From: Gemella sanguinis ATCC 700632
Lineage (GTDB): Bacteria; Bacillota; Bacilli; Staphylococcales; Gemellaceae
Direction: 5' to 3'
DNA: 64,000 nucleotides
Assembly (NCBI RefSeq): GCF_000701685.1
Contig: NZ_JNJO01000003.1
Coordinates: 62,001 to 126,000, forward strand
The notes below the pieces were generated by a model, which had not been told where the DNA came from, ran no database searches, and was given only the letters and a program-made list of their open reading frames with translations. This document shows positions 1 through 64,000 of the stretch, piece after piece (position 1 is the first letter of the stretch; each line of letters opens with the position of its first letter). A program made the translations under genes and the position numbers.

Positions 1-701
1 AAGTTCAACTTAGAGAAAGATCTAAGAGGGAATATAAACAAAATTATCTCCAAATCGATAATTTAGAGTATAAAGTTAATAAAAACATATTGAAAATAAA
101 AAACGAAAGTTTTGATTCATCTAAGATTTATACAATAATCGGAGATAATGGTTGTGGAAAAACTACATTTGCTAATGCATTAAGTGGTTTAATTAAATCA
201 AAAAATTCAGTATTATTAAATAATATTCCATTAAAAAATAAAGATTTAATAAAAAATACGTTCCAGGTAATGCAAGATGTGAACTATCAATTATTTACAA
301 ATCAGGTAGAAAAAGAAATTAAACTTGGTAGCAATAATCTTGAAAGATTTGATGAAGTAATAGATAAGCTAAGTATTAGACCATTTTTAAAGAGACATCC
401 TAATACTCTATCTGGTGGGGAAAAACAAAGGGTAGCAATAGCATCAGCATTATTATCAAATAAGAATATTTTAATCTTTGATGAACCTACTAGTGGTTTA
501 GACTATGTTAATATGATAGAATTAAGTAGTCTGATTGAAGAAATAGCCGAAGAAGATGTAGTAATATTTATTATTACTCATGACTATGAATTTCTATGTA
601 CGATTTCGGATGAAGTACTTTACTTTGATGAAAATGGTATTAAAGAAAGAATAGAAGTCAACGAAGAAAATAAAGAAAAAATCTTAAATATAATGAGCTA
701 A
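1..701 (+). CDS. ECF-type ABC transporter ATP-binding protein, 3' part (truncated by window edge)
   Basis: ATPase domain of an ABC transporter. The frame is open from base 3, so a TTG at 90 is not the true start; the gene begins outside the window. The in-frame residues before it (YLQIDNLEYKV) look like the first strand of an ABC domain, and about 18 residues precede them, which fits the second half of a two-domain ATPase. Visible motifs are Walker A GDNGCGKT, signature LSGGEKQR, Walker B ILIFDEPTSGLD and switch ITHD. The Q-loop context QLFTNQVEKEI resembles energy-coupling-factor vitamin or cobalt importers. The double-domain and ECF assignments are inference; the ATPase call is certain. Confidence 0.85.
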   Translation, partial: VQLRERSKREYKQNYLQIDNLEYKVNKNILKIKNESFDSSKIYTIIGDNGCGKTTFANALSGLIKSKNSVLLNNIPLKNKDLIKNTFQVMQDVNYQLFTNQVEKEIKLGSNNLERFDEVIDKLSIRPFLKRHPNTLSGGEKQRVAIASALLSNKNILIFDEPTSGLDYVNMIELSSLIEEIAEEDVVIFIITHDYEFLCTISDEVLYFDENGIKERIEVNEENKEKILNIMS

Positions 702-726
702 TATGATTAACATATTAGCTTTTTTT
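696..726 (+). terminator. Rho-independent terminator after the ABC ATPase
   Basis: Perfect 10-bp stem AGCTAATATG / CATATTAGCT with a 5-nt loop followed by six T. The stem starts inside the last codons of the ATPase gene. Confidence 0.9.
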
Positions 727-762
727 AGTCTGAAAAACATAAAGTAGTACCTATCAAAAAAC

Positions 763-791
763 TTGTCTAAATAGGTGTATCATGATAAAAT
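763..791 (+). promoter_or_regulatory. Sigma-A-like promoter for whiA
   Basis: TTGTCT, 17-bp spacer, TAAAAT, located between the upstream terminator and whiA. Confidence 0.55.
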
Positions 792-826
792 AAATAGGTT
801 ATATTATTAAGATAGGAGGGGTAAAA

Positions 827-1777
827 TTGTCTTACGCTTCGGATATGAAAAAGGAATTAACCTTAATAGAAATTACGAAAGATAGAGAATTTCTCTCGGA
901 ATTATCAGCGTTAATAAAGATGAATGGTATTTTGACAATAGCAAATGGTAGGTTAAGTCTTAGCTTTCAAACAGAAAATGCTTCAATAGCTAGAAGGATG
1001 TATTCTCTTATAAAATATTTTTATAAGGTACATATCAATATTTCTGTTAGAAAAAAATTGAAATTAAAAAAGAATAATGTATATATATGTCGTTTAGATC
1101 AAGATGTTAAAGCAATATTAACAGATTTATATATATTAAATGATGATTACACTATGAGATTAGATATTGCAGAAGAACTAATTGATACAGAAGAGAAGAA
1201 AAAAGCTTATTTAAGAGGAGCTTTTTTAGCTGGTGGTTCAATTAATAATCCACGAACTTCAAGTTATCATATGGAGATTTTCTCTTACTATGAAGAACAT
1301 AATAAAGAATTAATGGAACTTTTAAATTCATTTAATTTAAATGCAAGAAGTTTAGAAAGAAAAAAAGGTTTTATAGTATATATAAAAGAATCGGAAAAAA
1401 TTGCAGAATTTATAAACTTAGTTGGAGCATATCAAGCATTGTTCCAATTTGAGGATGAACGTATTGTACGTGATATAAACAACTCTGTAAATAGAATGCA
1501 AAACTGCGATATGGCAAATATGAATAAAACAGTTAATGCATCTGCAAAGCAGGTTGAGGATATAAATATAATCGAAGAACGATTAGGGTTAGATAACCTT
1601 GATGATAAACTTAGAGTAGTTGCAGAAGCTAGATTAAAGTATCCTGAATATCCTCTAAAAGAAATTGCAGAAATGATAGAAGATGGAAAATTATCTAAAT
1701 CAGGATTAAATCATAGATTTAGAAAAATAGCTAAAATAGCTAAAGAATTAAAAGAAGGAACTTATCAACCAAAATAA
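827..1777 (+). CDS. whiA: DNA-binding protein WhiA
   Basis: WhiA, a conserved Gram-positive protein linked to cell division and sporulation-type regulation. The 316-residue length is normal for the family. The N-terminal half holds the LAGLIDADG-like fold without nuclease residues (around RGAFLAGGSI). The C-terminal half carries the helix-turn-helix (LKEIAEMIEDGKLSKSGLNH). The start is a TTG chosen because GGAGGGG lies about 6 nt upstream and the family N-terminus SYASDMKKEL follows directly. In many Firmicutes whiA follows rapZ and yvcK; here a terminator and an ABC ATPase precede it, so it has its own promoter. The NUDIX gene 13 bp downstream is probably co-transcribed. Confidence 0.95.
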   Translation: MSYASDMKKELTLIEITKDREFLSELSALIKMNGILTIANGRLSLSFQTENASIARRMYSLIKYFYKVHINISVRKKLKLKKNNVYICRLDQDVKAILTDLYILNDDYTMRLDIAEELIDTEEKKKAYLRGAFLAGGSINNPRTSSYHMEIFSYYEEHNKELMELLNSFNLNARSLERKKGFIVYIKESEKIAEFINLVGAYQALFQFEDERIVRDINNSVNRMQNCDMANMNKTVNASAKQVEDINIIEERLGLDNLDDKLRVVAEARLKYPEYPLKEIAEMIEDGKLSKSGLNHRFRKIAKIAKELKEGTYQPK

Positions 1778-1790
1778 AAGGAGAAGAACA

Positions 1791-2402
1791 ATGAGTAAAT
1801 GGGATGAACAAATTTTAGTAGTAAATAGAAAAGATCTTTTTAACAATGAAGAAAATCATTTTTATGGATTTTTACCTAGAGAAGATGAAAAAGTAAAAAA
1901 AATAGTTGATACATTCACTTCGTATGAAGTAAAACGTCGTGGTGATATGGAGGAAGATAACAGTTATAAACAACTTATAGGTTATGCTGTTATTAAAGAT
2001 CGTAATACAAAAGAAATATTAGTTTATAAACGTCTAGTTGGTGGAGGTGAAGCAAGACTTCACGGGAAAGCATCTGTCGGAATCGGTGGACATATGAATG
2101 AAGTAGAAGGGAAAACTATTTATGAAATGCTAAAAATTAATGCAGCTCGTGAGTTGTTTGAAGAAGTAGGTGTTTCTGAAGAATATGCATTAGAAAATCT
2201 TCATTTCATAGGTTTAATTAATGATGACAAAACAGAAGTAGGACAAGTTCACATCGGTGTTGTCTATGAATGTGAAGTTGATAAATCTAATGTAGTAGTT
2301 AGAGAAGACGATACTTTAGAAATCAAATGGACTACAGGAGATGATGCACGAAAAGAAGAAAATTACGAAAGTTGGTCAGACTTTTTAAAACCAATTATGT
2401 AA
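1791..2402 (+). CDS. NUDIX hydrolase-like protein with an expanded Nudix box
   Basis: 203-residue NUDIX-fold protein. The Nudix box is recognisable but stretched: the GX5E part (GHMNEVE) is followed by 13 rather than the usual 7 residues before the metal-binding REUXEEXGU part (RELFEEVGV). Both acidic clusters are therefore intact and hydrolysis of a nucleoside-diphosphate-linked substrate is plausible, but the substrate cannot be read from sequence. The start has the Shine-Dalgarno AAAGGAG. It sits 13 bp after whiA and is probably its operon partner. Confidence 0.8.
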   Translation: MSKWDEQILVVNRKDLFNNEENHFYGFLPREDEKVKKIVDTFTSYEVKRRGDMEEDNSYKQLIGYAVIKDRNTKEILVYKRLVGGGEARLHGKASVGIGGHMNEVEGKTIYEMLKINAARELFEEVGVSEEYALENLHFIGLINDDKTEVGQVHIGVVYECEVDKSNVVVREDDTLEIKWTTGDDARKEENYESWSDFLKPIM

Positions 2403-2412
2403 TTTAGTATAT

Positions 2413-2460
2413 TAGACTGGATTTTGTAAATTAATATATAAAGTCCAGTCTATTTAATTT
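2413..2460 (+). terminator. Probable terminator after the whiA operon
   Basis: 9-bp inverted repeat TAGACTGGA / TCCAGTCTA with a 22-nt loop and a weak T-rich tail (TTTAATTT). The tail overlaps the -35 of the gltS promoter. Confidence 0.5.
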
Positions 2461-2510
2461 GACAAGTGTTAAAAAATCTAACATAATATTGTAATAAAAT
2501 TCATTACAAT
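2459..2510 (+). promoter_or_regulatory. gltS promoter with an inverted repeat at the start site
   Basis: TTGACA (2459-2464), 17-bp spacer, CATAAT (2482-2487). A perfect 8-bp inverted repeat ATTGTAAT / ATTACAAT with 7-nt spacer (2488-2510) begins right after the -10, where a repressor operator would overlap +1. The binding protein is unknown. Confidence 0.55.
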
Positions 2511-2530
2511 GTAAGATAGATATATAGTAT

Positions 2531-2581
2531 TTAAAAGCTCGGCTCGAGTATAGGTTCGATCTAGAGTTTTTGTTTTTTTTT
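2531..2581 (+). promoter_or_regulatory. Terminator-like leader element before gltS
   Basis: Two mutually exclusive small hairpins can form. GCTCG-GCT-CGAGT competes with CTCGAG pairing to CTAGAG (one mismatch), and the second is followed directly by TTTTTG and nine T. This resembles an intrinsic terminator in the 5' untranslated region of gltS, so transcription attenuation is possible. It may instead be a weak ordinary terminator. Confidence 0.35.
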
Positions 2582-2616
2582 ATATGTATAAAATAAAATA
2601 TAGAAAGGATGATTGC

Positions 2617-3822
2617 ATGTTCAATATCAAGATGGATATGATTCAAACAGTAGGTTTAGCTGTTATTATTTTGATAGTAGGACGAATTTTAAGAACAAAG
2701 GTTAGAATTTTTGAAAAATATTGTATCCCATCACCAGTAATTGGGGGATTTTTATTCGCAATAATAAACTTAATTTTAAGACAAACTAATTTTATAATTT
2801 TTGAATTTGATAATACTTTACAAAGTTTCTTTATGACAGTATTTTTTACAAGTATTGGATTTAATGCTAGTTGGAGACTTTTAAAAGTAGGTGGAAAAAA
2901 AGTAGTATTATTTTTACTATGTGCAATAGGGCTAGTAATATTACAAAATGTAGTAGCACTAGGAATAGGTTTAGTAACAGGTGTAGATCCATTAGTTGCG
3001 CTTTTAACAGGTTCGACAGCAATGACTGGAGGACATGGTACAGCAGCAGCTATGGCACCAATAGTTGAAGATTTAGGTCATACAGGAGCAAAAAGTGTAG
3101 CTATAGCGGCAGCTACTTTTGGTCTTATAGCTGGTTCTAGTATGGGGGGGCCAATAGCAAATAGGCTTATAAGAAAGAAAAACTTAAAAGTTAAACCTCA
3201 AAAAATTGAAGATAAACAAAAGAATGATGAATTTTTATTTGATAATGATGTAAAAAAATTAGATGGTGAAAATTTTGCAAAAGCATTTTTCTTAATTTTA
3301 CTATCAATGTTTATAGGTAGTTATGTATCAAGTTATTTAAATCACTATTTAAATTTCCCAAGTTATATTGGACCTATGTTAGTTGCTGCGGTTTTAAGAA
3401 ATATTTCAGATTCAACAACAAAGTTCGACCTTCATTATGAAGAGGTTCATATATTAGAAGATGTTTCGTTGAATTTATTCTTAGGAATGGCAATGATAAG
3501 TTTAAAACTATGGGAATTAGGTAGTGTAGCAGGTCAATTAGCTTTATTATTAATTGGTCAAGTAGTACTTGCTTATCTATTTATATACTTTATTACATTT
3601 AAAGTTATGGGAAGCAACTATGATGCCGCAGTTTTATCATCAGGACACGCAGGATTTTCTTTAGGAGCAACACCTAATGGAATTGCTAATATGCAAAGTG
3701 TCTGCGATAAATACAAGTATTCGTATATAGCATTCTTCGTTATGCCAATAGTTGGTGCACTATTTATAGACTTCTTTAACGTTGCTATAATAAGTGGATT
3801 CTTCTCATTCTTAGCAAGATAA
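2617..3822 (+). CDS. gltS: Sodium/glutamate symporter GltS
   Basis: Integral membrane sodium:glutamate symporter of about 401 residues, the family's usual size. Around ten membrane segments are visible, with a central hydrophilic loop (residues about 185-215, rich in K, D and E). The two pore-type motifs of the family are present as TGGHGTAAA in the first half and GHAGFSLGATPNGIANM in the second. The start was set at the ATG with AAAGGA 7 nt upstream, 11 codons inside the longest frame, because the upstream ATG has no ribosome binding site and lies next to the T-rich leader. The gene is monocistronic, closed by a strong bidirectional terminator. Confidence 0.93.
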   Translation: MFNIKMDMIQTVGLAVIILIVGRILRTKVRIFEKYCIPSPVIGGFLFAIINLILRQTNFIIFEFDNTLQSFFMTVFFTSIGFNASWRLLKVGGKKVVLFLLCAIGLVILQNVVALGIGLVTGVDPLVALLTGSTAMTGGHGTAAAMAPIVEDLGHTGAKSVAIAAATFGLIAGSSMGGPIANRLIRKKNLKVKPQKIEDKQKNDEFLFDNDVKKLDGENFAKAFFLILLSMFIGSYVSSYLNHYLNFPSYIGPMLVAAVLRNISDSTTKFDLHYEEVHILEDVSLNLFLGMAMISLKLWELGSVAGQLALLLIGQVVLAYLFIYFITFKVMGSNYDAAVLSSGHAGFSLGATPNGIANMQSVCDKYKYSYIAFFVMPIVGALFIDFFNVAIISGFFSFLAR

Positions 3823-3832
3823 TAAATAAAAA

Positions 3833-3874
3833 ACATGTCAAGAAAGTACTTAACTACTTCTTGACATGTTTTTT
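3833..3874. terminator. Bidirectional terminator between gltS and serS
   Basis: Perfect 12-bp stem ACATGTCAAGAA / TTCTTGACATGT, preceded by A-rich and followed by T-rich sequence, so it can serve both convergent genes. Confidence 0.9.
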
Positions 3875-3910
3875 ATATTAAAGAAAGTTTACAATTATTA
3901 TTTTATTAAA

Positions 3911-5215
<1,305 letters not shown>

Positions 5216-5251
5216 TTATTGAAAATCTTATATTATTAAAAAGGATAAAAT

Positions 5252-5461
5252 AAAAATCCCTTACGTCAAAGACGTAAGGGACGATTCATATACTAACCGC
5301 GGTTCCACCCAAATTCAATCTAATAAGATTCTCAAAAGTTTAATTTGATATTGCTATAGTAGAATTTTAAAATAAACAATGAGTGTTTTCAGCTTAGTCA
5401 CTCTCTCTGAAAAAGTTTTTAGATTAAAACATGTCTATAATCAAATTATATATATCTATTT
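5252..5461 (-). promoter_or_regulatory. T-box riboswitch, tRNA-Ser responsive, upstream of serS
   Basis: Read on the minus strand, the leader carries the canonical T-box sequence GGGTGGAACCGCG (5310-5298), followed by a perfect 10-bp terminator stem CCCTTACGTC / GACGTAAGGG (5280-5258) and a T-rich tail. The stem I region includes an AGAGAGAG tract near 5401-5408. A UCU at 5363-5361 is a candidate serine specifier codon (inference). Uncharged tRNA-Ser should favour the antiterminator and raise serS expression. Confidence 0.93.
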
Positions 5462-5467
5462 AAAATC

Positions 5468-5497
5468 ATTTTACTCTATTTCTACTAAATATGTCAA
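5468..5497 (-). promoter_or_regulatory. serS promoter
   Basis: On the minus strand: TTGACA (5497-5492), 18-bp spacer, TAAAAT (5473-5468), about 7 nt before the start of the T-box leader. Between 5498 and 5575 no gene or clear signal is seen. Confidence 0.75.
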
Positions 5498-5575
5498 GTA
5501 TTTACCGAAAATTTAGTAGATTTTTTCTAAGTATAAGTAAGGAATTTGGTTTATCTTAATTTTATACGATTAAAA

Positions 5576-8500
5576 TTATTTGTCGGGTGTACCTGTATTA
5601 GCATTTGAATTTGGAGAAGAACCAATATTTGGTTTAACATCTGTAGAAGGATTTGCTGGTTTTTCTACAGAGTTATTAACTGCGTTGTTGTTTTCAACAG
5701 CTTTGTTTTCAACAACTTTGTTATTTGTAGGTTTATTATCTGCAACTTTATTTTCAACAGCTTTATCTAGTTTATCATTATTTTCAGCTCGTAAGTTAGG
5801 AAGTGGTTTAGATAAATCAATAGCGCTAGCAAGTATTACATGAGTTTTCCCATTAAGTGTAAATACTAATGCTTTCCCATTTGGAGTATCAATTACTGAG
5901 ATTGAAGATGGACTAATACCTAATGCTTGTGCAAGATAATTAACTTTTGCTTGTATATTAGCATCATCATTATTGCTATTACTATTTTTATCTACTGAAT
6001 TATCTTTGTTATCTTCAGCTTTTTTATTTTCAACAGGAGCTTTCTCATCTTTAATTATATATTTTGCTTTTGAAAACTCTAATGCAGGTAAAAAGTCGCT
6101 AAGCTCATCTACAAATTGTTTTGCAGATTTAAATATAGTTTCACCAGATTCATCAATTTCTTGAAGTTTTTTATAGTTAGCTCCGTGCTCAACTTTTGTA
6201 ATTGTTGGATTTTCTAATGAGTAGTGAAGTAGATTTTTAGCATTAATTAAACGCTCAACCAATGTATGCATTGGGATAACTGAAATTTTAGCTTCACTTT
6301 CATATGTATCTTTTATTAGAGAAGCCATCTCTTCGCGTAAGTTATTGTTTACTTTATCACTTTCTAAATTCTCAATGAAATATTTAATATAACTTAAACC
6401 AGTAGCTCCAGTTTGATTATCAAATTTTTTGATTTCACTCAATAGGTGAGATACTTGCGCAAATGCATTACTATCTTTTTCAGAGACAGCTTTGTTTAGT
6501 CTATCAGTTAAACTAGCTTTAGTAATACTATAATATTCAACATTACTTTCTTTTACTTTATCAAGTAATTCATTATAAGTTTTAGTTAATTGATCAGTTA
6601 TAGTGTCTGTAGCTGGAGTAGTATTATTTTCATCTTTAACACCGATGTATTTATCATCAAAATTATTCAACATTTTTAAATATCCAGCTGTTGAATTACT
6701 AGGTAGTTCGTTAATTTCACTTATTAATTGATTTAATGCTCTGTTTATTCTATGAGCTTTTTTAGTATCAGTGCTATATATTATATTTGAGTTATTTTTT
6801 AATTTTTCAATTTCTCTTAAAACTTTACTCTTATCTAATTCACCCGGAATATAAGTTCCTGTAATATTTGGAAGTTTATTTTTATAGTATAAGTTAGCTC
6901 CTTTAGAAATTATTTTAACGTAATGATCGTGATCACCATGAGGAATTACAAATTTATTTCCTTCAACGGTAATTTTATCTACTGGAATACCTGTACGTTT
7001 AGATAATGAAAGTAATTCATTTTCAAAATCTAACTCATCATCTCCAGTAATTTTAGGAATTTCTAATTTACTTCTAGGTATAATATAAGGGTGAATATGA
7101 GTCGGATCATAAGCATGTGCTGGTTCATTAAATACGAAGAAATCTTTCGTTACTTTTATAGCTTCTTTAGGAACACCATATACATCTGCAATATAATCTA
7201 TTTGTTTCTTAATTTCATCTGTTAATTCAACTTCAGTTTCGTCTACATGAATAGCGTTAAGTAATACAGTATGACTATGATCTCCGTGTGGATATGATAA
7301 TGCCTGACCATTTTCTGTTTCTACTAATTTAATTAAACTAGGATCAATATTTAATATTTTTGCTAGGTGGTTTATTTTTTTCGCCACCTCAGCAGAATAA
7401 GTTGGTTTATCTTCAACTTTATTATTGTCAGTATTATTAATATCTTTTAGTAGCGTAGTATTACCTTCGTATGATAATGCATCTCCATTAGACGTAGCTA
7501 CATATTTAAATTTAGTTTTATCAATTTTATTTTTCTCAGAAAGATAATTGATTTTTTCATTTACTTCTTTTTCTAGTGAATTATATTCTTCTTTTGCTTT
7601 ATCTAAATATTTCTCAGGAATTAATTTTTCCCATTTAGAATTAACTAGTTGTTTGTAGAAAATAAAGTGTTCATGGCCATCATGTGAAGCAAGTAGCCCT
7701 GTTGAAGTTGGGGTAGTTTTACTATTATCTGATAGGATAAACCCATCACTAGTTTTAAACTGTATTCCAGCAAATGATAAAATACTAGGCTTTATTGAGT
7801 TATTATTTTTATCACTGTTATTATCTACTGTAGGAACTGCAGGTTTTGGTGTGCTTGGAAGTGGAGTAGTAATCGAACCATTATTTGGTTTAGGGATATA
7901 GTGATAATGGTCATTATGTCTTACTGTATATCCATATTTATCTTCACTTACAATATCTTTTGGATCAAATTTATAATTATCATTGTTATTTGGACTAGTT
8001 TGAGTTGTTGCATGTGAAGTACTATGATTATTTAGTAAATATTCCCATTTTGTACCACGTAGTTGTGAATATGGGATAATGTGTTGATGACTCCCATGTT
8101 GAACGATAAAACCAAAACTATTGCTACCTATAATATCTTGAGCTCCTCTAAATATATATCCATCACTAGTTGGAGAAGAAATTCCAGCTGTTGAATGAGA
8201 TAATGAATAATTTACTCCAGATTGTTTCGCCTGTGATAGTTGCGAAGAAGATAGAGAACTTTTTTTGATGTAATGGTAGTGATCGCCATGACGAACAACA
8301 TATCCATCAGCAGTTTCACTAACGATATCACTAGGGTTAAAAGTATAGTTATCTTCATGTGAGCTACTTGAATTTGAATTTGAAGATGAAGAATGTGCAT
8401 GATGATGTGCATTAGCAGTTATTTCTTTTGCAGTTTTTTCATCAACTATATTTGATTGTGTTACTCCTTTTTTAGGATAATAATAGAATTTTCCATCTAT

Positions 8501-8854
8501 TTTTATTATGTACCCTTGAGCTACTTCATATTGTATATCTTCATCTTTTAAAGTATAATTATCATTTTTATAAACTAATGAATCTATAAATTTTGCATTA
8601 TATGGTACTAAACCTTTTTCAAAATGACTATGGTCTCCGTGAAGAGTAGCGTAGCCGTCTTCAGTGATTGCAGTAACCACTATAGTACTTTCTTTTTCAG
8701 CATAAGCTATTTTTTTTACTTCTTTTACATTCTGTACTAAGCTGTTTGATGAATTGTTATCTTTTTTAGAATATTCATAACCACCATAACATACAGCTGA
8801 AAGAACTAGTAGTGTGGATGGTATAACAAGTAAATTTTTTTTCTTTTTATCCAT
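5576..8854 (-). CDS. Histidine-triad (Pht-like) surface protein, zinc binding
   Basis: 1092-residue relative of streptococcal polyhistidine-triad proteins, which bind zinc at the cell surface and pass it to a zinc importer. Seven HxxHxH triads are visible (residues 72-77, 189-194, 253-258, 313-318, 391-396, 523-528, 639-644), plus an extra His cluster at 150-154. Residues 8-25 form an N-terminal hydrophobic segment; SAVC at 19-22 is a poor lipobox, so anchoring is uncertain. The region from about 650 to 920 is helical, and the C-terminus (about 1035-1092) is an Asn/Val/Lys repeat without LPXTG. The start has TAGGAG 8 nt upstream. A strong promoter with a Zur-like operator precedes it, so zinc control is likely. 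Confidence 0.9.
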   Translation of the reverse strand: MDKKKKNLLVIPSTLLVLSAVCYGGYEYSKKDNNSSNSLVQNVKEVKKIAYAEKESTIVVTAITEDGYATLHGDHSHFEKGLVPYNAKFIDSLVYKNDNYTLKDEDIQYEVAQGYIIKIDGKFYYYPKKGVTQSNIVDEKTAKEITANAHHHAHSSSSNSNSSSSHEDNYTFNPSDIVSETADGYVVRHGDHYHYIKKSSLSSSQLSQAKQSGVNYSLSHSTAGISSPTSDGYIFRGAQDIIGSNSFGFIVQHGSHQHIIPYSQLRGTKWEYLLNNHSTSHATTQTSPNNNDNYKFDPKDIVSEDKYGYTVRHNDHYHYIPKPNNGSITTPLPSTPKPAVPTVDNNSDKNNNSIKPSILSFAGIQFKTSDGFILSDNSKTTPTSTGLLASHDGHEHFIFYKQLVNSKWEKLIPEKYLDKAKEEYNSLEKEVNEKINYLSEKNKIDKTKFKYVATSNGDALSYEGNTTLLKDINNTDNNKVEDKPTYSAEVAKKINHLAKILNIDPSLIKLVETENGQALSYPHGDHSHTVLLNAIHVDETEVELTDEIKKQIDYIADVYGVPKEAIKVTKDFFVFNEPAHAYDPTHIHPYIIPRSKLEIPKITGDDELDFENELLSLSKRTGIPVDKITVEGNKFVIPHGDHDHYVKIISKGANLYYKNKLPNITGTYIPGELDKSKVLREIEKLKNNSNIIYSTDTKKAHRINRALNQLISEINELPSNSTAGYLKMLNNFDDKYIGVKDENNTTPATDTITDQLTKTYNELLDKVKESNVEYYSITKASLTDRLNKAVSEKDSNAFAQVSHLLSEIKKFDNQTGATGLSYIKYFIENLESDKVNNNLREEMASLIKDTYESEAKISVIPMHTLVERLINAKNLLHYSLENPTITKVEHGANYKKLQEIDESGETIFKSAKQFVDELSDFLPALEFSKAKYIIKDEKAPVENKKAEDNKDNSVDKNSNSNNDDANIQAKVNYLAQALGISPSSISVIDTPNGKALVFTLNGKTHVILASAIDLSKPLPNLRAENNDKLDKAVENKVADNKPTNNKVVENKAVENNNAVNNSVEKPANPSTDVKPNIGSSPNSNANTGTPDK

Positions 8855-8876
8855 AATATATACTCCTATATTTTCT

Positions 8877-8897
8877 ATTTCAAAATCATTTCGATTT
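8877..8897 (-). promoter_or_regulatory. Candidate Zur operator of the histidine-triad gene
   Basis: On the minus strand the 21-bp site starts AAATCGAAATGATT and ends TTGAAAT. It agrees with the Bacillus Zur consensus AAATCGTAATNATTACGATTT (known) at 16 of the 20 defined positions. It starts directly after the -10, so a bound repressor would cover +1. Confidence 0.7.
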
Positions 8898-8926
8898 ATT
8901 ATAACATGTATTTTATGGTGTGTAAA
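8898..8926 (-). promoter_or_regulatory. Promoter of the histidine-triad gene
   Basis: Minus strand: TTTACA (8926-8921), 17-bp spacer, perfect TATAAT (8903-8898) with an extended TGT before it. Confidence 0.85.
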
Positions 8927-9053
8927 TAGTATTCTTTACGATTAAATAGAAAATATAATATTTTTATTTAATTCTAATGTGTATTATTACACCTGAATAT
9001 ACAAGTTCACTTATATTAAAAGATAAAATAATACTTTTTTAAATAATATATGA

Positions 9054-9059
9054 TATAAT
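9054..9059 (+). promoter_or_regulatory. Extended -10 for the sulfurtransferase gene
   Basis: TGATATAAT, a consensus extended -10; the -35 is poor. Confidence 0.5.
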
Positions 9060-9095
9060 AATTAGTATATTAATTATTCGTGAAAGGAGTATTTT

Positions 9096-9935
9096 ATGAC
9101 ACAATTTAATTTTAAACAATTAGTTGATGCAGAATACTTATTATCTAATAGAGAAAACGACAACCTTGTAGTAATTGATGCTCGTGGGGGTATGTTAGAA
9201 GAAGGAGCTTTAATGTATGATAAAGCTACGGTTGTTGATTGGACTGATATAAGTTTACTAGGGGAATTTGGAGGAGAAGAATTAGGGAAATTACTTTCTA
9301 AAGAAAACTATCAACAAATTTTTTCTAAGTTAGGGGTTAAAGAAGATTCAGAAGTATTAGTCTATGGATTTACTATGCCAGATCAAGGATTTGGGGATGA
9401 AGGACGTATTCTTTATACATTTAATTACGCAGGCTTTGATAATGTTAAAATTATTGATGGTGGTTTTAAACAAGTTGAATCATTAGGATTTAATAAAAAA
9501 TATAATCCATCAGAAGATAGAATTGATGTTAGTGATGTAGTTAGAGTTGAAGGAGAAAATAACAGTAATGCTATTTTCACTGATGAATTATTAACATTAG
9601 TAGGTAATGAGAATGTACAAATTATTGATACGAGACTAGAAGTTGAATATAACGGCCGTGTTATTTATGGAGAAAACAAAGCTGGACATATTCCTACTGC
9701 AATATCTATTCCATTTAACTCATTAGTTGATAAAGATGGTTTTATTAAATCTAGAGAAGAGTTGGAAAAATACTTTGAAGATAAAGGTCTAGATAAGAAT
9801 AAATTACAAATTACATATTGTACAACTGGAGTTCGTGCATCTTATGTAGCTGTTATATTAACAGAATTAGGGTACAAAGTAAGAAATTATGAACCATCAT
9901 TCGCAAGATATGCTAATGTTGCTGAGGTAGAATAA
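9096..9935 (+). CDS. Two-domain rhodanese-family sulfurtransferase
   Basis: 279 residues with two tandem rhodanese domains (about 1-135 inactive, 160-275 catalytic), as in thiosulfate or 3-mercaptopyruvate sulfurtransferases. The second domain keeps the active-site loop CTTGVR with Cys242 as the persulfide carrier; the first lacks a matching Cys, which is normal for the family. The loop does not decide between thiosulfate and mercaptopyruvate as donor. Start ATG has GAAAGGAG. Cytoplasmic, no signal peptide. Confidence 0.88.
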   Translation: MTQFNFKQLVDAEYLLSNRENDNLVVIDARGGMLEEGALMYDKATVVDWTDISLLGEFGGEELGKLLSKENYQQIFSKLGVKEDSEVLVYGFTMPDQGFGDEGRILYTFNYAGFDNVKIIDGGFKQVESLGFNKKYNPSEDRIDVSDVVRVEGENNSNAIFTDELLTLVGNENVQIIDTRLEVEYNGRVIYGENKAGHIPTAISIPFNSLVDKDGFIKSREELEKYFEDKGLDKNKLQITYCTTGVRASYVAVILTELGYKVRNYEPSFARYANVAEVE

Positions 9936-9985
9936 GAGATAATATTTATTTGTTGACACATTTATTAAGATAAATAGACTGATAT

Positions 9986-9991
9986 TATAAT
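9986..9991 (+). promoter_or_regulatory. -10 element for the GNAT gene
   Basis: TATAAT. A TTGACA at 9953-9958 is too far upstream (27 bp) to pair with it, so the -35 is uncertain. Confidence 0.35.
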
Positions 9992-10057
9992 TGATGGGAA
10001 AACTATAGAAACTTGTTATAGTAATAAAAATAAAAGTTCAACTATAATGGAGGAAAC

Positions 10058-10609
10058 ATGCTAAGAAAAGCAACTAAAGATGATAAAAAAGTATTAGAAG
10101 GCTTAGGAGAATTTGTAGAGTCCTTAGAATTGGATATACTAAATGAAGTATCGAAAGAAATATTCTATGATATATTAACGTATATATTTGAGTCGGAAGA
10201 AGATAGATTTAGTCATAAATACTGTACAGTTTACGAAGAAAATGGAGAGATTCTAGGTTTTTCATTTAGCTATCATTATGATAATTTAGATGAAATGAAA
10301 GATTTCTGGTTTAATAATGTTAGAAGCAAATTTGGGCTAAGTGACAATAGTATTATATTTGATTATGATGAGATGTTAGAGGGAGAGTATTATTTAGATA
10401 CACTATATGTATTTTCTGAAAGTAGAGAAAAAGGTGTAGGTAATAAATTATTGGAAGACTTTACTAAGAGCAGTTATCCATTATTAAGTTTAAATGTAGC
10501 TCAATCAAATTATAGAGCGCGAAAACTGTATAAAAGTTTTAATTTTAAAAAAGAATGTGAAGTTTTTATAGGTCATGAAAACTATGATCATATGGTAATA
10601 AGAAAATAA
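10058..10609 (+). CDS. GNAT-family N-acetyltransferase
   Basis: 183-residue acetyl-CoA-dependent acetyltransferase. The acetyl-CoA loop motif A is seen as LYVFSESREKGVGNKLL (about residues 117-135), followed by the typical N-V-x-NxxARxLYxxxxF element (LNVAQSNYRARKLYKSFNF). The substrate cannot be predicted. The start has TGGAGGAAAC just upstream. Monocistronic, with a good terminator behind it. Confidence 0.85.
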   Translation: MLRKATKDDKKVLEGLGEFVESLELDILNEVSKEIFYDILTYIFESEEDRFSHKYCTVYEENGEILGFSFSYHYDNLDEMKDFWFNNVRSKFGLSDNSIIFDYDEMLEGEYYLDTLYVFSESREKGVGNKLLEDFTKSSYPLLSLNVAQSNYRARKLYKSFNFKKECEVFIGHENYDHMVIRK

Positions 10610-10618
10610 ATTAAATCT

Positions 10619-10656
10619 AAAAAAGAATGAGGTGAATAAGCACTTCATTCTTTTTT
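10619..10656 (+). terminator. Terminator after the GNAT gene
   Basis: Stem AAAGAATGAGGTG / CACTTCATTCTTT with one G-T pair, 6-nt loop and a T tail. Confidence 0.88.
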
Positions 10657-10731
10657 AGTCAGGAAACATTATATTTTCAGAAAATTTATTGATATTTTCA
10701 ATAAAATTACATATGAAATTATGTGAACGTG

Positions 10732-10740
10732 TGATATAAT
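10732..10740 (+). promoter_or_regulatory. Extended -10 for pepF
   Basis: TGATATAAT about 44 nt before the ATG; the -35 is weak. Confidence 0.5.
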
Positions 10741-10783
10741 TGTATGTAAAGATTAATTTTTTGTAAAAAAAAGGAGAAATTAC

Positions 10784-12589
10784 ATGGCAGAATTACTAAG
10801 AAAAGACCAAAAAGTTGAAAATACATGGGATATAGAATCTATTTTTCCAACAGAAGAAGATTTTTGGAAACAATTTAAAGAAGTAGAGGGATTTCTTCCA
10901 GAAATTAAAAATTACAAAGGAAAGGTAACTAAAGGAGCAAAAGAACTTCTAGAAGTTTTTAAAGTTAGTGAAAAATGGGGAATTAAATTAGAAGAATTAT
11001 ATATTTATGCCTTCTTTAGAAATGACCAAGATAGTACCGACAGTAAAAACAAAGAAATTTATGCTAAAACTGGAAGCCTAGCTTCTAAATTTGGAGCCGA
11101 ATGGTCATTTTTAGTACCGGAACTTTTATCAGTCGATGAAGAAGTATTAAATGGATATATAGAAGAACTTGATGAATTAAAAGTTTATAAATTTGATATT
11201 GAAAAAATTAATAAAAAACGTCCGCATACATTAGATCCAGAGCAGGAGAAATTAATTGCTATGGCTAGTGAAGCATTAAGCGCAAGTGATGAAACATTCG
11301 CAGCATTAAATAACACAGATGTTGATTTTGATGATGTTGAAGATAAAGATGGTAATAAACATGTTTTAACTCATGGAACATATGGAACATTTATGGAGAG
11401 TCCAGATAGAGAATTAAGAAAAAATACTTTCTTCTCACTTTATAAATACTTTGAAAAACATATTAATACTTTAGCTTCTACATTAGGTGGAAATTTAAAA
11501 ACTAAAAAATACTATGCAGATACTCATAACTATTCTTCTACTAGAAATCATGCATTATCAAGTAACTTAATCCCTGAAGAAGTTTATGATAATTTAGTTG
11601 ATACTGTAAATAGTAAAATTCCAGCATTACACAAATACTATGAATTACATAAAAAAGTAAAAGGATTCGATGATTTCAGATTATATGATAGATCAGTATC
11701 TATGATTGATGGAGAACCTATTAAATTTACTTTTGAAGAAGCAAGAGATATCGTATTAGAAGCGGTTAAACCAATGGGTGAAGACTATGTAAATAATATG
11801 AGAAAAGCATTTACTGAACGTTGGATTGATATTTATCCAAATAAAGGTAAACGTTCTGGTGCATATTCATGGGGAGGATATACTACAAAACCATTTATCT
11901 TATTAAACTTTGATGGAACACTTAATGACGTGTATACATTAATCCATGAATTAGGTCACTCAATGCATTCATTCTACACTAGAAAAAATCAACCATATGT
12001 ATATGGAGATTATTCAATCTTTGTGGCTGAAGTAGCATCAACTTGTAATGAAGCATTATTAACAGAATATCTATACAGCAAATTTGAAAAAGAAGGAAAT
12101 AAAGAAGGAATGTTAAGAGTTCTTAATGAAGCACTTCACGGATTTGTTGGTACAGTATACCGTCAAACACAATTTGCTGAATTTGAACATATTATTAACC
12201 AACACTTACAAAATGGTGGGGCAATCACTTCTGATTTCTTAAATACTGAGTACTTCAATTTAGTTAAAAAATATTACGGTGATGTATTTACTTATGATGA
12301 AGAAATTAAATATGAATGGTCAAGAGTACCTCACTTCTACTATAACTACTATGTATATCAATATGCAACTGGATATTCAGCAGCTCAAGCACTATCTAGA
12401 TTAATATTAGAAGATAGTAAAAATGCACAAGTTTATATTGACGAATTTTTATCAAAAGGAAATTCAGACTATCCAATTAATGTATTAAAAAATGCTGGTG
12501 TAGATATGTCTAAACCAGAAGCTATTGAATTAGCATTAAAAGGATTCGAAGAAAAAATCGAAAAATTCGAGAAATTGTACTTTGCGTAA
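10784..12589 (+). CDS. pepF: Oligoendopeptidase F
   Basis: Cytoplasmic M3-family zinc metallopeptidase cleaving short peptides, 601 residues, full length. The zinc site HELGH is at residues 388-392, with Glu416 in FVAEVASTCNE as third ligand. The N-terminal pepF domain and C-terminal helical M3 bowl are intact. Start ATG has AAAAGGAG. The stop codon lies at the foot of a long imperfect stem (from 12585), so the 3' end of the mRNA may be structured. Confidence 0.96.
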   Translation: MAELLRKDQKVENTWDIESIFPTEEDFWKQFKEVEGFLPEIKNYKGKVTKGAKELLEVFKVSEKWGIKLEELYIYAFFRNDQDSTDSKNKEIYAKTGSLASKFGAEWSFLVPELLSVDEEVLNGYIEELDELKVYKFDIEKINKKRPHTLDPEQEKLIAMASEALSASDETFAALNNTDVDFDDVEDKDGNKHVLTHGTYGTFMESPDRELRKNTFFSLYKYFEKHINTLASTLGGNLKTKKYYADTHNYSSTRNHALSSNLIPEEVYDNLVDTVNSKIPALHKYYELHKKVKGFDDFRLYDRSVSMIDGEPIKFTFEEARDIVLEAVKPMGEDYVNNMRKAFTERWIDIYPNKGKRSGAYSWGGYTTKPFILLNFDGTLNDVYTLIHELGHSMHSFYTRKNQPYVYGDYSIFVAEVASTCNEALLTEYLYSKFEKEGNKEGMLRVLNEALHGFVGTVYRQTQFAEFEHIINQHLQNGGAITSDFLNTEYFNLVKKYYGDVFTYDEEIKYEWSRVPHFYYNYYVYQYATGYSAAQALSRLILEDSKNAQVYIDEFLSKGNSDYPINVLKNAGVDMSKPEAIELALKGFEEKIEKFEKLYFA

Positions 12590-12867
12590 GCCGTTAAGTT
12601 GTTAAGCATCGAAGATGCGCAAAGAACTTTACGGATTACGTATGCAACAAGAACTTGAATTTAGAGGACAAAAGGACGAATAAATTCTTAGTTCTAACAG
12701 TGAATATCAACCAAGGCTAACGTCAAACTTTCCTAAGCCTTGGGATATTCTTGCATACGTTACTCAATAAGATTTCTTTTCATCTTTTAGATTTAAGAAA
12801 TCTAATGATTAACGCAACTGCGGGGTAAGAGAAGAGTTAAGTCGTTTAAGCATCGAAGATGCGCAAA
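12585..12867. repeat. Non-coding block of nested hairpins flanked by direct repeats
   Basis: This gene-free interval is packed with pairings. 12585-12600 pairs with 12625-12640 (14 of 16). 12638-12647 pairs with 12751-12760 (ACGTATGCAA / TTGCATACGT) and encloses two arms: 12650-12663 with 12681-12695, and 12702-12718 with 12736-12750. 12770-12778 pairs with 12795-12803. A direct repeat of 31-32 nt, containing the hairpin GCATC-GAA-GATGC, lies at both ends (12593-12623 and 12836-12867), identical over its last 22 nt. It could be a structured RNA or a small mobile or repetitive element; no coding frame is apparent. Confidence 0.7.
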
Positions 12868-12889
12868 ATTAATTAAAAGATAACCAAAA

Positions 12890-12925
12890 AGAAGACTAGA
12901 GATTTTTCTCTAATCTTCTTTTTTT
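12890..12925. terminator. Bidirectional terminator between pepF and the metallophosphoesterase
   Basis: 13-bp stem AGAAGACTAGAGA / TCTCTAATCTTCT (one mismatch) with T tail on the plus strand and A-rich sequence on the other side. It overlaps the last codons of the minus-strand gene. Confidence 0.85.
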
Positions 12926-13746
12926 AATGTAACTAAAATTAATTCTCTTAAATTATTTATTCTAAGTGGGAAAGAACTATTTCCTAGTCCCTGAGAGATT
13001 ACTAAGGTAGTATTATCTTTCTTATGAATGCCTTTATAAAATTCAGGAAAGAAACCTTGAGTTGGAGAAAAGATACCACCAATAAATGGTATTTGCCATT
13101 GACCACCGTGCGCATGTCCAGAAAATACTAAATCATATTTTTCTTCAACATAAAGATTAAATTTTTCAGGGCGATGTGATAATAAAATATTAAACTTATT
13201 ATTTGAGAACAATTCATTAAGCATATTTTTAAAGTTTTCTCTATGATATAAATTATCCTTAAACTTAAAATAATTATAATCTTCAACTCCAACTAGATTA
13301 ATTTCAGAATCTCCAATACTTAATGTAATGTTATTATTACTTAGATATGTAATATTTAGTTTTTCTAGCATTAACTTTAATTCTTCTCTCTCTTTATCTA
13401 AACGTAGTTCGTGATTTCCTGTAACAAAGTAACAAGTAGCAATAGAACTAAGTTGACATAGAGCATTATAGGCAACATCCATATTGTTTTTATAACTATC
13501 TAAAATATCGCCTGTTATAACAATTATATCTGGGTTGAATTTTCTTAATTTATTTAAAAACGATAAATCACTATAACCAACTTTATCACAGTGAATATCA
13601 CTGACATGGGCAATTTTATAATTATTAAAGTCGATAGGCAAGCTTTTAAATGGTAAAGTGTGTTTTGTAACTTTAATTTTTTTATTTTGTCTTAGTAAAG
13701 CTCCTGCCATAGCTATCGGAGCTAGTGCCAAATATTTATATTTCAT
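12910..13746 (-). CDS. Membrane-anchored metallophosphoesterase (YkuE/YaeI-like)
   Basis: 278-residue calcineurin-type phosphoesterase. Metal ligands are all visible in order: HVSDIHCD, ITGDILDS, GNHELR, LLSHRPEK and SGHAHGGQW. A short hydrophobic N-terminus (about residues 4-16) suggests membrane anchoring. The relatives act on phosphorylated lipids or nucleotides; the substrate here is unknown. Single gene, convergent with pepF. Confidence 0.85.
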   Translation of the reverse strand: MKYKYLALAPIAMAGALLRQNKKIKVTKHTLPFKSLPIDFNNYKIAHVSDIHCDKVGYSDLSFLNKLRKFNPDIIVITGDILDSYKNNMDVAYNALCQLSSIATCYFVTGNHELRLDKEREELKLMLEKLNITYLSNNNITLSIGDSEINLVGVEDYNYFKFKDNLYHRENFKNMLNELFSNNKFNILLSHRPEKFNLYVEEKYDLVFSGHAHGGQWQIPFIGGIFSPTQGFFPEFYKGIHKKDNTTLVISQGLGNSSFPLRINNLRELILVTLKKED

Positions 13747-13961
13747 GTTTTCACCTTTAGTAAAATTTTATTAAATCTTCATTAATTATATAGGGGTTAT
13801 TTTAGTAAGTCAATAAATTTTAATAAACTTAGATTTCAAACATAAATATTTAGTTTTATTATGATAAGAGTAAGAGTGAATTAAAGTAGTAAAGTATATA
13901 CGTTAGTACCTAATATATGTTAAAATAGTAAGTGATAATTTTTAATTAAGAGGATAAATTT

Positions 13962-16900
13962 ATGATTAAAATTGAAAAAATTGATAGCTTTGCTAAAAAT
14001 AGAGAATATCCCCCAACACCACCTCAATGGCAGGCTATTTCAATAACTGGTGCTGACATCTTAGTAGCTGCAGCAGCTGGAAGTGGTAAAACAGAAGTCT
14101 TATCAGAAAGAATAGCAAGAAAAGTCGCATGTGATAGATGGGATATAGATAAAATGTTAGTACTGACATTTACAACAGCTGCTGCAAAAAATATGTTAGT
14201 ACGTATAGAAAATAAAATTACTGAAAGATTATTAGCAACTGAGTTAGAAGAAGACAGACTATTTTTAAGAAAACAGAGAATGCTAATGAATAATGCTTTG
14301 GTAACTACTATTGATAGTTTCTGTTTAAGTGTCTTAAAGAAATTTTATTATTTAGTTGAGGAAAAGATTGATGGGGAATATAAATACTTATCTCCTAATT
14401 TCAGTGTCTTACCAAATAGTAAAAATCTTTTAGTAGATGCAATTAATGAAGTACTTGAGCAATATGCAAAAGAAGATAAAAATATTACTGACTCGCTATT
14501 TACAATACTAGGGGATAAAAATAACATTGTGTCATCTATAATTGATGTATATTATAAACTTCTAACTATACCTAATTTTGAAGAATATTTAGAAACAGAT
14601 TTCCTAGGAAATCTAGATAGTACATTACAGCAATTTAATTTAGTAGATTATGAATTAATAGAACAATATGAGAAATTAGAATCATTAACTTCTAAAGAAG
14701 AAATTACTCTTGCTGTAAACTATGCTAAAAATATTAGAAGTTTTATAGATAGTTATAAAGAATATAATATTGATAAACTTATTTCTAACAGTATACTTTC
14801 AGATACAAAGAAAGAAAAAATAAGTAAAGAAATTTCTAAGGATGAGAAACAAAGTCTTTTAGGTAGTAAACTTGAAAAAATTGAAGAAATTGATGAATTA
14901 ATTAGAATTTTGGAAAGAGAGTTAGATGCAGAGGGGAATGTTTTTAATGCAGAAGCTCTAAATAATGCTTTTATCACACTTAACAACTATCTATCTATTT
15001 TTCAAATAGCAAAACATACTTATGATTTCTCTAATAATTTTAGAACTGTTTTAATAAGCGTACATGAACAATTTATTAAGAAAAAAAGAGCTAATAACTT
15101 TTTAGACTTCTCAGACTTAAACCACCTTGCAATTAAAGCCTTAGTCCATAAAAATGAAGGAAAATTAGAACATACCGAAGCGGCAAATTACTATAGAGAT
15201 TATTTCCTTGAAATATACGTTGATGAATATCAAGATAATAATAATTTACAAGAGTATATTCTTAATATAATAAAAGGTGATAATGTAAACTTCTTTAGAG
15301 TTGGAGACGTAAAGCAAGCTATTTATGGTTTTAGAGGATCTAATCCAGATCTTTTTGAAGAAAAATATAATAGTTATAAAAAACTATTTATTGATAACTA
15401 TGATATAAATAAAGACTATAGTTTAGAATATAAAGGTGTTGGTATCTGTATTCTACTAAAAGAAAACTTTAGGAGTCATGAAAATATTTTAAAGAGTAGT
15501 AACTATGTCTTTAATAGATTAATGGCAGATAAAAACGCTGGTATAAGTTATGATGAAGAGAGTGCTCTATATTATCCTGCAGTTAAGATAAAAAATAATA
15601 ATGTAATACCTACAAGATTAATTAATGGGAAGGTTAGTTATTTTACTGGGGTGGAGCAAGATGATAAAAAACTTTATAGAGTACAATCAATAGAAAATAT
15701 AGCTAGTGAAATTCTAAAAGGTATTGAAGAAGGAAATAAATATAGTGATTATGCAGTTTTAGTAAGAAACAGCACTAAAATGATAGAGTATAAAAATATT
15801 TTCTCAAAATATAATATACCACTATTCTTTAAAGAAAAAGTAGGATTTACTACATCGATATGTTTTAATTTACTTTTCAACTTATTTAGCTTTTTAGATA
15901 ATACTAATAGAGAAGCTAGTTTGATAGCATTATTACACAGTGAAATTTTTGATTATAGTAATGATGAATTGTTAGAACTATCTCTTAAAGATGGAAAAAA
16001 TTTATTTGAAAAAATAAAAAATAGTGCTACCGAAAAAGACAAAAAAACATTAAACATCTTTAATAAATGGTTGAATTTTAGTCTAAATAATTCATTGATA
16101 GATTTATTAGAAAAAATCTCTAAAGACATAGATTTTATTAATTATCTAGTTACAATAAGTGTAAGTGATGAAGAAGTAGATTATTATGAGAACTTTAGAG
16201 ATTTAGTTATAGATTATCAAAATCTAGATAATAAACTAAGTGGTTTTGTTAATCATTTGAAAAATATTAAAGATGAAGAAGTATTTGAAACTAAGAAAAA
16301 AGTACCTAATAATAGTGTAACTCTATCTACAATCCATATTTCTAAAGGATTAGAGTATAAATACGTCTTTGTTTCTGATTTGGATACTTCATTTAGTAAA
16401 AGGGGATATAGTGGCGAAGTACTGTTTACTGAGGAATTTGGATTAAGTATCGATATAGATAATTTATGTAAAAAGTATAATATTTCAACTATCGAAAATA
16501 GTTATTTTAACAATTTATATAAATTAAATAGTAATTTAATTCGTATTAAAGAAAGAGAAGAAGAAGTCCGTAATCTATATGTTGCCCTAACTCGTGCGGA
16601 AAAAGTTCTTTATTTAGTCAGTCCTGAAGGTATCGAATTAAACAAAGAAGAAGCTATGGGGAATAATGTTTCAAAAGCATTGTTTGAAGAAGGTGATTTT
16701 GAAAAAATTCTTAATGTAGTATTAAATGATTATAGTGAAGATAATTACCAATATACAAGCGAGCATGGAGCAAGTTTCGAACAATATATTCCAGAAGTTA
16801 GTGGAGAAATCGTAGAATCAGGTGATGAAAATAACTATGAAGATTATTTAAAAGAGTTTTATAGTGAATTTAGTAATAAAGCTTTAAAAGGGGAACAAAT

Positions 16901-17627
16901 TATTGAAGGAGCTAAATCCAAAAATAAATTCTTCCCTGCTAAAACATCATATAGTGCTTTGAAAAAAATAAATAAACAAGATGAATTTATAAAAAATAAA
17001 GAGGATAAAAAAGGATATTTGGAATTATCTAATCTAGCTAAATCAACATCTACTAGTAAGGCAATCTTACGAGGAAATGTTGTTCATAAGTTGTTTGAAA
17101 GAATAATAAACGACATTAGAAAAAATAAAGAAATAAATGATATAGATAACTACTTGGAGAGTTTAGTAAAAAAAGATAGTATTTTAATTAATATAAAAGA
17201 ACAAAGAATACTAACTGAAGAAGAATATAACTTAATAAATAATTCAGATGATAAATTAAAAATTTATAATTTTATAAATAATGAATTAATAGAGACAGTA
17301 AGAACAGCAAAGAATTGTGAAACAGAGGTTGCTTTTACTATTTCTAAACAAGCACAACAGCTATATAAAGAAAGTATTAGCGAAAAAGAAGTAATTTTGC
17401 AAGGGGTAGTAGATCTATTAGTTATTCTTAATGAAAAAGAATATATGATAATCGACTATAAAACAGATAATGTATCAGTAGGTGCTGGTGAAAGTATTTT
17501 GATTGAAAGACATAAAGAACAGCTACGAATATATAAAGAAGCGGTAGAACAATATTATTGTGTAGAAAATGTTCAAACTTATATATATTCGTATACACTA
17601 TCTAAGTTAATTAAAGTAGAGTGCTAA
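13962..17627 (+). CDS. addA: ATP-dependent helicase/nuclease subunit A (AddA)
   Basis: 1221-residue UvrD-type helicase with a C-terminal RecB-like nuclease, the AddA half of the AddAB recombination and DNA-end processing enzyme. Walker A AAAGSGKT at 37-44, Walker B VDEYQD around 420-425, motif III VGDVKQAIYGFRGSNPDLF, late helicase motifs TIHISKGLEYKYVF and RNLYVALTRAEK, and nuclease residues GVVDLL and IDYKTDN (about residue 1165). The start follows AGAGGA. In most Bacillales addB is directly upstream; here the upstream neighbour is an opposite-strand phosphoesterase, so addB must be elsewhere or absent. Confidence 0.94.
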   Translation: MIKIEKIDSFAKNREYPPTPPQWQAISITGADILVAAAAGSGKTEVLSERIARKVACDRWDIDKMLVLTFTTAAAKNMLVRIENKITERLLATELEEDRLFLRKQRMLMNNALVTTIDSFCLSVLKKFYYLVEEKIDGEYKYLSPNFSVLPNSKNLLVDAINEVLEQYAKEDKNITDSLFTILGDKNNIVSSIIDVYYKLLTIPNFEEYLETDFLGNLDSTLQQFNLVDYELIEQYEKLESLTSKEEITLAVNYAKNIRSFIDSYKEYNIDKLISNSILSDTKKEKISKEISKDEKQSLLGSKLEKIEEIDELIRILERELDAEGNVFNAEALNNAFITLNNYLSIFQIAKHTYDFSNNFRTVLISVHEQFIKKKRANNFLDFSDLNHLAIKALVHKNEGKLEHTEAANYYRDYFLEIYVDEYQDNNNLQEYILNIIKGDNVNFFRVGDVKQAIYGFRGSNPDLFEEKYNSYKKLFIDNYDINKDYSLEYKGVGICILLKENFRSHENILKSSNYVFNRLMADKNAGISYDEESALYYPAVKIKNNNVIPTRLINGKVSYFTGVEQDDKKLYRVQSIENIASEILKGIEEGNKYSDYAVLVRNSTKMIEYKNIFSKYNIPLFFKEKVGFTTSICFNLLFNLFSFLDNTNREASLIALLHSEIFDYSNDELLELSLKDGKNLFEKIKNSATEKDKKTLNIFNKWLNFSLNNSLIDLLEKISKDIDFINYLVTISVSDEEVDYYENFRDLVIDYQNLDNKLSGFVNHLKNIKDEEVFETKKKVPNNSVTLSTIHISKGLEYKYVFVSDLDTSFSKRGYSGEVLFTEEFGLSIDIDNLCKKYNISTIENSYFNNLYKLNSNLIRIKEREEEVRNLYVALTRAEKVLYLVSPEGIELNKEEAMGNNVSKALFEEGDFEKILNVVLNDYSEDNYQYTSEHGASFEQYIPEVSGEIVESGDENNYEDYLKEFYSEFSNKALKGEQIIEGAKSKNKFFPAKTSYSALKKINKQDEFIKNKEDKKGYLELSNLAKSTSTSKAILRGNVVHKLFERIINDIRKNKEINDIDNYLESLVKKDSILINIKEQRILTEEEYNLINNSDDKLKIYNFINNELIETVRTAKNCETEVAFTISKQAQQLYKESISEKEVILQGVVDLLVILNEKEYMIIDYKTDNVSVGAGESILIERHKEQLRIYKEAVEQYYCVENVQTYIYSYTLSKLIKVEC

Positions 17628-17652
17628 TGGTAGTTGTTAAAGGTGGTTAACG

Positions 17653-17681
17653 TTGTTAGCAACTGCTAAATGTGATATAAT
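17653..17681 (+). promoter_or_regulatory. Promoter of the NagB-like/EamA operon
   Basis: TTGTTA, 17-bp spacer, TATAAT with an extended TGA. It lies inside the longest open frame and so argues for the downstream GTG start. Confidence 0.7.
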
Positions 17682-17718
17682 ATATAAAAATGTAAGAAGT
17701 TTGCTCGGAGGTGAAAGA

Positions 17719-18549
17719 GTGAAATATATAGTGTGTAATAGTGAAACAGCTGTACTAAATAGAATGTATGATGAATTTGAGAAAAATCTAGAGGATGGTG
17801 CAGTGATATCTTTACCAGAACATATAATAAATACTCAGTTTACAAATAGAATGATAGATGATTGTAAGATGGGGAAATATCGTTATAAACATGTAACAGT
17901 ATTAGGTCAAAGAGAATTTGCTGATATCGATATTGAAGAGAACTTTGGTTTATACCGATTTACTCGTCGTGAACTACTAAAAAAATTAGATATAGATTTA
18001 AAAAATGTTTATTATCCGGAATGCAAAGATAGTGATAAATGGGTAGACGAACTTCAAGAGTATAAAGAAGTGCTAGAAGATAATCCTATTGATGTTGCAA
18101 TAGTAGTTTTAGGATCAGATGGTGGAATATTAGACTATCGTTATGTAGATGAAGATAATAAAAATGTCCACCTTGTAGAATTTTCGGATGATGAAAAGAA
18201 CCAACTTCAAAGTTCAGGTATGGAAATAAATAGTAATAAACTAGTAAGTATAGGGTATGAAAATCTAATGTCTGCAAGAAACCTATTTGTTGTAGCTGTG
18301 GGTTCAGATAAGAGAAAGTATATTGCAGAACTTTTTGAAAACGATAATGAAGAAAATAAAACTATTTTATCAGTCTTAAATCAACATAAAAATTTAATTA
18401 TTTTCACTGATAAAGAAGCAAGTTATAAATCAGAAGAGGAAGTAAATAGATTAATTAAACAAAGACAAAAACAACTTGAAGCAAAACTTCGTTTAGAAAA
18501 GGAAAGAGAAGAAGCATTAAATAACACAAATAATCAGGCAGAGGAGTAG
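17719..18549 (+). CDS. Divergent NagB/6-phosphogluconolactonase-fold protein
   Basis: 276-residue protein resembling glucosamine-6-phosphate deaminases in its second half: AIVVLGSDGGILDY stands where NagB has its LGIGxDGHIAFN loop, and SIGYENLMSARNLFVVAVGSDK where NagB has its GIGTIMxAKxIxLLAxG helix. The catalytic Asp/His pattern of true deaminases is not preserved, so activity is doubtful. The last 50 residues are a charged coiled coil (KQRQKQLEAKLRLEKER). The GTG start is preferred because GGAGG is 7 nt upstream and a promoter lies over the alternative TTG. First gene of a three-gene operon. Confidence 0.6.
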   Translation: MKYIVCNSETAVLNRMYDEFEKNLEDGAVISLPEHIINTQFTNRMIDDCKMGKYRYKHVTVLGQREFADIDIEENFGLYRFTRRELLKKLDIDLKNVYYPECKDSDKWVDELQEYKEVLEDNPIDVAIVVLGSDGGILDYRYVDEDNKNVHLVEFSDDEKNQLQSSGMEINSNKLVSIGYENLMSARNLFVVAVGSDKRKYIAELFENDNEENKTILSVLNQHKNLIIFTDKEASYKSEEEVNRLIKQRQKQLEAKLRLEKEREEALNNTNNQAEE

Positions 18550-18555
18550 ATTGTT

Positions 18556-19896
18556 ATGAATGATTATCAGAGGATTATAGATTATAATTTCAGTGATATA
18601 GTTCTTGATGACAAACTTGTAGTAAAATTCAAGGTAAAGAAAACTTTTAATGAATCACAATTTATAAGTCTATTTTCTTCTAAAAGGGGAGAAAGATTTA
18701 TAATAAGGACACCTGATACAAAGCATGCTATTATTGGTATTGGGTACGAATCAACTTGGTTGCTTGATTCAAATGATTTTCTAACTAGTTTTGATAATAG
18801 TAGTGTTCTTTCTGGTTTTGAGGAATTAAAAACGCAAGTTACATTTCTTGATATAGATGAGCATGATGAAGAATATTTTGGTATCTATGGTGGTGTATCA
18901 GATGGTAAAAATAAGAGTAGTCAAGAATGGGTAGATTTTAGTGATACAACTTTTGTGATACCCGGGATACTAGCTGTATTTAAGGAAGAAGAAGTTTACT
19001 TTACTTTATTCTTCAATATGAAAGAAGAAAAAGATTTTACTTCTTTGTGGCATGAGAGAATTCAATTCTTAGAAGAACTTGAAAATTATAAAGAAAAACT
19101 AAACGAACCACATATTTCTGTTGTAAGAGATATTTATCCAGAGCTTTGGCAAGAAGATATTAGATCAGCGTTGTTACAAATAGAAAAAGATGAATTGAAG
19201 AGAATAGTATTATCAAGAAAGAACTTGGTATTATTAGAAAATAATACATCCCTAGCAGCTTTAACTAGATATTTATTTATAAAAAATAGGTATTTTATTG
19301 CGTTTGAATCTAAGAAGAGTTTGTTCTTAAGTACTAATCCACTAATCTCATTAGATTATCAAGAAGAAAATTTAAATGCGTATTTATATTTAAAACAGGA
19401 GAATTTATTTGATGATGATTTCTCGATTATGTGCGATGAGGAAGAAATAATTAACGAGTATAAAGATAACTTTGAAAAACACTATGATACTAGTTTCAAA
19501 GTTAGTGAAGACACTGTTTTAATGGGTAAAAAATTAGATCTTTACTCGGTATTACAATCAAAAATAGAAAATAAAGAACAAGCGATAAAAGCTTTAAGCC
19601 TATTATATCCAATTCCATTAATTAAGGGTTATCCAGAAGATGTTGCGCATGATTTCTTTGAGGATAAGAATGATATAGGATATGGATTCTGGTACTCGCC
19701 ATTCGGGTACATAAATAATGATTTAAATGCGAAGTTCTACACATGTGGTAATATGATGATTTCACAAAATAATATGATTACATTATTTACGAGTATTCTT
19801 TTATCTAAAGATCAGACATACAATAAAGTAGTAGAAAGATCAGATGAAATAGTAAAATCTAGATTAAGATTATTCGATCATTTAGAGGAAGAATAG
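18556..19896 (+). CDS. Divergent chorismate-binding-enzyme-like protein (MenF-related)
   Basis: 446 residues with the outline of isochorismate synthase/anthranilate synthase component I: ELKRIVLSRKNLVL, FIAFESKKSLFLSTNPLISL, LLYPIPLIKGYPEDVAHDFF and GYGFWYSPFGYI map onto the conserved blocks. The catalytic signatures are not readable: the FxGxxPERL block reads FLSTNPLISL, the AGTRPRG block reads AYLYLKQEN, and the HPTPAxxG histidine is Tyr. It may therefore be a pseudoenzyme or have a new function. It is 6 bp after the NagB-like gene and 1 bp before an EamA transporter. Confidence 0.55.
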   Translation: MNDYQRIIDYNFSDIVLDDKLVVKFKVKKTFNESQFISLFSSKRGERFIIRTPDTKHAIIGIGYESTWLLDSNDFLTSFDNSSVLSGFEELKTQVTFLDIDEHDEEYFGIYGGVSDGKNKSSQEWVDFSDTTFVIPGILAVFKEEEVYFTLFFNMKEEKDFTSLWHERIQFLEELENYKEKLNEPHISVVRDIYPELWQEDIRSALLQIEKDELKRIVLSRKNLVLLENNTSLAALTRYLFIKNRYFIAFESKKSLFLSTNPLISLDYQEENLNAYLYLKQENLFDDDFSIMCDEEEIINEYKDNFEKHYDTSFKVSEDTVLMGKKLDLYSVLQSKIENKEQAIKALSLLYPIPLIKGYPEDVAHDFFEDKNDIGYGFWYSPFGYINNDLNAKFYTCGNMMISQNNMITLFTSILLSKDQTYNKVVERSDEIVKSRLRLFDHLEEE

Positions 19897-19897
19897 T

Positions 19898-20785
19898 ATG
19901 AAGTTATCTACAGTGCAAAAGGGGGCCTTACTCACTATTTCAGGTGCAACATGCTGGGGAATATCAGGTGTATTAGGTGAATATCTACTAAATGTTTCAA
20001 AAATTAATTCAATGTGGGTAATATCTACAAGGATGTTTTATGCAGGATTAATTTTAATAACATTGCTATTTTTTAAAGATAAAACAGATTTATTTAGAGT
20101 TTTTAAAAATAAAAAAGATATAATAAGACTTATTAATTTTTCGTTTTTTGGTTTATTAATATGTCAGGAAACGTATTTTTTGGCAATAAAATATACTAAT
20201 GCTGGTATGGCAACGGTAATTCAATTTACTGGTCCAGTAATGATAATGGCATTTTATTGTATAGTTAATAGAAGAGCACCACTACCTAGAGAAGTAATTG
20301 CTATTACTGCAGCACTATTTGGTGTTGTACTGATGGCAACGCACTTAGATTTTAGTAAATTAAATATTTCTTCAGTAGGATTGTTTTGGGGAATCCTTTC
20401 TGCGATAGGTTTAGCAAGTTATAATATATCTTCTCTTCACCTAACCGCAAAATATGGAGTTATGCCAACTATTGCCTGGGGGCTATTAATCTCGGGTATT
20501 GTAATATATTTTGGAACAGGTAGCTATTATGTACCACAAGGATTTAGTTATATTGACTTTTTATGTATTAGTGGAATAATACTAATAGGAACTATCGCTT
20601 CATTTAGCTTATACCTTGAAGGAGTAAGATTAATTGGGGCAGTTAAAGGAAGTATTATCGGTTGTCTTGAGCCTATTGCTGCAATAGTGTTTTCATTTTT
20701 ACTATTAGGATCAACATTTGGTATTTTTGATATATTGGGTGCAGCATTTATATTACTAGCAGTTATAGTTTTAAGTAAAAGATAA
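19898..20785 (+). CDS. EamA-family (DMT) transporter
   Basis: 295-residue integral membrane protein with about ten transmembrane segments in two EamA repeats (roughly 5-145 and 155-295), as in drug/metabolite exporters. The N-terminus SGATCWGISGVLGEYLL and late LEPIAAIVFSFLLLGS motif are typical. Substrate unknown. Its ATG starts 1 bp after the previous stop, so it is translationally coupled to the MenF-like gene. Confidence 0.85.
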   Translation: MKLSTVQKGALLTISGATCWGISGVLGEYLLNVSKINSMWVISTRMFYAGLILITLLFFKDKTDLFRVFKNKKDIIRLINFSFFGLLICQETYFLAIKYTNAGMATVIQFTGPVMIMAFYCIVNRRAPLPREVIAITAALFGVVLMATHLDFSKLNISSVGLFWGILSAIGLASYNISSLHLTAKYGVMPTIAWGLLISGIVIYFGTGSYYVPQGFSYIDFLCISGIILIGTIASFSLYLEGVRLIGAVKGSIIGCLEPIAAIVFSFLLLGSTFGIFDILGAAFILLAVIVLSKR

Positions 20786-20798
20786 ATAATTATAAGAT

Positions 20799-20833
20799 AG
20801 GGGTGAATTTAGATAATTTACCCCTAGTATAAT
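20799..20833 (+). promoter_or_regulatory. Hairpin and -10 element before rho
   Basis: 11-bp stem AGGGGTGAATT / AATTTACCCCT (one G-T pair) with no T tail, so not a normal terminator. It is followed by TATAAT at 20828-20833. The stem overlaps the expected -35, so it could be an operator. Confidence 0.35.
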
Positions 20834-20852
20834 GTAAGAAAGAGGAAATTTA

Positions 20853-22121
20853 ATGAGTAATCAAAATTTTGAAGAGATGTATAAAAGTAAAACTACTAAG
20901 GAACTGACTATCCTTGCAAAAGAATTAGGAGTACCTCGTTATTATACTTTAAACAAAAAAGAATTAGTTTTAGCTATTTTAGAGAAACAATCAAAAAGTG
21001 AAGATCACTATTACGCAACTGGCATACTAGACGATATTCACCCAGAGAATGGATTTGGTTTTTTAAGAACGGTTGACTATAAAAAAGGTGAGACTGATAT
21101 TTACATTTCTGCTTCTCAAATTCGTCGTTTTGAACTAAAAAAAGGTGACGAAGTAAGTGGAAAAGTTAGAAAACCTAGAGAAGGGGAACGTTATGCAGGG
21201 ATACTTCAGGTTGATTTAGTTAATGGAGTAGATGCAGAAGTAGCAAAAGGAAGATCACATTTTCAGGCGTTAACTCCAATATATCCAGATAAAAAAATAG
21301 TATTAGAAACTATTAAAGAAAATTTATCAGGAAGATTTGTTGATTTAGTAGCACCAATAGGATTTGGGCAACGTGGATTAATTGTGGCACCTCCTAAAGT
21401 TGGTAAGACTACGCTATTAAAAGATATAGCAAATTCAATTAGAAAAAACTATCCAGATAAAAAATTAATTATCTTATTGATTGATGAGAGACCAGAAGAA
21501 GTTACAGATATGGAAAGATCTGTAAAAGGTGCAGATGTAGTAAGTTCTACTTTTGATGAAACTTCTGAGAACCATATTAAAGTAGCGGAGTTAGTTATTG
21601 AACATGCAAAACGTCGTGTAGAATTAGGACAAGATGTTATAATTCTAATGGATAGTATAACTCGTCTTGCACGTGCATATAATATTGTAGAACCTAGTAG
21701 TGGTAAGGTGCTAAGTGGTGGAGTAGATCCTTCAAGTCTTCATAAACCAAAGGCATTTTTTGGTGCAGCACGTAACGTTGAAGGTGGAGGAAGTCTAACT
21801 ATTATTGCAACAGCATTAATAAACACTGGTTCAAGAATGGATGATTTAATTTTTGAAGAATTCAAAGGAACTGGGAATATGGAAATAGTTCTTTCACCAG
21901 AATTAGCTTCTAGAAGAGTGTTTCCAGCCATTGACTTCCTAAAAAGCTCTACAAGAAAAGAGGATTTACTATTATCACCAGATGAAGTTAAAATACTATG
22001 GCAGACTAGACGTAAATTGGAAGATGTTAGCGAGCCAACAATAGGAGTTTTAAATCATCTTAGAAAACATAATAGTAATAAAGAATATATTGCAGAAATG
22101 AAAAAATTTATTAAAGAATAA
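20853..22121 (+). CDS. rho: Transcription termination factor Rho
   Basis: Hexameric RNA helicase that ends transcription, 422 residues, full length. N-terminal Rho_N helices (1-45), the cold-shock-like RNA-binding domain with GFGFLR and DIYISASQIRRF (about 55-115), Walker A APPKVGKTT at 179-187 with Lys185, Walker B LIILLIDERPEEV, and the Q- and R-loop region DSITRLARAYN. Start ATG has AGAGGAA. Single gene. Confidence 0.97.
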   Translation: MSNQNFEEMYKSKTTKELTILAKELGVPRYYTLNKKELVLAILEKQSKSEDHYYATGILDDIHPENGFGFLRTVDYKKGETDIYISASQIRRFELKKGDEVSGKVRKPREGERYAGILQVDLVNGVDAEVAKGRSHFQALTPIYPDKKIVLETIKENLSGRFVDLVAPIGFGQRGLIVAPPKVGKTTLLKDIANSIRKNYPDKKLIILLIDERPEEVTDMERSVKGADVVSSTFDETSENHIKVAELVIEHAKRRVELGQDVIILMDSITRLARAYNIVEPSSGKVLSGGVDPSSLHKPKAFFGAARNVEGGGSLTIIATALINTGSRMDDLIFEEFKGTGNMEIVLSPELASRRVFPAIDFLKSSTRKEDLLLSPDEVKILWQTRRKLEDVSEPTIGVLNHLRKHNSNKEYIAEMKKFIKE

Positions 22122-22209
22122 TAAAAATATGATATTATATTAGAATTAATAGACAAGGTATATAAGCTATGTTATAATCTAAATTACATTTAATATCAGG
22201 AGGGAAATT

Positions 22210-22857
22210 TTGGAGACAGTAAAATTTTTAATTGATTTTGTATTGCACATAGATAAACATCTAGGCGAACTGATGATTCAACATGGTCCGTGGTGGATGT
22301 ATGGAATAATATTTTTAATTATCTTTATAGAAACAGGTGTGGTATTTATGCCATTCCTACCAGGTGATTCACTATTATTTGCTAGTGGAGCATTATGGGC
22401 AGCAACAGGCAATAATATATTTGCACTATTATTATTATGTATAGCTGCAGCTGTTATTGGTGATAACTGTAACTACTTTATCGGTAGAAACTTTTCAGAA
22501 TATCTAAAGAGTAAACCATGGTTTAAAAAACTTGTTTCAGATGAAAATATTCAAGATGCAGAGAACTTTGTTGCTAAACATGGTGGGAAATCTATTTTCT
22601 TAGCTAGATTCTTCCCGATCATCCGTACTATTGTTCCATTTATAGTTGGAGCAGGAAAAATGGAGTACAGAAAGTTTAGAACTATTGACTTCTTCGGAGG
22701 ACTTTGTTGGTGTACACTTTTTGTTTCTGTTGGATACTTCTTTGGAAACATAGAATTTGTTAAAAATAACTTCTCAGTAGTAGTAATAGCTATTATCTTA
22801 ATTAGTTTAATTCCTATTTTAGTTGGAGTTGTTAAATCAAGAAAAAAAGCAAAATAA
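22210..22857 (+). CDS. DedA-family membrane protein
   Basis: 215-residue member of the DedA/VTT superfamily, whose members act as lipid scramblases or undecaprenyl-phosphate flippases. About five hydrophobic segments are visible, with the diagnostic FMPFLPGDSLLF and the C-terminal signature ARFFPIIRTIVPFIVGAGKM. The start is TTG with AGGAGGG 5-6 nt upstream and no better in-frame ATG nearby. Single gene closed by a terminator. Confidence 0.92.
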   Translation: METVKFLIDFVLHIDKHLGELMIQHGPWWMYGIIFLIIFIETGVVFMPFLPGDSLLFASGALWAATGNNIFALLLLCIAAAVIGDNCNYFIGRNFSEYLKSKPWFKKLVSDENIQDAENFVAKHGGKSIFLARFFPIIRTIVPFIVGAGKMEYRKFRTIDFFGGLCWCTLFVSVGYFFGNIEFVKNNFSVVVIAIILISLIPILVGVVKSRKKAK

Positions 22858-22866
22858 TAAATGAGT

Positions 22867-22896
22867 AAAACGAGGTTCATGATGAATCTCGTTTTT
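22867..22896 (+). terminator. Terminator after the DedA gene
   Basis: 12-bp stem AAAACGAGGTTC / GAATCTCGTTTT with one G-T pair and a T tail. Confidence 0.85.
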
Positions 22897-22907
22897 ATAT
22901 TGGAAAT

Positions 22908-22936
22908 TTGATAATTGCTAATTATCAATATATAAT
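22908..22936 (+). promoter_or_regulatory. Promoter with a 21-bp palindrome before the Gfo/Idh operon
   Basis: TTGATA (22908-22913), 17-bp spacer, TATAAT (22931-22936). A perfect palindrome TTGATAATT-gct-AATTATCAA covers the -35 and part of the spacer (22908-22928). The halves TGATAAT / ATTATCA match Fur half-sites but are 5 nt apart instead of 1, so the regulator is open. Confidence 0.6.
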
Positions 22937-22969
22937 TAAAGTAGTTTTAAAAGTAAAGGAGTGAAATTA

Positions 22970-23926
22970 ATGAACTTAGGTATAGTTGGCGCAGGAATGA
23001 TTGTCAAAGATTTCTTATCTTTTTCACATGAGCTCCCAGAAATAAAATTAGAAGCAATAGTTGCGAGAAATATAGAGAATTTAAAGAACTTACAAAGTAC
23101 GTATAATATAAAAGAAATATTTACAGACCTAGATGAATGTTTAAGTAGTCCTAGTATAGATACGATTTACGTAGCTGTTCCTAATAACTTACATTATTCA
23201 GTTGCTAAAAAAGCACTAGAAGTTGGGAAAAACGTAATTTGTGAAAAACCATTTACATTGGATTATAATGAAACTGTTGAATTATTTCAATTAGCAGAGA
23301 GTAAAAATCTTATTCTAATAGAGGCTATAACTAACCAATATCTTCCTAATTACTTAGAAATAAAAGAAAATCTTTCTCAAATAGGAAATATTAGATTAGT
23401 AGAATGTAATTTTTCGCAATTATCTTCACGATATGAAGCTTTTAAAAAAGGTATTATTGCACCAGTCTTTGATAAAAACCAAGGTGGAGGTGTATTAGGA
23501 GACCTTAATATTTATAATATTCACTTTGCAGTAGGATTATTTGGAGCTCCGAAAAATAGTAAGTATTATCCAAATATAGTTAGAGAAGTAGATACTTCAG
23601 GAATTTTAATATTAGAATATGATGAATTTAAAGTAGTATGTATTGCAGCTAAAGATACCTATAATAATAGTTACGCTAATATTCAAGGTGATAAAGGTCT
23701 TATAAAAGTAATAGGTCCTCTAAATGAAGTACCAAACTATATTATTAAAAATAAAGAAGTAGAAATGAAAGTTAATAAAAATATACATAAACATAGAATG
23801 TATTCGGAGTTTAAGAAATTTATTGATGTAATTGATAATAAAGATTTTGATTTCATGCAAAAACAAAAGGCACATAGTTTAGCGGTTATGGAAATTTTTG
23901 ATAAATCTAGAAAACAAATTAACTAA
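22970..23926 (+). CDS. Gfo/Idh/MocA-family oxidoreductase
   Basis: 318-residue NAD(P)-dependent oxidoreductase. Rossmann motif GIVGAGMI at the N-terminus, the family motif VICEKPFTLDYNET (about residue 95), then the alpha/beta substrate domain. The substrate, usually a sugar or polyol, cannot be told. The ATG is chosen over a GTG three codons upstream because AAAGGAG overlaps that GTG and is 8 nt from the ATG. Followed 12 bp later by the GHR-like gene, probably an operon. Confidence 0.88.
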   Translation: MNLGIVGAGMIVKDFLSFSHELPEIKLEAIVARNIENLKNLQSTYNIKEIFTDLDECLSSPSIDTIYVAVPNNLHYSVAKKALEVGKNVICEKPFTLDYNETVELFQLAESKNLILIEAITNQYLPNYLEIKENLSQIGNIRLVECNFSQLSSRYEAFKKGIIAPVFDKNQGGGVLGDLNIYNIHFAVGLFGAPKNSKYYPNIVREVDTSGILILEYDEFKVVCIAAKDTYNNSYANIQGDKGLIKVIGPLNEVPNYIIKNKEVEMKVNKNIHKHRMYSEFKKFIDVIDNKDFDFMQKQKAHSLAVMEIFDKSRKQIN

Positions 23927-23938
23927 GGAGAAAGCGAC

Positions 23939-24802
23939 ATGACTTATTTTAATAAACCATTTAACACAGAGGAACAACCAATTGAAAAAGATAGATATAG
24001 ATTATTATGGGCAGCACTTTGTCCATATGCTCACCGTGCAGTAATCGCTAGAAAATTATTAGGATTAGATAATGTAATTAGTCTAGGTACATTAGATTAT
24101 CGTAGAGGTGAAGATGGTTGGCAATTTTCACTAGATTCAGATGGTGTTGATCCAGTATTAAAAAAACCAACAATAAAATCAGTTTACAATTATAGTGAAC
24201 CTAATTATGAAGGGCCATATTCTGTACCTGCATTAGTAGACTTGAAAACTGAAAAAATAGTACGAAAAGAATCAGCTGAAATACTTCATGAATTTGCTAC
24301 TATATTTAAGCCGCTTCATAAAGAAGGTGCAATAGATTTATATCCAGAATCTTTAGCAAAACAAATAGATGAATGGAATGAGAAATTAGCTGTTGCAGTT
24401 AATGATGGAGTTTATGGAATGGGATTTGCTAAAACTCAAGATGAGTATGATTTAGCATTTAATAGATTTTTTGATGCATTAGATGAAGTAGAAGAACGCT
24501 TATCAAATCAACGATATATTAATGGAAATTCTATTACAGAAACTGATATTAGATTTTATACGACTATGATACGCTTTGATGTCGTATACTATGGAATGTA
24601 TGGTGCTAATAAAAAAAGAATAGAAGATTACCCAAATATATTTAATTACTTAAAAGATTTATATCAAACTCCTGGTTTTGGTGATACAACTGATTTTGAA
24701 GCAATAAAAGTTGGTTACTATTTATCTGGTGGTAAAGAAATAGTTCCTGGTGGTCCAAGTGTAGATAAATGGCAAGAGCCACATGATAGATTAAGATTCT
24801 AA
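23939..24802 (+). CDS. Glutathionyl-hydroquinone reductase-like protein
   Basis: 287-residue Xi-class glutathione-S-transferase relative (YqjG/ECM4 group). The N-terminal thioredoxin-like domain has the active-site LCPYAHRA with Cys28, equivalent to the CPWAHR motif of characterised enzymes. The C-terminal all-alpha domain carries NSITETDIRFYTTMIRFD. The family removes glutathione from glutathionyl-hydroquinones; whether this cell makes glutathione is unknown, so another low-molecular thiol may be used. Second gene of the Gfo/Idh operon. Confidence 0.85.
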   Translation: MTYFNKPFNTEEQPIEKDRYRLLWAALCPYAHRAVIARKLLGLDNVISLGTLDYRRGEDGWQFSLDSDGVDPVLKKPTIKSVYNYSEPNYEGPYSVPALVDLKTEKIVRKESAEILHEFATIFKPLHKEGAIDLYPESLAKQIDEWNEKLAVAVNDGVYGMGFAKTQDEYDLAFNRFFDALDEVEERLSNQRYINGNSITETDIRFYTTMIRFDVVYYGMYGANKKRIEDYPNIFNYLKDLYQTPGFGDTTDFEAIKVGYYLSGGKEIVPGGPSVDKWQEPHDRLRF

Positions 24803-24806
24803 TAAA

Positions 24807-25460
24807 ATGAAAATACTAAATGTAGAAAAGTATAGTCTTACTGAAGAACAATTAACTAAATTTGGCTTTTTGAGAGATAGTGTAGGACTGTATCTAAATA
24901 AAGATATATTAAATAATGAGTTTAGAGTTGAAATTAGAGTTTTAGATAAAGCTTTTGAAATTGAAGTCTATGATAATAATTTTAATGAAATATATCCATT
25001 ATTTAGTGTAGATAGTGCAGTAGGAGAGCTAGTTTCAAATGTTCGTGATGAAGTAGAAATAATAATAAAAGAGATTTTAGAGTTAACTGATAATAAAAAT
25101 GCTATTTATAATGAAATTAAAAAATATATAAACAAAAAGTATAGTGGCACTATGGTTAAACATTTTAAAAGTAATCCGAATATAAAAGCCTTTGTGACAG
25201 ATAAAAATAAATGGTATGCTCTAATACTTGATGTAGAGTATAATAAATTAAATAAAGAAAGTCCAATAGAATCAAAAGTTAAAATTATTAATCTAAAACA
25301 TAATACTGACCATATTCCTATGATTATTAATGAAAGAAATATATTTCCTTCATACCATATGAGTAAAAAACATTGGATTAGTGTTGTGATTGATAATAAT
25401 ATAGATTTAGATTATTTAAAACAGTTAATTGATATAAGTTTCAAACTTGTAAATAAATAA
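24807..25460 (+). CDS. MmcQ/YjbR-family protein
   Basis: 217 residues. The C-terminal part (about 85-217) has the YjbR-like fold signature: an NIKAFVTDKNKWYALI strand pair, then FPSYHMSKKHWISVVI followed by a helix. The N-terminal 80 residues are extra compared with the roughly 115-residue family core. Function is not established; the family has a DNA-binding-like fold. The gene is 4 bp after the GHR-like gene, last in the operon. Confidence 0.65.
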   Translation: MKILNVEKYSLTEEQLTKFGFLRDSVGLYLNKDILNNEFRVEIRVLDKAFEIEVYDNNFNEIYPLFSVDSAVGELVSNVRDEVEIIIKEILELTDNKNAIYNEIKKYINKKYSGTMVKHFKSNPNIKAFVTDKNKWYALILDVEYNKLNKESPIESKVKIINLKHNTDHIPMIINERNIFPSYHMSKKHWISVVIDNNIDLDYLKQLIDISFKLVNK

Positions 25461-25488
25461 AAGGAATGGAAAAAATACCATTCCTTTT
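25459..25488. terminator. Bidirectional terminator between YjbR-like gene and membrane-protein array
   Basis: Perfect 11-bp stem AAAAGGAATGG / CCATTCCTTTT between convergent genes. Confidence 0.9.
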
Positions 25489-25493
25489 ATTTA

Positions 25494-26447
25494 TTATTTC
25501 GATAATAATGATAATGCTAGTACTGCTGTAGAAACTAATGGAACAATAGAAAGGTAAGGAATATCTCCTATAGCTCCAAAAAGTACTGAAGTTATAAAAT
25601 ATAATAAACTCGAGAATATAGTTATAATAATACCAGTTTCATAAGATAAGGGTTTGTTTATATAAATATTTACAACAACTGTAAGTGCAAGTATCATTAC
25701 AAATATCGCTAAAAACCATGGGAATAACTTAAATAAAAATAAGGCAACAACAATATTAACGATAACTTTAAATATTAGATTATTACCATTTTTCTGGATA
25801 ACTAAAGCATTTAGAAGTATGGCAATTATTAAACCAATAAAATAAAATGGGTTGTAATAAAAATTTTCGTTTAGTGATAACAAACTAGTTATTATTAAAT
25901 ATAAAGCCCAAAGAACACTAATTATTAAAGAAACTTTAGCTAGATTATTATTTTTAATAAATTTTCTACTTTGAGGTACTTCTTTATTATCAGAGTCTAT
26001 TATGTTATCTGAACTTATACTACTATTTAGATTATTAGTATTATTGAAATTAGTGATATTAGTATTTTTATATGTATTTCTTTTATATGTTATACAAGAT
26101 ATTAATAACAAAACTATTTGAATAATAACTGTTACTAAAGTATAAGGGATAAAAACAGCCCCCAAAAATCCAGTTACAGCATATAAAATTAATGTAGTAA
26201 TTACTAATGCAAAGGTATGCCTTTTTTCGAATGAAATAATTATATTGAGTATTGTTGTAATTACTAATGCAATTAAATGAGGTAGTAAAAATCCAAACAC
26301 CATACCAAATCCAATTTGCAGATCTCGTTCTCCATGATCTACTCTATAAGTTGTTGAAATAATTAGATATAAAATAAAGAATACATAAATTGATGTTATT
26401 GCGAGTGATATTCTGGATAGTATTAGAGATACATTATTATTTTTCAT
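25494..26447 (-). CDS. Array membrane protein 7: A-type unit with an extra membrane domain
   Basis: 317 residues. Residues 1-123 are an A-type unit of the array (LILSRISLAITS, FLLPHLIALVITTILNIIISFEKR, YAVTGFLGAVFIP, QIVLLLISCITYKR). After a 40-residue Asn/Ser/Asp-rich linker comes a second region of about 150 residues with five or six membrane segments, unrelated at a glance or strongly diverged; it opens with KNNNLAKVSLIISVLW, reminiscent of another unit start. Last gene of the array. The start has AGGAGGTG. Function unknown. Confidence 0.7.
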   Translation of the reverse strand: MKNNNVSLILSRISLAITSIYVFFILYLIISTTYRVDHGERDLQIGFGMVFGFLLPHLIALVITTILNIIISFEKRHTFALVITTLILYAVTGFLGAVFIPYTLVTVIIQIVLLLISCITYKRNTYKNTNITNFNNTNNLNSSISSDNIIDSDNKEVPQSRKFIKNNNLAKVSLIISVLWALYLIITSLLSLNENFYYNPFYFIGLIIAILLNALVIQKNGNNLIFKVIVNIVVALFLFKLFPWFLAIFVMILALTVVVNIYINKPLSYETGIIITIFSSLLYFITSVLFGAIGDIPYLSIVPLVSTAVLALSLLSK

Positions 26448-26488
26448 ATTAAAACACCTCCTATAAATTAATTATTTGATATGTAGTT

Positions 26489-26830
26489 CTATTTGAATTT
26501 ATAGATACTAATACTTAATAAAACAACTTGCACAGAAACCGCTAGAACCATAATAGTTCCAAGTAAGCCAGCTATAATATATAAAATAAGTGTTATACCT
26601 GTTAATATTTGATTAATGCTTCCTTCTAATGAAATAATGATATTAAATATAGCTGCAATTGCTAGTGCGATTAGATGTGGAAATAGAATTGCTAATAACA
26701 TACCTCCACCAGCTCCTGCACTTGGATCTGAACTAGATGGTGAAGATAAGATAAATAGAAAACCAAAATATAGCAAAGTTATCGCAAGAGATATTCTATT
26801 TAAGACTAGTGAAAAATCATTGTTGTTCAT
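26489..26830 (-). CDS. Array membrane protein 6: A-type unit
   Basis: 113 residues, four predicted membrane segments. Carries the A-type signature: LVLNRISLAITLLY, the Ser/Gly-rich extracytoplasmic-type loop SSPSSSDPSAGAGGG, LFPHLIALAIAAIFNIIISLE, YIIAGLLGT and a Lys-ending tail after QVVLLSI. GGAGG lies close upstream, and the gap to the previous stop is 26 bp. No B partner stands beside it. Function unknown. Confidence 0.75.
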   Translation of the reverse strand: MNNNDFSLVLNRISLAITLLYFGFLFILSSPSSSDPSAGAGGGMLLAILFPHLIALAIAAIFNIIISLEGSINQILTGITLILYIIAGLLGTIMVLAVSVQVVLLSISIYKFK

Positions 26831-26856
26831 TTAACAACCTCCAGTATATTATTTTT

Positions 26857-27618
26857 TTAATTATCTTTATTTTTAAATGTTGCCAAAGCAAATACTAACA
26901 GTATTACTTGGATAATAGATATTATTACAGTAGATGGGAAAAAAAGTTCTCCTAGCATTCCAGAAATTACGTATATACTTATTGTTGTCATTATCATAGA
27001 TTCATTAATAGTTTGTTTTAGTGAAATGAAAATATTAAATACAGTAGCTGTTACAACAGCTGCTAGATGAAAAGGTAGATATTCAATAATCATATCCATC
27101 CAATTTTCTACACTTGAATATAAACTAGATGATTCAAATATAGTAACTAGCCAACCTATATATGGCAAAGTTATTACTAGTGATATTCTTGTTAAAAATA
27201 GAGGTAAAGTGTTATTTTTCAACTTAAAATTACTCTCATTAATTCTTTTTAATATATTAGCCATTTTATTATATTTTTTTAAGGCTAAACAAGCAAGTAT
27301 TAAAAAGATAGTTTGTGGAACAAAAAAAACACATAGTATACGAATATAATAATAATCAGGGAATAAAGAAATCAACATTGCTCCAAAACTAATATATAAA
27401 AAAAGTGTTATTAATATCAGGGGTAAGGGATTGTTATCTTCATAGTGTTTTTTATAGGAAATCTTAATATTTAATATAGTAGGTATTAAGAATAAAATAA
27501 ATAAAAATATTAGGTAGTATAAAAAAACAAGTCCAACTGTTAAAAATACAAACCAAATGAATAAAGTTATTGCAAGTGCTATTCTAGAAAACATTAGTGG
27601 TAGTTTATTATTTTCCAT
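26857..27618 (-). CDS. Array membrane protein 5: natural B-A fusion
   Basis: 253 residues. Residues about 1-114 are B-type (LMFSRIALAITLFIWF, IPTILNIKISYKKHYE, FVPQTIFLILACLALKK) and about 132-253 are A-type (NNTLPLFLTRISLVITL, LPFHLAAVVTATVFNIFIS, YVISGMLGELFFP, QVILLVFALATFK). The linker KYNKMANILKRINESNF is translated from what is an untranslated spacer between separate B and A genes elsewhere in the array: the TAG stop became TAT, the Shine-Dalgarno decayed and the A-gene ATG became TTG. Start has AGGAGG. Confidence 0.8.
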   Translation of the reverse strand: MENNKLPLMFSRIALAITLFIWFVFLTVGLVFLYYLIFLFILFLIPTILNIKISYKKHYEDNNPLPLILITLFLYISFGAMLISLFPDYYYIRILCVFFVPQTIFLILACLALKKYNKMANILKRINESNFKLKNNTLPLFLTRISLVITLPYIGWLVTIFESSSLYSSVENWMDMIIEYLPFHLAAVVTATVFNIFISLKQTINESMIMTTISIYVISGMLGELFFPSTVIISIIQVILLVFALATFKNKDN

Positions 27619-27645
27619 GTTAGAATCCTCCTGAATATTATTTCT

Positions 27646-28011
27646 TTAATCATCTTTATTTTTAAATGTTGACAAAGAAAATACTAATAGTATTACTTGG
27701 ATAATAGCTATTATTACTGTAGATGTGAAAAAAAGTGCTCCTAGCATTCCGGCAAATACGTATATAATTATTGTTATAATTATCAAGGGTTCATTAATAC
27801 TTTCTTTAAATGAAATAATAATATTAAATAGAGCGGCTATTACTACAGCAGTTAGATATGGATATAAGAAGAACATTATAATACCCACTCCACCTCCTGC
27901 GCTTGAATAGGAGCTAGATGATTCAAATAAATTAAATAGCCAACCTATATATAGTAATGTTATTCCTAGTGTTATTCTAGTAAGGACTAAAGCTGTTGTA
28001 TTTTTTTCCAT
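27646..28011 (-). CDS. Array membrane protein 4: A-type unit
   Basis: 121 residues, four membrane segments, A-type signature: LVLTRITLGITLLYIGWLF, Ser-rich loop ESSSSYSSAGGG, FLYPYLTAVVIAALFNIIIS, YVFAGMLGALFF and QVILLVFSLSTFKNKDD. The inner ATG is chosen because AAAGGAGT is 7 nt from it; the longer frame would put the ribosome binding site inside the gene. Its C-terminal half is nearly identical to the A half of the adjacent fusion, so duplication is recent. Confidence 0.75.
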   Translation of the reverse strand: MEKNTTALVLTRITLGITLLYIGWLFNLFESSSSYSSAGGGVGIIMFFLYPYLTAVVIAALFNIIISFKESINEPLIIITIIIYVFAGMLGALFFTSTVIIAIIQVILLVFSLSTFKNKDD

Positions 28012-28050
28012 TTTAAAAACTCCTTTCATTCTTTTTTGTAACTATATTAA

Positions 28051-28404
28051 TTATTTTATTCTGTCTTTGTTAAATGTTAAATAAGCAAGTATTAAAAAGA
28101 TAGTTTGTGGAATAAAGAATATAGCAAATATATAGAATAGAAAAGGTGCTATAAAAGTTATTATTAGACCAAAAATAATATAAGAAAGTAGTGTGATAAG
28201 TATCATTCCAAAGAAATCATCTTGTTCATATCGTTTTTCATAAGAAATAATAATATTTAATATAGTTGGGATTAAGTATATTAAGAATATTGGAAATAGG
28301 AAGTAAGTATAAGCCAAGAAGATTGTTAAGGCTAGAAACCAAATAAATAAAGTTATTGTAAGAGCTGTTCTAGATAATTGAAGAGATTGTTTATTCTTTT
28401 CCAT
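28051..28404 (-). CDS. Array membrane protein 3: B-type unit
   Basis: 117 residues, four membrane segments, B-type signature: LQLSRTALTITLFIWFLAL, LIYLIPTILNIIISYEKRYEQ, SYIIFGLIITFI and FFIPQTIFLILAYLTFNK. The longer frame starts 22 codons upstream, but AGGAGG is 8 nt from this ATG and the N-terminus MEKNK matches the other B unit. The spacer in front (AATAATATTCAGGAGGA) is also found before the B-A fusion gene. Confidence 0.75.
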   Translation of the reverse strand: MEKNKQSLQLSRTALTITLFIWFLALTIFLAYTYFLFPIFLIYLIPTILNIIISYEKRYEQDDFFGMILITLLSYIIFGLIITFIAPFLFYIFAIFFIPQTIFLILAYLTFNKDRIK

Positions 28405-28469
28405 GTTAAATTCCTCCTGAATATTATTTTTACGAAATAATGTATTTTTTTCTTTTATAAAATAAGACA

Positions 28470-28835
28470 CTATTTAAAGGTTATACAAGCAATTAATAAT
28501 AAGATAACTTGAATCGTAATTGCTGGGATAGTCAAACTACTAAAAAAAGGAACGAAAAAAGCACCTAGTAATCCTGATGCAATATAAACAATAAGTGTTA
28601 TAACTATTAGTGGTTGGTTTATAATGCGTTCAAATGAAATAATAATATTTAATATAGTAGAAATTGCTAATGTAACTAGATGTGGAAATAAGAATACCAA
28701 CATCATACCTATTCCATCTCCTACACTACGATCTGAACTAGATGGTGTGGATAAAACAAATAGTGCACCTATATATAGTAAAGTTATACCTAGTGATATT
28801 CTTGTTAAAACTAGAGGTAAAGTGTTGTTTTTCAT
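28470..28835 (-). CDS. Array membrane protein 2: A-type unit
   Basis: 121 residues, four membrane segments, A-type signature: LVLTRISLGITLLYIGALF, loop STPSSSDRSVGDG, FLFPHLVTLAISTILNIIIS, YIASGLLGAFFVP and QVILLLIACITFK. Start ATG has GAGGAG. The 48-bp spacer between it and the preceding B gene is the best match to the fossil spacer inside the fusion gene. Confidence 0.75.
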   Translation of the reverse strand: MKNNTLPLVLTRISLGITLLYIGALFVLSTPSSSDRSVGDGIGMMLVFLFPHLVTLAISTILNIIISFERIINQPLIVITLIVYIASGLLGAFFVPFFSSLTIPAITIQVILLLIACITFK

Positions 28836-28883
28836 TATAAAACTCCTCTCATTTATTTTTTTAATTATACTAACTGTTTTTTT

Positions 28884-29228
28884 CTATTTTTTAAATATTA
28901 AACAAGAAAGTATTAAAAAGGTAGTTTGCGGAATAAATAATATATAAATTATATCGGCTAGATACGAAGGATACATAGAAATTGATATCACCCCAAAACC
29001 AATATATGAAAAAAGTGTTGCCAAAATCCCTGCTAAGGAATTACTTTTTTTATGATTCTTTTCATAAGCAATGATAATATTAAATATAGTTGGGACTATG
29101 TATAAAAAAAAGATAGGCAGTAGAAATAATGTATAACCACAGTAGATAGTTAAAGCGAGAAACCAAATTAATAAAGTTATTGTAAGGGCTGTTCTAGATA
29201 GCTGTAGAGATAGTTTATTCTTTTCCAT
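28884..29228 (-). CDS. Array membrane protein 1: B-type unit, coupled to the response regulator
   Basis: 114 residues, four membrane segments, B-type signature: LQLSRTALTITLLIWFLAL, YIVPTIFNIIIAYEKNHKK, SYIGFGVISISM and LFIPQTTFLILSCLIFKK. The ATG follows the response-regulator stop by one base, with the ribosome binding site inside that gene, so the two are translationally coupled. This ties the membrane-protein array to the two-component system. Confidence 0.75.
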   Translation of the reverse strand: MEKNKLSLQLSRTALTITLLIWFLALTIYCGYTLFLLPIFFLYIVPTIFNIIIAYEKNHKKSNSLAGILATLFSYIGFGVISISMYPSYLADIIYILFIPQTTFLILSCLIFKK

Positions 29229-29229
29229 T

Positions 29230-29829
29230 TTATATCCAGCCTTCTTCAGTTGCCTTTTTTACAGCTTCTGTTCTATTTTTACAATTAAGTTTTGTTAGTA
29301 TATTAGAAATATAATTTCTTATTGTCCCTTCAGATAAATATAGTTCTGAAGAGATTTCTTTATTAGACAAACCTTCTTTAACTTTTACTAATAATATTTT
29401 TTCTTGATTTGATAGGGGATTATGATTAGTAAAAATATTTTCCATAAGTTCTGGTGAATATTCCTTATTCCCTGCTAAAACATTATTTATTGTTTTCATT
29501 AATTCATCGATAGAGCGATCTTTAAGAACATATGCATCAACATTATTTTTAATGGCACGTTCAAAGTAACCAGATCTTTTGAATGTTGTAACTATAATTA
29601 CTTTACAGCTTATACCTTTATTACGGATAAATTCTAGTACATCTAAACCTGTAGCTTCAGGCATTTCTATATCTAGTATAGCTACATCAATACTAGAGTC
29701 CACCAATATATCCATTGCTTCTTTTCCATTTTTAGCTTGTAATACCTCATCGATTGAATCTTCCATAAGAAGTAGTGTAGCCATAGCATCACGTAGCATA
29801 CTTTGATCTTCTGCAATTAATAATCTCAT
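29230..29829 (-). CDS. NarL/LuxR-type response regulator
   Basis: 199 residues. Receiver domain with acidic pair Glu7-Asp8, phospho-acceptor Asp53 in ILDIEMP and the Lys of TTFKRSGY; C-terminal LuxR-type helix-turn-helix ([20 protein letters not shown]). Closest in style to DesR/YvfU-type regulators. The inner ATG is chosen because GGAGG is 5 nt from it; the upstream ATG overlaps the kinase stop. Partner of the adjacent kinase and probable regulator of the exporter and array. Confidence 0.92.
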
Positions 29830-29840
29830 AAATACCTCCA

Positions 29841-30932
29841 TTAGTTGTCTTTACTAATTGTTACTCTAATAATAGTAGGTTCTTTTTTAGAAAGTATTTC
29901 TATTTTTCCTTCTACTACCTTTATTCTTTCCCTAATTGAAGCTAATTCACTTCCTGTTATTACCTCAAATCCACAACCATTATCTTTAGCAGTAATAGTG
30001 TAGTTATTATTACTCTCATCTAATATTATATCACATTTATTAGCTTTACTGTGTTTAATAATATTATTTGTTAATTCCTTTAAAATCATCGTAATAGTCC
30101 ACTCTTGAAGCCCAGTTGGTTTAGTAGCAAAATTGTTATTAAGATTTAGTTGAATATCACTCATTATCATAATATCTTGGATAATTTTAATTTCTTCTTT
30201 AATGGTACGGTGTTTAAGTTTATTAACTATTGCACGTGTATTATCCATTGATTCTTTACTAATTTTACTAATTTCACTAAGTTCTTTTTTTGCTGCTTCT
30301 ATATTATTTTTTTGTAAATATTTCTCTGCAAGCTCAGCCTTAAGTTTTAACATAACAAAAGTATGTCCAATACTATCATGGAGATCTTGACCAATTCTAT
30401 TACGCTCATTTTCAGCTAGTAGGATATTAATATGCTCGTTATATTTAATACGTTCATTTTTTAGCTTGTTTCTTTCGTAACCACGTTTTTGTAGAAAGTA
30501 CGTAATGAGACATAGGAAGTAGAAACAAAACATAATTACTTTATCACCTAAAAATAGTGATGTTAGCGCAATATGAATCATAATTGAATTAATTACTATA
30601 AAGAAACTTATTGATCTATATGTAGTGTAATCATCATGAAATCTCCAAACCAATAGATTACTTAGATAAAAAGAAAATAACATATTCGTTGGATTAATAT
30701 ATAGTGCCATAAATGCAATATAGAAAGCTAAATAAAACCATTCTATAAAAATAATATACTTATTTTCAGTAAATAGAATAGAAATATATGAAACAATCGC
30801 CATTATAGTCAGAGGCAATATATAAATTGGATAACTACCATTAACTATATATACTAGTGGAAAAACAAAAAATACTAGTGATATAAAAAACATATAGTTA
30901 GATTTAATTTTATTTATTAATACTTTATTCAT
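29841..30932 (-). CDS. Membrane histidine kinase, HisKA_3 (NarL partner) type
   Basis: 363 residues. Five or six N-terminal membrane segments (about 12-145) without a large external sensor loop, so the signal is probably in the membrane or from a partner. The dimerisation/phosphorylation helix has DLHDSIGH with His185; the ATPase domain has [12 protein letters not shown] (N box, about 286-297) and DNGCGFEV. Similar in plan to DesK-like kinases. Order ATPase-permease-kinase-regulator matches the known B. subtilis yvfRSTU module. Confidence 0.92.
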
Positions 30933-30972
30933 GTTCGTCTCCTTTATTTAAAGGTATATTTTATATGATATC

Positions 30973-31015
30973 ACAAAACTAAAGGTGTGTGAATAATGTA
31001 ATCACACACCCTTAG
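30973..31015 (-). terminator. Internal terminator between the exporter and two-component genes
   Basis: Minus strand: 14-bp stem CTAAGGGTGTGTGA / TCACACACCTTTAG (one G-T pair) followed by TTTTGT, two bases after the permease stop. It probably reduces read-through into the kinase gene. A TATAAA-type -10 follows near 30965, so the kinase, regulator and array may also have their own promoter. Confidence 0.75.
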
Positions 31016-31016
31016 C

Positions 31017-31757
31017 TTATTTAGTTTCTGTTTTACGTTTAATTACTAAAGTAAGGATAATAAATCCAAAACTATAAGCAAGTAAAACTCCAAATGAAGA
31101 GAAAGAGAAAACTCCATCTTTAAGATATTTATTTACAAATTCTAATAGGTTATATGTTGGAGTTACTTTAGAAATATTTTGTAACCATTCTGGGAATAGG
31201 TAAGTTGGCCACCATAATCCACCTAACATAGCTAATCCTAAATATAAAATATTTGCTAATAAACTTAATTTTTCTACTGATTGAATTAGACTTAATAATA
31301 GTCCCATTCCTAAGAAAGTAATACTACCAAGAACCATTAATACTCCTGCCATAATCCATTCACGTGCACTCATATTAACATCTCTTAGAAAATGTCCAAC
31401 GATGAATACTACAACAACAGATACTATAAAAGTGAAAATAATACGAATAAAACGTGCTATATAGTATTCAGATAACTTAATAGGTGAATTGTTAATTAAG
31501 TGTAGATAGTTATTATTTTCATCTTCTCTAATAGAAACAGGTAGAGAGAAGAATGCAAAGCTTATGCTACTGAATGCAGTCATTGAAATTAGCATATCTT
31601 TAATAACTTTAGTTTGAACAGCAGGATCATCAAATTGTTGCATTCCTGAAAATAATACAAAGAAGATTACTGGGAAACCTAATCCCATAATAAAGTTTGA
31701 TAAATTTCTTTTAGTAAAAATAAATTCCATTTTTAAAAGTGTGCCTATATTGCTCAT
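31017..31757 (-). CDS. ABC-2-type exporter permease
   Basis: 246 residues with six membrane segments and the ABC-2 family signature near residue 165-185 (SVEKLSLLANILYLGLAMLG) followed by WWPTYLFPEWLQ. Pairs with the ATPase 12 bp upstream. Such exporters next to NarL-type two-component systems usually handle peptides, lipids or drugs; the substrate here is unknown. Confidence 0.9.
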   Translation of the reverse strand: MSNIGTLLKMEFIFTKRNLSNFIMGLGFPVIFFVLFSGMQQFDDPAVQTKVIKDMLISMTAFSSISFAFFSLPVSIREDENNNYLHLINNSPIKLSEYYIARFIRIIFTFIVSVVVVFIVGHFLRDVNMSAREWIMAGVLMVLGSITFLGMGLLLSLIQSVEKLSLLANILYLGLAMLGGLWWPTYLFPEWLQNISKVTPTYNLLEFVNKYLKDGVFSFSSFGVLLAYSFGFIILTLVIKRKTETK

Positions 31758-31769
31758 TGCCTTGTCTCC

Positions 31770-32657
31770 TTATTGTTCTTTAGTAGTATTAAATATACTA
31801 TCAAGTAGTGTTCTGTTTTGAATTTCTAAATCATTTAAAGTACATCCTGATTTTTGTAAAGTATTCCAAATTAAATCAGTTTTTTTAGTTAAGAAGTTGA
31901 AACTATCTCGTTTTATTTCTAAGTTGTAAATTTCTGGATTGTTTTCAATAACTTCTAAGTATTTAATAGGTAAAGTGAAGAATTTCTCTACTTCTTCAGC
32001 TCTCATAGCGTGTGGAGTAGTATCACGAATTAGTTCCCCTTTATTAAGAACTAATATTCTATCTGCAGTATGTTCTACTTCTTCAATATAGTGAGAAGAG
32101 TAGATAATAGTTAAGCCGTCATTTTTTAATGTATTTACTATTTCCCAAAATCTAATACGTGTTGAAGTGTCCATTCCAGCAGTTGGTTCATCTAAAAATA
32201 GAATACTTGGTTTTCCTATTAATGAAAGTACGAAAGAAAGAAGTCTTCTTTGACCTCCTGAAAGTTTAGAGGCAAAAGTTTCTTTTAGTTTGCTATCAAA
32301 TCTTAATAAGTTGTCAATTTCTTCATCAGATAAATGATCTTTATATAGTTTTTTCACAAAATCAATTAATTCTTTAACTTTAAGTTTTTGAGGAACAACA
32401 TTTTCTTGTGGAAGAACATTAACTGATTTTTTTAATTTATTATTTGTTGGTTGTAAATTATTTATTTTAATACTTCCTGAATCTATAAATTTATTACCTA
32501 AAAGGCAATTCATTAATGTTGTTTTACCAGCTCCATTTGGTCCTATAAGAGCTACGCAATCCCCTTCGAAAATATCGAATGAAATGTTATTTAAAATTCT
32601 TTTTTTATTTATTTGTTTATTAATATTTTTAATTTCTATAACTTTTTTTGTTTCCAT
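31770..32657 (-). CDS. ABC exporter ATP-binding protein
   Basis: 295 residues. Walker A GPNGAGKTT (about 42-50), Q-loop LPQENVVPQ, signature KLSGGQRRLLSF, Walker B SILFLDEPTAGMD, H-loop YSSHYIEEVEHTADR, then a C-terminal extension of about 80 residues. The ATG is preferred over a GTG three codons earlier because that GTG is part of the ribosome binding site GAGGTG. First gene of the exporter, two-component and array cluster. Confidence 0.93.
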   Translation of the reverse strand: METKKVIEIKNINKQINKKRILNNISFDIFEGDCVALIGPNGAGKTTLMNCLLGNKFIDSGSIKINNLQPTNNKLKKSVNVLPQENVVPQKLKVKELIDFVKKLYKDHLSDEEIDNLLRFDSKLKETFASKLSGGQRRLLSFVLSLIGKPSILFLDEPTAGMDTSTRIRFWEIVNTLKNDGLTIIYSSHYIEEVEHTADRILVLNKGELIRDTTPHAMRAEEVEKFFTLPIKYLEVIENNPEIYNLEIKRDSFNFLTKKTDLIWNTLQKSGCTLNDLEIQNRTLLDSIFNTTKEQ

Positions 32658-32684
32658 TTTTGTCACCTCTTGTTTGATGATTTA

Positions 32685-32758
32685 ATTATAGCAAAGTAAA
32701 AAATATAATTTCAGTAGAACTTGTCATTACACAATATGACAAATGTCACATTGTCATA
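32685..32758 (-). promoter_or_regulatory. Promoter and upstream TGACA repeats of the exporter operon
   Basis: Minus strand -10 TATAAT (32690-32685) with a weak -35. Upstream (32758-32721) TGACA occurs three times in direct and once in inverted orientation, including an 8-bp inverted repeat TATGACAA / TTGTCATA with 8-nt spacer. The distance from the -10 (30-70 bp) suits an activator such as the operon's own NarL-type regulator (inference). Confidence 0.55.
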
Positions 32759-32762
32759 AAAT

Positions 32763-32791
32763 AAAAAAACTCCAAGGTATGCTTGGAGTTT
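32763..32791 (-). terminator. Terminator of the epimerase gene
   Basis: Perfect 10-bp stem AAACTCCAAG / CTTGGAGTTT with a T tail when read on the minus strand. Confidence 0.88.
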
Positions 32792-32798
32792 AAAACTA

Positions 32799-33398
32799 TT
32801 ATTTAATTTCTTCTATATCTAAATATTTAACGGTAGGATTATTTGTAATGGTATTAATAACATTAGTTACGACTTTACTTACTGGAAGTGGGTAAACATT
32901 TTTAAAGAAGCTAATTCCTAATGTAGCGAATAGTTTAATTGGTATTACATTAAAGTAAGATGATAACCTGTTTGTTCCATACATAAGTCCAGGACGAACT
33001 ATTAAGTAATCTATATTAGATTGCTCGATTATTTGTTCAGCGTTCTTTTTACTATTATAATAATCAGCAAAACCACCTTTTGCGGAGAAGTATACTAGTT
33101 TTTTTATATTATACTTAGAACATAGTTGTAAAGATTTAGCTACACTTTCTGTATTAAGCTTTTTGTAAAGTTGTTTATTCTTTATTGTTCCAACTAAATG
33201 AATCGCGACATCGAATTTTTCTTCTATATATATGTCATCTATTGAAAAAATATCTCCTTGTATCCAAGAAATACTTTTGAACTCTGCTTCGTTAATTTTA
33301 TTTCTAGAAAGATAACTAATATTTATATTTCTATTAACGGCTAGTCTAATAAATTCTTTCCCAACAAAGCCATTACCACCAATTAGTAAGATATTCAT
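32799..33398 (-). CDS. NAD(P)-dependent epimerase/dehydratase-like protein
   Basis: About 199 residues, an atypical short SDR with Rossmann motif LLIGGNGFVGKEF at the N-terminus, HLVGTIKNKQLY in the NADH-binding region and YFSAKGGFADYYNSKKNAE, which holds the Tyr-x3-Lys active pair. Similar proteins are NAD(P)H-binding quinone reductase subunit or sugar epimerase relatives. Substrate unknown. The ATG is preferred over a GTG two codons upstream that lies in the Shine-Dalgarno. Confidence 0.75.
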   Translation of the reverse strand: MNILLIGGNGFVGKEFIRLAVNRNINISYLSRNKINEAEFKSISWIQGDIFSIDDIYIEEKFDVAIHLVGTIKNKQLYKKLNTESVAKSLQLCSKYNIKKLVYFSAKGGFADYYNSKKNAEQIIEQSNIDYLIVRPGLMYGTNRLSSYFNVIPIKLFATLGISFFKNVYPLPVSKVVTNVINTITNNPTVKYLDIEEIK

Positions 33399-33500
33399 AC
33401 ACACCTCAAAAATTTAATTATATTTGAACTTTATTTGTTAAAATATACTATCATGCTTATTTATAAAAGTAAAATTATTTATTCTTAAAATAAAAAGTGA

Positions 33501-33506
33501 TATAAT
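33501..33506 (+). promoter_or_regulatory. Extended -10 for the patatin-msrB operon
   Basis: TGATATAAT about 32 nt before the ATG; the -35 is weak. Confidence 0.45.
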
Positions 33507-33537
33507 AAAAACAATTTATAATGGTAGGAGGAATTTT

Positions 33538-34380
33538 ATGAGAGTAGGATTAGTTTTAGAAGGTGGAGCGATGAGAGGGATGTTCACCGCCGGGGTACTA
33601 GATGTATTTATGGAAAATAATATTAAAGTTACGGACATAGTTGGTGTCTCAGCAGGAACTCTTTTTGGGATTAACTATGTTTCAAAACAACCTAAGCGTG
33701 CTCTTCGATATAACTTAAGATATATTAATGACAATAGATATATGAGTATAAAAAGTTTAATGAGAACAGGAAACCTTATAAATAAAGATTTTACTTATTA
33801 TAAACTTCCATTTCAGTTAGATGTATTTGATAATAAGACTTTTAAACAATCAGATATAAACTTTTTTGCGACAGTTACTAATATAGAAACAGGGGAAGCA
33901 GAGTATATCAAAATAGAAGATGCTTTTAAACAAATGGAAACATTAAGAGCGACATCGGCGCTGCCATTTATATCTGAAATAATCGAAATTAATGGTAAAA
34001 AGTATCTAGATGGTGGTATAGCAAACAGTATACCAGTAGATTATTTTGAAAAACAAAATTATGATAAAATTATAGTAATTTTGACAAGACCTATAGATTA
34101 TAGAAAGAAAAAAACAACAGGTGTTCAATTTAAAGTAGCCTATGGTAAATATCCAAAGCTTATTGAAAAGTTAGAGAACAGATATCAAGATTATAATGAT
34201 ACTGTTGAAAGAATAGTGGAATTGGAAAAACAAGGTAAGGTTCTAGTAATTAGACCAGATGAAGAAATAACAATAAAACGACTAGAAAAAGATACTGACA
34301 AATTACAACATGTTTATGATTTAGGTATAAAGAATGGTAAAGAGTCGATAGAAAGAGTTAAAAATTATTTAGCAGAGTAA
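33538..34380 (+). CDS. Patatin-like phospholipase
   Basis: 280-residue serine acyl hydrolase. Oxyanion loop EGGAMRGMFTAGV, nucleophile elbow GVSAG with Ser38 and the catalytic Asp158 in YLDGGIANS give the full Ser-Asp dyad. No signal peptide, so it acts inside the cell, probably on membrane phospholipid or lysophospholipid. Start has TAGGAGGA. Co-transcribed with msrB 15 bp downstream. Confidence 0.92.
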   Translation: MRVGLVLEGGAMRGMFTAGVLDVFMENNIKVTDIVGVSAGTLFGINYVSKQPKRALRYNLRYINDNRYMSIKSLMRTGNLINKDFTYYKLPFQLDVFDNKTFKQSDINFFATVTNIETGEAEYIKIEDAFKQMETLRATSALPFISEIIEINGKKYLDGGIANSIPVDYFEKQNYDKIIVILTRPIDYRKKKTTGVQFKVAYGKYPKLIEKLENRYQDYNDTVERIVELEKQGKVLVIRPDEEITIKRLEKDTDKLQHVYDLGIKNGKESIERVKNYLAE

Positions 34381-34395
34381 TAAGGAGAATAAGTT

Positions 34396-34863
34396 ATGGA
34401 TTCTAATAAAATTAATAAAGACTTATATAAAAGAAAAGATGTTGAAACATTAAAGAAAGAATTATCTCCAATAGAATATGCTGTAACAATGGAAGATGTG
34501 ACAGAAAGTCCATATACTGGAAAATACTGGAATAGTTTTGAAGAAGGTATATATGTAGATATTACTTCTGGAGAACCTTTATTTTCTTCGAAAGATAAGT
34601 TTAATTCTAGTTGTGGTTGGCCAAGTTTTTCTAAGCCAATAGAAAAAGATGTAACAAAATATTATAAAGATACTTCTCATCTTATGGAAAGAATTGAAGT
34701 AAGAAGTAGAGTGGGTGACGCTCACCTTGGTCATGTCTTTGAAGATGGCCCATTAGAATTAGGTGGTTTAAGATACTGTATAAATAGTGCAGCCTTAAAA
34801 TTTATTAAAAAAGAAGATCTAGAAAAAGAAGGATATGGATATTTATTAAGTATTTTTGAATAA
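34396..34863 (+). CDS. msrB: Peptide-methionine (R)-S-oxide reductase MsrB
   Basis: 155 residues. Repairs methionine R-sulfoxide in proteins. Catalytic Cys128 in LRYCINSA, and family motifs [16 protein letters not shown] and [13 protein letters not shown]. The paired CxxC zinc sites of zinc-type MsrB are absent, so it belongs to the zinc-free group. Not fused to MsrA; no msrA is in the window. Confidence 0.95.
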
Positions 34864-34869
34864 ATAATA

Positions 34870-34917
34870 AAAACGGTTTCTAAATGAAAAGCATTATCAA
34901 TTAGAACCGTTTTTTTT
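34870..34917 (+). terminator. Terminator after msrB
   Basis: Stem AAAACGGTTTCTAA / TTAGAACCGTTTT with one bulged T and eight following T. Confidence 0.88.
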
Positions 34918-35293
34918 CTTTTTTTGGTAATAAAAATCTCTAAAAATAAGAGTGATTTTTCATGTGTTGTAGTAACAGTATAATAACAGTTTCTAAAAAA
35001 CAATTAAAACACCTTTAAAAAACAAAAGTCCAAAGAAGACGTTTTCTTTAGAGTTTCATTAAGATTTCATCAGAATTTCAAAGATTATTATTAATATTTT
35101 ACTATATTTAAGTGGAAAATTTCAAAAAATAATGAGCTGTACTAGTACTTGAGTTCACAAAATGTACACATTTAGAACCGAAATCATATTGTCTTATAAA
35201 AGAGCTTATTGTAAACTAAAGGTGTAACAAATAGTTTAATTATTAAATTTATTTATCACAATATAATTATAAATTTTAAGGAGTGACATATAT
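34918..35293 (+). promoter_or_regulatory. Long upstream region of pflB
   Basis: No gene is seen here. A weak second hairpin (AAAAATC / GATTTTT, 34931-34960) follows the msrB terminator. A -10 TATAAT lies at 35262-35267, directly preceded by TTTATCACAA, which is only half of a Rex-type site. AAGGAG precedes the pflB start. The length suggests regulation by oxygen or redox state, but no complete known operator was found. Confidence 0.4.
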
Positions 35294-37534
35294 ATGACAA
35301 CAGTTGCAGAAAAAAAAGCATTCGTTGGTGGTAAATGGCAAACAGAAGTAGATTTAGTAGATTTTATCAAATCTAACTATACAGAATATAGAGGAGATTC
35401 TTCATTCTTAGAAGGTCCTACAGAAGCTACTAAAATTTTAGTAGAAAAATTCAATGATTTAATGCGTCAAGAACGTTTAGCTGGTGGAACACTAGACATG
35501 GATACTAGCATCCCATCTACTATTCTTTCACACGGACCAGGATACATTGAAAAAGATTTAGAACAAGTTGTAGGTTTACAAACTGATAAACCTCTTAAAC
35601 GTGCTTTAATGACTTTCGGTGGAATTAACATGGCTGTAAACAGCTGTAAAGCATACGGATATGAAGTAGATGAAGAAGTTATTAAAATCTTCACTGACTA
35701 CCGTAAAACTCACAACCAAGGTGTATTCGATGCATATACTCCAGAAATGCGTTTAGTAAGAAAATCTGGTGTTATCACTGGACTTCCAGATGCATACGGA
35801 CGTGGACGTATCATTGGTGACTACCGTCGTGTAGCATTATACGGGGTAGACCAACTTATCGCTTGGAAAAAAGAAGATTTAGCTAAAATCGGAGCTGACG
35901 GAGTTATGACTGAACACGTTATTCGTGACCGTGAAGAAGTTAACGAACAAATCCGTGCTTTAGGTGAATTAAAAGAATTAGCTAAAATCTATGGATTCGA
36001 TATTTCTGAACCAGCTACTAACGCTAAAGAAGCAGTTCAATGGTTATACTTTGGATACTTAGCAGCTATCAAACAACAAAACGGTGCTGCGATGTCTATC
36101 GGTAACATTGCTACATTCTTAGATATTTATATCGAAAGAGATTTACAAGATGGAACAATTAATGAATCTCAAGCTCAAGAATTAATTGACCACTTAGTAT
36201 TAAAATTACGTTGCGTTAAATTCGCTCGTACTCCAGAATACAACCAATTATTCTCAGGAGACCCAATTTGGGCTACATTAATCGTTGGTGAAATGTTAGA
36301 TGCAGAAAGATCATTAGTTACAAAAACTGACTTCCGTTTCATCCACACATTAGACAACATGGGTAACTCTCCAGAGCCAAACTTAACAATCCTTTGGTCT
36401 TCTAAATTACCAACTGGATTCAAAGAATTCTGTGCTGAGTCTTCAATCAACCACAGTGCTATCCAATACGAAAGTGATGAATTATTAGCAGACTTCTTAG
36501 GAACTTGTGACAAATCTATCGCTTGTTGTGTAAGTGGTATGACTACTGGTAAAGATATGCAATTCTTCGGAGCTCGTGCTAACTTAGCTAAAGCTTTACT
36601 ATACACAATCAACGGTGGACGCGATGAATTATCAGGTGTTCAAGTTGGACCAAAAACTGAGCCAATCCGTGGCGTATTAAACTACGATGAAGTATGGGCT
36701 AAATTCGATGTATTCATGGAATGGTTATGTAAACTATACATCAATACATTAAACGTAATCCACTACATGCACGATAAATACTCTTACGAAAGCTTAGAAA
36801 TGGCATTACATGACACTAAAGTAAGAAGATTCATGGCAACAGGTATCGCTGGATTCTCAGTAGCAGTAGACAGTTTATCAGCTATTAAATATGCTAAAGT
36901 TACACCAATCGAAGACGAAACTGGATTAGCAGTTGACTACAAAATTGAAGGTGAATTCCCAACATTTGGTAACAACGATGACCGCGCAGACGAAATCGCT
37001 GTTGAGTTATTAAAAGTGTTCATGACTAAACTTAAAAAACATGAAACTTACCGTGCAGATGAAACTACAACTTCTATCTTAACTATTACTTCTAACGTAG
37101 TATACGGTAAGAAAACTGGTAACACTCCAGACGGACGTCGTGCAGGAGAACCATTCTCTCCAGGTGCTAACCCAATGAACGGACGTGACCAAAGCGGAGC
37201 ATTAGCTTGCTTAAGCTCAGTAGCTAAATTACCATACGAATACAGCCGTGATGGAATCAGCTTAACTGCAGCATTCACACCAAGCTCATTAGGTAAAACT
37301 AAACAAGACCAAATCAAAAACTTAACAGCAATGATGGATGGATACTTCAAACAAGGTGGATACCACTTAAATACTAACGTATTTAACAAAGAAACTTTAC
37401 TTAAAGTTATCGAATCTCCAGAAGATTATCCAAACTTCACAATTCGTGTATCAGGATACGCAGTACGTCTAATCAGTTTAACTCCAGAACAACAACGTGA
37501 CGTATTAAGCCGTACAATGCACCAATTCATGTAA
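35294..37534 (+). CDS. pflB: Formate acetyltransferase (pyruvate formate-lyase)
   Basis: 746-residue glycyl-radical enzyme converting pyruvate and CoA to acetyl-CoA and formate during anaerobic growth. The active-site pair Cys411-Cys412 is in IACCVSGM and the radical Gly721 in RVSGYAVRL near the C-terminus. Full length. Codon use is visibly different from its neighbours (TTC, AAC, GAC and CGT preferred), the usual sign of very high expression. Activated by PflA encoded downstream. Confidence 0.98.
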
Positions 37535-37561
37535 TATAATAATTAAACAAAAAAAAAAGGA

Positions 37562-37586
37562 GGGGGCTCTTAGCCCCCACTTTTTT
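37562..37586 (+). terminator. Terminator after pflB
   Basis: GGGGGCT / AGCCCCC, 3-nt loop, then AC and six T. The most GC-rich stem in the window. Confidence 0.92.
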
Positions 37587-37608
37587 ATTGTAATATGTTG
37601 TAAAAGTA

Positions 37609-37638
37609 TTTACACAAAGTTGTAGAATACGTTATAAT
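37609..37638 (+). promoter_or_regulatory. pflA promoter
   Basis: TTTACA, 18-bp spacer, TATAAT. pflA is therefore transcribed separately from pflB. Confidence 0.7.
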
Positions 37639-37673
37639 AAGTATATAGAAAACAGTAAAGGAGGGGGCAAATT

Positions 37674-38465
37674 ATGAAACTATCTAATTTAGCACCTGTT
37701 GAGGATACAAATGAACTAACTGCAAATGTTCACTCTGTAGAATCATTTGGTAACGTAGATGGACCAGGAATAAGATATGTAGTTTTCTTTCAAGGGTGTA
37801 TGTTAAGATGCAAATATTGTCACAATCCTGATACTTGGAAGATGCACAATCCGGATGCAAAAGTCGTTACAGTAAGTCAATTAACTAAAGAAATAGTTAA
37901 ATATAGAAATTTCTTCGAAGCCAGTGAAGGCGGAGGAGTTACAGTAAGTGGAGGGGAATCTCTTCTACAACTGGATTTTGTTCTTGAATTATTTAGACAA
38001 TTAAAAGCACTAGATATTAATACTTGTGTTGATACGTGTGGAGGATTTTATGTTAATACTCCTACTATGAACGAAAAAATATTAGAACTAATTTCATTAA
38101 CAGATTTATTCTTAATGGATTTAAAACATATTGATGATGAACAACATATAAGACTTACAAAAAGAACAAATAAAAATATCTTACAATTTGCAAGATTTTT
38201 AAGCGATAATGGAGCAAAAATGTGGATAAGACACGTACTAGTTCCTAAGTGGACAGATGATGATTATTATTTACAAAAGCTTCGTGATTTTATTGATACT
38301 TTAAATGGTGTAGAAAGAGTGGAAGTATTACCATATCATGATATGGCTAAATTCAAATATAAAGAATTAGGCTATGAGTATGAGTTAAATGACATAAATC
38401 CACCAACTAAAGATAGAGTAAAAAATGCGATAAAAATTTTACGTGCAAGAGACGATACTAATTAA
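37674..38465 (+). CDS. pflA: Pyruvate formate-lyase activating enzyme
   Basis: 263-residue radical SAM enzyme that installs the glycyl radical on PflB. The [4Fe-4S] motif CMLRCKYC has Cys42, Cys46 and Cys49; the GGE-type SAM motif is VSGGESLL. Start ATG has AAAGGAGG. Lies behind pflB but has its own promoter. Confidence 0.97.
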   Translation: MKLSNLAPVEDTNELTANVHSVESFGNVDGPGIRYVVFFQGCMLRCKYCHNPDTWKMHNPDAKVVTVSQLTKEIVKYRNFFEASEGGGVTVSGGESLLQLDFVLELFRQLKALDINTCVDTCGGFYVNTPTMNEKILELISLTDLFLMDLKHIDDEQHIRLTKRTNKNILQFARFLSDNGAKMWIRHVLVPKWTDDDYYLQKLRDFIDTLNGVERVEVLPYHDMAKFKYKELGYEYELNDINPPTKDRVKNAIKILRARDDTN

Positions 38466-38469
38466 AAAG

Positions 38470-38500
38470 GAAGAAGATTTTTTGTCTTCTTCTTTTTTTT
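38470..38500 (+). terminator. Terminator after pflA
   Basis: GAAGAAGAT / GTCTTCTTC with a 5-nt T loop and eight T. Confidence 0.85.
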
Positions 38501-38504
38501 ATAT

Positions 38505-38538
38505 ACAAAAAAATACCACTCCAATTTGGAATGGTATT
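38505..38538 (-). terminator. Terminator of prsA
   Basis: Stem AATACCACTCC / GGAATGGTATT with one G-T pair; T tail on the minus strand. Confidence 0.85.
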
Positions 38539-38550
38539 CTTAATAAGCTA

Positions 38551-39486
38551 TTAGTTTGAAGAAGATCCTTCAAGCATAGATTTAATGTACGCTTCTACAT
38601 CACTATTATCAGATTTAACATTATATTCTTCAAATAGTTTTTTAAGTGCTTTACTTACTATTGTTTTATCACTTTTTACAGCTTGCTCAGCAGCTCTTTC
38701 TTCAAGAGAAGTTTTTAATTCATCGTATGAAGAATCTTTAGTATCTAATACTTTAATAATGTGGTAACCAAATGGAGTTTTAACAACATCTGATACTTGA
38801 TCTTTATTTAATGAGTAAGCTGCATTACTAAATTCAGATACAAATTTAGTATTTTCTTTAGAAGACCATCCTAAATCTCCACCACTAGAAGCATTTTCTG
38901 TATCGTTAGAGTATTCTTTAGCTAAACTAGCAAAATCACCGCCGTCTTTAACTTTTTTAAGAACTTCTTCAGCTTTTTTCTTAGCTTCTTCATCACTTAA
39001 TCCATTAGGATTAGAATTGCTTTTCACGCTGATTAATATGTGAGCAAGGTGATATTGATGTTTATTCTTTTCATAACTTTCTTTTATTTTATCTTCAGTA
39101 ATTCCAGCATATTCATTAATCATAAGTGTTTGCGCTGCTTTTACTTTAAGTCCATCTTTATATTTATCTAGTGTAAATCCTTGTTGTTTTAATATTTGTT
39201 CGAATTTATCTTTTCCACCGTATTGTTCTTGGGCTTTTTTAAGTTGTTCATCAATAACCTTTTCATCGATTTTATTTTTATATTTATCTAAAAGAACTTT
39301 TTGAATCATCATACTTGTTGCTGCTTTAGAAAGTTGATTAGCACCAATACTTTCTACGATGTCTTTTTCAGTTACATCTCCAGCTTTACTAGAAATATAT
39401 TTAGTTCCTCCAGATGAACATCCTGCTAAACCTATAACTGAAATACTAAGTGCTACAGGTAAAATAGCTTTTTTAAACTTTTTCAT
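38551..39486 (-). CDS. prsA: Foldase lipoprotein PrsA
   Basis: 311-residue extracellular peptidyl-prolyl isomerase lipoprotein helping secreted proteins fold. Signal peptide 1-22 with lipobox LAGC (Cys23). The parvulin domain spans about 142-240 (YHLAHILISVKS, ASSGGDLGWSS, VKTPFGYHIIKVLD). N- and C-terminal helical arms complete the fold. Start has AGGAGGAAT. Monocistronic. Confidence 0.95.
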   Translation of the reverse strand: MKKFKKAILPVALSISVIGLAGCSSGGTKYISSKAGDVTEKDIVESIGANQLSKAATSMMIQKVLLDKYKNKIDEKVIDEQLKKAQEQYGGKDKFEQILKQQGFTLDKYKDGLKVKAAQTLMINEYAGITEDKIKESYEKNKHQYHLAHILISVKSNSNPNGLSDEEAKKKAEEVLKKVKDGGDFASLAKEYSNDTENASSGGDLGWSSKENTKFVSEFSNAAYSLNKDQVSDVVKTPFGYHIIKVLDTKDSSYDELKTSLEERAAEQAVKSDKTIVSKALKKLFEEYNVKSDNSDVEAYIKSMLEGSSSN

Positions 39487-39548
39487 TGTGAGAATTCCTC
39501 CTAATTTTAACTATGTATAAATATAACATATTTTTTAATATAAAACAA

Positions 39549-41069
39549 CTATAGAATAGGTGATATCAGGCGTGCGAATGCTTCTTTTATTTTAATTAAT
39601 AAGCTTCGTTCTTTATACTTAGAATATGAAACTAAAGTAGATTTTTCTATATCTTTTAAGAAAATCTGTCTGAACTCTGTAGTTGTCTTTGTATCATAAA
39701 CAAAAGCATTTAATTCAAAATTCAGCTTAAAACTTCTATAATCAAAGTTGGCACTACCTAGACTAGTTACTTCATCATCTATAATAATCATTTTTGTATG
39801 AATAAATCCATTATCATAAATATAGGTTTTAGCACCATATTGAGCAAGTTCACCAATAAATGAATATGTTGCCCAATATACAAATATATGGTCAGGTTTA
39901 TTTGGAACCATAATACGAACATCAATACCAGATAGAATAGCCATCTTTAATGCATCCATCACACTTTCATCAGGTATGAAGTAAGGAGATTGGATATAAA
40001 TATATTTTTTTGCACGTGATATCATGTGCAAATAACCATATTTAATCTTTTGAAGTTTACTATCAGGTCCGCTAGCTACCATTTGAATAGGTAAGTAATT
40101 ATCCACCGGAGTAGATACATGTTCAGATTTTAGTTTTAATTGTTCAGTTTTTTTAGATGACTGTGAATTCCAATCATCAATAAAACGATATTCTAAAGAT
40201 CCTACAGCTTCACCTTCAATACGAAGATGAGTATCTCTCCAATAACCAAATTTCTTATCTAAACCTAGGTATTCATCTCCAACATTAAAACCACCAGTAT
40301 AACCTATATCTCCATCTATAATAACTAATTTTCTATGATTTCTATAATTCATACGGAAGTTAATTAATGGGAATCTAGATTTGAAGAAACTTTTTATTTT
40401 TGCATTGTTATTAGTTAAGTTTTTAAGTGAAGATATACTAAGCTTTCTTGAACCTATATCATCATAAAGAATGTAAACTTGTACGCCTTCTTTTAATTTT
40501 TCTTCGAGTAGGCTGAATAACTGTTTACCAATACCATCTTTTTTTAATATGTAGTATTGAATATGAATATATTGTTTAGCGTTTTTTATATCTTCGAATA
40601 AAAGCTTAAATTTTTCTTTTCCATCAGTAATAATTCTAATTTTATTCTTTTTTGAAAGAAAAGCTTGGTCAGTTTCATAGTTTAATTCTATCAGATTTCT
40701 ATATTTATATATGGTATGTTCTTCTTTTGAGATTTCGTATGGAGTCTTACGCTTAAGTAAGCTCTGTTGATACTCTATTTTTTCCTTTTTTGAAAGTGGG
40801 AAGATCTTTTCCCTATATATTGGTCTTCCAAACATTAGGTAAAGAACAAAACCTAGATAAGGAATTAAAAATAAAACTAAAATCCAGGCCCAAGATGAAT
40901 GTGTAGTTTGATATTCTAAAAATACTATAGAAAAAGCTAATAATGTATTAATTATTAGACATATAGTAAGGAGTATATCGATATCCACACGTATATTACT
41001 AAAAATGTTGGGTATATAATTAAAAATATTTGATAAATATACATTTGTATTTAAATTTATATAAGACAT
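39549..41069 (-). CDS. cls: Cardiolipin synthase
   Basis: 506-residue phospholipase-D-superfamily membrane enzyme joining two phosphatidylglycerols. Two N-terminal membrane segments (about 30-52 and 59-80), then two HKD motifs: His245-Lys247-Asp252 (HRKLVIID) and His424-Lys426-Asp431 (HTKMIIID). Full length. Start has AGGAGTG. Single gene. Confidence 0.95.
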   Translation of the reverse strand: MSYINLNTNVYLSNIFNYIPNIFSNIRVDIDILLTICLIINTLLAFSIVFLEYQTTHSSWAWILVLFLIPYLGFVLYLMFGRPIYREKIFPLSKKEKIEYQQSLLKRKTPYEISKEEHTIYKYRNLIELNYETDQAFLSKKNKIRIITDGKEKFKLLFEDIKNAKQYIHIQYYILKKDGIGKQLFSLLEEKLKEGVQVYILYDDIGSRKLSISSLKNLTNNNAKIKSFFKSRFPLINFRMNYRNHRKLVIIDGDIGYTGGFNVGDEYLGLDKKFGYWRDTHLRIEGEAVGSLEYRFIDDWNSQSSKKTEQLKLKSEHVSTPVDNYLPIQMVASGPDSKLQKIKYGYLHMISRAKKYIYIQSPYFIPDESVMDALKMAILSGIDVRIMVPNKPDHIFVYWATYSFIGELAQYGAKTYIYDNGFIHTKMIIIDDEVTSLGSANFDYRSFKLNFELNAFVYDTKTTTEFRQIFLKDIEKSTLVSYSKYKERSLLIKIKEAFARLISPIL

Positions 41070-41226
41070 AATATATCACTCCTAGCTTAATGGTACCTTA
41101 AAAGAATAAAAAAGTCTATTGATAATATTTACATAAAATTTTTATAAAATACAATAAACAAATTAAAATTCATACTTAAAAAAAGGTTAAGAACTTAAAA
41201 AAAATTAAAGAAATTATCATTATGAG

Positions 41227-41254
41227 TTGAATTTTTATAGATTTATATTATAAT
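41227..41254 (+). promoter_or_regulatory. Promoter of the SE1561-like/rlmD operon
   Basis: TTGAAT, 16-bp spacer, TATAAT. Confidence 0.6.
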
Positions 41255-41284
41255 GGAATAGAGAACAAAAAAGGAGAATACTAA

Positions 41285-41440
41285 ATGCCTAATAATATTT
41301 TAGATGAATTAAAAACTAAATTTGAGGATTTTGCGAGCGAATTAGAAAATATCGAACCAGAAAAAGTGGATATTACTCAAATTGATAGATTGATCGCATT
41401 AGTAGAAGAATTAGATAACGAAATTAAAACAATAAAATAA
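41285..41440 (+). CDS. SE1561-family small protein
   Basis: 51-residue acidic helical protein (starts MPNNILDELKTKFEDF, ends LVEELDNEIKTIK). AAGGAG is 8 nt before the ATG. Small proteins of this kind sit directly upstream of rlmD in staphylococci and relatives, and the same order is seen here; the family name is from memory of that context. Function unknown. Confidence 0.7.
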   Translation: MPNNILDELKTKFEDFASELENIEPEKVDITQIDRLIALVEELDNEIKTIK

Positions 41441-41446
41441 GAGATG

Positions 41447-41488
41447 GATGAGCTGAAGTGGGGGCAATATGCTTTTACTCAGCTTATC
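41447..41488 (+). promoter_or_regulatory. Long hairpin in the rlmD leader
   Basis: 19 pairs with one bulged A and a 3-nt loop: GATGAGCTG (47-55) pairs with CAGCTTATC and AGTGGGGGCA pairs with TGCTTTTACT through several G-T pairs. It lies between the SE1561-like stop and the rlmD ribosome binding site. Only three T follow, so attenuation or mRNA processing is as likely as termination. Confidence 0.5.
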
Positions 41489-41506
41489 TTTATGAATGAG
41501 GATAAA

Positions 41507-42865
41507 ATGAAAAAGAAAAACGGTGGAAAAAAACTAAATGTATTACTTACCATTAAAAAAATAGGAATTAATGGTGAGGGAATAGGATATTATAAAAAGA
41601 AAATTACTTTTGTAAAAGGTGCATTACCTGATGAGGTAATAGTATGTGAAATTGTTGAAGAGACTCCAAAATATATTATTGGGAAATTGGTTAAAGTTAA
41701 AGAACCTAGTCCACATAGAGTTGAAATCAAAAAAGAATTTAGTGAAAGTGGAGCATATGGTTTAGCTCATGTAAGTTATGAGAAGCAGTTAGAGTATAAA
41801 CGTAATATACTATTAGATGCATTTGATAAATATTATAGAATACCTAAACCAGATAAATTAGTTTTAAAAACTTTAGCAAGTCCAACAACAGAACATTATC
41901 GTAATAAAAACCAATTTCCACTTGCTGTGAGAAATGGTAGAGTTATTGCAGGTTTATATAAAGAAGGAACTAATGAATTAGTTGAAATTAATGAAGATAT
42001 AGCTCTACACGAAAATGGTAATAAAATCACTGCATTAGCTAAAAAATGCTTAGGTAAATATAAGGTTGCTATTTCAACTAATAAAAAGAATTATGGGGTA
42101 AAATATATTGCTACACGTACATCTTTTTACAATGGTGATGTACAGTTAACTTTTGTAGCTAATACTGATAAAATCAAAAACCTAGACAAAGTTGTTAATG
42201 AGATTAAACGTGAACGAATAGTTAAGAGTATTATTTTAAATGTTACAAATGATAATGATCATTTAGTAATGGGAAGTGAGAATATTACTCTATACGGAGC
42301 CGATTATATTGTTGAGAAAATTGGTGATATTAAATATGAGTTATCAGCTAAATCATTCTTCCAACTAAATCCATTAGCTACGAAAAAATTATATGATAAA
42401 GTAGTAGAGTTTGCTAATTTAAAAGAAACAGATGTTGTTCTTGATGCGTTTTGTGGGGTAGGAACTATTGGGCAATATGTAAGCTCTAAATGTAAAGAAG
42501 TTTATGGTGTAGATATTGTTGCAGATGCTATTAAGGATGCTAATGATAATGTTAAATTGAATAATCTAACTAACTGTACATATGTAGCAGGAGACGCTAA
42601 TAAAATTGTACCTCGTTGGAAGAAAAAAGGAATCAATTTTGATGTTGCTATAGTTGATCCACCACGTGTTGGATTGGGGCACTTAGCGAAAAACTTATTA
42701 AATGTTGATGCTAAGAAAATTGTTTATGTGAGCTGTAATCCATCTACTTTAGCACGTGATTTAAAAGTTCTTACTAGAAAATATAAAATTAGACGTATCC
42801 AACCAGTTGATATGTTTCCAGGAACAGCAGCTGTAGAAGCGGTAGTTGAGTTAATTAGAAAGTAA
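41507..42865 (+). CDS. rlmD: 23S rRNA (uracil-C5)-methyltransferase RlmD/RlmCD
   Basis: 452 residues. N-terminal TRAM domain (about 10-65), methyltransferase domain with SAM motif VVLDAFCGVGTIG, and catalytic Cys410 in VSCNPSTLARDL. The iron-sulfur cysteines of classical RumA proteins are gone: the CGGCxxQH block reads SGAYGLAH. The start was set 21 codons inside the longest frame because a hairpin covers the upstream part and GAGG stands 5 nt before this ATG. Modifies U747 and/or U1939; which one is not visible. Confidence 0.9.
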   Translation: MKKKNGGKKLNVLLTIKKIGINGEGIGYYKKKITFVKGALPDEVIVCEIVEETPKYIIGKLVKVKEPSPHRVEIKKEFSESGAYGLAHVSYEKQLEYKRNILLDAFDKYYRIPKPDKLVLKTLASPTTEHYRNKNQFPLAVRNGRVIAGLYKEGTNELVEINEDIALHENGNKITALAKKCLGKYKVAISTNKKNYGVKYIATRTSFYNGDVQLTFVANTDKIKNLDKVVNEIKRERIVKSIILNVTNDNDHLVMGSENITLYGADYIVEKIGDIKYELSAKSFFQLNPLATKKLYDKVVEFANLKETDVVLDAFCGVGTIGQYVSSKCKEVYGVDIVADAIKDANDNVKLNNLTNCTYVAGDANKIVPRWKKKGINFDVAIVDPPRVGLGHLAKNLLNVDAKKIVYVSCNPSTLARDLKVLTRKYKIRRIQPVDMFPGTAAVEAVVELIRK

Positions 42866-42901
42866 GATAGGTAACTTTAGGTTGTCTTAGGGAGAATAAA
42901 T

Positions 42902-43381
42902 ATGAAAAAAATGTCTATATTAGGAATTGGTCCAGTGTATGTAATTGGCTGTTTAATAATAACAATACTATCAATATATATATCTGAAAAAGGCTTTTTA
43001 AACTCTGGAAAAGTATATGAGATAAAAGGGTTTATGGTATTAATAGGAGTTATAAGTATTGCTTTAGGTATAGCTTTATGGCTAAATGCAGTAGTATCAC
43101 AGAAAATGGTGAAAGCAATAAAAAATAATAAGCTTTTAAAGACTGGCGTCTATTCTATAGTAAGAAATCCTATATATTCAGCTTTTTATTTTGTTTTAAC
43201 AGGATCATTACTAATAGAAGCAAATCTATGGTTACTAATACTTCCAATTATATTTTGGATATATATGAGCGTTTTATTGAAACTAACTGAGGAAAAGTGG
43301 TTATTAGATGCCTTTGGAGAAGAATATATTAAATATTGTAGTAGAGTAAATAGAGTTTTTCCTTGGTTTCCTAAGAAGTGA
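42902..43381 (+). CDS. Isoprenylcysteine carboxyl methyltransferase-like membrane protein
   Basis: 159 residues, four or five membrane segments. The C-terminal half has the ICMT/PEMT SAM-binding signature: GVYSIVRNPIYSAF, then EEKWLLDAFGEEYIKYCSRVNR. Bacterial members methylate lipids or small molecules; the substrate is unknown. Start has a GGGAG-type site. Probably co-transcribed with rlmD (36 bp gap). Confidence 0.8.
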   Translation: MKKMSILGIGPVYVIGCLIITILSIYISEKGFLNSGKVYEIKGFMVLIGVISIALGIALWLNAVVSQKMVKAIKNNKLLKTGVYSIVRNPIYSAFYFVLTGSLLIEANLWLLILPIIFWIYMSVLLKLTEEKWLLDAFGEEYIKYCSRVNRVFPWFPKK

Positions 43382-43408
43382 TTCAATTAACAAATAGGAG
43401 TGATTAAT

Positions 43409-43996
43409 TTGGATAAAAAATTAGAACTATTAAAAAAAGAGATAATGTCAGATAATGACAATAAAAAATATACAGATGAAGGTATAGAACCTCTTTTCTC
43501 AGCACCGAGTACAGCAAAAATATTAATCATTGGTCAAGCACCTGGAATAAAAGCTCAGGAAAGTAGGATATTTTTTAATGATAAAAGCGGTGTTAAGCTA
43601 AGAGAGTGGATGGGGATTGATGATGATATTTTTTATAAATCAGGTTTAATAGGTGTAGTTCCTATGGATTTCTATTATCCTGGAAAAGGTAAAAGTGGTG
43701 ATTTACCTCCAAGAAAAAATTTCGCTCCAAAATGGCATGAAAAAGTACTAGAGTTAATGCCAAATATCGAACTAATTATTTTAGTAGGGAAATATGCTCA
43801 GGATTATTATTTACACAAAAATAAAAAATCTAATCTAACTGAAACAGTACTTCATTACGAAGAATATGGTCCACTATATTTTCCAATAGTTCATCCATCA
43901 CCATTAAATTTTAGATGGCAAAATAAAAATCCGTGGTTTTTAGAAAATGTAGTACCAAAATTAAAAATAAGAGTTTCAGAAATTTTGAATAAATAA
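43409..43996 (+). CDS. Uracil-DNA glycosylase superfamily protein
   Basis: 195 residues. UDG-fold motifs: ILIIGQAPGIKAQ (motif 1, GQxPG), GVVPMDFYYPGKGKSGDLPP and the C-terminal FPIVHPSPLNFRW (motif 2, HPSP). Resembles the uncharacterised UDG-like family of Firmicutes rather than family 4, as no iron-sulfur cysteines are present. A TTG start is chosen because TAGGAG is 8 nt from it; the longest-frame GTG overlaps the ribosome binding site. Confidence 0.85.
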   Translation: MDKKLELLKKEIMSDNDNKKYTDEGIEPLFSAPSTAKILIIGQAPGIKAQESRIFFNDKSGVKLREWMGIDDDIFYKSGLIGVVPMDFYYPGKGKSGDLPPRKNFAPKWHEKVLELMPNIELIILVGKYAQDYYLHKNKKSNLTETVLHYEEYGPLYFPIVHPSPLNFRWQNKNPWFLENVVPKLKIRVSEILNK

Positions 43997-44011
43997 GTAA
44001 GATGAAAATAG

Positions 44012-44043
44012 GAACAAGTGAAAATATACACTTGTTCTTTTTA
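44012..44043 (+). terminator. Terminator after the UDG-like gene
   Basis: GAACAAGTG / CACTTGTTC, 8-nt loop, T-rich tail. Confidence 0.88.
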
Positions 44044-44152
44044 TTTTTTATCTTATAAGTAAGTTGAAGTTAATGCTACAAATGTTGATATATGAGTTAT
44101 GGAATTTATTTGTAATAATATTTGTTATTTTTGGTATTGTTTCGGTTTTTGC

Positions 44153-44181
44153 TTGATAATCAATTTTTATTTTTGTACAAT
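44153..44181 (+). promoter_or_regulatory. Promoter of the DUF3137-LemA operon
   Basis: TTGATA, 17-bp spacer, TACAAT. Confidence 0.6.
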
Positions 44182-44211
44182 AGTTATAGGAATTAATAAG
44201 GAGTGAATCTT

Positions 44212-45195
44212 ATGGATAATAATAGAGATTTTGACCGTGAGATAGAGAGAATAAGAGCTATAGAAAATACGAAAGAGTATCAAGATAGGTTAAACTTATT
44301 GCGTAATCAGATGAGTAATAATTTATTTTGGAAGAGAGCATTTCCTATAGTAGCATTTTTTGCAATTTTTATTATTGTACAATTTAAAGTATATGGAGCT
44401 ATAGCTGTAGCTTTACTCTATTTTTTTGTTTATCTCCCTCAATCAAAAAAAAGAAAGCAATTATTTAATGGAAAACAACGTACTAATGAAGAAATCTTTA
44501 CAGAAGATTTTTTAGATCCTGTACTTAAGGAAATTTTTCCAAATGCATCTTTAAATTATCATGGTGGATATCCGATAGATATACTAAAATTTTCTACACC
44601 TAATTCAAAAATTTATAATCAATTTTGCTTATTAGCTTTTAATGATGCTAGTGATTTAACAGTATGTAATTTACATTCTTATCACCAAGAAACTAGAACA
44701 AGAACAGTAGGGTCTTCGACTGAAACATATACGGTAGATGTTACTGACTTTGATGGACAAGTCTTCTCGTTACGTGTAGCAAGCAATCTAAATGGTTATA
44801 TAAGAGTAGTACCTACTAAAAAATCTTTCTTCTTAAAAAGAGAGGTACAACATAATTATCCAAATTTATTGCAGGGTGAAGTGAAAATAGATACTGAAGA
44901 TATAAATCATAATGAGAATTATAATATCTATTGTACAGATGAACTATCAGCGAGAAAATTCTTAAGTCCTAGGGTTTTAGAATGGTTTGATAATAATATA
45001 TCACAAAATGCCGTAAGTATGTTTGTTAATAATGATAGGCTTTATATTTCTCTAAATACTAAGTATTTTCTATTTATGCCACCTACATCATTTGATCAGA
45101 TAAAACAATTATCTATGGTAGAAGAGTACAAAAAACTTAGAATGGCTGTAGATTATATAAGAAACTTCACAAAAATATTTCAAATACAAGAATAA
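44212..45195 (+). CDS. DUF3137-family membrane protein
   Basis: 327 residues. Two membrane segments close together (about 46-80), then a soluble domain of 240 residues of DUF3137 type (LLAFNDASDLTVCNLHSYHQE, VTDFDGQVFSLR). Members are regularly next to LemA genes, as here (19 bp gap), and a joint envelope function is assumed but not shown. The ATG is preferred over a GTG three codons upstream that abuts AAGGAG. Confidence 0.75.
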   Translation: MDNNRDFDREIERIRAIENTKEYQDRLNLLRNQMSNNLFWKRAFPIVAFFAIFIIVQFKVYGAIAVALLYFFVYLPQSKKRKQLFNGKQRTNEEIFTEDFLDPVLKEIFPNASLNYHGGYPIDILKFSTPNSKIYNQFCLLAFNDASDLTVCNLHSYHQETRTRTVGSSTETYTVDVTDFDGQVFSLRVASNLNGYIRVVPTKKSFFLKREVQHNYPNLLQGEVKIDTEDINHNENYNIYCTDELSARKFLSPRVLEWFDNNISQNAVSMFVNNDRLYISLNTKYFLFMPPTSFDQIKQLSMVEEYKKLRMAVDYIRNFTKIFQIQE

Positions 45196-45214
45196 TCAAT
45201 AAAGGAGAAAGAAA

Positions 45215-45766
45215 ATGACAATTGGAATTATAGTAATAGTTATAGTAGTATTAATAGCTCTTTGGTTTATTAACCAAAGTAACCAGTTAAATAGATATCA
45301 AGTCTCAATAGAGGAATCTAAAAAGAATATTGATATTATTTTAGTAAAAAGATATGATACAATCTCTGAAATGTTAAAAGTAGCTAAATCATATGCTAAA
45401 CATGAGGAAAAAGTATTTACAGAGCTTGTTGCATTACGTCAAGGTGGTTCAATTCAAGAAACAAACCAAGTTTTAGCTAACCAAAACGATGTATTAACAC
45501 AAATTAAAGCAGTTGGAGAAAGTTATCCAGAACTATTTTCTTCTAAACAATTTGAAAACTTACAAAGAGAAATCGCTGAAGAAAATGAAGATTTAGCAGC
45601 ATCAAAACGTATAGTTAATAGTAACGTTAGAATAATAAATCAAGCAATAGTATCATTCCCAACTTCATTAGTAGCTTCAATAAAAGGATTAAGACAATTT
45701 GAATTTTTAAATGAAGATACTACAGGAAAAAGAGATTTAAAAGATTTAGATTATAATGTTAATTAA
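45215..45766 (+). CDS. lemA: LemA-family protein
   Basis: 183 residues. One N-terminal membrane anchor (about 2-21), then a long helical domain with NRYQVSIEESKKNIDIILVKRYDTISEML, the LemA signature. Topology would place the helices outside or inside the membrane depending on orientation; function in the cell is unknown. Start ATG has AAAGGAG. Partner of the DUF3137 gene. Confidence 0.88.
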   Translation: MTIGIIVIVIVVLIALWFINQSNQLNRYQVSIEESKKNIDIILVKRYDTISEMLKVAKSYAKHEEKVFTELVALRQGGSIQETNQVLANQNDVLTQIKAVGESYPELFSSKQFENLQREIAEENEDLAASKRIVNSNVRIINQAIVSFPTSLVASIKGLRQFEFLNEDTTGKRDLKDLDYNVN

Positions 45767-45856
45767 TAAACCTAAAAAGATAAACTTAGAAAATAATATT
45801 TCTGAGTTTATTTTTATGTTATAATAAGAAATAAAAAATGGAGGTTGTATTATTAT

Positions 45857-46465
45857 ATGAATCAAAAAGAAAGAATGATAGCAGGGTTACCATATAAATC
45901 AAGTCCTGAATTAAGAGATGCACTATTAAAAGGAAGAGATTTTTGTTTTAAATATAATAATATTTCTCCTTTAGAACGTGAAGAAAGAATGAATATGATA
46001 AAAGGCTTCTTTGCTAAGACTGGTGAAAAACTATCTATTCAATCACCATTTTATTGTGACTATGGCTTTAATATAAGTATAGGTGAATATTTTTTCTCAA
46101 ATTATAATTTAGTAATATTAGATGTTGCTCCTGTAAAAATAGGTGATAATGTTATGTTTGGTCCAAATGTAAGTTTATATACAGCAGGTCACCCAATCCA
46201 TCCAGTTAGTAGAAATTCTGGATATGAATATGGATTACCAATTACAATAGGTGACAATGTTTGGTTAGGTGGAAATGTAGTAGTTACCCCAGGTGTAACA
46301 ATAGGAGAGAATTCAGTGATAGGAGCTGGTAGTGTAGTCGTTAAAGATATTCCCGCTAACGTTGTAGCTGCGGGTAATCCATGTAAAGTAGTTCGTGAAA
46401 TTAGAGAAGAAGAAATAGATTATATTTACAAGGATAAATTGTTTGATGTAGATGACTATAAATAA
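45857..46465 (+). CDS. Maltose/galactoside O-acetyltransferase family protein
   Basis: 202 residues. N-terminal Mac domain (MNQKERMIAGLPYKSSP) and left-handed beta-helix hexapeptide repeats (IGDNVMFGPNVSLYTAGHP, IGDNVWLGGNVVVTPGVTIG), with the catalytic His in the TAGHPIHP motif. Acetyl-CoA:sugar O-acetyltransferase. The ATG is chosen over a TTG four codons upstream that overlaps GGAGG; the remaining spacing is rather long. Confidence 0.9.
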   Translation: MNQKERMIAGLPYKSSPELRDALLKGRDFCFKYNNISPLEREERMNMIKGFFAKTGEKLSIQSPFYCDYGFNISIGEYFFSNYNLVILDVAPVKIGDNVMFGPNVSLYTAGHPIHPVSRNSGYEYGLPITIGDNVWLGGNVVVTPGVTIGENSVIGAGSVVVKDIPANVVAAGNPCKVVREIREEEIDYIYKDKLFDVDDYK

Positions 46466-46470
46466 AGAGT

Positions 46471-46508
46471 AAACGAGGTAAAATAATAATTACCTCGTTT
46501 GTTTTTTT
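46471..46508. terminator. Terminator between acetyltransferase and M20 genes
   Basis: Perfect 11-bp stem AAACGAGGTAA / TTACCTCGTTT with a T tail on the plus strand; probably used by both convergent units. Confidence 0.85.
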
Positions 46509-46788
46509 ATAATTCTTCAATTTTATAACTAGTACTTTCTCCATAATACATTAAAAGAGAGGAAGCTAGTTTGTTTACTACTTTAACATCATCTGTTTTT
46601 AGAACTATCTCAGCTTTACCAGAAATAACATTAAATGCATCTCCACTACTTACTGAAATTATTTCTATATTTTTATATTTTAATGATTTTCTAACAAACT
46701 CACTAGCTATAATAGTAGAGTCAATAGCCATATGAGGTTCAGCGCCGTGACCACCTTTACCGAAAATTAATAGCTTATATTGTTTCAT
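46507..46788 (-). CDS. Stand-alone M20-peptidase lid (dimerisation) domain
   Basis: 93 residues matching only the small dimerisation domain of M20 amidohydrolases: YKLLIFGKGGHGAEPHMAID, then IIASEFV and SSGDAFNVISGKAEIVLKT. No metal-binding catalytic domain. It is a proper gene: one base separates the upstream stop from its ATG, and AGGAGG is 9 nt before it. The GGHGA and AFNVI motifs it carries are exactly those missing from the lid of the M20 enzyme encoded directly upstream, so the two may work as a split enzyme. A degenerate gene remnant is the alternative. Confidence 0.7.
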   Translation of the reverse strand: MKQYKLLIFGKGGHGAEPHMAIDSTIIASEFVRKSLKYKNIEIISVSSGDAFNVISGKAEIVLKTDDVKVVNKLASSLLMYYGESTSYKIEEL

Positions 46789-46789
46789 A

Positions 46790-47947
46790 TTATTGAGCCT
46801 CCTTTAAGTTAGCGATAACTTTATTAGAGTTAAAAGCTAGTGATAAAAATATAGAAGCTGTATGTTTCATCACTTCTTCTTCAAAATCAAAATTAGGGTG
46901 ATGGTGAGGATATTTCGCAAAAGTATCATTTCCGGCACCAATTAAGAAGAAAGCTCCAGGTACATTTTCTAAATAATATGCGAAATCTTCACCAATCATT
47001 AGTGGTTCAACTTCTTTTAAGTTTAATTGCGGAAGTATTTTTGGTACATAAGTCAATAACTCTTCTGTTCCTTTTTTATGATTAATTAGAGGAGGGTAAC
47101 CACCATAGTAAATAAAATCAATTTTTGTTTCTGTGTTTTCATCTTCTAAAGATAAGCATAATTTCTGTATTTTATCTAAAACAAGCTTATGAAGTTCCTT
47201 ATTGAAATGTCTTATTGTACCCGTAATACTAGCTTCATTACATGTACTCTCTAATTTTCCTAAAGTTATAACAAGTGTTTCTCTAGGTTTAGAAAAACGA
47301 GAAACTATTTGTTGAGTCATACTAACGAATTCAGCAGCAATTATATTTGCATTATCTTTTGATGATATTTTTACTTCGAATCTATCCGCAGCAGCACAAA
47401 GTTCTCTGTAGCTATAACCTAAAGTTCCAAGTGGTAGTGGAGTCCAAAGGTGAGCTCCAAATATTGCATCGACGTTATCCAAACATCCAGCATCTATCAT
47501 AGGTTTAGCACCACCAGGAGCTTGTTCTTCACCGTATTGAAAAATAGCAACAACATCATGAGGTAGTTTATCTAGGTTGTCCATTAAAACTTTACATGTT
47601 GCAAGTAAAGATGTAGTATGACCATCGTGACCACAGGCATGCATAACATTAGGTACTGTTGATTTATATTCTGTATCTTTCATATCATTAATTGACAATG
47701 CATCAAAATCAGCTCTAAAAGCAATTGTTTTAGATGAATCTTGTCCTTTAATTCTTGCAACAATACCATGTAAACCAACGTTTGTTTTTATATCTTTAAT
47801 ACCAATCTCTAATAAGTAATTTTTTATAAATTCAGATGTGTTCTTTTCATTAAATGAAACTTCGGGATGCATATGCATATAACGACGAAGTTTTATCATT
47901 TCCGGATAATAAGCTTTTAATTCATTTTTTACCAATTCTTCTATCAT
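46790..47947 (-). CDS. M20-family amidohydrolase with an incomplete lid domain
   Basis: 385 residues of the aminoacylase/hippurate hydrolase type. Catalytic-domain metal motifs are intact: MHACGHDGHTT, FQYGEEQAPGG, GAHLWT and a late HHHPNFDF. The lid domain (about 187-290) is shortened: after DRFEVKI it goes directly to SSKDNANIIAAEFV, lacking the GKGGHGAxPH loop, and ITLGKLESTCNEASITGTIR lacks the AFNVIPD loop. Both loops are present in the small gene that follows. Start has TGGAGGAACC. Confidence 0.85.
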   Translation of the reverse strand: MIEELVKNELKAYYPEMIKLRRYMHMHPEVSFNEKNTSEFIKNYLLEIGIKDIKTNVGLHGIVARIKGQDSSKTIAFRADFDALSINDMKDTEYKSTVPNVMHACGHDGHTTSLLATCKVLMDNLDKLPHDVVAIFQYGEEQAPGGAKPMIDAGCLDNVDAIFGAHLWTPLPLGTLGYSYRELCAAADRFEVKISSKDNANIIAAEFVSMTQQIVSRFSKPRETLVITLGKLESTCNEASITGTIRHFNKELHKLVLDKIQKLCLSLEDENTETKIDFIYYGGYPPLINHKKGTEELLTYVPKILPQLNLKEVEPLMIGEDFAYYLENVPGAFFLIGAGNDTFAKYPHHHPNFDFEEEVMKHTASIFLSLAFNSNKVIANLKEAQ

Positions 47948-48054
47948 GGTTCCTCCATATTTATGAGTACAATTAATAAACTATATTATATCATAAAAAA
48001 TATAATTAATAGTGAATTGTTAAAGAAATTGCTTTCAAATATTTTAATTTTTGA

Positions 48055-48060
48055 TATAAT
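48055..48060 (+). promoter_or_regulatory. Extended -10 of the ABC-F gene
   Basis: TGATATAAT; leader of about 90 nt to the ATG. Confidence 0.5.
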
Positions 48061-48082
48061 ATGACTAAATAGATACTGGTAA

Positions 48083-48122
48083 CACTCTGTATGGAGGAGG
48101 GAGAGTGGATACATTAGATTAA
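48083..48122 (+). promoter_or_regulatory. Candidate 5-codon leader ORF and hairpin before the ABC-F gene
   Basis: A very strong Shine-Dalgarno (GGAGGAGG) is followed by GTG GAT ACA TTA GAT TAA. CACTCT (48083-48088) can pair with AGAGTG (48102-48107), covering this ribosome binding site. Ribosome-mediated attenuation is known for several ABC-F resistance genes; its occurrence here is inference. Confidence 0.35.
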
Positions 48123-48154
48123 TAGATAGAATTTATTAACAAAGGAGTTAATGT

Positions 48155-49510
48155 ATGCATATATTAAATATAGAGAATATAGAATTTGAAAAACAAGGGA
48201 AGACATTATTTAAAATAGAGAAATTAAGTATAAATACTGGTGATATTATTGGATTAATAGGAAAACATGGTTCAGGCAAGACAACTCTGTTAAAATATAT
48301 AAGCAATTTAATTAAAGATGAAAATAATATTTCATCAGAGTTTTTAGAATTTGGAGAAAACTCTCATCATAGAAAAAGTGGTGGAGAAATTGTTGTAAAT
48401 AAGATTAGGGAGAGTTTATTGTCAAATGTTGAGTTGTACTTACTAGATGAACCTTCGACGTATTTAGATTATAATAATGCAAGTAAAATAGCTAATCTTA
48501 TAAAAAGAACTCCAGCAACCTTTTGTATAGCTAGTCACGATAGAAATTTTTTAAATAGTGTTTGTACTAAGTTATGGATAATTGAAAACAATAGAGTAAG
48601 AGAGTTTAATGGGAATTATCATGAGTATAAATTTCAAGAAGAAATTGAGATGACTAAATATGAATCAGAATTGCAAAAGTACAAAAAAGAAACAAAGAAA
48701 ATAAAGAAAAGTATCCAAGAAATGAAAGAAGAACAGGGGAGAAAATCTGGTAAACCAAAGAATATGAGTGAATCAGATTATAGGATTATAGGTGTAAAAA
48801 CAAAAATTTCCCAAAACAAAAAGAAGTTACAGAAGAAAATATCAAAACAAGAAGATAGGCTACAAAATAATTTAAAACCAAAGCCGTTAAAAGAAAAATA
48901 TGATATTAAGTTTCTAGAAATTTTCAAGGAGAGTCATAAAAAGAGTTTTTGCATAGATGAGAAGAAATGTGAAATTGGCGGAAAATTTCTTTGGTCAACA
49001 CCTAGGTTAACATTTAGTAGTGGTGATAAAGTTTTAATTAAGGGAAAAAATGGTTCAGGAAAAACTACTTTTCTAAATTATGTGAAAGAGTCTATTCCTA
49101 GTTATTTACAAGTAGCATATTTTGAACAAAATAGATTTGATATTTTTGAAGAAGAGAAAACCTTGTTTGAATTTGTAAAAGAATCCACTGTACTAGATGA
49201 TATAGAACTGAGAAATATTTTAGCTTTACTAAATTTTAGAGCTGATGATATTAATAAAAAAATAGAAGTTTTAAGCAAAGGGGAAAAAGTTAAACTCTAT
49301 TTAGTAAGTTTACTTTTCAGAAAAACGGATGTATTGTTATTAGATGAAATAACTAATTTTTTAGATGTTGTTGCGATAGAAGCAGTAGAGAAGATATTAA
49401 AAAAATATCCTGGTATATTAATCATGGTAAGTCACGATATGGATTTTATTGATAATATTGCAACTAAGGTAATAAATATTACAAATAAAGATTTACTAAA
49501 ATTTGAGTAA
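48155..49510 (+). CDS. ABC-F family ATPase (ribosome-protection type)
   Basis: 451 residues, two ATPase domains and no membrane segments. NBD1: Walker A GKHGSGKT (36-43), signature KSGGE, LLDEPSTYLD. A Lys/Glu-rich interdomain linker (about 165-240) has a coiled-coil look. NBD2: GKNGSGKT (about 297), LSKGEKVK, LLLDEITNFLD. NBD1 has only about 35 residues between Walker A and signature, shorter than usual, so its helical subdomain is reduced. Related to Vga/Lsa/Msr-type proteins that displace antibiotics from ribosomes; resistance is not proven. Confidence 0.85.
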   Translation: MHILNIENIEFEKQGKTLFKIEKLSINTGDIIGLIGKHGSGKTTLLKYISNLIKDENNISSEFLEFGENSHHRKSGGEIVVNKIRESLLSNVELYLLDEPSTYLDYNNASKIANLIKRTPATFCIASHDRNFLNSVCTKLWIIENNRVREFNGNYHEYKFQEEIEMTKYESELQKYKKETKKIKKSIQEMKEEQGRKSGKPKNMSESDYRIIGVKTKISQNKKKLQKKISKQEDRLQNNLKPKPLKEKYDIKFLEIFKESHKKSFCIDEKKCEIGGKFLWSTPRLTFSSGDKVLIKGKNGSGKTTFLNYVKESIPSYLQVAYFEQNRFDIFEEEKTLFEFVKESTVLDDIELRNILALLNFRADDINKKIEVLSKGEKVKLYLVSLLFRKTDVLLLDEITNFLDVVAIEAVEKILKKYPGILIMVSHDMDFIDNIATKVINITNKDLLKFE

Positions 49511-49563
49511 ATAGTAGTTGGATTATTGGTGAAATAAATTATCGCCAATAATCCGTTTAACAT

Positions 49564-49592
49564 TTGACAAATATAACTATATAGTATATACT
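49564..49592 (+). promoter_or_regulatory. Promoter of the pyrimidine operon
   Basis: TTGACA, 17-bp spacer, TATACT, about 30 nt before the first PyrR-binding element. Confidence 0.8.
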
Positions 49593-49620
49593 ATTAATAA
49601 TTTAAGTGACATATCTTTAA

Positions 49621-49716
49621 TGTGATCCAGAGAGGTCAGCGAAGATTAATTTGTTGTAATGAATATACCAAGTTTAAACATGCTGTCCTGCTCAATAGAG
49701 TAGGTTATTTTTTTTG
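49621..49716 (+). promoter_or_regulatory. PyrR attenuator 1 (before pyrR)
   Basis: Contains the PyrR-binding loop sequence CCAGAGAGGT (49625-49634) and ends in the terminator CCTGCTC / GAGTAGG (49687-49704) with a T-rich tail. UMP-bound PyrR should favour termination. Confidence 0.88.
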
Positions 49717-49725
49717 AGGTGAAGT

Positions 49726-50250
49726 ATGAAAAAACGAGTTCTTTTTGATGAAGTTATGATTTCTAGAATGATAACAAGAATAGCTAATGAAATTATCGAA
49801 CAAAATAAATTAGAAGAGATAGTTTTAGTTGGTGTTAAAACTAGAGGTATACACATAGCTAAAAGACTAAAGAAAAAAATTGGTGAATTAGAAAATATTA
49901 ATATACCTGTTGAGGTATTAGATATTAAATTTTATCGTGATGATTTAGAAAAAAGAAGCGATGAACCTGAAATTAATACATCTAAGTTTAAACTTGACTT
50001 AACAAATAAAGTTGTCATTATAGTTGATGACGTATTGTACACTGGAAGAACTGTACGTGCTGCGATTGATGCGATTATGGATGTTAGTCGTCCAAAAGCT
50101 ATTAGATTAGCGATATTGATTGATCGTGGGCATAGAGAATTACCAATACGTGCAGATCATATTGGGAAAAATATACCTACTTCACGTAGTGAAAATGTAA
50201 AAGTTTATCTAAAAGAAGTAGATGAAAATGATGAGATATTACTAATTTAA
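49726..50250 (+). CDS. pyrR: Bifunctional pyr operon regulator/uracil phosphoribosyltransferase
   Basis: 174 residues. Binds the pyr mRNA leader when UMP is high and has phosphoribosyltransferase fold with the PRPP motif VIIVDDVLYTGRTVRAA. Full length. Start has GAGGTGA. First gene of the operon, between two attenuators that carry its binding motif. Confidence 0.96.
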   Translation: MKKRVLFDEVMISRMITRIANEIIEQNKLEEIVLVGVKTRGIHIAKRLKKKIGELENINIPVEVLDIKFYRDDLEKRSDEPEINTSKFKLDLTNKVVIIVDDVLYTGRTVRAAIDAIMDVSRPKAIRLAILIDRGHRELPIRADHIGKNIPTSRSENVKVYLKEVDENDEILLI

Positions 50251-50267
50251 ATATAAATCTTTTTAAG

Positions 50268-50421
50268 CTAGTCCAGAGAGGCTAACAAGGGATTAAATTT
50301 AGAGTATATACTTTATGAGTATAGCTGCGCTTTGTTGTAGCTATTTTCAAAAATATAATAATTTAGATTTAATAATTGATGATAAGTCATACCTTGTAGC
50401 CTTGCTGCAAGGTATTTTTTT
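50268..50421 (+). promoter_or_regulatory. PyrR attenuator 2 (between pyrR and pyrB)
   Basis: PyrR-binding motif GTCCAGAGAGGCTAACAAGG (50271-50290), about 100 nt of leader able to form the antiterminator, then the terminator ATACCTTGTAG / CTGCAAGGTAT (50389-50415) with seven T. Confidence 0.9.
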
Positions 50422-50443
50422 ATAAAATTATGGAGGAATAACT

Positions 50444-51325
50444 ATGAAAAACATAGTAAAAATGTCTGATTTAACGAATGAGGAAGTTTTTAGTTTAATA
50501 AAACGTGGTTTAGAATTAAAAAATGGTAAACAAGTATCTCCACGAGAAGACTTATACGTATCAAACTTATTTTTTGAAAATTCAACTAGAACAAAACATA
50601 GTTTTGAAGTAGCTGAACATAAACATAGATTAAATGTGATAAATTTTGATGCATCTACATCTTCTGTAAATAAAGGTGAAACACTTTATGATACTTGTAA
50701 AACTTTAGAAATGATAGGTTGTAATATACTAGTTATTCGCCATAGTCAAGATGCCTATTACAATGAATTAACAAACCTAAATATACCAATAATTAGTGGA
50801 GGAGATGGTAGCGGAGAACACCCTAGCCAATGCTTATTAGATTTAATGACGATGTATGAACAATTTGGTACATTTGAAAATCTGAATATTATAATCGCAG
50901 GTGATATAAAAAATTCACGAGTTGCGAGAAGTAACTACAATATGCTTACAAGATTAGGTGCTAAAGTCAGATTTGTCTGTCCAGATATCTTTAAAGATGA
51001 AACTTTAGGAGAGGTGGTTAACTTTGACGAAGTTATCGGAGAAGTAGATGTTTGTATGTTGCTACGTGTTCAACATGAAAGACACGATTCCAAAATGGGC
51101 TTATCTAAAGAAGAGTATCACAAAAACTTCGGATTAACGCAAGAAAGATATGATAAATTAAAAGAAAAAGCTATAGTGATGCACCCAGCTCCAGTAAACA
51201 GAGATATGGAGATTGCTTCTCATTTAGTAGAAGCACCAAAATCTGTAATTTTTGAACAGATGAAAAATGGAATGTTTATGAGACAAGCAATGATAGAAAA
51301 AATAATAAAAGATAATAATTTATAA
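50444..51325 (+). CDS. pyrB: Aspartate carbamoyltransferase catalytic subunit
   Basis: 293 residues. First committed pyrimidine step: carbamoyl phosphate plus aspartate. Carbamoyl-phosphate site [15 protein letters not shown], then [24 protein letters not shown] and [10 protein letters not shown]. Slightly shorter than the 300-310 usual but complete. No regulatory pyrI follows, as in other Firmicutes. Confidence 0.97.
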
Positions 51326-51340
51326 TCAAAGGAGAACAAA

Positions 51341-52621
51341 ATGTTACTTTTAAAAAATGGAAAAATTTTAGAAAATGGTGTTTTAGTAAATAAAGATATT
51401 TTAGTAAAAGATGAAAAAATAGTAAAAATTGCCGAGGAAATAGAAAATTCAGAAGCAAAAGTACTAGATTTAGAAGGGAAATTTGTTTCTCCTGGATTTA
51501 TAGATGTTCACGTTCACTGGAGAGAACCAGGATTTGAGTATAAAGAAAATATTTATCATGCTTCTAGAGCAGCAGCACGTGGTGGATTTACAACTGCAAT
51601 GCCAATGCCTAACTTAGATCCAGTACCAGATAACTATGAGAACTTAAAATTACAATTAGATATAATCGAAAAAGATTCAGTAATTCGTGCAATTCCTTTT
51701 GGAGCAATCACAAAAGGAGAACTTGGAAAAGATTATGCTGAGTTTGAAGAATTAGCTGACCATGTATTTGCTTTTAGTGATGATGGTCGTGGAGTACAAG
51801 ATGCAAATATGATGTATGAGTCAATGATGGTAGCTGCAAAACTAAATAAAGCGATTGTTGCACACTGTGAAGATAACTCACTAATACGTGGAGGATGTAT
51901 GCACTGTGGTCGCAGAAGTCGTGAACTAGACTTACCAGGTATTCCATCGGTTTGTGAATCAGTACAAATCGCTAGAGATGTACTATTAGCTAAAGCAGCT
52001 GGATGTCATTACCATGTTTGTCACGTATCTACTAAAGAATCAGTACGTGTAGTAAGAGAAGCTAAAGCAGCAGGAATCAAGGTTACTTGTGAAGTTTGTC
52101 CACATCACTTAATAAGTGATGAAATGGATATTCCTGAAGATAATGGAATGTGGAAAATGAATCCGCCTCTACGTGCAAGAGAAGATAGAAATGCTTTAAT
52201 CGCAGGATTACTTGATGGAACAATCGATGTTATCGCAACAGACCACGCTCCACACGCAACTCATGAAAAAGATTTATCAATGAGGAAAGCAGCTTTTGGT
52301 ATTGTTGGTAGTGAAACAGCATTTAGTCAACTTTATACAAAATTTGTAAAAACTGGAGTGTTCTCATTAGACTTACTAGTAAAACTAATGACTGAAAAAG
52401 TTGCGGATACATTTGACCTTCCTTATGGTAGATTAGAAGAAAATGGATATGCAGATTTAGTAGTAATAGATTTAGAAAAATCACTAAAAATTAATCCAGA
52501 AAAATTCTTATCAAAAGGTAGAAATACTCCTTATGTAGGAGAAGAAATCTATGGTATACCAGTTTTAACATTAAGTGAAGGTAAAGTAGCTTATAAAGAT
52601 TCAGAAGTATTTGATATATAA
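51341..52621 (+). CDS. pyrC: Dihydroorotase
   Basis: 426-residue zinc amidohydrolase closing carbamoyl-aspartate to dihydroorotate. Metal ligands DVHVHWREPG (N-terminal HxH), HCEDNS, CHVSTKES and the catalytic Asp in IATDHAPH. Type I dihydroorotase of Bacillus form. Start has AAGGAG; 15 bp behind pyrB. Confidence 0.97.
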   Translation: MLLLKNGKILENGVLVNKDILVKDEKIVKIAEEIENSEAKVLDLEGKFVSPGFIDVHVHWREPGFEYKENIYHASRAAARGGFTTAMPMPNLDPVPDNYENLKLQLDIIEKDSVIRAIPFGAITKGELGKDYAEFEELADHVFAFSDDGRGVQDANMMYESMMVAAKLNKAIVAHCEDNSLIRGGCMHCGRRSRELDLPGIPSVCESVQIARDVLLAKAAGCHYHVCHVSTKESVRVVREAKAAGIKVTCEVCPHHLISDEMDIPEDNGMWKMNPPLRAREDRNALIAGLLDGTIDVIATDHAPHATHEKDLSMRKAAFGIVGSETAFSQLYTKFVKTGVFSLDLLVKLMTEKVADTFDLPYGRLEENGYADLVVIDLEKSLKINPEKFLSKGRNTPYVGEEIYGIPVLTLSEGKVAYKDSEVFDI

Positions 52622-52664
52622 GAAAAAAATTTTAATATAATAAACAAAGAAAGTGAGAGAAGCT

Positions 52665-53759
52665 ATGTACAGTTATGATAGACAGCTAATTTTAGAAGAC
52701 GGAACGGTTTATAAAGGTTATGGTTTTGGAGCTAATACACCAATGACAGGAGAAGTAGTTTTCAATACTGGTATGACAGGATATCAAGAAACATTGTCAG
52801 ATCCATCATATAATGGTCAAATAGTTACATTTACTTATCCATTAATAGGGAATTACGGAATCAATAGAGATGACTTTGAAACAATCAATCCAAGTATTAA
52901 AGGATTAGTAGTAAGAGAAGTATGTCACAAACCATCAAACTTTAGAACTGAGTATAGTTTAGATGAAGTGCTAAAAGAACTAAATATCCCTGGTATCTCA
53001 GGTATAGATACTCGTAGTCTAACTAGAAAAATTAGAGAACACGGTACAGTAAAAGGGATAATAACAGATCTTTGTATGGATCCAGAAGAAGAGTTAGAAA
53101 AATTAAGAAATACAACATTACCAACTAACCAAATAGAACAAGTTTCTACACAAAAAGCTTTCTTATCATCAGGAAGCGGATATAGAGTAGTTCTAGTAGA
53201 TTTAGGTATGAAATCAGGAATATTAAGAGAATTAAATGAAAGAAACTGTGATATCGTAGTAGTTCCACATAATGTAACAGCGGCAGAAATCTTCCGATTA
53301 AATCCAGATGGAATTATGTTAAGTAATGGACCAGGGGACCCAGTGGATGTTCCAGAAACAATTGAAATGCTTAAAGAAGTAATACCGAAAATTCCAATTT
53401 TTGGTATTTGTATGGGACACCAACTTATTTCTTTAGCGTCAGGTGCAAAAACTTATAAATTAAAATTTGGACACCGCGGAGCTAACCACCCAGTTAAAAA
53501 TCTATTAACAGGAAAAGTTGATATAACATCACAAAACCATGGTTATAGTGTTGATATAGAATCATTAAAAGACACAGACTTAGAACTTACTCATTTATCA
53601 GTAAATGATAAAACTTGTGAAGGTGTAAGACATAAAAAATATCCAGTCTTCACAGTTCAATATCACCCAGAAGCATCACCAGGGCCACATGATCCTAACT
53701 ATCTATTTGACCAATTTATAGATAATATGAAAGCTTTCAAAGAAAGTAAGAAAAAATAA
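52665..53759 (+). CDS. carA: Carbamoyl-phosphate synthase small (glutaminase) subunit
   Basis: 364 residues. N-terminal CarA domain (GEVVFNTGMTGYQE, YPLIGNYGIN) and class I glutaminase domain with Cys nucleophile in IFGICMGHQL and His/Glu in QYHPEASPGPHD. Supplies ammonia to CarB. The ATG is chosen four codons inside a GTG-started frame because a GAGAG-type site fits it better; either start is possible. Confidence 0.95.
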   Translation: MYSYDRQLILEDGTVYKGYGFGANTPMTGEVVFNTGMTGYQETLSDPSYNGQIVTFTYPLIGNYGINRDDFETINPSIKGLVVREVCHKPSNFRTEYSLDEVLKELNIPGISGIDTRSLTRKIREHGTVKGIITDLCMDPEEELEKLRNTTLPTNQIEQVSTQKAFLSSGSGYRVVLVDLGMKSGILRELNERNCDIVVVPHNVTAAEIFRLNPDGIMLSNGPGDPVDVPETIEMLKEVIPKIPIFGICMGHQLISLASGAKTYKLKFGHRGANHPVKNLLTGKVDITSQNHGYSVDIESLKDTDLELTHLSVNDKTCEGVRHKKYPVFTVQYHPEASPGPHDPNYLFDQFIDNMKAFKESKKK

Positions 53760-53812
53760 TAGTAAATAGATAAGTATAAAAGTTTAGTAGTAAGATAATA
53801 AGGAGAATAACA

Positions 53813-56800
53813 ATGCCAAAACGTAATGATATAAAAACTATTTTAGTAATTGGTTCTGGACCAATTACAATAGGTCAAGCTGCAGAATTTGACTACGCTG
53901 GAACACAAGCATGTCTTTCATTAAGAGAAGAAGGATATGAAGTAATATTAGTAAACTCAAATCCAGCGACTATTATGACTGATAAAGAAATTGCTGATAA
54001 AGTATATATGGAGCCTCTTACTTTAGAGTTCGTTAGTAAAGTTATCCGCAAAGAAAGACCAGATGCGCTATTACCGACATTAGGAGGGCAAGTAGGACTT
54101 AACCTTGCTGTAGAACTTCACAAAAGTGGTGTATTAGACAGATATGGGGTAGAACTATTAGGAACTAAATTAAGTTCAATTGAACAAGCAGAAGACAGAG
54201 AACTATTTAGAAATCTTATGAATGAACTTAATGAACCAGTACCTGAATCTGATATTATTACAACAGTTGAAGAAGCTTATGAGTTCGTTCGTGAAATAGG
54301 GTATCCGGTAATTGTTCGTCCAGCATTCACAATGGGAGGAACAGGTGGAGGAATCTGCTATAACGATAAAGACTTAGAAGAAATCGTAAGTAGTGGACTA
54401 CACTATTCACCAGTAACTCAATGTCTATTAGAAAAATCAATCGCAGGATTTAAAGAAATTGAATATGAAGTAATGCGTGACTCAAACGATACAGCAATCG
54501 TTGTATGTAATATGGAAAATATTGACCCAGTTGGTATTCATACAGGGGACTCAGTAGTAGTAGCTCCATCACAAACGTTAACTGATAGAGAATACCACAT
54601 GTTACGTGATGTATCTTTAAAAATTATCCGTGCGCTAAAAATCGAAGGTGGATGTAACGTGCAACTTGCACTTGATCCAGAATCATTTAAATACTATATT
54701 ATCGAAGTAAATCCAAGGGTTTCTCGTTCATCAGCTCTAGCTTCAAAAGCTACAGGTTACCCAATAGCGAAAATTGCAGCAAAAATTGCGGTAGGATTAA
54801 CACTAGATGAAATTATAAACCCAGTTACTAAAAATTCTTATGCATGCTTCGAGCCAACATTAGACTATGTAGTAAGTAAAATTCCAAGATTCCCATTTGA
54901 TAAATTCGAGAATGCTGATAGAAAATTAGGAACTCAAATGAAAGCAACTGGAGAAGTTATGGCAATGGGTAGAACTTATGAAGAAAGTTTACTAAAAGCT
55001 ATTCGTTCTCTAGAATATGGTGTGCATCACTTAGGATTACCAAACGGTGATGATTTCACATTAGAAGAAATATTAGATAAAGTAAAACAAGCTGGAGATG
55101 AGAGATTATTCTTTATCGGTGAAGCTTTAAGACGTGGACAAAGTACACAAGATATTCACGATATAACTAAAATTGATATGTTCTTCTTAGAAAAAATGCA
55201 AAACATTATTGATATTGAGCATGAATTAAAAGAAAATGTAGGTAATACTGATTTATTAGAATACGCTAAAAAATATGGTTTCTCTGACAAAGTAATTGCA
55301 CATAGATGGAATACTACAGAAGAAGAAATCTATAAACTTCGTCAAGAAAATAATATTGTACCAGTATTCAAAATGGTAGATACGTGTGCTGCAGAGTTCG
55401 TTTCTGAAACACCATACTTCTACTCAAGTTATGAACAAGAACAAGAGTCAATCGTTAGTGATAAGAAAAAAATTATTGTACTTGGATCAGGACCAATAAG
55501 AATTGGACAAGGGGTAGAGTTCGACTACGCAACAGTTCATGCGGTAATGGCTATTAAAGATGCTGGTTATGAAGCTATTATAGTAAATAATAACCCAGAA
55601 ACAGTATCAACAGACTTCACTATTTCTGATAAACTTTACTTCGAACCACTTACTCAAGAAGACGTAATGGCAATTATTAACCACGAAAATCCAATCGGAG
55701 TAGTTGTTCAATTCGGTGGACAAACTGCAATTAACTTGGCAGATAAATTAGAAAAATATGGAGTGAAAATTTTAGGAACTGCATTAGAAGAAATTGATAA
55801 TGCGGAAGATAGAGATAAATTTGAAGAATTACTTCATAAATTAGATATTCCTCAACCATTAGGAAAAACTGCATTTGATGTTGAAACTGCGGTTCAAAAC
55901 GCTAAAGAAATCGGATATCCAGTATTAGTTAGACCATCATACGTACTTGGTGGACGCGCGATGGAAATAGTTTACGAAGAATCAGAATTACGTCGCTATA
56001 TGAAAACAGCGGTTAAACTTACTCCAGAGCACCCAGTATTAACAGACCGTTACCTAGTTGGTAGAGAAATAGAGGTTGATGCAATTAGTGATGGAGAAAC
56101 AGTAATTATTCCAGGTATTATGGAACATATTGAAAGAGCTGGGGTACACTCAGGGGACTCAATCGCAGTATATCCTCCTCAAACACTGACAGAAAGTGAA
56201 AAAGAAAAATTAATTGAATATACAATAAAACTAGCAAAAGGATTAAATATTGTTGGATTACTAAACATTCAATATGTAATTAGTAAAGGAGAAGTATTCG
56301 TACTTGAGGTAAACCCACGAAGCTCACGTACAGTACCATTCTTAAGTAAAATTACAGGAGTTCCTATGGCGAAACTTGCTGCAGGAGCAATAATTGGAGA
56401 GACTCTAAAATCTAAAGGATACGAAACAGGCCTTCTACCAGAAAGCAAAAATGTTTATACGAAAGTTCCAGTATTCAGTTTCCAAAAACTTAAAGATGTA
56501 GATACTACATTAGGACCTGAGATGAAATCAACAGGAGAAGTAATGGGAAGTGATGTTACACTAGAAAAATCACTATATAAAGGATTACTAGCAGCTGGAA
56601 TCAAAGTAAGTGATCAAGGAAATATCTTATTTACTATCAGTGATGATGATAAAGAAGAAGCGCTAAATATAGCTAAACGATTCTCTGATATCGGGTATAA
56701 TCTACTTGCGACAGAAGGAACAGCTAAATTCTTGGAAAATAATGGATTAAGAGTAACTGCTGTTGGAAAAATTAACCAAAGCGACTATAGTGTGTTAGAT

Positions 56801-56989
56801 GCAATCTATAAAGGAGATGTTGATGTAGTAATTAACACAACATCAAAAGATAAAGATGTTACAAAAGATGGATTCAAGATTCGTCGAGTTGCAAGTGAAC
56901 AAGAGATTGTATGTTTAACATCATTAGACACTGCAGATGCATTATTAAAAGTATTAGAATCAATTTCATTCCACATTCTGCCACTTTAG
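53813..56989 (+). CDS. carB: Carbamoyl-phosphate synthase large subunit
   Basis: 1058 residues, two homologous ATP-grasp halves (first carboxy-phosphate, second carbamate phosphorylation) each opening with a G-S-G-P-I motif ([17 protein letters not shown] and [16 protein letters not shown]). The C-terminal allosteric MGS-like domain (about 935-1058) is present. Full length. Partner of CarA. Confidence 0.97.
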
Positions 56990-56998
56990 GAGTTAAGT

Positions 56999-57355
56999 AT
57001 GGATTACGTAAAAATTTTAAAGTATGGAAAGATAATAAATTTAACTTTTTATATAGAACATGATAAACCATTTGAAATTGGTGAAAAGATGAATGGAATA
57101 TATGAAAAAGCATATATGAATGGTTATAACTGGGAAGCATTTCTAAATTATTATTTAGAGAAAAACTCTCCTGAAGTATTAGAAGGAATAGAGATGGATC
57201 CAGAAGTGGGAATCCTTACAGCATATTATGATAATACTTTAGGAAATGAAGAGAAGGCAGAAAAGTTAAAAAATATCATTATTGATCTAATTGAAAATGA
57301 AGAAAAGTTATACAAAGTATTAAAAGATGAAGGTTCAAAAATCAATTGGGATTAA
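56999..57355 (+). CDS. Imm51-like small protein inside the pyrimidine operon
   Basis: 118-residue acidic protein. The stretch MNGYNWEAFLNYYLEKN, then EGIEMDPEVGILTAYY and a Glu/Lys-rich C-terminal helix resemble immunity protein family Imm51, known from toxin-immunity loci; this call is from memory of the family pattern. No toxin gene adjoins it. It sits 9 bp after carB and is followed by a terminator, an unusual place for such a gene. Confidence 0.5.
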   Translation: MDYVKILKYGKIINLTFYIEHDKPFEIGEKMNGIYEKAYMNGYNWEAFLNYYLEKNSPEVLEGIEMDPEVGILTAYYDNTLGNEEKAEKLKNIIIDLIENEEKLYKVLKDEGSKINWD

Positions 57356-57440
57356 TACTTTAAAAAAGTAAAGATAGAAAAGGTTAGAAGTTATCAGTAA
57401 TTAATAAAACTACTGAGATTAAGGTTAGTAAAAATACATA

Positions 57441-57497
57441 GGGAGGAATCTTAAAAATTGATGTTAACAATTATATTTTTAAGTGACTCCCTTTTTT
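57441..57497 (+). terminator. Terminator/attenuator inside the pyr operon before pyrK
   Basis: Interrupted long stem: GGGAG (57441-57445) with CTCCC (57487-57491) and TCTTAAAAATTG with CAATTATATTTTTAAG inside, followed by six T. Lies 25 bp before pyrK. No PyrR-binding motif is visible near it. Confidence 0.75.
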
Positions 57498-57515
57498 AGA
57501 AAAAGGAGTGGGTTG

Positions 57516-59203
<1,688 letters not shown>

Positions 59204-59230
59204 TAAAACTATATTAAAGGAGACAAATTG

Positions 59231-59929
59231 ATGAAAAAAGACGTAATTATTGCATTAGATTTTCCAACATTAGAGGATACATTAAATTTCTTAGATAAGT
59301 TTGATGATGAAAAACTATTCGTTAAAGTTGGTATGGAATTATATCTACAAAATGGTCCAGTAGTTCTTGAAAAAATTAAAGAATTAGGACATAAAGTATT
59401 TTTAGACTTAAAACTACATGATATTCCAAATACAGTCTACGGAGCTACAAAAGGGTTAGCTCAGTTCAAAGTAGATATTCTAACTGTGCATGGTGCAGGA
59501 GGATATGAAATGTTAGCTGCAGCTAAAAGAGGAATGGTAGAAGGTGGAAGCCCTGATACAAATGTAATAGCAATAACTCAGCTTACATCAACATCTGAAG
59601 AAGCGATGAAAGAAGAACAATTAGTAGCGGCTTCATTAGAAGAGAGTGTAATAAATTACGCAAAACTTGCTAAAAAAGCAGGACTTGATGGAGTTGTTTC
59701 ATCAGTTTGGGAAGCTAGAATCATTAGAGAAAACTGTGGTGAAGACTTCTTAAAAGTAACTCCTGGTATACGTCTAGAGACTGATGAAGTAGGGGATCAA
59801 AAACGTGTTGCGACACCAACTGTTGCAGCAAGTGAAGGTAGTACACATATAGTAGTAGGCCGTTCAATTACAAAAGCTAAAAACCCAAGAGAAGTTTATA
59901 ATCTAATTAAAGAACAATTTACTAAGTAA
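59231..59929 (+). CDS. pyrF: Orotidine-5'-phosphate decarboxylase
   Basis: 232 residues. Catalytic K/D motif FLDLKLHDIPNT, phosphate loop VTPGIRLE and late VVGRSIT. Final step to UMP. The ATG is used in preference to a TTG directly before it, giving an 8-nt spacing from AAGGAG. Confidence 0.97.
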   Translation: MKKDVIIALDFPTLEDTLNFLDKFDDEKLFVKVGMELYLQNGPVVLEKIKELGHKVFLDLKLHDIPNTVYGATKGLAQFKVDILTVHGAGGYEMLAAAKRGMVEGGSPDTNVIAITQLTSTSEEAMKEEQLVAASLEESVINYAKLAKKAGLDGVVSSVWEARIIRENCGEDFLKVTPGIRLETDEVGDQKRVATPTVAASEGSTHIVVGRSITKAKNPREVYNLIKEQFTK

Positions 59930-59957
59930 TAAAATATAGAAGCTAAGGAGAATTAAA

Positions 59958-60572
59958 ATGACTTTAGAAAGAAAAATAGCTAAAAACTTACTAGAAATAG
60001 AAGCAGTTGCCTTAAGACCAAATGATTATTTCACATGGACTTCAGGAATTAAATCACCTATTTACTGTGATAATAGAATAACAATGTCATATCCAAAAAT
60101 CAGAAGAGAAATCGCTGCTGGATTAAGTGAAGTAATTAAAAAGAATTTTCCAGAGGTAGAAGTAGTAGCGGGAACAGCAACAGCAGGTATTCCTCATGCT
60201 GCATGGGTAAGTGAAGTGTTAGATTTACCTATGATTTATGTTAGAGACTCAGCAAAAAAACACGGTAAAACTAACCAAATCGAAGGAAGATTACTAGAAG
60301 GACAAAAAGTTGTTATTATCGAAGACTTAATTTCTACAGGATTATCTTCATTAAAAGTTGCTAAAGCACTAGAAGAAGCAGGTGCAGTAGTACAAGGGGT
60401 AGTAGCAATCTTTAGTTACGAACTTAAAAAAGCTCAAGATGCTTTTGCAGCGGACAAAGTAGAATACCACACATTAACTAACTATAACTTTTTAATTGAA
60501 GAAGCGGTAGCAAGTAATTACATTAAACAAGAAGATGTAGAAAAACTTCTTGAATGGAGAAATAACTTATAA
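59958..60572 (+). CDS. pyrE: Orotate phosphoribosyltransferase
   Basis: 204 residues. PRPP-binding motif [18 protein letters not shown], flexible loop [15 protein letters not shown]. Converts orotate to OMP. Start has AAGGAG. Last gene of the operon, closed by a terminator. Confidence 0.97.
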
Positions 60573-60580
60573 CATACTAA

Positions 60581-60612
60581 AAAGCACGTAAGGATTATAT
60601 TACGTGTTTTTT
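60581..60612 (+). terminator. Terminator of the pyrimidine operon
   Basis: CACGTAA / TTACGTG core extended by G-T and A-T pairs, 8-9 nt loop, six T. Confidence 0.85.
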
Positions 60613-60650
60613 ATATTCATAAAAATAATGACTATCACTTTCACATATGA

Positions 60651-60656
60651 TATAAT
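60651..60656 (+). promoter_or_regulatory. -10 of the DUF1858-DUF438 operon
   Basis: TATAAT preceded by TGA (extended -10); weak -35. Confidence 0.5.
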
Positions 60657-60689
60657 TAAATAATATTATAAGGTAGTGAGGTATAGAAA

Positions 60690-60923
60690 ATGGATAATAT
60701 TATTGATGTAACAGTTCCAGTAGCAGAAGTTGTTGACAAACACCCAGAAGTTTTAGATATTTTAGTAGATTTAGGATTTAAACCATTAGCTAATCCAATA
60801 ATGAGAAATACTCTAGGAAGAAAGACTTCATTAAAAATGGGTTCTAAGTTAGCTGGTATAAAAATAGAAGATATAGTTGCTACATTAGAAGCTAATGGAT
60901 ATGAAGTAGTAGGATTAAACTAA
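60690..60923 (+). CDS. DUF1858-domain protein
   Basis: 77 residues, all one DUF1858 domain (IDVTVPVAEVVDKHPEVLDILVDLGF, then NTLGRKTSLKMGSKLAGI). Such domains are found alone or fused to hemerythrin-like proteins of the iron-sulfur repair (RIC) type. Its stop overlaps the start of the next gene (TAATG), so the products are probably partners. Confidence 0.85.
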   Translation: MDNIIDVTVPVAEVVDKHPEVLDILVDLGFKPLANPIMRNTLGRKTSLKMGSKLAGIKIEDIVATLEANGYEVVGLN

Positions 60924-62254
60924 TGACAAAAACAAGAATAGAAGTATTAAAAGATATTTTATTAAGATTGCATAACGGAGCAAGTGCGGATTCTGTACAA
61001 GATGAATTCAATGAACATTTTACAGGTGTATCAGCTATTGAAATAAGTTTAATGGAACATGAACTTATGAATTCTGATTCAGGTGTAACATTTGAAGATG
61101 TTATGAAATTATGTAATGTTCATGCAAATCTATTTAAAGGTGCTATTAAAACAGTAGAAGTAGAAGATAGTGAACACCCTGGTCATCCTGTGCAAGTATT
61201 TAAACAAGAAAATCTAGCGCTAAGAGCGGCTATTATTCGAGTAAGACGTATACTAGAAAACTATAAAAAGGTTGAAAACACACCATCTCAAGAAGCCGTG
61301 CTAAAAGGTCTTGGGCGTCAGTTAGCTCTGTTAGGACAGTTTGATATTCATTATAAGAGAAAAGAAGAGTTAATGTTCCCTATTATGGAGCGTTATGGTC
61401 ATGATGCACCACCAAAAGTAATGTGGGGTGTGGATGATGAGATAAGAGACTTATTTAGTGACGCTCTACATGAAGCTCATAAACTACCTAATAGTGATAT
61501 AGAAGTAGTTAAAGAAAAATTTGAGAAGTTTGTTAAAGAATTTGAGGAAATGATTTTTAAAGAAGAATCAATTTTACTTATGATTTTATTAGAAACATTT
61601 AATCAAGATGACTGGCTAACTATCGCAAAAGAAAGTGATGCTTATGGATATGCAATTATTACACCAACTGAAGAATGGGTACCTAAGAGAGAGGATTTTG
61701 AAGAACCTGTAGAAGAAATTTGCCAAACAGAAATAACTGAAGAAGGTGTAATGCAAAAAGTTATTACAACACCAGAAGGTGAGATAACTATTTCATTTAA
61801 ACCAAATAAAAAAGAAGAAAAAGTAGTTGATAGAACTACTCCTCAAAAATTTGGTAAAGGATACTTATCTGTAGATCAAGCAGATTTAATATTAAATCAT
61901 CTACCAATGGAAATCACTTTTGTTAATAAGGACGATATATTCCAATATTATAATGATCATTGTCCAGAACAAGATATGATATTTAAACGTACACCTAGTC
62001 AAGTAGGGAGAAATGTAGAACTTTGTCATCCACCAAAATACTTAGAAAAAGTAAAAATAATAATGCAAAATTTACGTGATGGTAAAAAAGATAAGTATGA
62101 AATGTGGTTCAAATCAGAATCTCGTGGGAAATTTGTTCATATAGTTTATGCTGCAGTTAGAAATGAGCAAGGTGAATTCGAAGGAGTTCTAGAATATGTT
62201 CAAGATATTCAACCATATCGTGATATAGACACAGATTTGAATAGAGACTTATAA
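60923..62254 (+). CDS. DUF438/hemerythrin-like/PAS-domain protein
   Basis: 443 residues. N-terminal DUF438 (about 1-80), a hemerythrin-type four-helix region with FDIHYKRKEELMFPIMERYGH (about 145-165) and KFEEMIF-type downstream ligands, then a C-terminal PAS-like domain (about 315-440, ILNHLPMEITFVNKDDIF). Family members are believed to sense or repair damage by oxygen or nitric oxide at metal centres; direct evidence for this protein is lacking. Coupled to the DUF1858 gene. Confidence 0.85.
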   Translation: MTKTRIEVLKDILLRLHNGASADSVQDEFNEHFTGVSAIEISLMEHELMNSDSGVTFEDVMKLCNVHANLFKGAIKTVEVEDSEHPGHPVQVFKQENLALRAAIIRVRRILENYKKVENTPSQEAVLKGLGRQLALLGQFDIHYKRKEELMFPIMERYGHDAPPKVMWGVDDEIRDLFSDALHEAHKLPNSDIEVVKEKFEKFVKEFEEMIFKEESILLMILLETFNQDDWLTIAKESDAYGYAIITPTEEWVPKREDFEEPVEEICQTEITEEGVMQKVITTPEGEITISFKPNKKEEKVVDRTTPQKFGKGYLSVDQADLILNHLPMEITFVNKDDIFQYYNDHCPEQDMIFKRTPSQVGRNVELCHPPKYLEKVKIIMQNLRDGKKDKYEMWFKSESRGKFVHIVYAAVRNEQGEFEGVLEYVQDIQPYRDIDTDLNRDL

Positions 62255-62260
62255 GAAAAG

Positions 62261-62295
62261 AGCAACGTTAAAAAATTACTTAACGTTGCTTTTTA
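62261..62295. terminator. Bidirectional terminator
   Basis: Perfect 11-bp stem AGCAACGTTAA / TTAACGTTGCT with a T tail, between convergent genes. Confidence 0.9.
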
Positions 62296-62297
62296 AT

Positions 62298-63896
62298 TTA
62301 AAATATTTTGTCGAAAACTTGTTTTTTTGCTTTCATGCTAGTTAGAGTAATAGCAACTATAATTAATATCGCATAAATTACTCCCAAAATATGAGATATG
62401 TTTGGATACTCTAACAACAAGAAAATAGTAGCAGTATTTAATATTATTAGTCCAATAATACAAAAGAATGCAATTATCCCAAGTAATATCTGACTCATTC
62501 CTCGAGTACTAAGTTCAAGTATATTATTCCAGTTTAAATAGAGTTTATTAAAATCTCTAGTAAAACTATAAAATGCTATAGCTATACCGGTAATGATATA
62601 TGAAAAAATAGTAATAATAAATAATTCAATTGATATTCCAGCCAATATAAGCATTATCATGAACATAATAACACCTAAAGAAATTTGAAGGAATGTACTT
62701 ACAATAAATTTTGTTTTTATGTATTTTTTAAAATCCATCGGTAAAGATTTCAAGTGATAGTAATCTTGTTTTTCAAGAGAGATTGCAACACCTGTAAAAC
62801 TGATAGGATTAAACATCATAAGTAAAGCCATTGAAAATCCAAAACAAATTGCAAAAGGATAGAATTCTATTCCAAGTTGGATTCCACCTTCACGTCTTAT
62901 TTGTATTATAGCTCCGGCAAAAATTATAATAGATAATAGATAACTAGAGAAAATATTAGCAAGAAGTGTACCATGACTAAATAGATTAAAATTACGTTTG
63001 ATTAATTTTGCATTTAGAGAGGTGTGTTTAGAACTCCTTTCTTTGTGTTCTTTTTGTTTTGAACTTAAAGTTGTTTTATGAACACCAGCTATTCTATGAA
63101 TATCATTTAAATATTTTTTAGCCACTAAGGTATTCACTAAAATAACTATAACAATAGTAATGATAATCAAGATAAGTAAATTCATATAAGATTCTTTTGT
63201 TAGTATATCAAAGAAAAAGTCTCCTCTATATTTTGTTTGCAGTAACATTAAATCATTAGAAACAAGTTCTTTAGATAAGATAACATACCCTGCTCCTAAT
63301 AGTAATCCGAAGATTATAATAATACCATTAATTTTATTTTTATTTTTTTCAAAATTAGGTATGTATGTAATTGTGGATAAAAGTAATGTTAGTCCTCCAG
63401 AAATAATAATAATTATGCATAATGAGTAAATAAGTGAAATTATAATCTGGATTAATGAAAATTCTGTATTAACTGCTATAATAAAGTTAATTACAATCAC
63501 AGGGATAAATAATCCAGATAGTTGGAAAAGTAATACTAAAAATTTTCCAATAAATAATTCTTTTTCACTAACGGGTAACGGTAGTAAAGAATGGGTATCT
63601 TTACTTTCATAAAACATATTTAAAAATGTTGTTGATAGTGTTAAAGCAGTCATTATAATTAAAAATAATAATATGTATTTATAAGAAGGACCTTCTAGAA
63701 CACTGCTAAACATTGAATTACCGAATAATATATAGAAGACGACTATATTAAGTATATTTAAAAGTAATAGATTATTAAATATTTTCTTTCTAATATCAGC
63801 AGTTCCCTTATATTTTTTTCTATATTTTGCTGTTTGCATAGGATTAATATACATTAAGTTAGTAAAAAATAAATTTTTTATGATATTCAAGCGCAT
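62298..63896 (-). CDS. ABC exporter permease, large type
   Basis: 532 residues with about 12 membrane segments and cytoplasmic loops, resembling large ABC-2-like permeases in two homologous parts (LLPLPVSEKELFIGKFL and YHLKSLPMDFKKYIKTKF mark the equivalent loops). The substrate is unknown. The ATG is preferred over a GTG that is part of AGGTGGTG. It starts 1 bp after the ATPase gene and is the last gene of the unit. Confidence 0.85.
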   Translation of the reverse strand: MRLNIIKNLFFTNLMYINPMQTAKYRKKYKGTADIRKKIFNNLLLLNILNIVVFYILFGNSMFSSVLEGPSYKYILLFLIIMTALTLSTTFLNMFYESKDTHSLLPLPVSEKELFIGKFLVLLFQLSGLFIPVIVINFIIAVNTEFSLIQIIISLIYSLCIIIIISGGLTLLLSTITYIPNFEKNKNKINGIIIIFGLLLGAGYVILSKELVSNDLMLLQTKYRGDFFFDILTKESYMNLLILIIITIVIVILVNTLVAKKYLNDIHRIAGVHKTTLSSKQKEHKERSSKHTSLNAKLIKRNFNLFSHGTLLANIFSSYLLSIIIFAGAIIQIRREGGIQLGIEFYPFAICFGFSMALLMMFNPISFTGVAISLEKQDYYHLKSLPMDFKKYIKTKFIVSTFLQISLGVIMFMIMLILAGISIELFIITIFSYIITGIAIAFYSFTRDFNKLYLNWNNILELSTRGMSQILLGIIAFFCIIGLIILNTATIFLLLEYPNISHILGVIYAILIIVAITLTSMKAKKQVFDKIF

Positions 63897-63897
63897 A

Positions 63898-64000
63898 TTA
63901 AACACCACCTAGATTATATCGATTAGAACTTTTGATTAGGTTAAGATAAATTTCTTCGAGTGAGTTTCCTTCGTGTTGTGCTCTTAACTCATCAAGTGTT
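63898..64000 (-). CDS. ABC exporter ATPase, C-terminal end (truncated by window edge)
   Basis: The last 33 codons of a gene are readable on the minus strand (TLDELRAQHEGNSLEEIYLN to a TAA at 63900-63898). The L-D-E-L and G-x-S-L-E-E-I-Y-L pattern is the usual end of ABC-type ATPases paired with this kind of permease. The ribosome binding site of the permease lies within its end. Too short for more. Confidence 0.7.
   Translation of the reverse strand, partial: TLDELRAQHEGNSLEEIYLNLIKSSNRYNLGGV

Follow-up and report, generated by a model that had tools for sequence, protein, structure and literature searches.

What does a run of seven consecutive membrane-protein genes do behind a two-component and ABC exporter operon? 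This is the question raised by positions 25494-32657 of the window, the whole 64,000-nucleotide stretch of DNA analyzed here. We addressed it by delimiting the genes, comparing the locus across the genus, searching for relatives of the encoded proteins, and weighing the roles that the arrangement could serve.

Anatomy of the operon and its array

The core operon is of a known kind, that of YvfRSTU and pneumococcal TCS11. Genes for the ATPase, ABC-2 permease, kinase, and regulator precede the array in that order, as the earlier note had read them, and a conserved palindromic predicted operator is present 5' of the ATPase, as a module of this type requires. The features in order of transcription are:

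32722-32757, minus strand: probable operator of the regulator, ATGACAATGTGACATTTGTCATATTGTGTAATGACA, 5' of the ATPase, proposed from conservation
31770-32657, minus strand: ABC transporter ATPase of DrrA/CcmA type, which opens the operon (NCBIfam, orthologues)
31017-31757, minus strand: ABC-2 permease (Pfam ABC2_membrane, 9.8e-16)
30965-31020, minus strand: strong hairpin between permease and kinase (-24.4 kcal/mol, z -6.5)
29841-30932, minus strand: DesK-family sensor histidine kinase (HisKA_3, 1.7e-16)
29230-29829, minus strand: NarL/DesR-type response regulator, ATG at 29829, within a longer ORF from 29841 (PDB matches)
28884-29228, minus strand: U1, B-type four-helix protein, 114 aa (ORF, BLASTP, motif alignment)
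28470-28835, minus strand: U2, A-type four-helix protein, 121 aa (ORF, BLASTP; AlphaFold model m18901d34ece8)
28051-28404, minus strand: U3, B-type four-helix protein, 117 aa (ORF, BLASTP)
27646-28011, minus strand: U4, A-type four-helix protein, 121 aa, ATG at 28011 (ORF, BLASTP)
27223-27618, minus strand: U5, B-type half plus linker of a natural B-A fusion (within the 253-aa ORF 26857-27618)
26857-27222, minus strand: U6, A-type half of the fusion (comparison with unfused pairs)
26489-26830, minus strand: U7, A-type four-helix protein, 113 aa (ORF, BLASTP)
26058-26447, minus strand: U8, A-type part of the last gene (within the 317-aa ORF 25494-26447)
25494-26057, minus strand: C-terminal extension of the last gene, an N/S-rich linker and a hydrophobic 157-aa segment (hhalign 5-14%)
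25450-25497, minus strand: terminator-like hairpin 3' of the array (-21.5 kcal/mol, z -7.0)

The best NCBIfam match of the ATPase (TIGR01188, drrA, 5e-43) was under that family's cut-off. DesK was the best solved relative of the kinase (7e-21), and the regulator matched PDB entries 4zmr/4hye ("Response regulator", 3e-75) and then DesR (1.9e-52). Upstream of the ATPase, ACATTTGTCATAT was common to 11/11 upstream regions examined, and TGACATTTGTCATAT, the DesR-like predicted operator, had a single perfect copy genome-wide, at the operon promoter. A permissive promoter scan returned matches at shuffle level, and we base no promoter claim on it. The hairpin between permease and kinase is possibly an attenuator or partial terminator.

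The array occupies 25494-29228 as seven consecutive intact ORFs, and its first gene, U1, starts one base after the regulator stop (29230 to 29228), both as previously described; the spacers between the ORFs are RBS-like. The order also held: B, A, B, A, B-A fused, A, and A with an extension. Nine units had been counted, of which eight four-helix units were clear; the extension as a ninth was unsupported, with hhalign probabilities of 5-14% for its 157-aa segment and no relative elsewhere in the family. We placed the start of U3 at the ATG at 28404, preceded by the RBS caggagg, while the ORF tool's GTG start lies further upstream at 28470.

A and B units belong to one family, as had been proposed: BLASTP connected each A unit with each B unit, and the A and B profiles aligned with an hhalign probability of 98%. 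Sixteen columns were invariant, and the motifs common to the units hold in the forms R-x-x-L-x-I-T, N-I-x-I-[SA], and Q...L. The suggested marks of A units were less consistent, with FPHL exact in 2/5 (the remaining three have YPYL, PFHL, and LPHL) and a Ser/Gly loop evident in three. The U2 model has four long helices with a mean pLDDT of 80.

Pair duplication, fusion, and mosaic divergence

A ~0.8-kb repeat, homologous B-A spacer included, recurs in all three B-A pairs, with B copies 786/824 bp and A copies 789/824 bp apart, and the alternation is therefore the result of pair duplication. The alternating layout claimed earlier holds for these three pairs and is not strict over the whole array, as the final two genes are both A-type. 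One pair is fused and has lost its stop, ribosome site, and start: at the U6 fusion point the former start ATG is now TTG, the former RBS gagaggag is now gagagtaa, and the former B stop is now sense. The fusion model had a low-confidence pLDDT of 57, so the A:B interface cannot be read from it.

B units were monophyletic in the tree (100/100), while the grouping of A and B units against single copies from other species was weakly supported (56/84). The paralogues are mosaic, with windowed identities from 55 to 93%; loop 1 varies most (28% among A units), and conservation is highest in the N-terminus and helix 1. Array paralogues diverge faster than the single copies of congeners (dN/dS of 0.40-0.67 vs 0.11-0.29), which can also be explained by relaxed constraint after duplication.

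Distribution and relatives of the family

We compared one genome per species from nine species of the genus including the source, which gives eight congeners. The core operon was kept in 9/9 species, with ATPase orthologues in 8/8 congeners at 72-98% identity and the permease in 9/9 genus members at 75-98%. In six congeners, a single A-type gene follows the regulator immediately, at the position of the array, and the operon linkage noted earlier is thus real and evolutionarily meaningful. It was absent behind the core in G001, G007, and the sister-genus operons examined. The earlier note had named absence from all relatives as grounds for refutation, and this is half the case: the single gene was present in 6/8 congeners, while the array and the B clade were found only in the source genome. 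In G006, a core tract mostly 91-100% identical to that of the source adjoins a single, different A gene. Among 29 Streptococcus- and Staphylococcus-like loci, no similar gene followed the regulator.

No Pfam, NCBIfam, or PADLOC family fit the array proteins, in agreement with the earlier view that they lack a described family, and when the U2 model was compared with the PDB and with viral structures by Foldseek, no match fell under E 0.05. Membership in MsaC (NF038270) was rejected: two B units scored 23.7 and 21.8 bits against a curated cut-off of 45 bits, no A unit matched, and hhalign against the family profiles gave 0.6-5% for A and mixed profiles and 56% for B. TsaI/DUF443 was likewise rejected, with Pfam DUF443 unmatched at E<=1, as was LiaF, whose Pfam domains matched no unit at E<=1. 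Scans of genome contigs and of viral contigs found no further relatives, and tblastn against phages and plasmids gave no matches. Phylum-wide matches at E 3e-6 to 7e-4 were composition noise where they could be read, and E-values near 1e-5 thus mean little for these proteins; we take such matches to resemble a MurJ-like flippase, an AEC-type permease, and an AzlC-like protein.

The family does have a full-length relative in a prophage of G004, beside a CI-type repressor and on the integrase/repressor strand. This protein matched phrog_31229 (5e-23), annotated as of unknown function, and reached hhalign probabilities of 95-96% against A units and single copies, with shuffles at <=2% and unrelated membrane proteins at <0.6%. 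A second phrog_31229 member (G187) alone reached 10-43%. Any link of the prophage protein to superinfection exclusion would be positional only.

Possible roles and comparison with known systems

We tentatively favor a reading in which the array encodes stress-induced, membrane-resident protection proteins of an immunity- or exclusion-like kind, acting partly as A:B pairs and built on an amplified accessory gene. The DesK/DesR-type operon with its ABC-2 exporter would have gained an A-type gene directly after the regulator within the genus. In the source species this gene would have been amplified in place, with an A copy diverging to B type, the B-A pair duplicating about every 0.8 kb to give three pairs of which one fused, and two further A genes following, one with its hydrophobic extension. 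Relatives of the kinase sense cold or membrane fluidity (PMC7726353), and the kinase may sense membrane perturbation and induce the operon; TCS11 has its own operon as sole specific regulon (PMC11034029). A and B proteins would then reside in the cytoplasmic membrane, where at least some of them would form A:B complexes, and could guard it against bacteriocin-like peptides, antagonistic toxins, or incoming phages. The array would broaden the range of agents handled, as proposed for tandem TsaI immunity genes. We see as possible, with less confidence, a wider version: an undescribed four-helix family common to prophages and hosts, placed under a membrane-state sensor operon, whose paired A:B heteromers would form an inducible immunity repertoire against outside peptides, toxins, or phages, with no partner toxin in the locus. 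No recognizable toxin, bacteriocin, or biosynthetic gene lay near the array (ORFs at 20.8-37.5 kb, judged from translations), which tells against self-protection from a peptide made by the cell itself. That role, like the stress effector and exporter complex also suggested earlier, is conjectural.

It is rather unlikely that the four-helix proteins are signal modulators that act within the membrane by binding to the kinase or the exporter and adjusting its activity, more copies widening or dampening the input. The chromosomal gene adjoins kinase and regulator in every genome that carries it, and its optional presence would suit a modulator; DesK-type kinases monitor membrane state, and the NarL-family LiaRS system has LiaF as its accessory negative regulator (PMC3543457). 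However, eight diverged copies would rarely be needed, no LiaF-family similarity was found in Pfam, relatives have kinase and regulator without the gene, and the nearly identical G006 kinase has just one A gene next to it, which is quite different.

A role as additional membrane subunits of the exporter, or as partners that handle its substrate, is distinctly unlikely, even though the operon is shared, a half-size permease could accept membrane partners, and the B-A fusion implies complexes. The core without the gene in two congeners and sister-genus operons, and the near-identical G006 core with a different A gene, disfavor an obligatory subunit; the G006 permease is 98% identical despite a roughly eightfold difference in copy number, and the 29 loci outside the genus have nothing alike after the regulator. 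Less probable still is a mostly neutral expansion that added no selected role to the one the single gene has. The higher paralogue dN/dS and the restriction to one species fit it, but that dN/dS is still <1, all eight units are open with good ribosome sites, and the fusion is in frame despite the lost internal start. Least probable is a phage-exclusion role, in which a prophage lysogeny-region protein gave rise to the family and the array stops phages from entering at the membrane. Exclusion genes such as ltp do lie in the kind of integrase/repressor region that holds the G004 relative (PMC3952083), but PADLOC found no match and control by a DesK-type membrane sensor is atypical for phage defense.

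One lineage has linked a YvfTU/TCS11-type output to a separate membrane-protein family that is diversifying. Single-copy, no-copy, and array relatives within the genus form a natural series for asking what the response protects against, and the B-A fusion points to the proteins expected to act together.

We found no literature description of such a layout behind an operon of this kind. In YvfRSTU of B. subtilis, SA1313/1314, and BA5598/5597, taken together with their ABC transporters, the gene order is the same, the kinase is DesK-like, the regulator is DesR-like, and the ATPase promoter has a palindromic operator; a series of small membrane-protein genes after the regulator is reported for none of them. 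The pneumococcal TCS11 operon (regulator spr1814/RR11) also shares the core order, and regulator orthologues in Streptococcus-like genomes are ~59-66% identical. Of three Streptococcus-like operons inspected, two have a small upstream membrane protein of 60-70 aa, but nothing similar lies 3' of the regulator. MsaC is likewise small, hydrophobic, and beside an ABC transporter, although B units score about half of its cut-off, and the phrog_31229 protein of G004 is, unlike the array, a single prophage gene without a sensor operon. The linearmycin resistance system LnrJK-LnrLMN of B. subtilis differs in having two permeases, LnrM and LnrN, and is not known to include a four-helix array. It also has a two-component system in control of an ABC exporter, directed against membrane-active polyenes (PMC7472640). 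TsaI/DUF443 arrays of Staphylococcus aureus differ in having five predicted helices rather than four and in following a tspA-like toxin gene, where here a regulator and kinase lie upstream with no toxin gene. They are also tandem runs of non-identical polytopic proteins with a conserved N-terminal part and a variable remainder, and are a precedent for tandem polytopic membrane immunity genes (PMC9484751). By analogy, the expansion to eight diverged copies resembles the way in which bacteria build sets of immunity proteins.

Operon architecture and the four-helix family

The array lies behind a four-gene core of an already known kind (YvfRSTU / pneumococcal TCS11), within a 1.8-Mb genome. The genus contains nine species, and the order also holds Staphylococcus-like genomes. 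Gene calls and family searches reproduced the arrangement described in the earlier note, with ATPase, permease, kinase, and regulator upstream of the array on the minus strand and the first array gene, a B unit, starting one base past the regulator stop:

31770-32657, minus strand, ABC ATPase
31017-31757, minus strand, ABC-2 permease
30965-31020, strong hairpin in the permease/kinase gap (-24.4 kcal/mol)
29841-30932, minus strand, DesK-family kinase
29230-29829, minus strand, DesR/NarL-type regulator
from behind the regulator down to 25494, minus strand, seven small array genes
25450-25497, strong hairpin at the array end (-21.5 kcal/mol)

Given the hairpin between permease and kinase, the exporter genes may be partly uncoupled from the kinase, regulator, and array. 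The motif ACATTTGTCATAT occurred upstream of the ATPase in 11/11 upstream regions examined, mostly embedded in TATGACATTTGTCATATT...ATGACA. The perfect 15-mer TGACATTTGTCATAT was found once in the whole genome, and the remaining matches to it, with two mismatches each, were at background level. The simplest reading is that the operon would act as a self-contained module, with the array as part of its output.

Eight of the nine proposed family units (U1-U8) were clearly homologous. The proposed ninth, the hydrophobic 157-residue extension of the last gene, had no convincing match (5-14% in profile comparison with the units), and a search of 14 further genomes from the same bacterial family found no relatives of it. 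Identities were 50-61% among B units (n = 3), 33-61% among A units (n = 5), and 26-35% between A and B, and a profile-profile match at 98% probability upheld the two subtypes as one family. The predicted model of U2, an A unit, has helices at 6-29, 39-68, 74-94, and 96-119, and charge placement suggests that both termini of the units are inside. Helix 1 and the N-terminus were the best-conserved parts, and loop 1 was the least conserved (A-A 28%, A-B 1%). No described family accommodates these proteins, and within the libraries and literature searched no precedent appeared for an array that combines B-A pairs with a naturally fused one.

Distribution in relatives

Every species of the genus (9/9) had the core, and three sister-genus genomes carried it with lower identity. 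Six congeners had exactly one A-type gene behind the regulator, at the same chromosomal site with the same outer neighbors. No A-type gene followed the regulator in the two other congeners (G001 and G007) or in the sister-genus operons read, and nothing resembling one did so at 29 further regulator loci, provisionally labelled Streptococcus-like (23) or Staphylococcus-like (6). The family gene is therefore an operon accessory in the genus rather than a fixed component. B-type genes were not found beyond the genome of the window.

The single A-type gene of G005 (locus L036, position 1863) has ATA where close relatives have an ATG start, which may reflect an alternative start or decay. Related core operons in two Streptococcus-like loci (L119, L120) and one sister-genus locus (L075) carried other small membrane proteins of 60-79 aa with one or two helices, at differing operon positions, as if small membrane accessories had been repeatedly added to the core module. 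In three Staphylococcus-like loci (L014, L046, L047), MsaC-family genes were flanked by a CPBP/Rce1-type protease gene on one side and an ABC ATPase-permease pair on the other, with mobilisation/replication or type I restriction genes nearby.

Origin of the array

B units formed one clade (support 100/100), and A and B units together fell apart from the single copies with weak support (56/84). Repeat spacing was 786 and 824 bp for B copies and 789 and 824 bp for A copies, and the B-A spacers of all three pairs aligned end to end. In the third pair (U5-U6), the former B stop is now sense, the ribosome site GAGAGGAG is changed to GAGAGTAA, and the former A start ATG is TTG, so that two genes became one 253-residue protein. 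This fused pair is direct evidence of pair duplication; by the usual gene-fusion logic it is also an argument that B and A function jointly. U1 and U2 (window 28836-29228) are in-frame and one stop (TAG) apart, and read-through would yield a B-A fusion resembling U5-U6.

Windowed identity along the length rose from 58% to 93% for U4/U6 and fell from 88% to 55% for U2/U6, a paralogue mosaicism as expected of inter-copy recombination. Array paralogues had pairwise dN/dS of 0.40-0.67, against 0.11-0.29 for the single-copy genes of close congeners; they are constrained yet change faster than those genes.

Candidate roles and similar systems

We tentatively favor membrane-resident protection proteins that membrane perturbation would induce and that would act partly as A:B pairs. 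That they instead modulate the kinase seems unlikely. A role as exporter partners is improbable, and a natural exchange seen in G006 (locus L054) speaks against it. There, DNA was mostly 91-100% identical to window 29700-32740 from the promoter through the ATPase, permease, kinase, and first part of the regulator, with flanks at 52-81%, yet this near-identical core adjoins a single, different A gene. This is an inter-species recombination tract, whose breakpoints lie close to the promoter at one end and within the regulator gene at the other. Mostly neutral expansion of the array is quite improbable, and phage exclusion as its main role is the least probable reading.

A 117-residue prophage protein of G004 was a full-length A-type relative (hhalign 96%; class-preserving shuffles ≤2%, unrelated membrane proteins <0.6%). 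Its gene (L129:7792-8145; also at L040) lies on the integrase/repressor strand and adjoins a CI-type repressor; superinfection-exclusion genes such as ltp occupy the same region of temperate phages (PMC3952083). The G004 chromosome had two equal-scoring matches near its two contig ends, which suggests that the element is present twice. A second prophage-like relative, in G187, was supported mainly via phrog_31229.

Pfam returned no match to DUF443 in the array proteins. The membrane proteins of TsaI immunity arrays are polytopic and non-identical, are encoded in tandem, and combine a conserved first part with a variable remainder (PMC9484751); the array described here is alike in each of these features.
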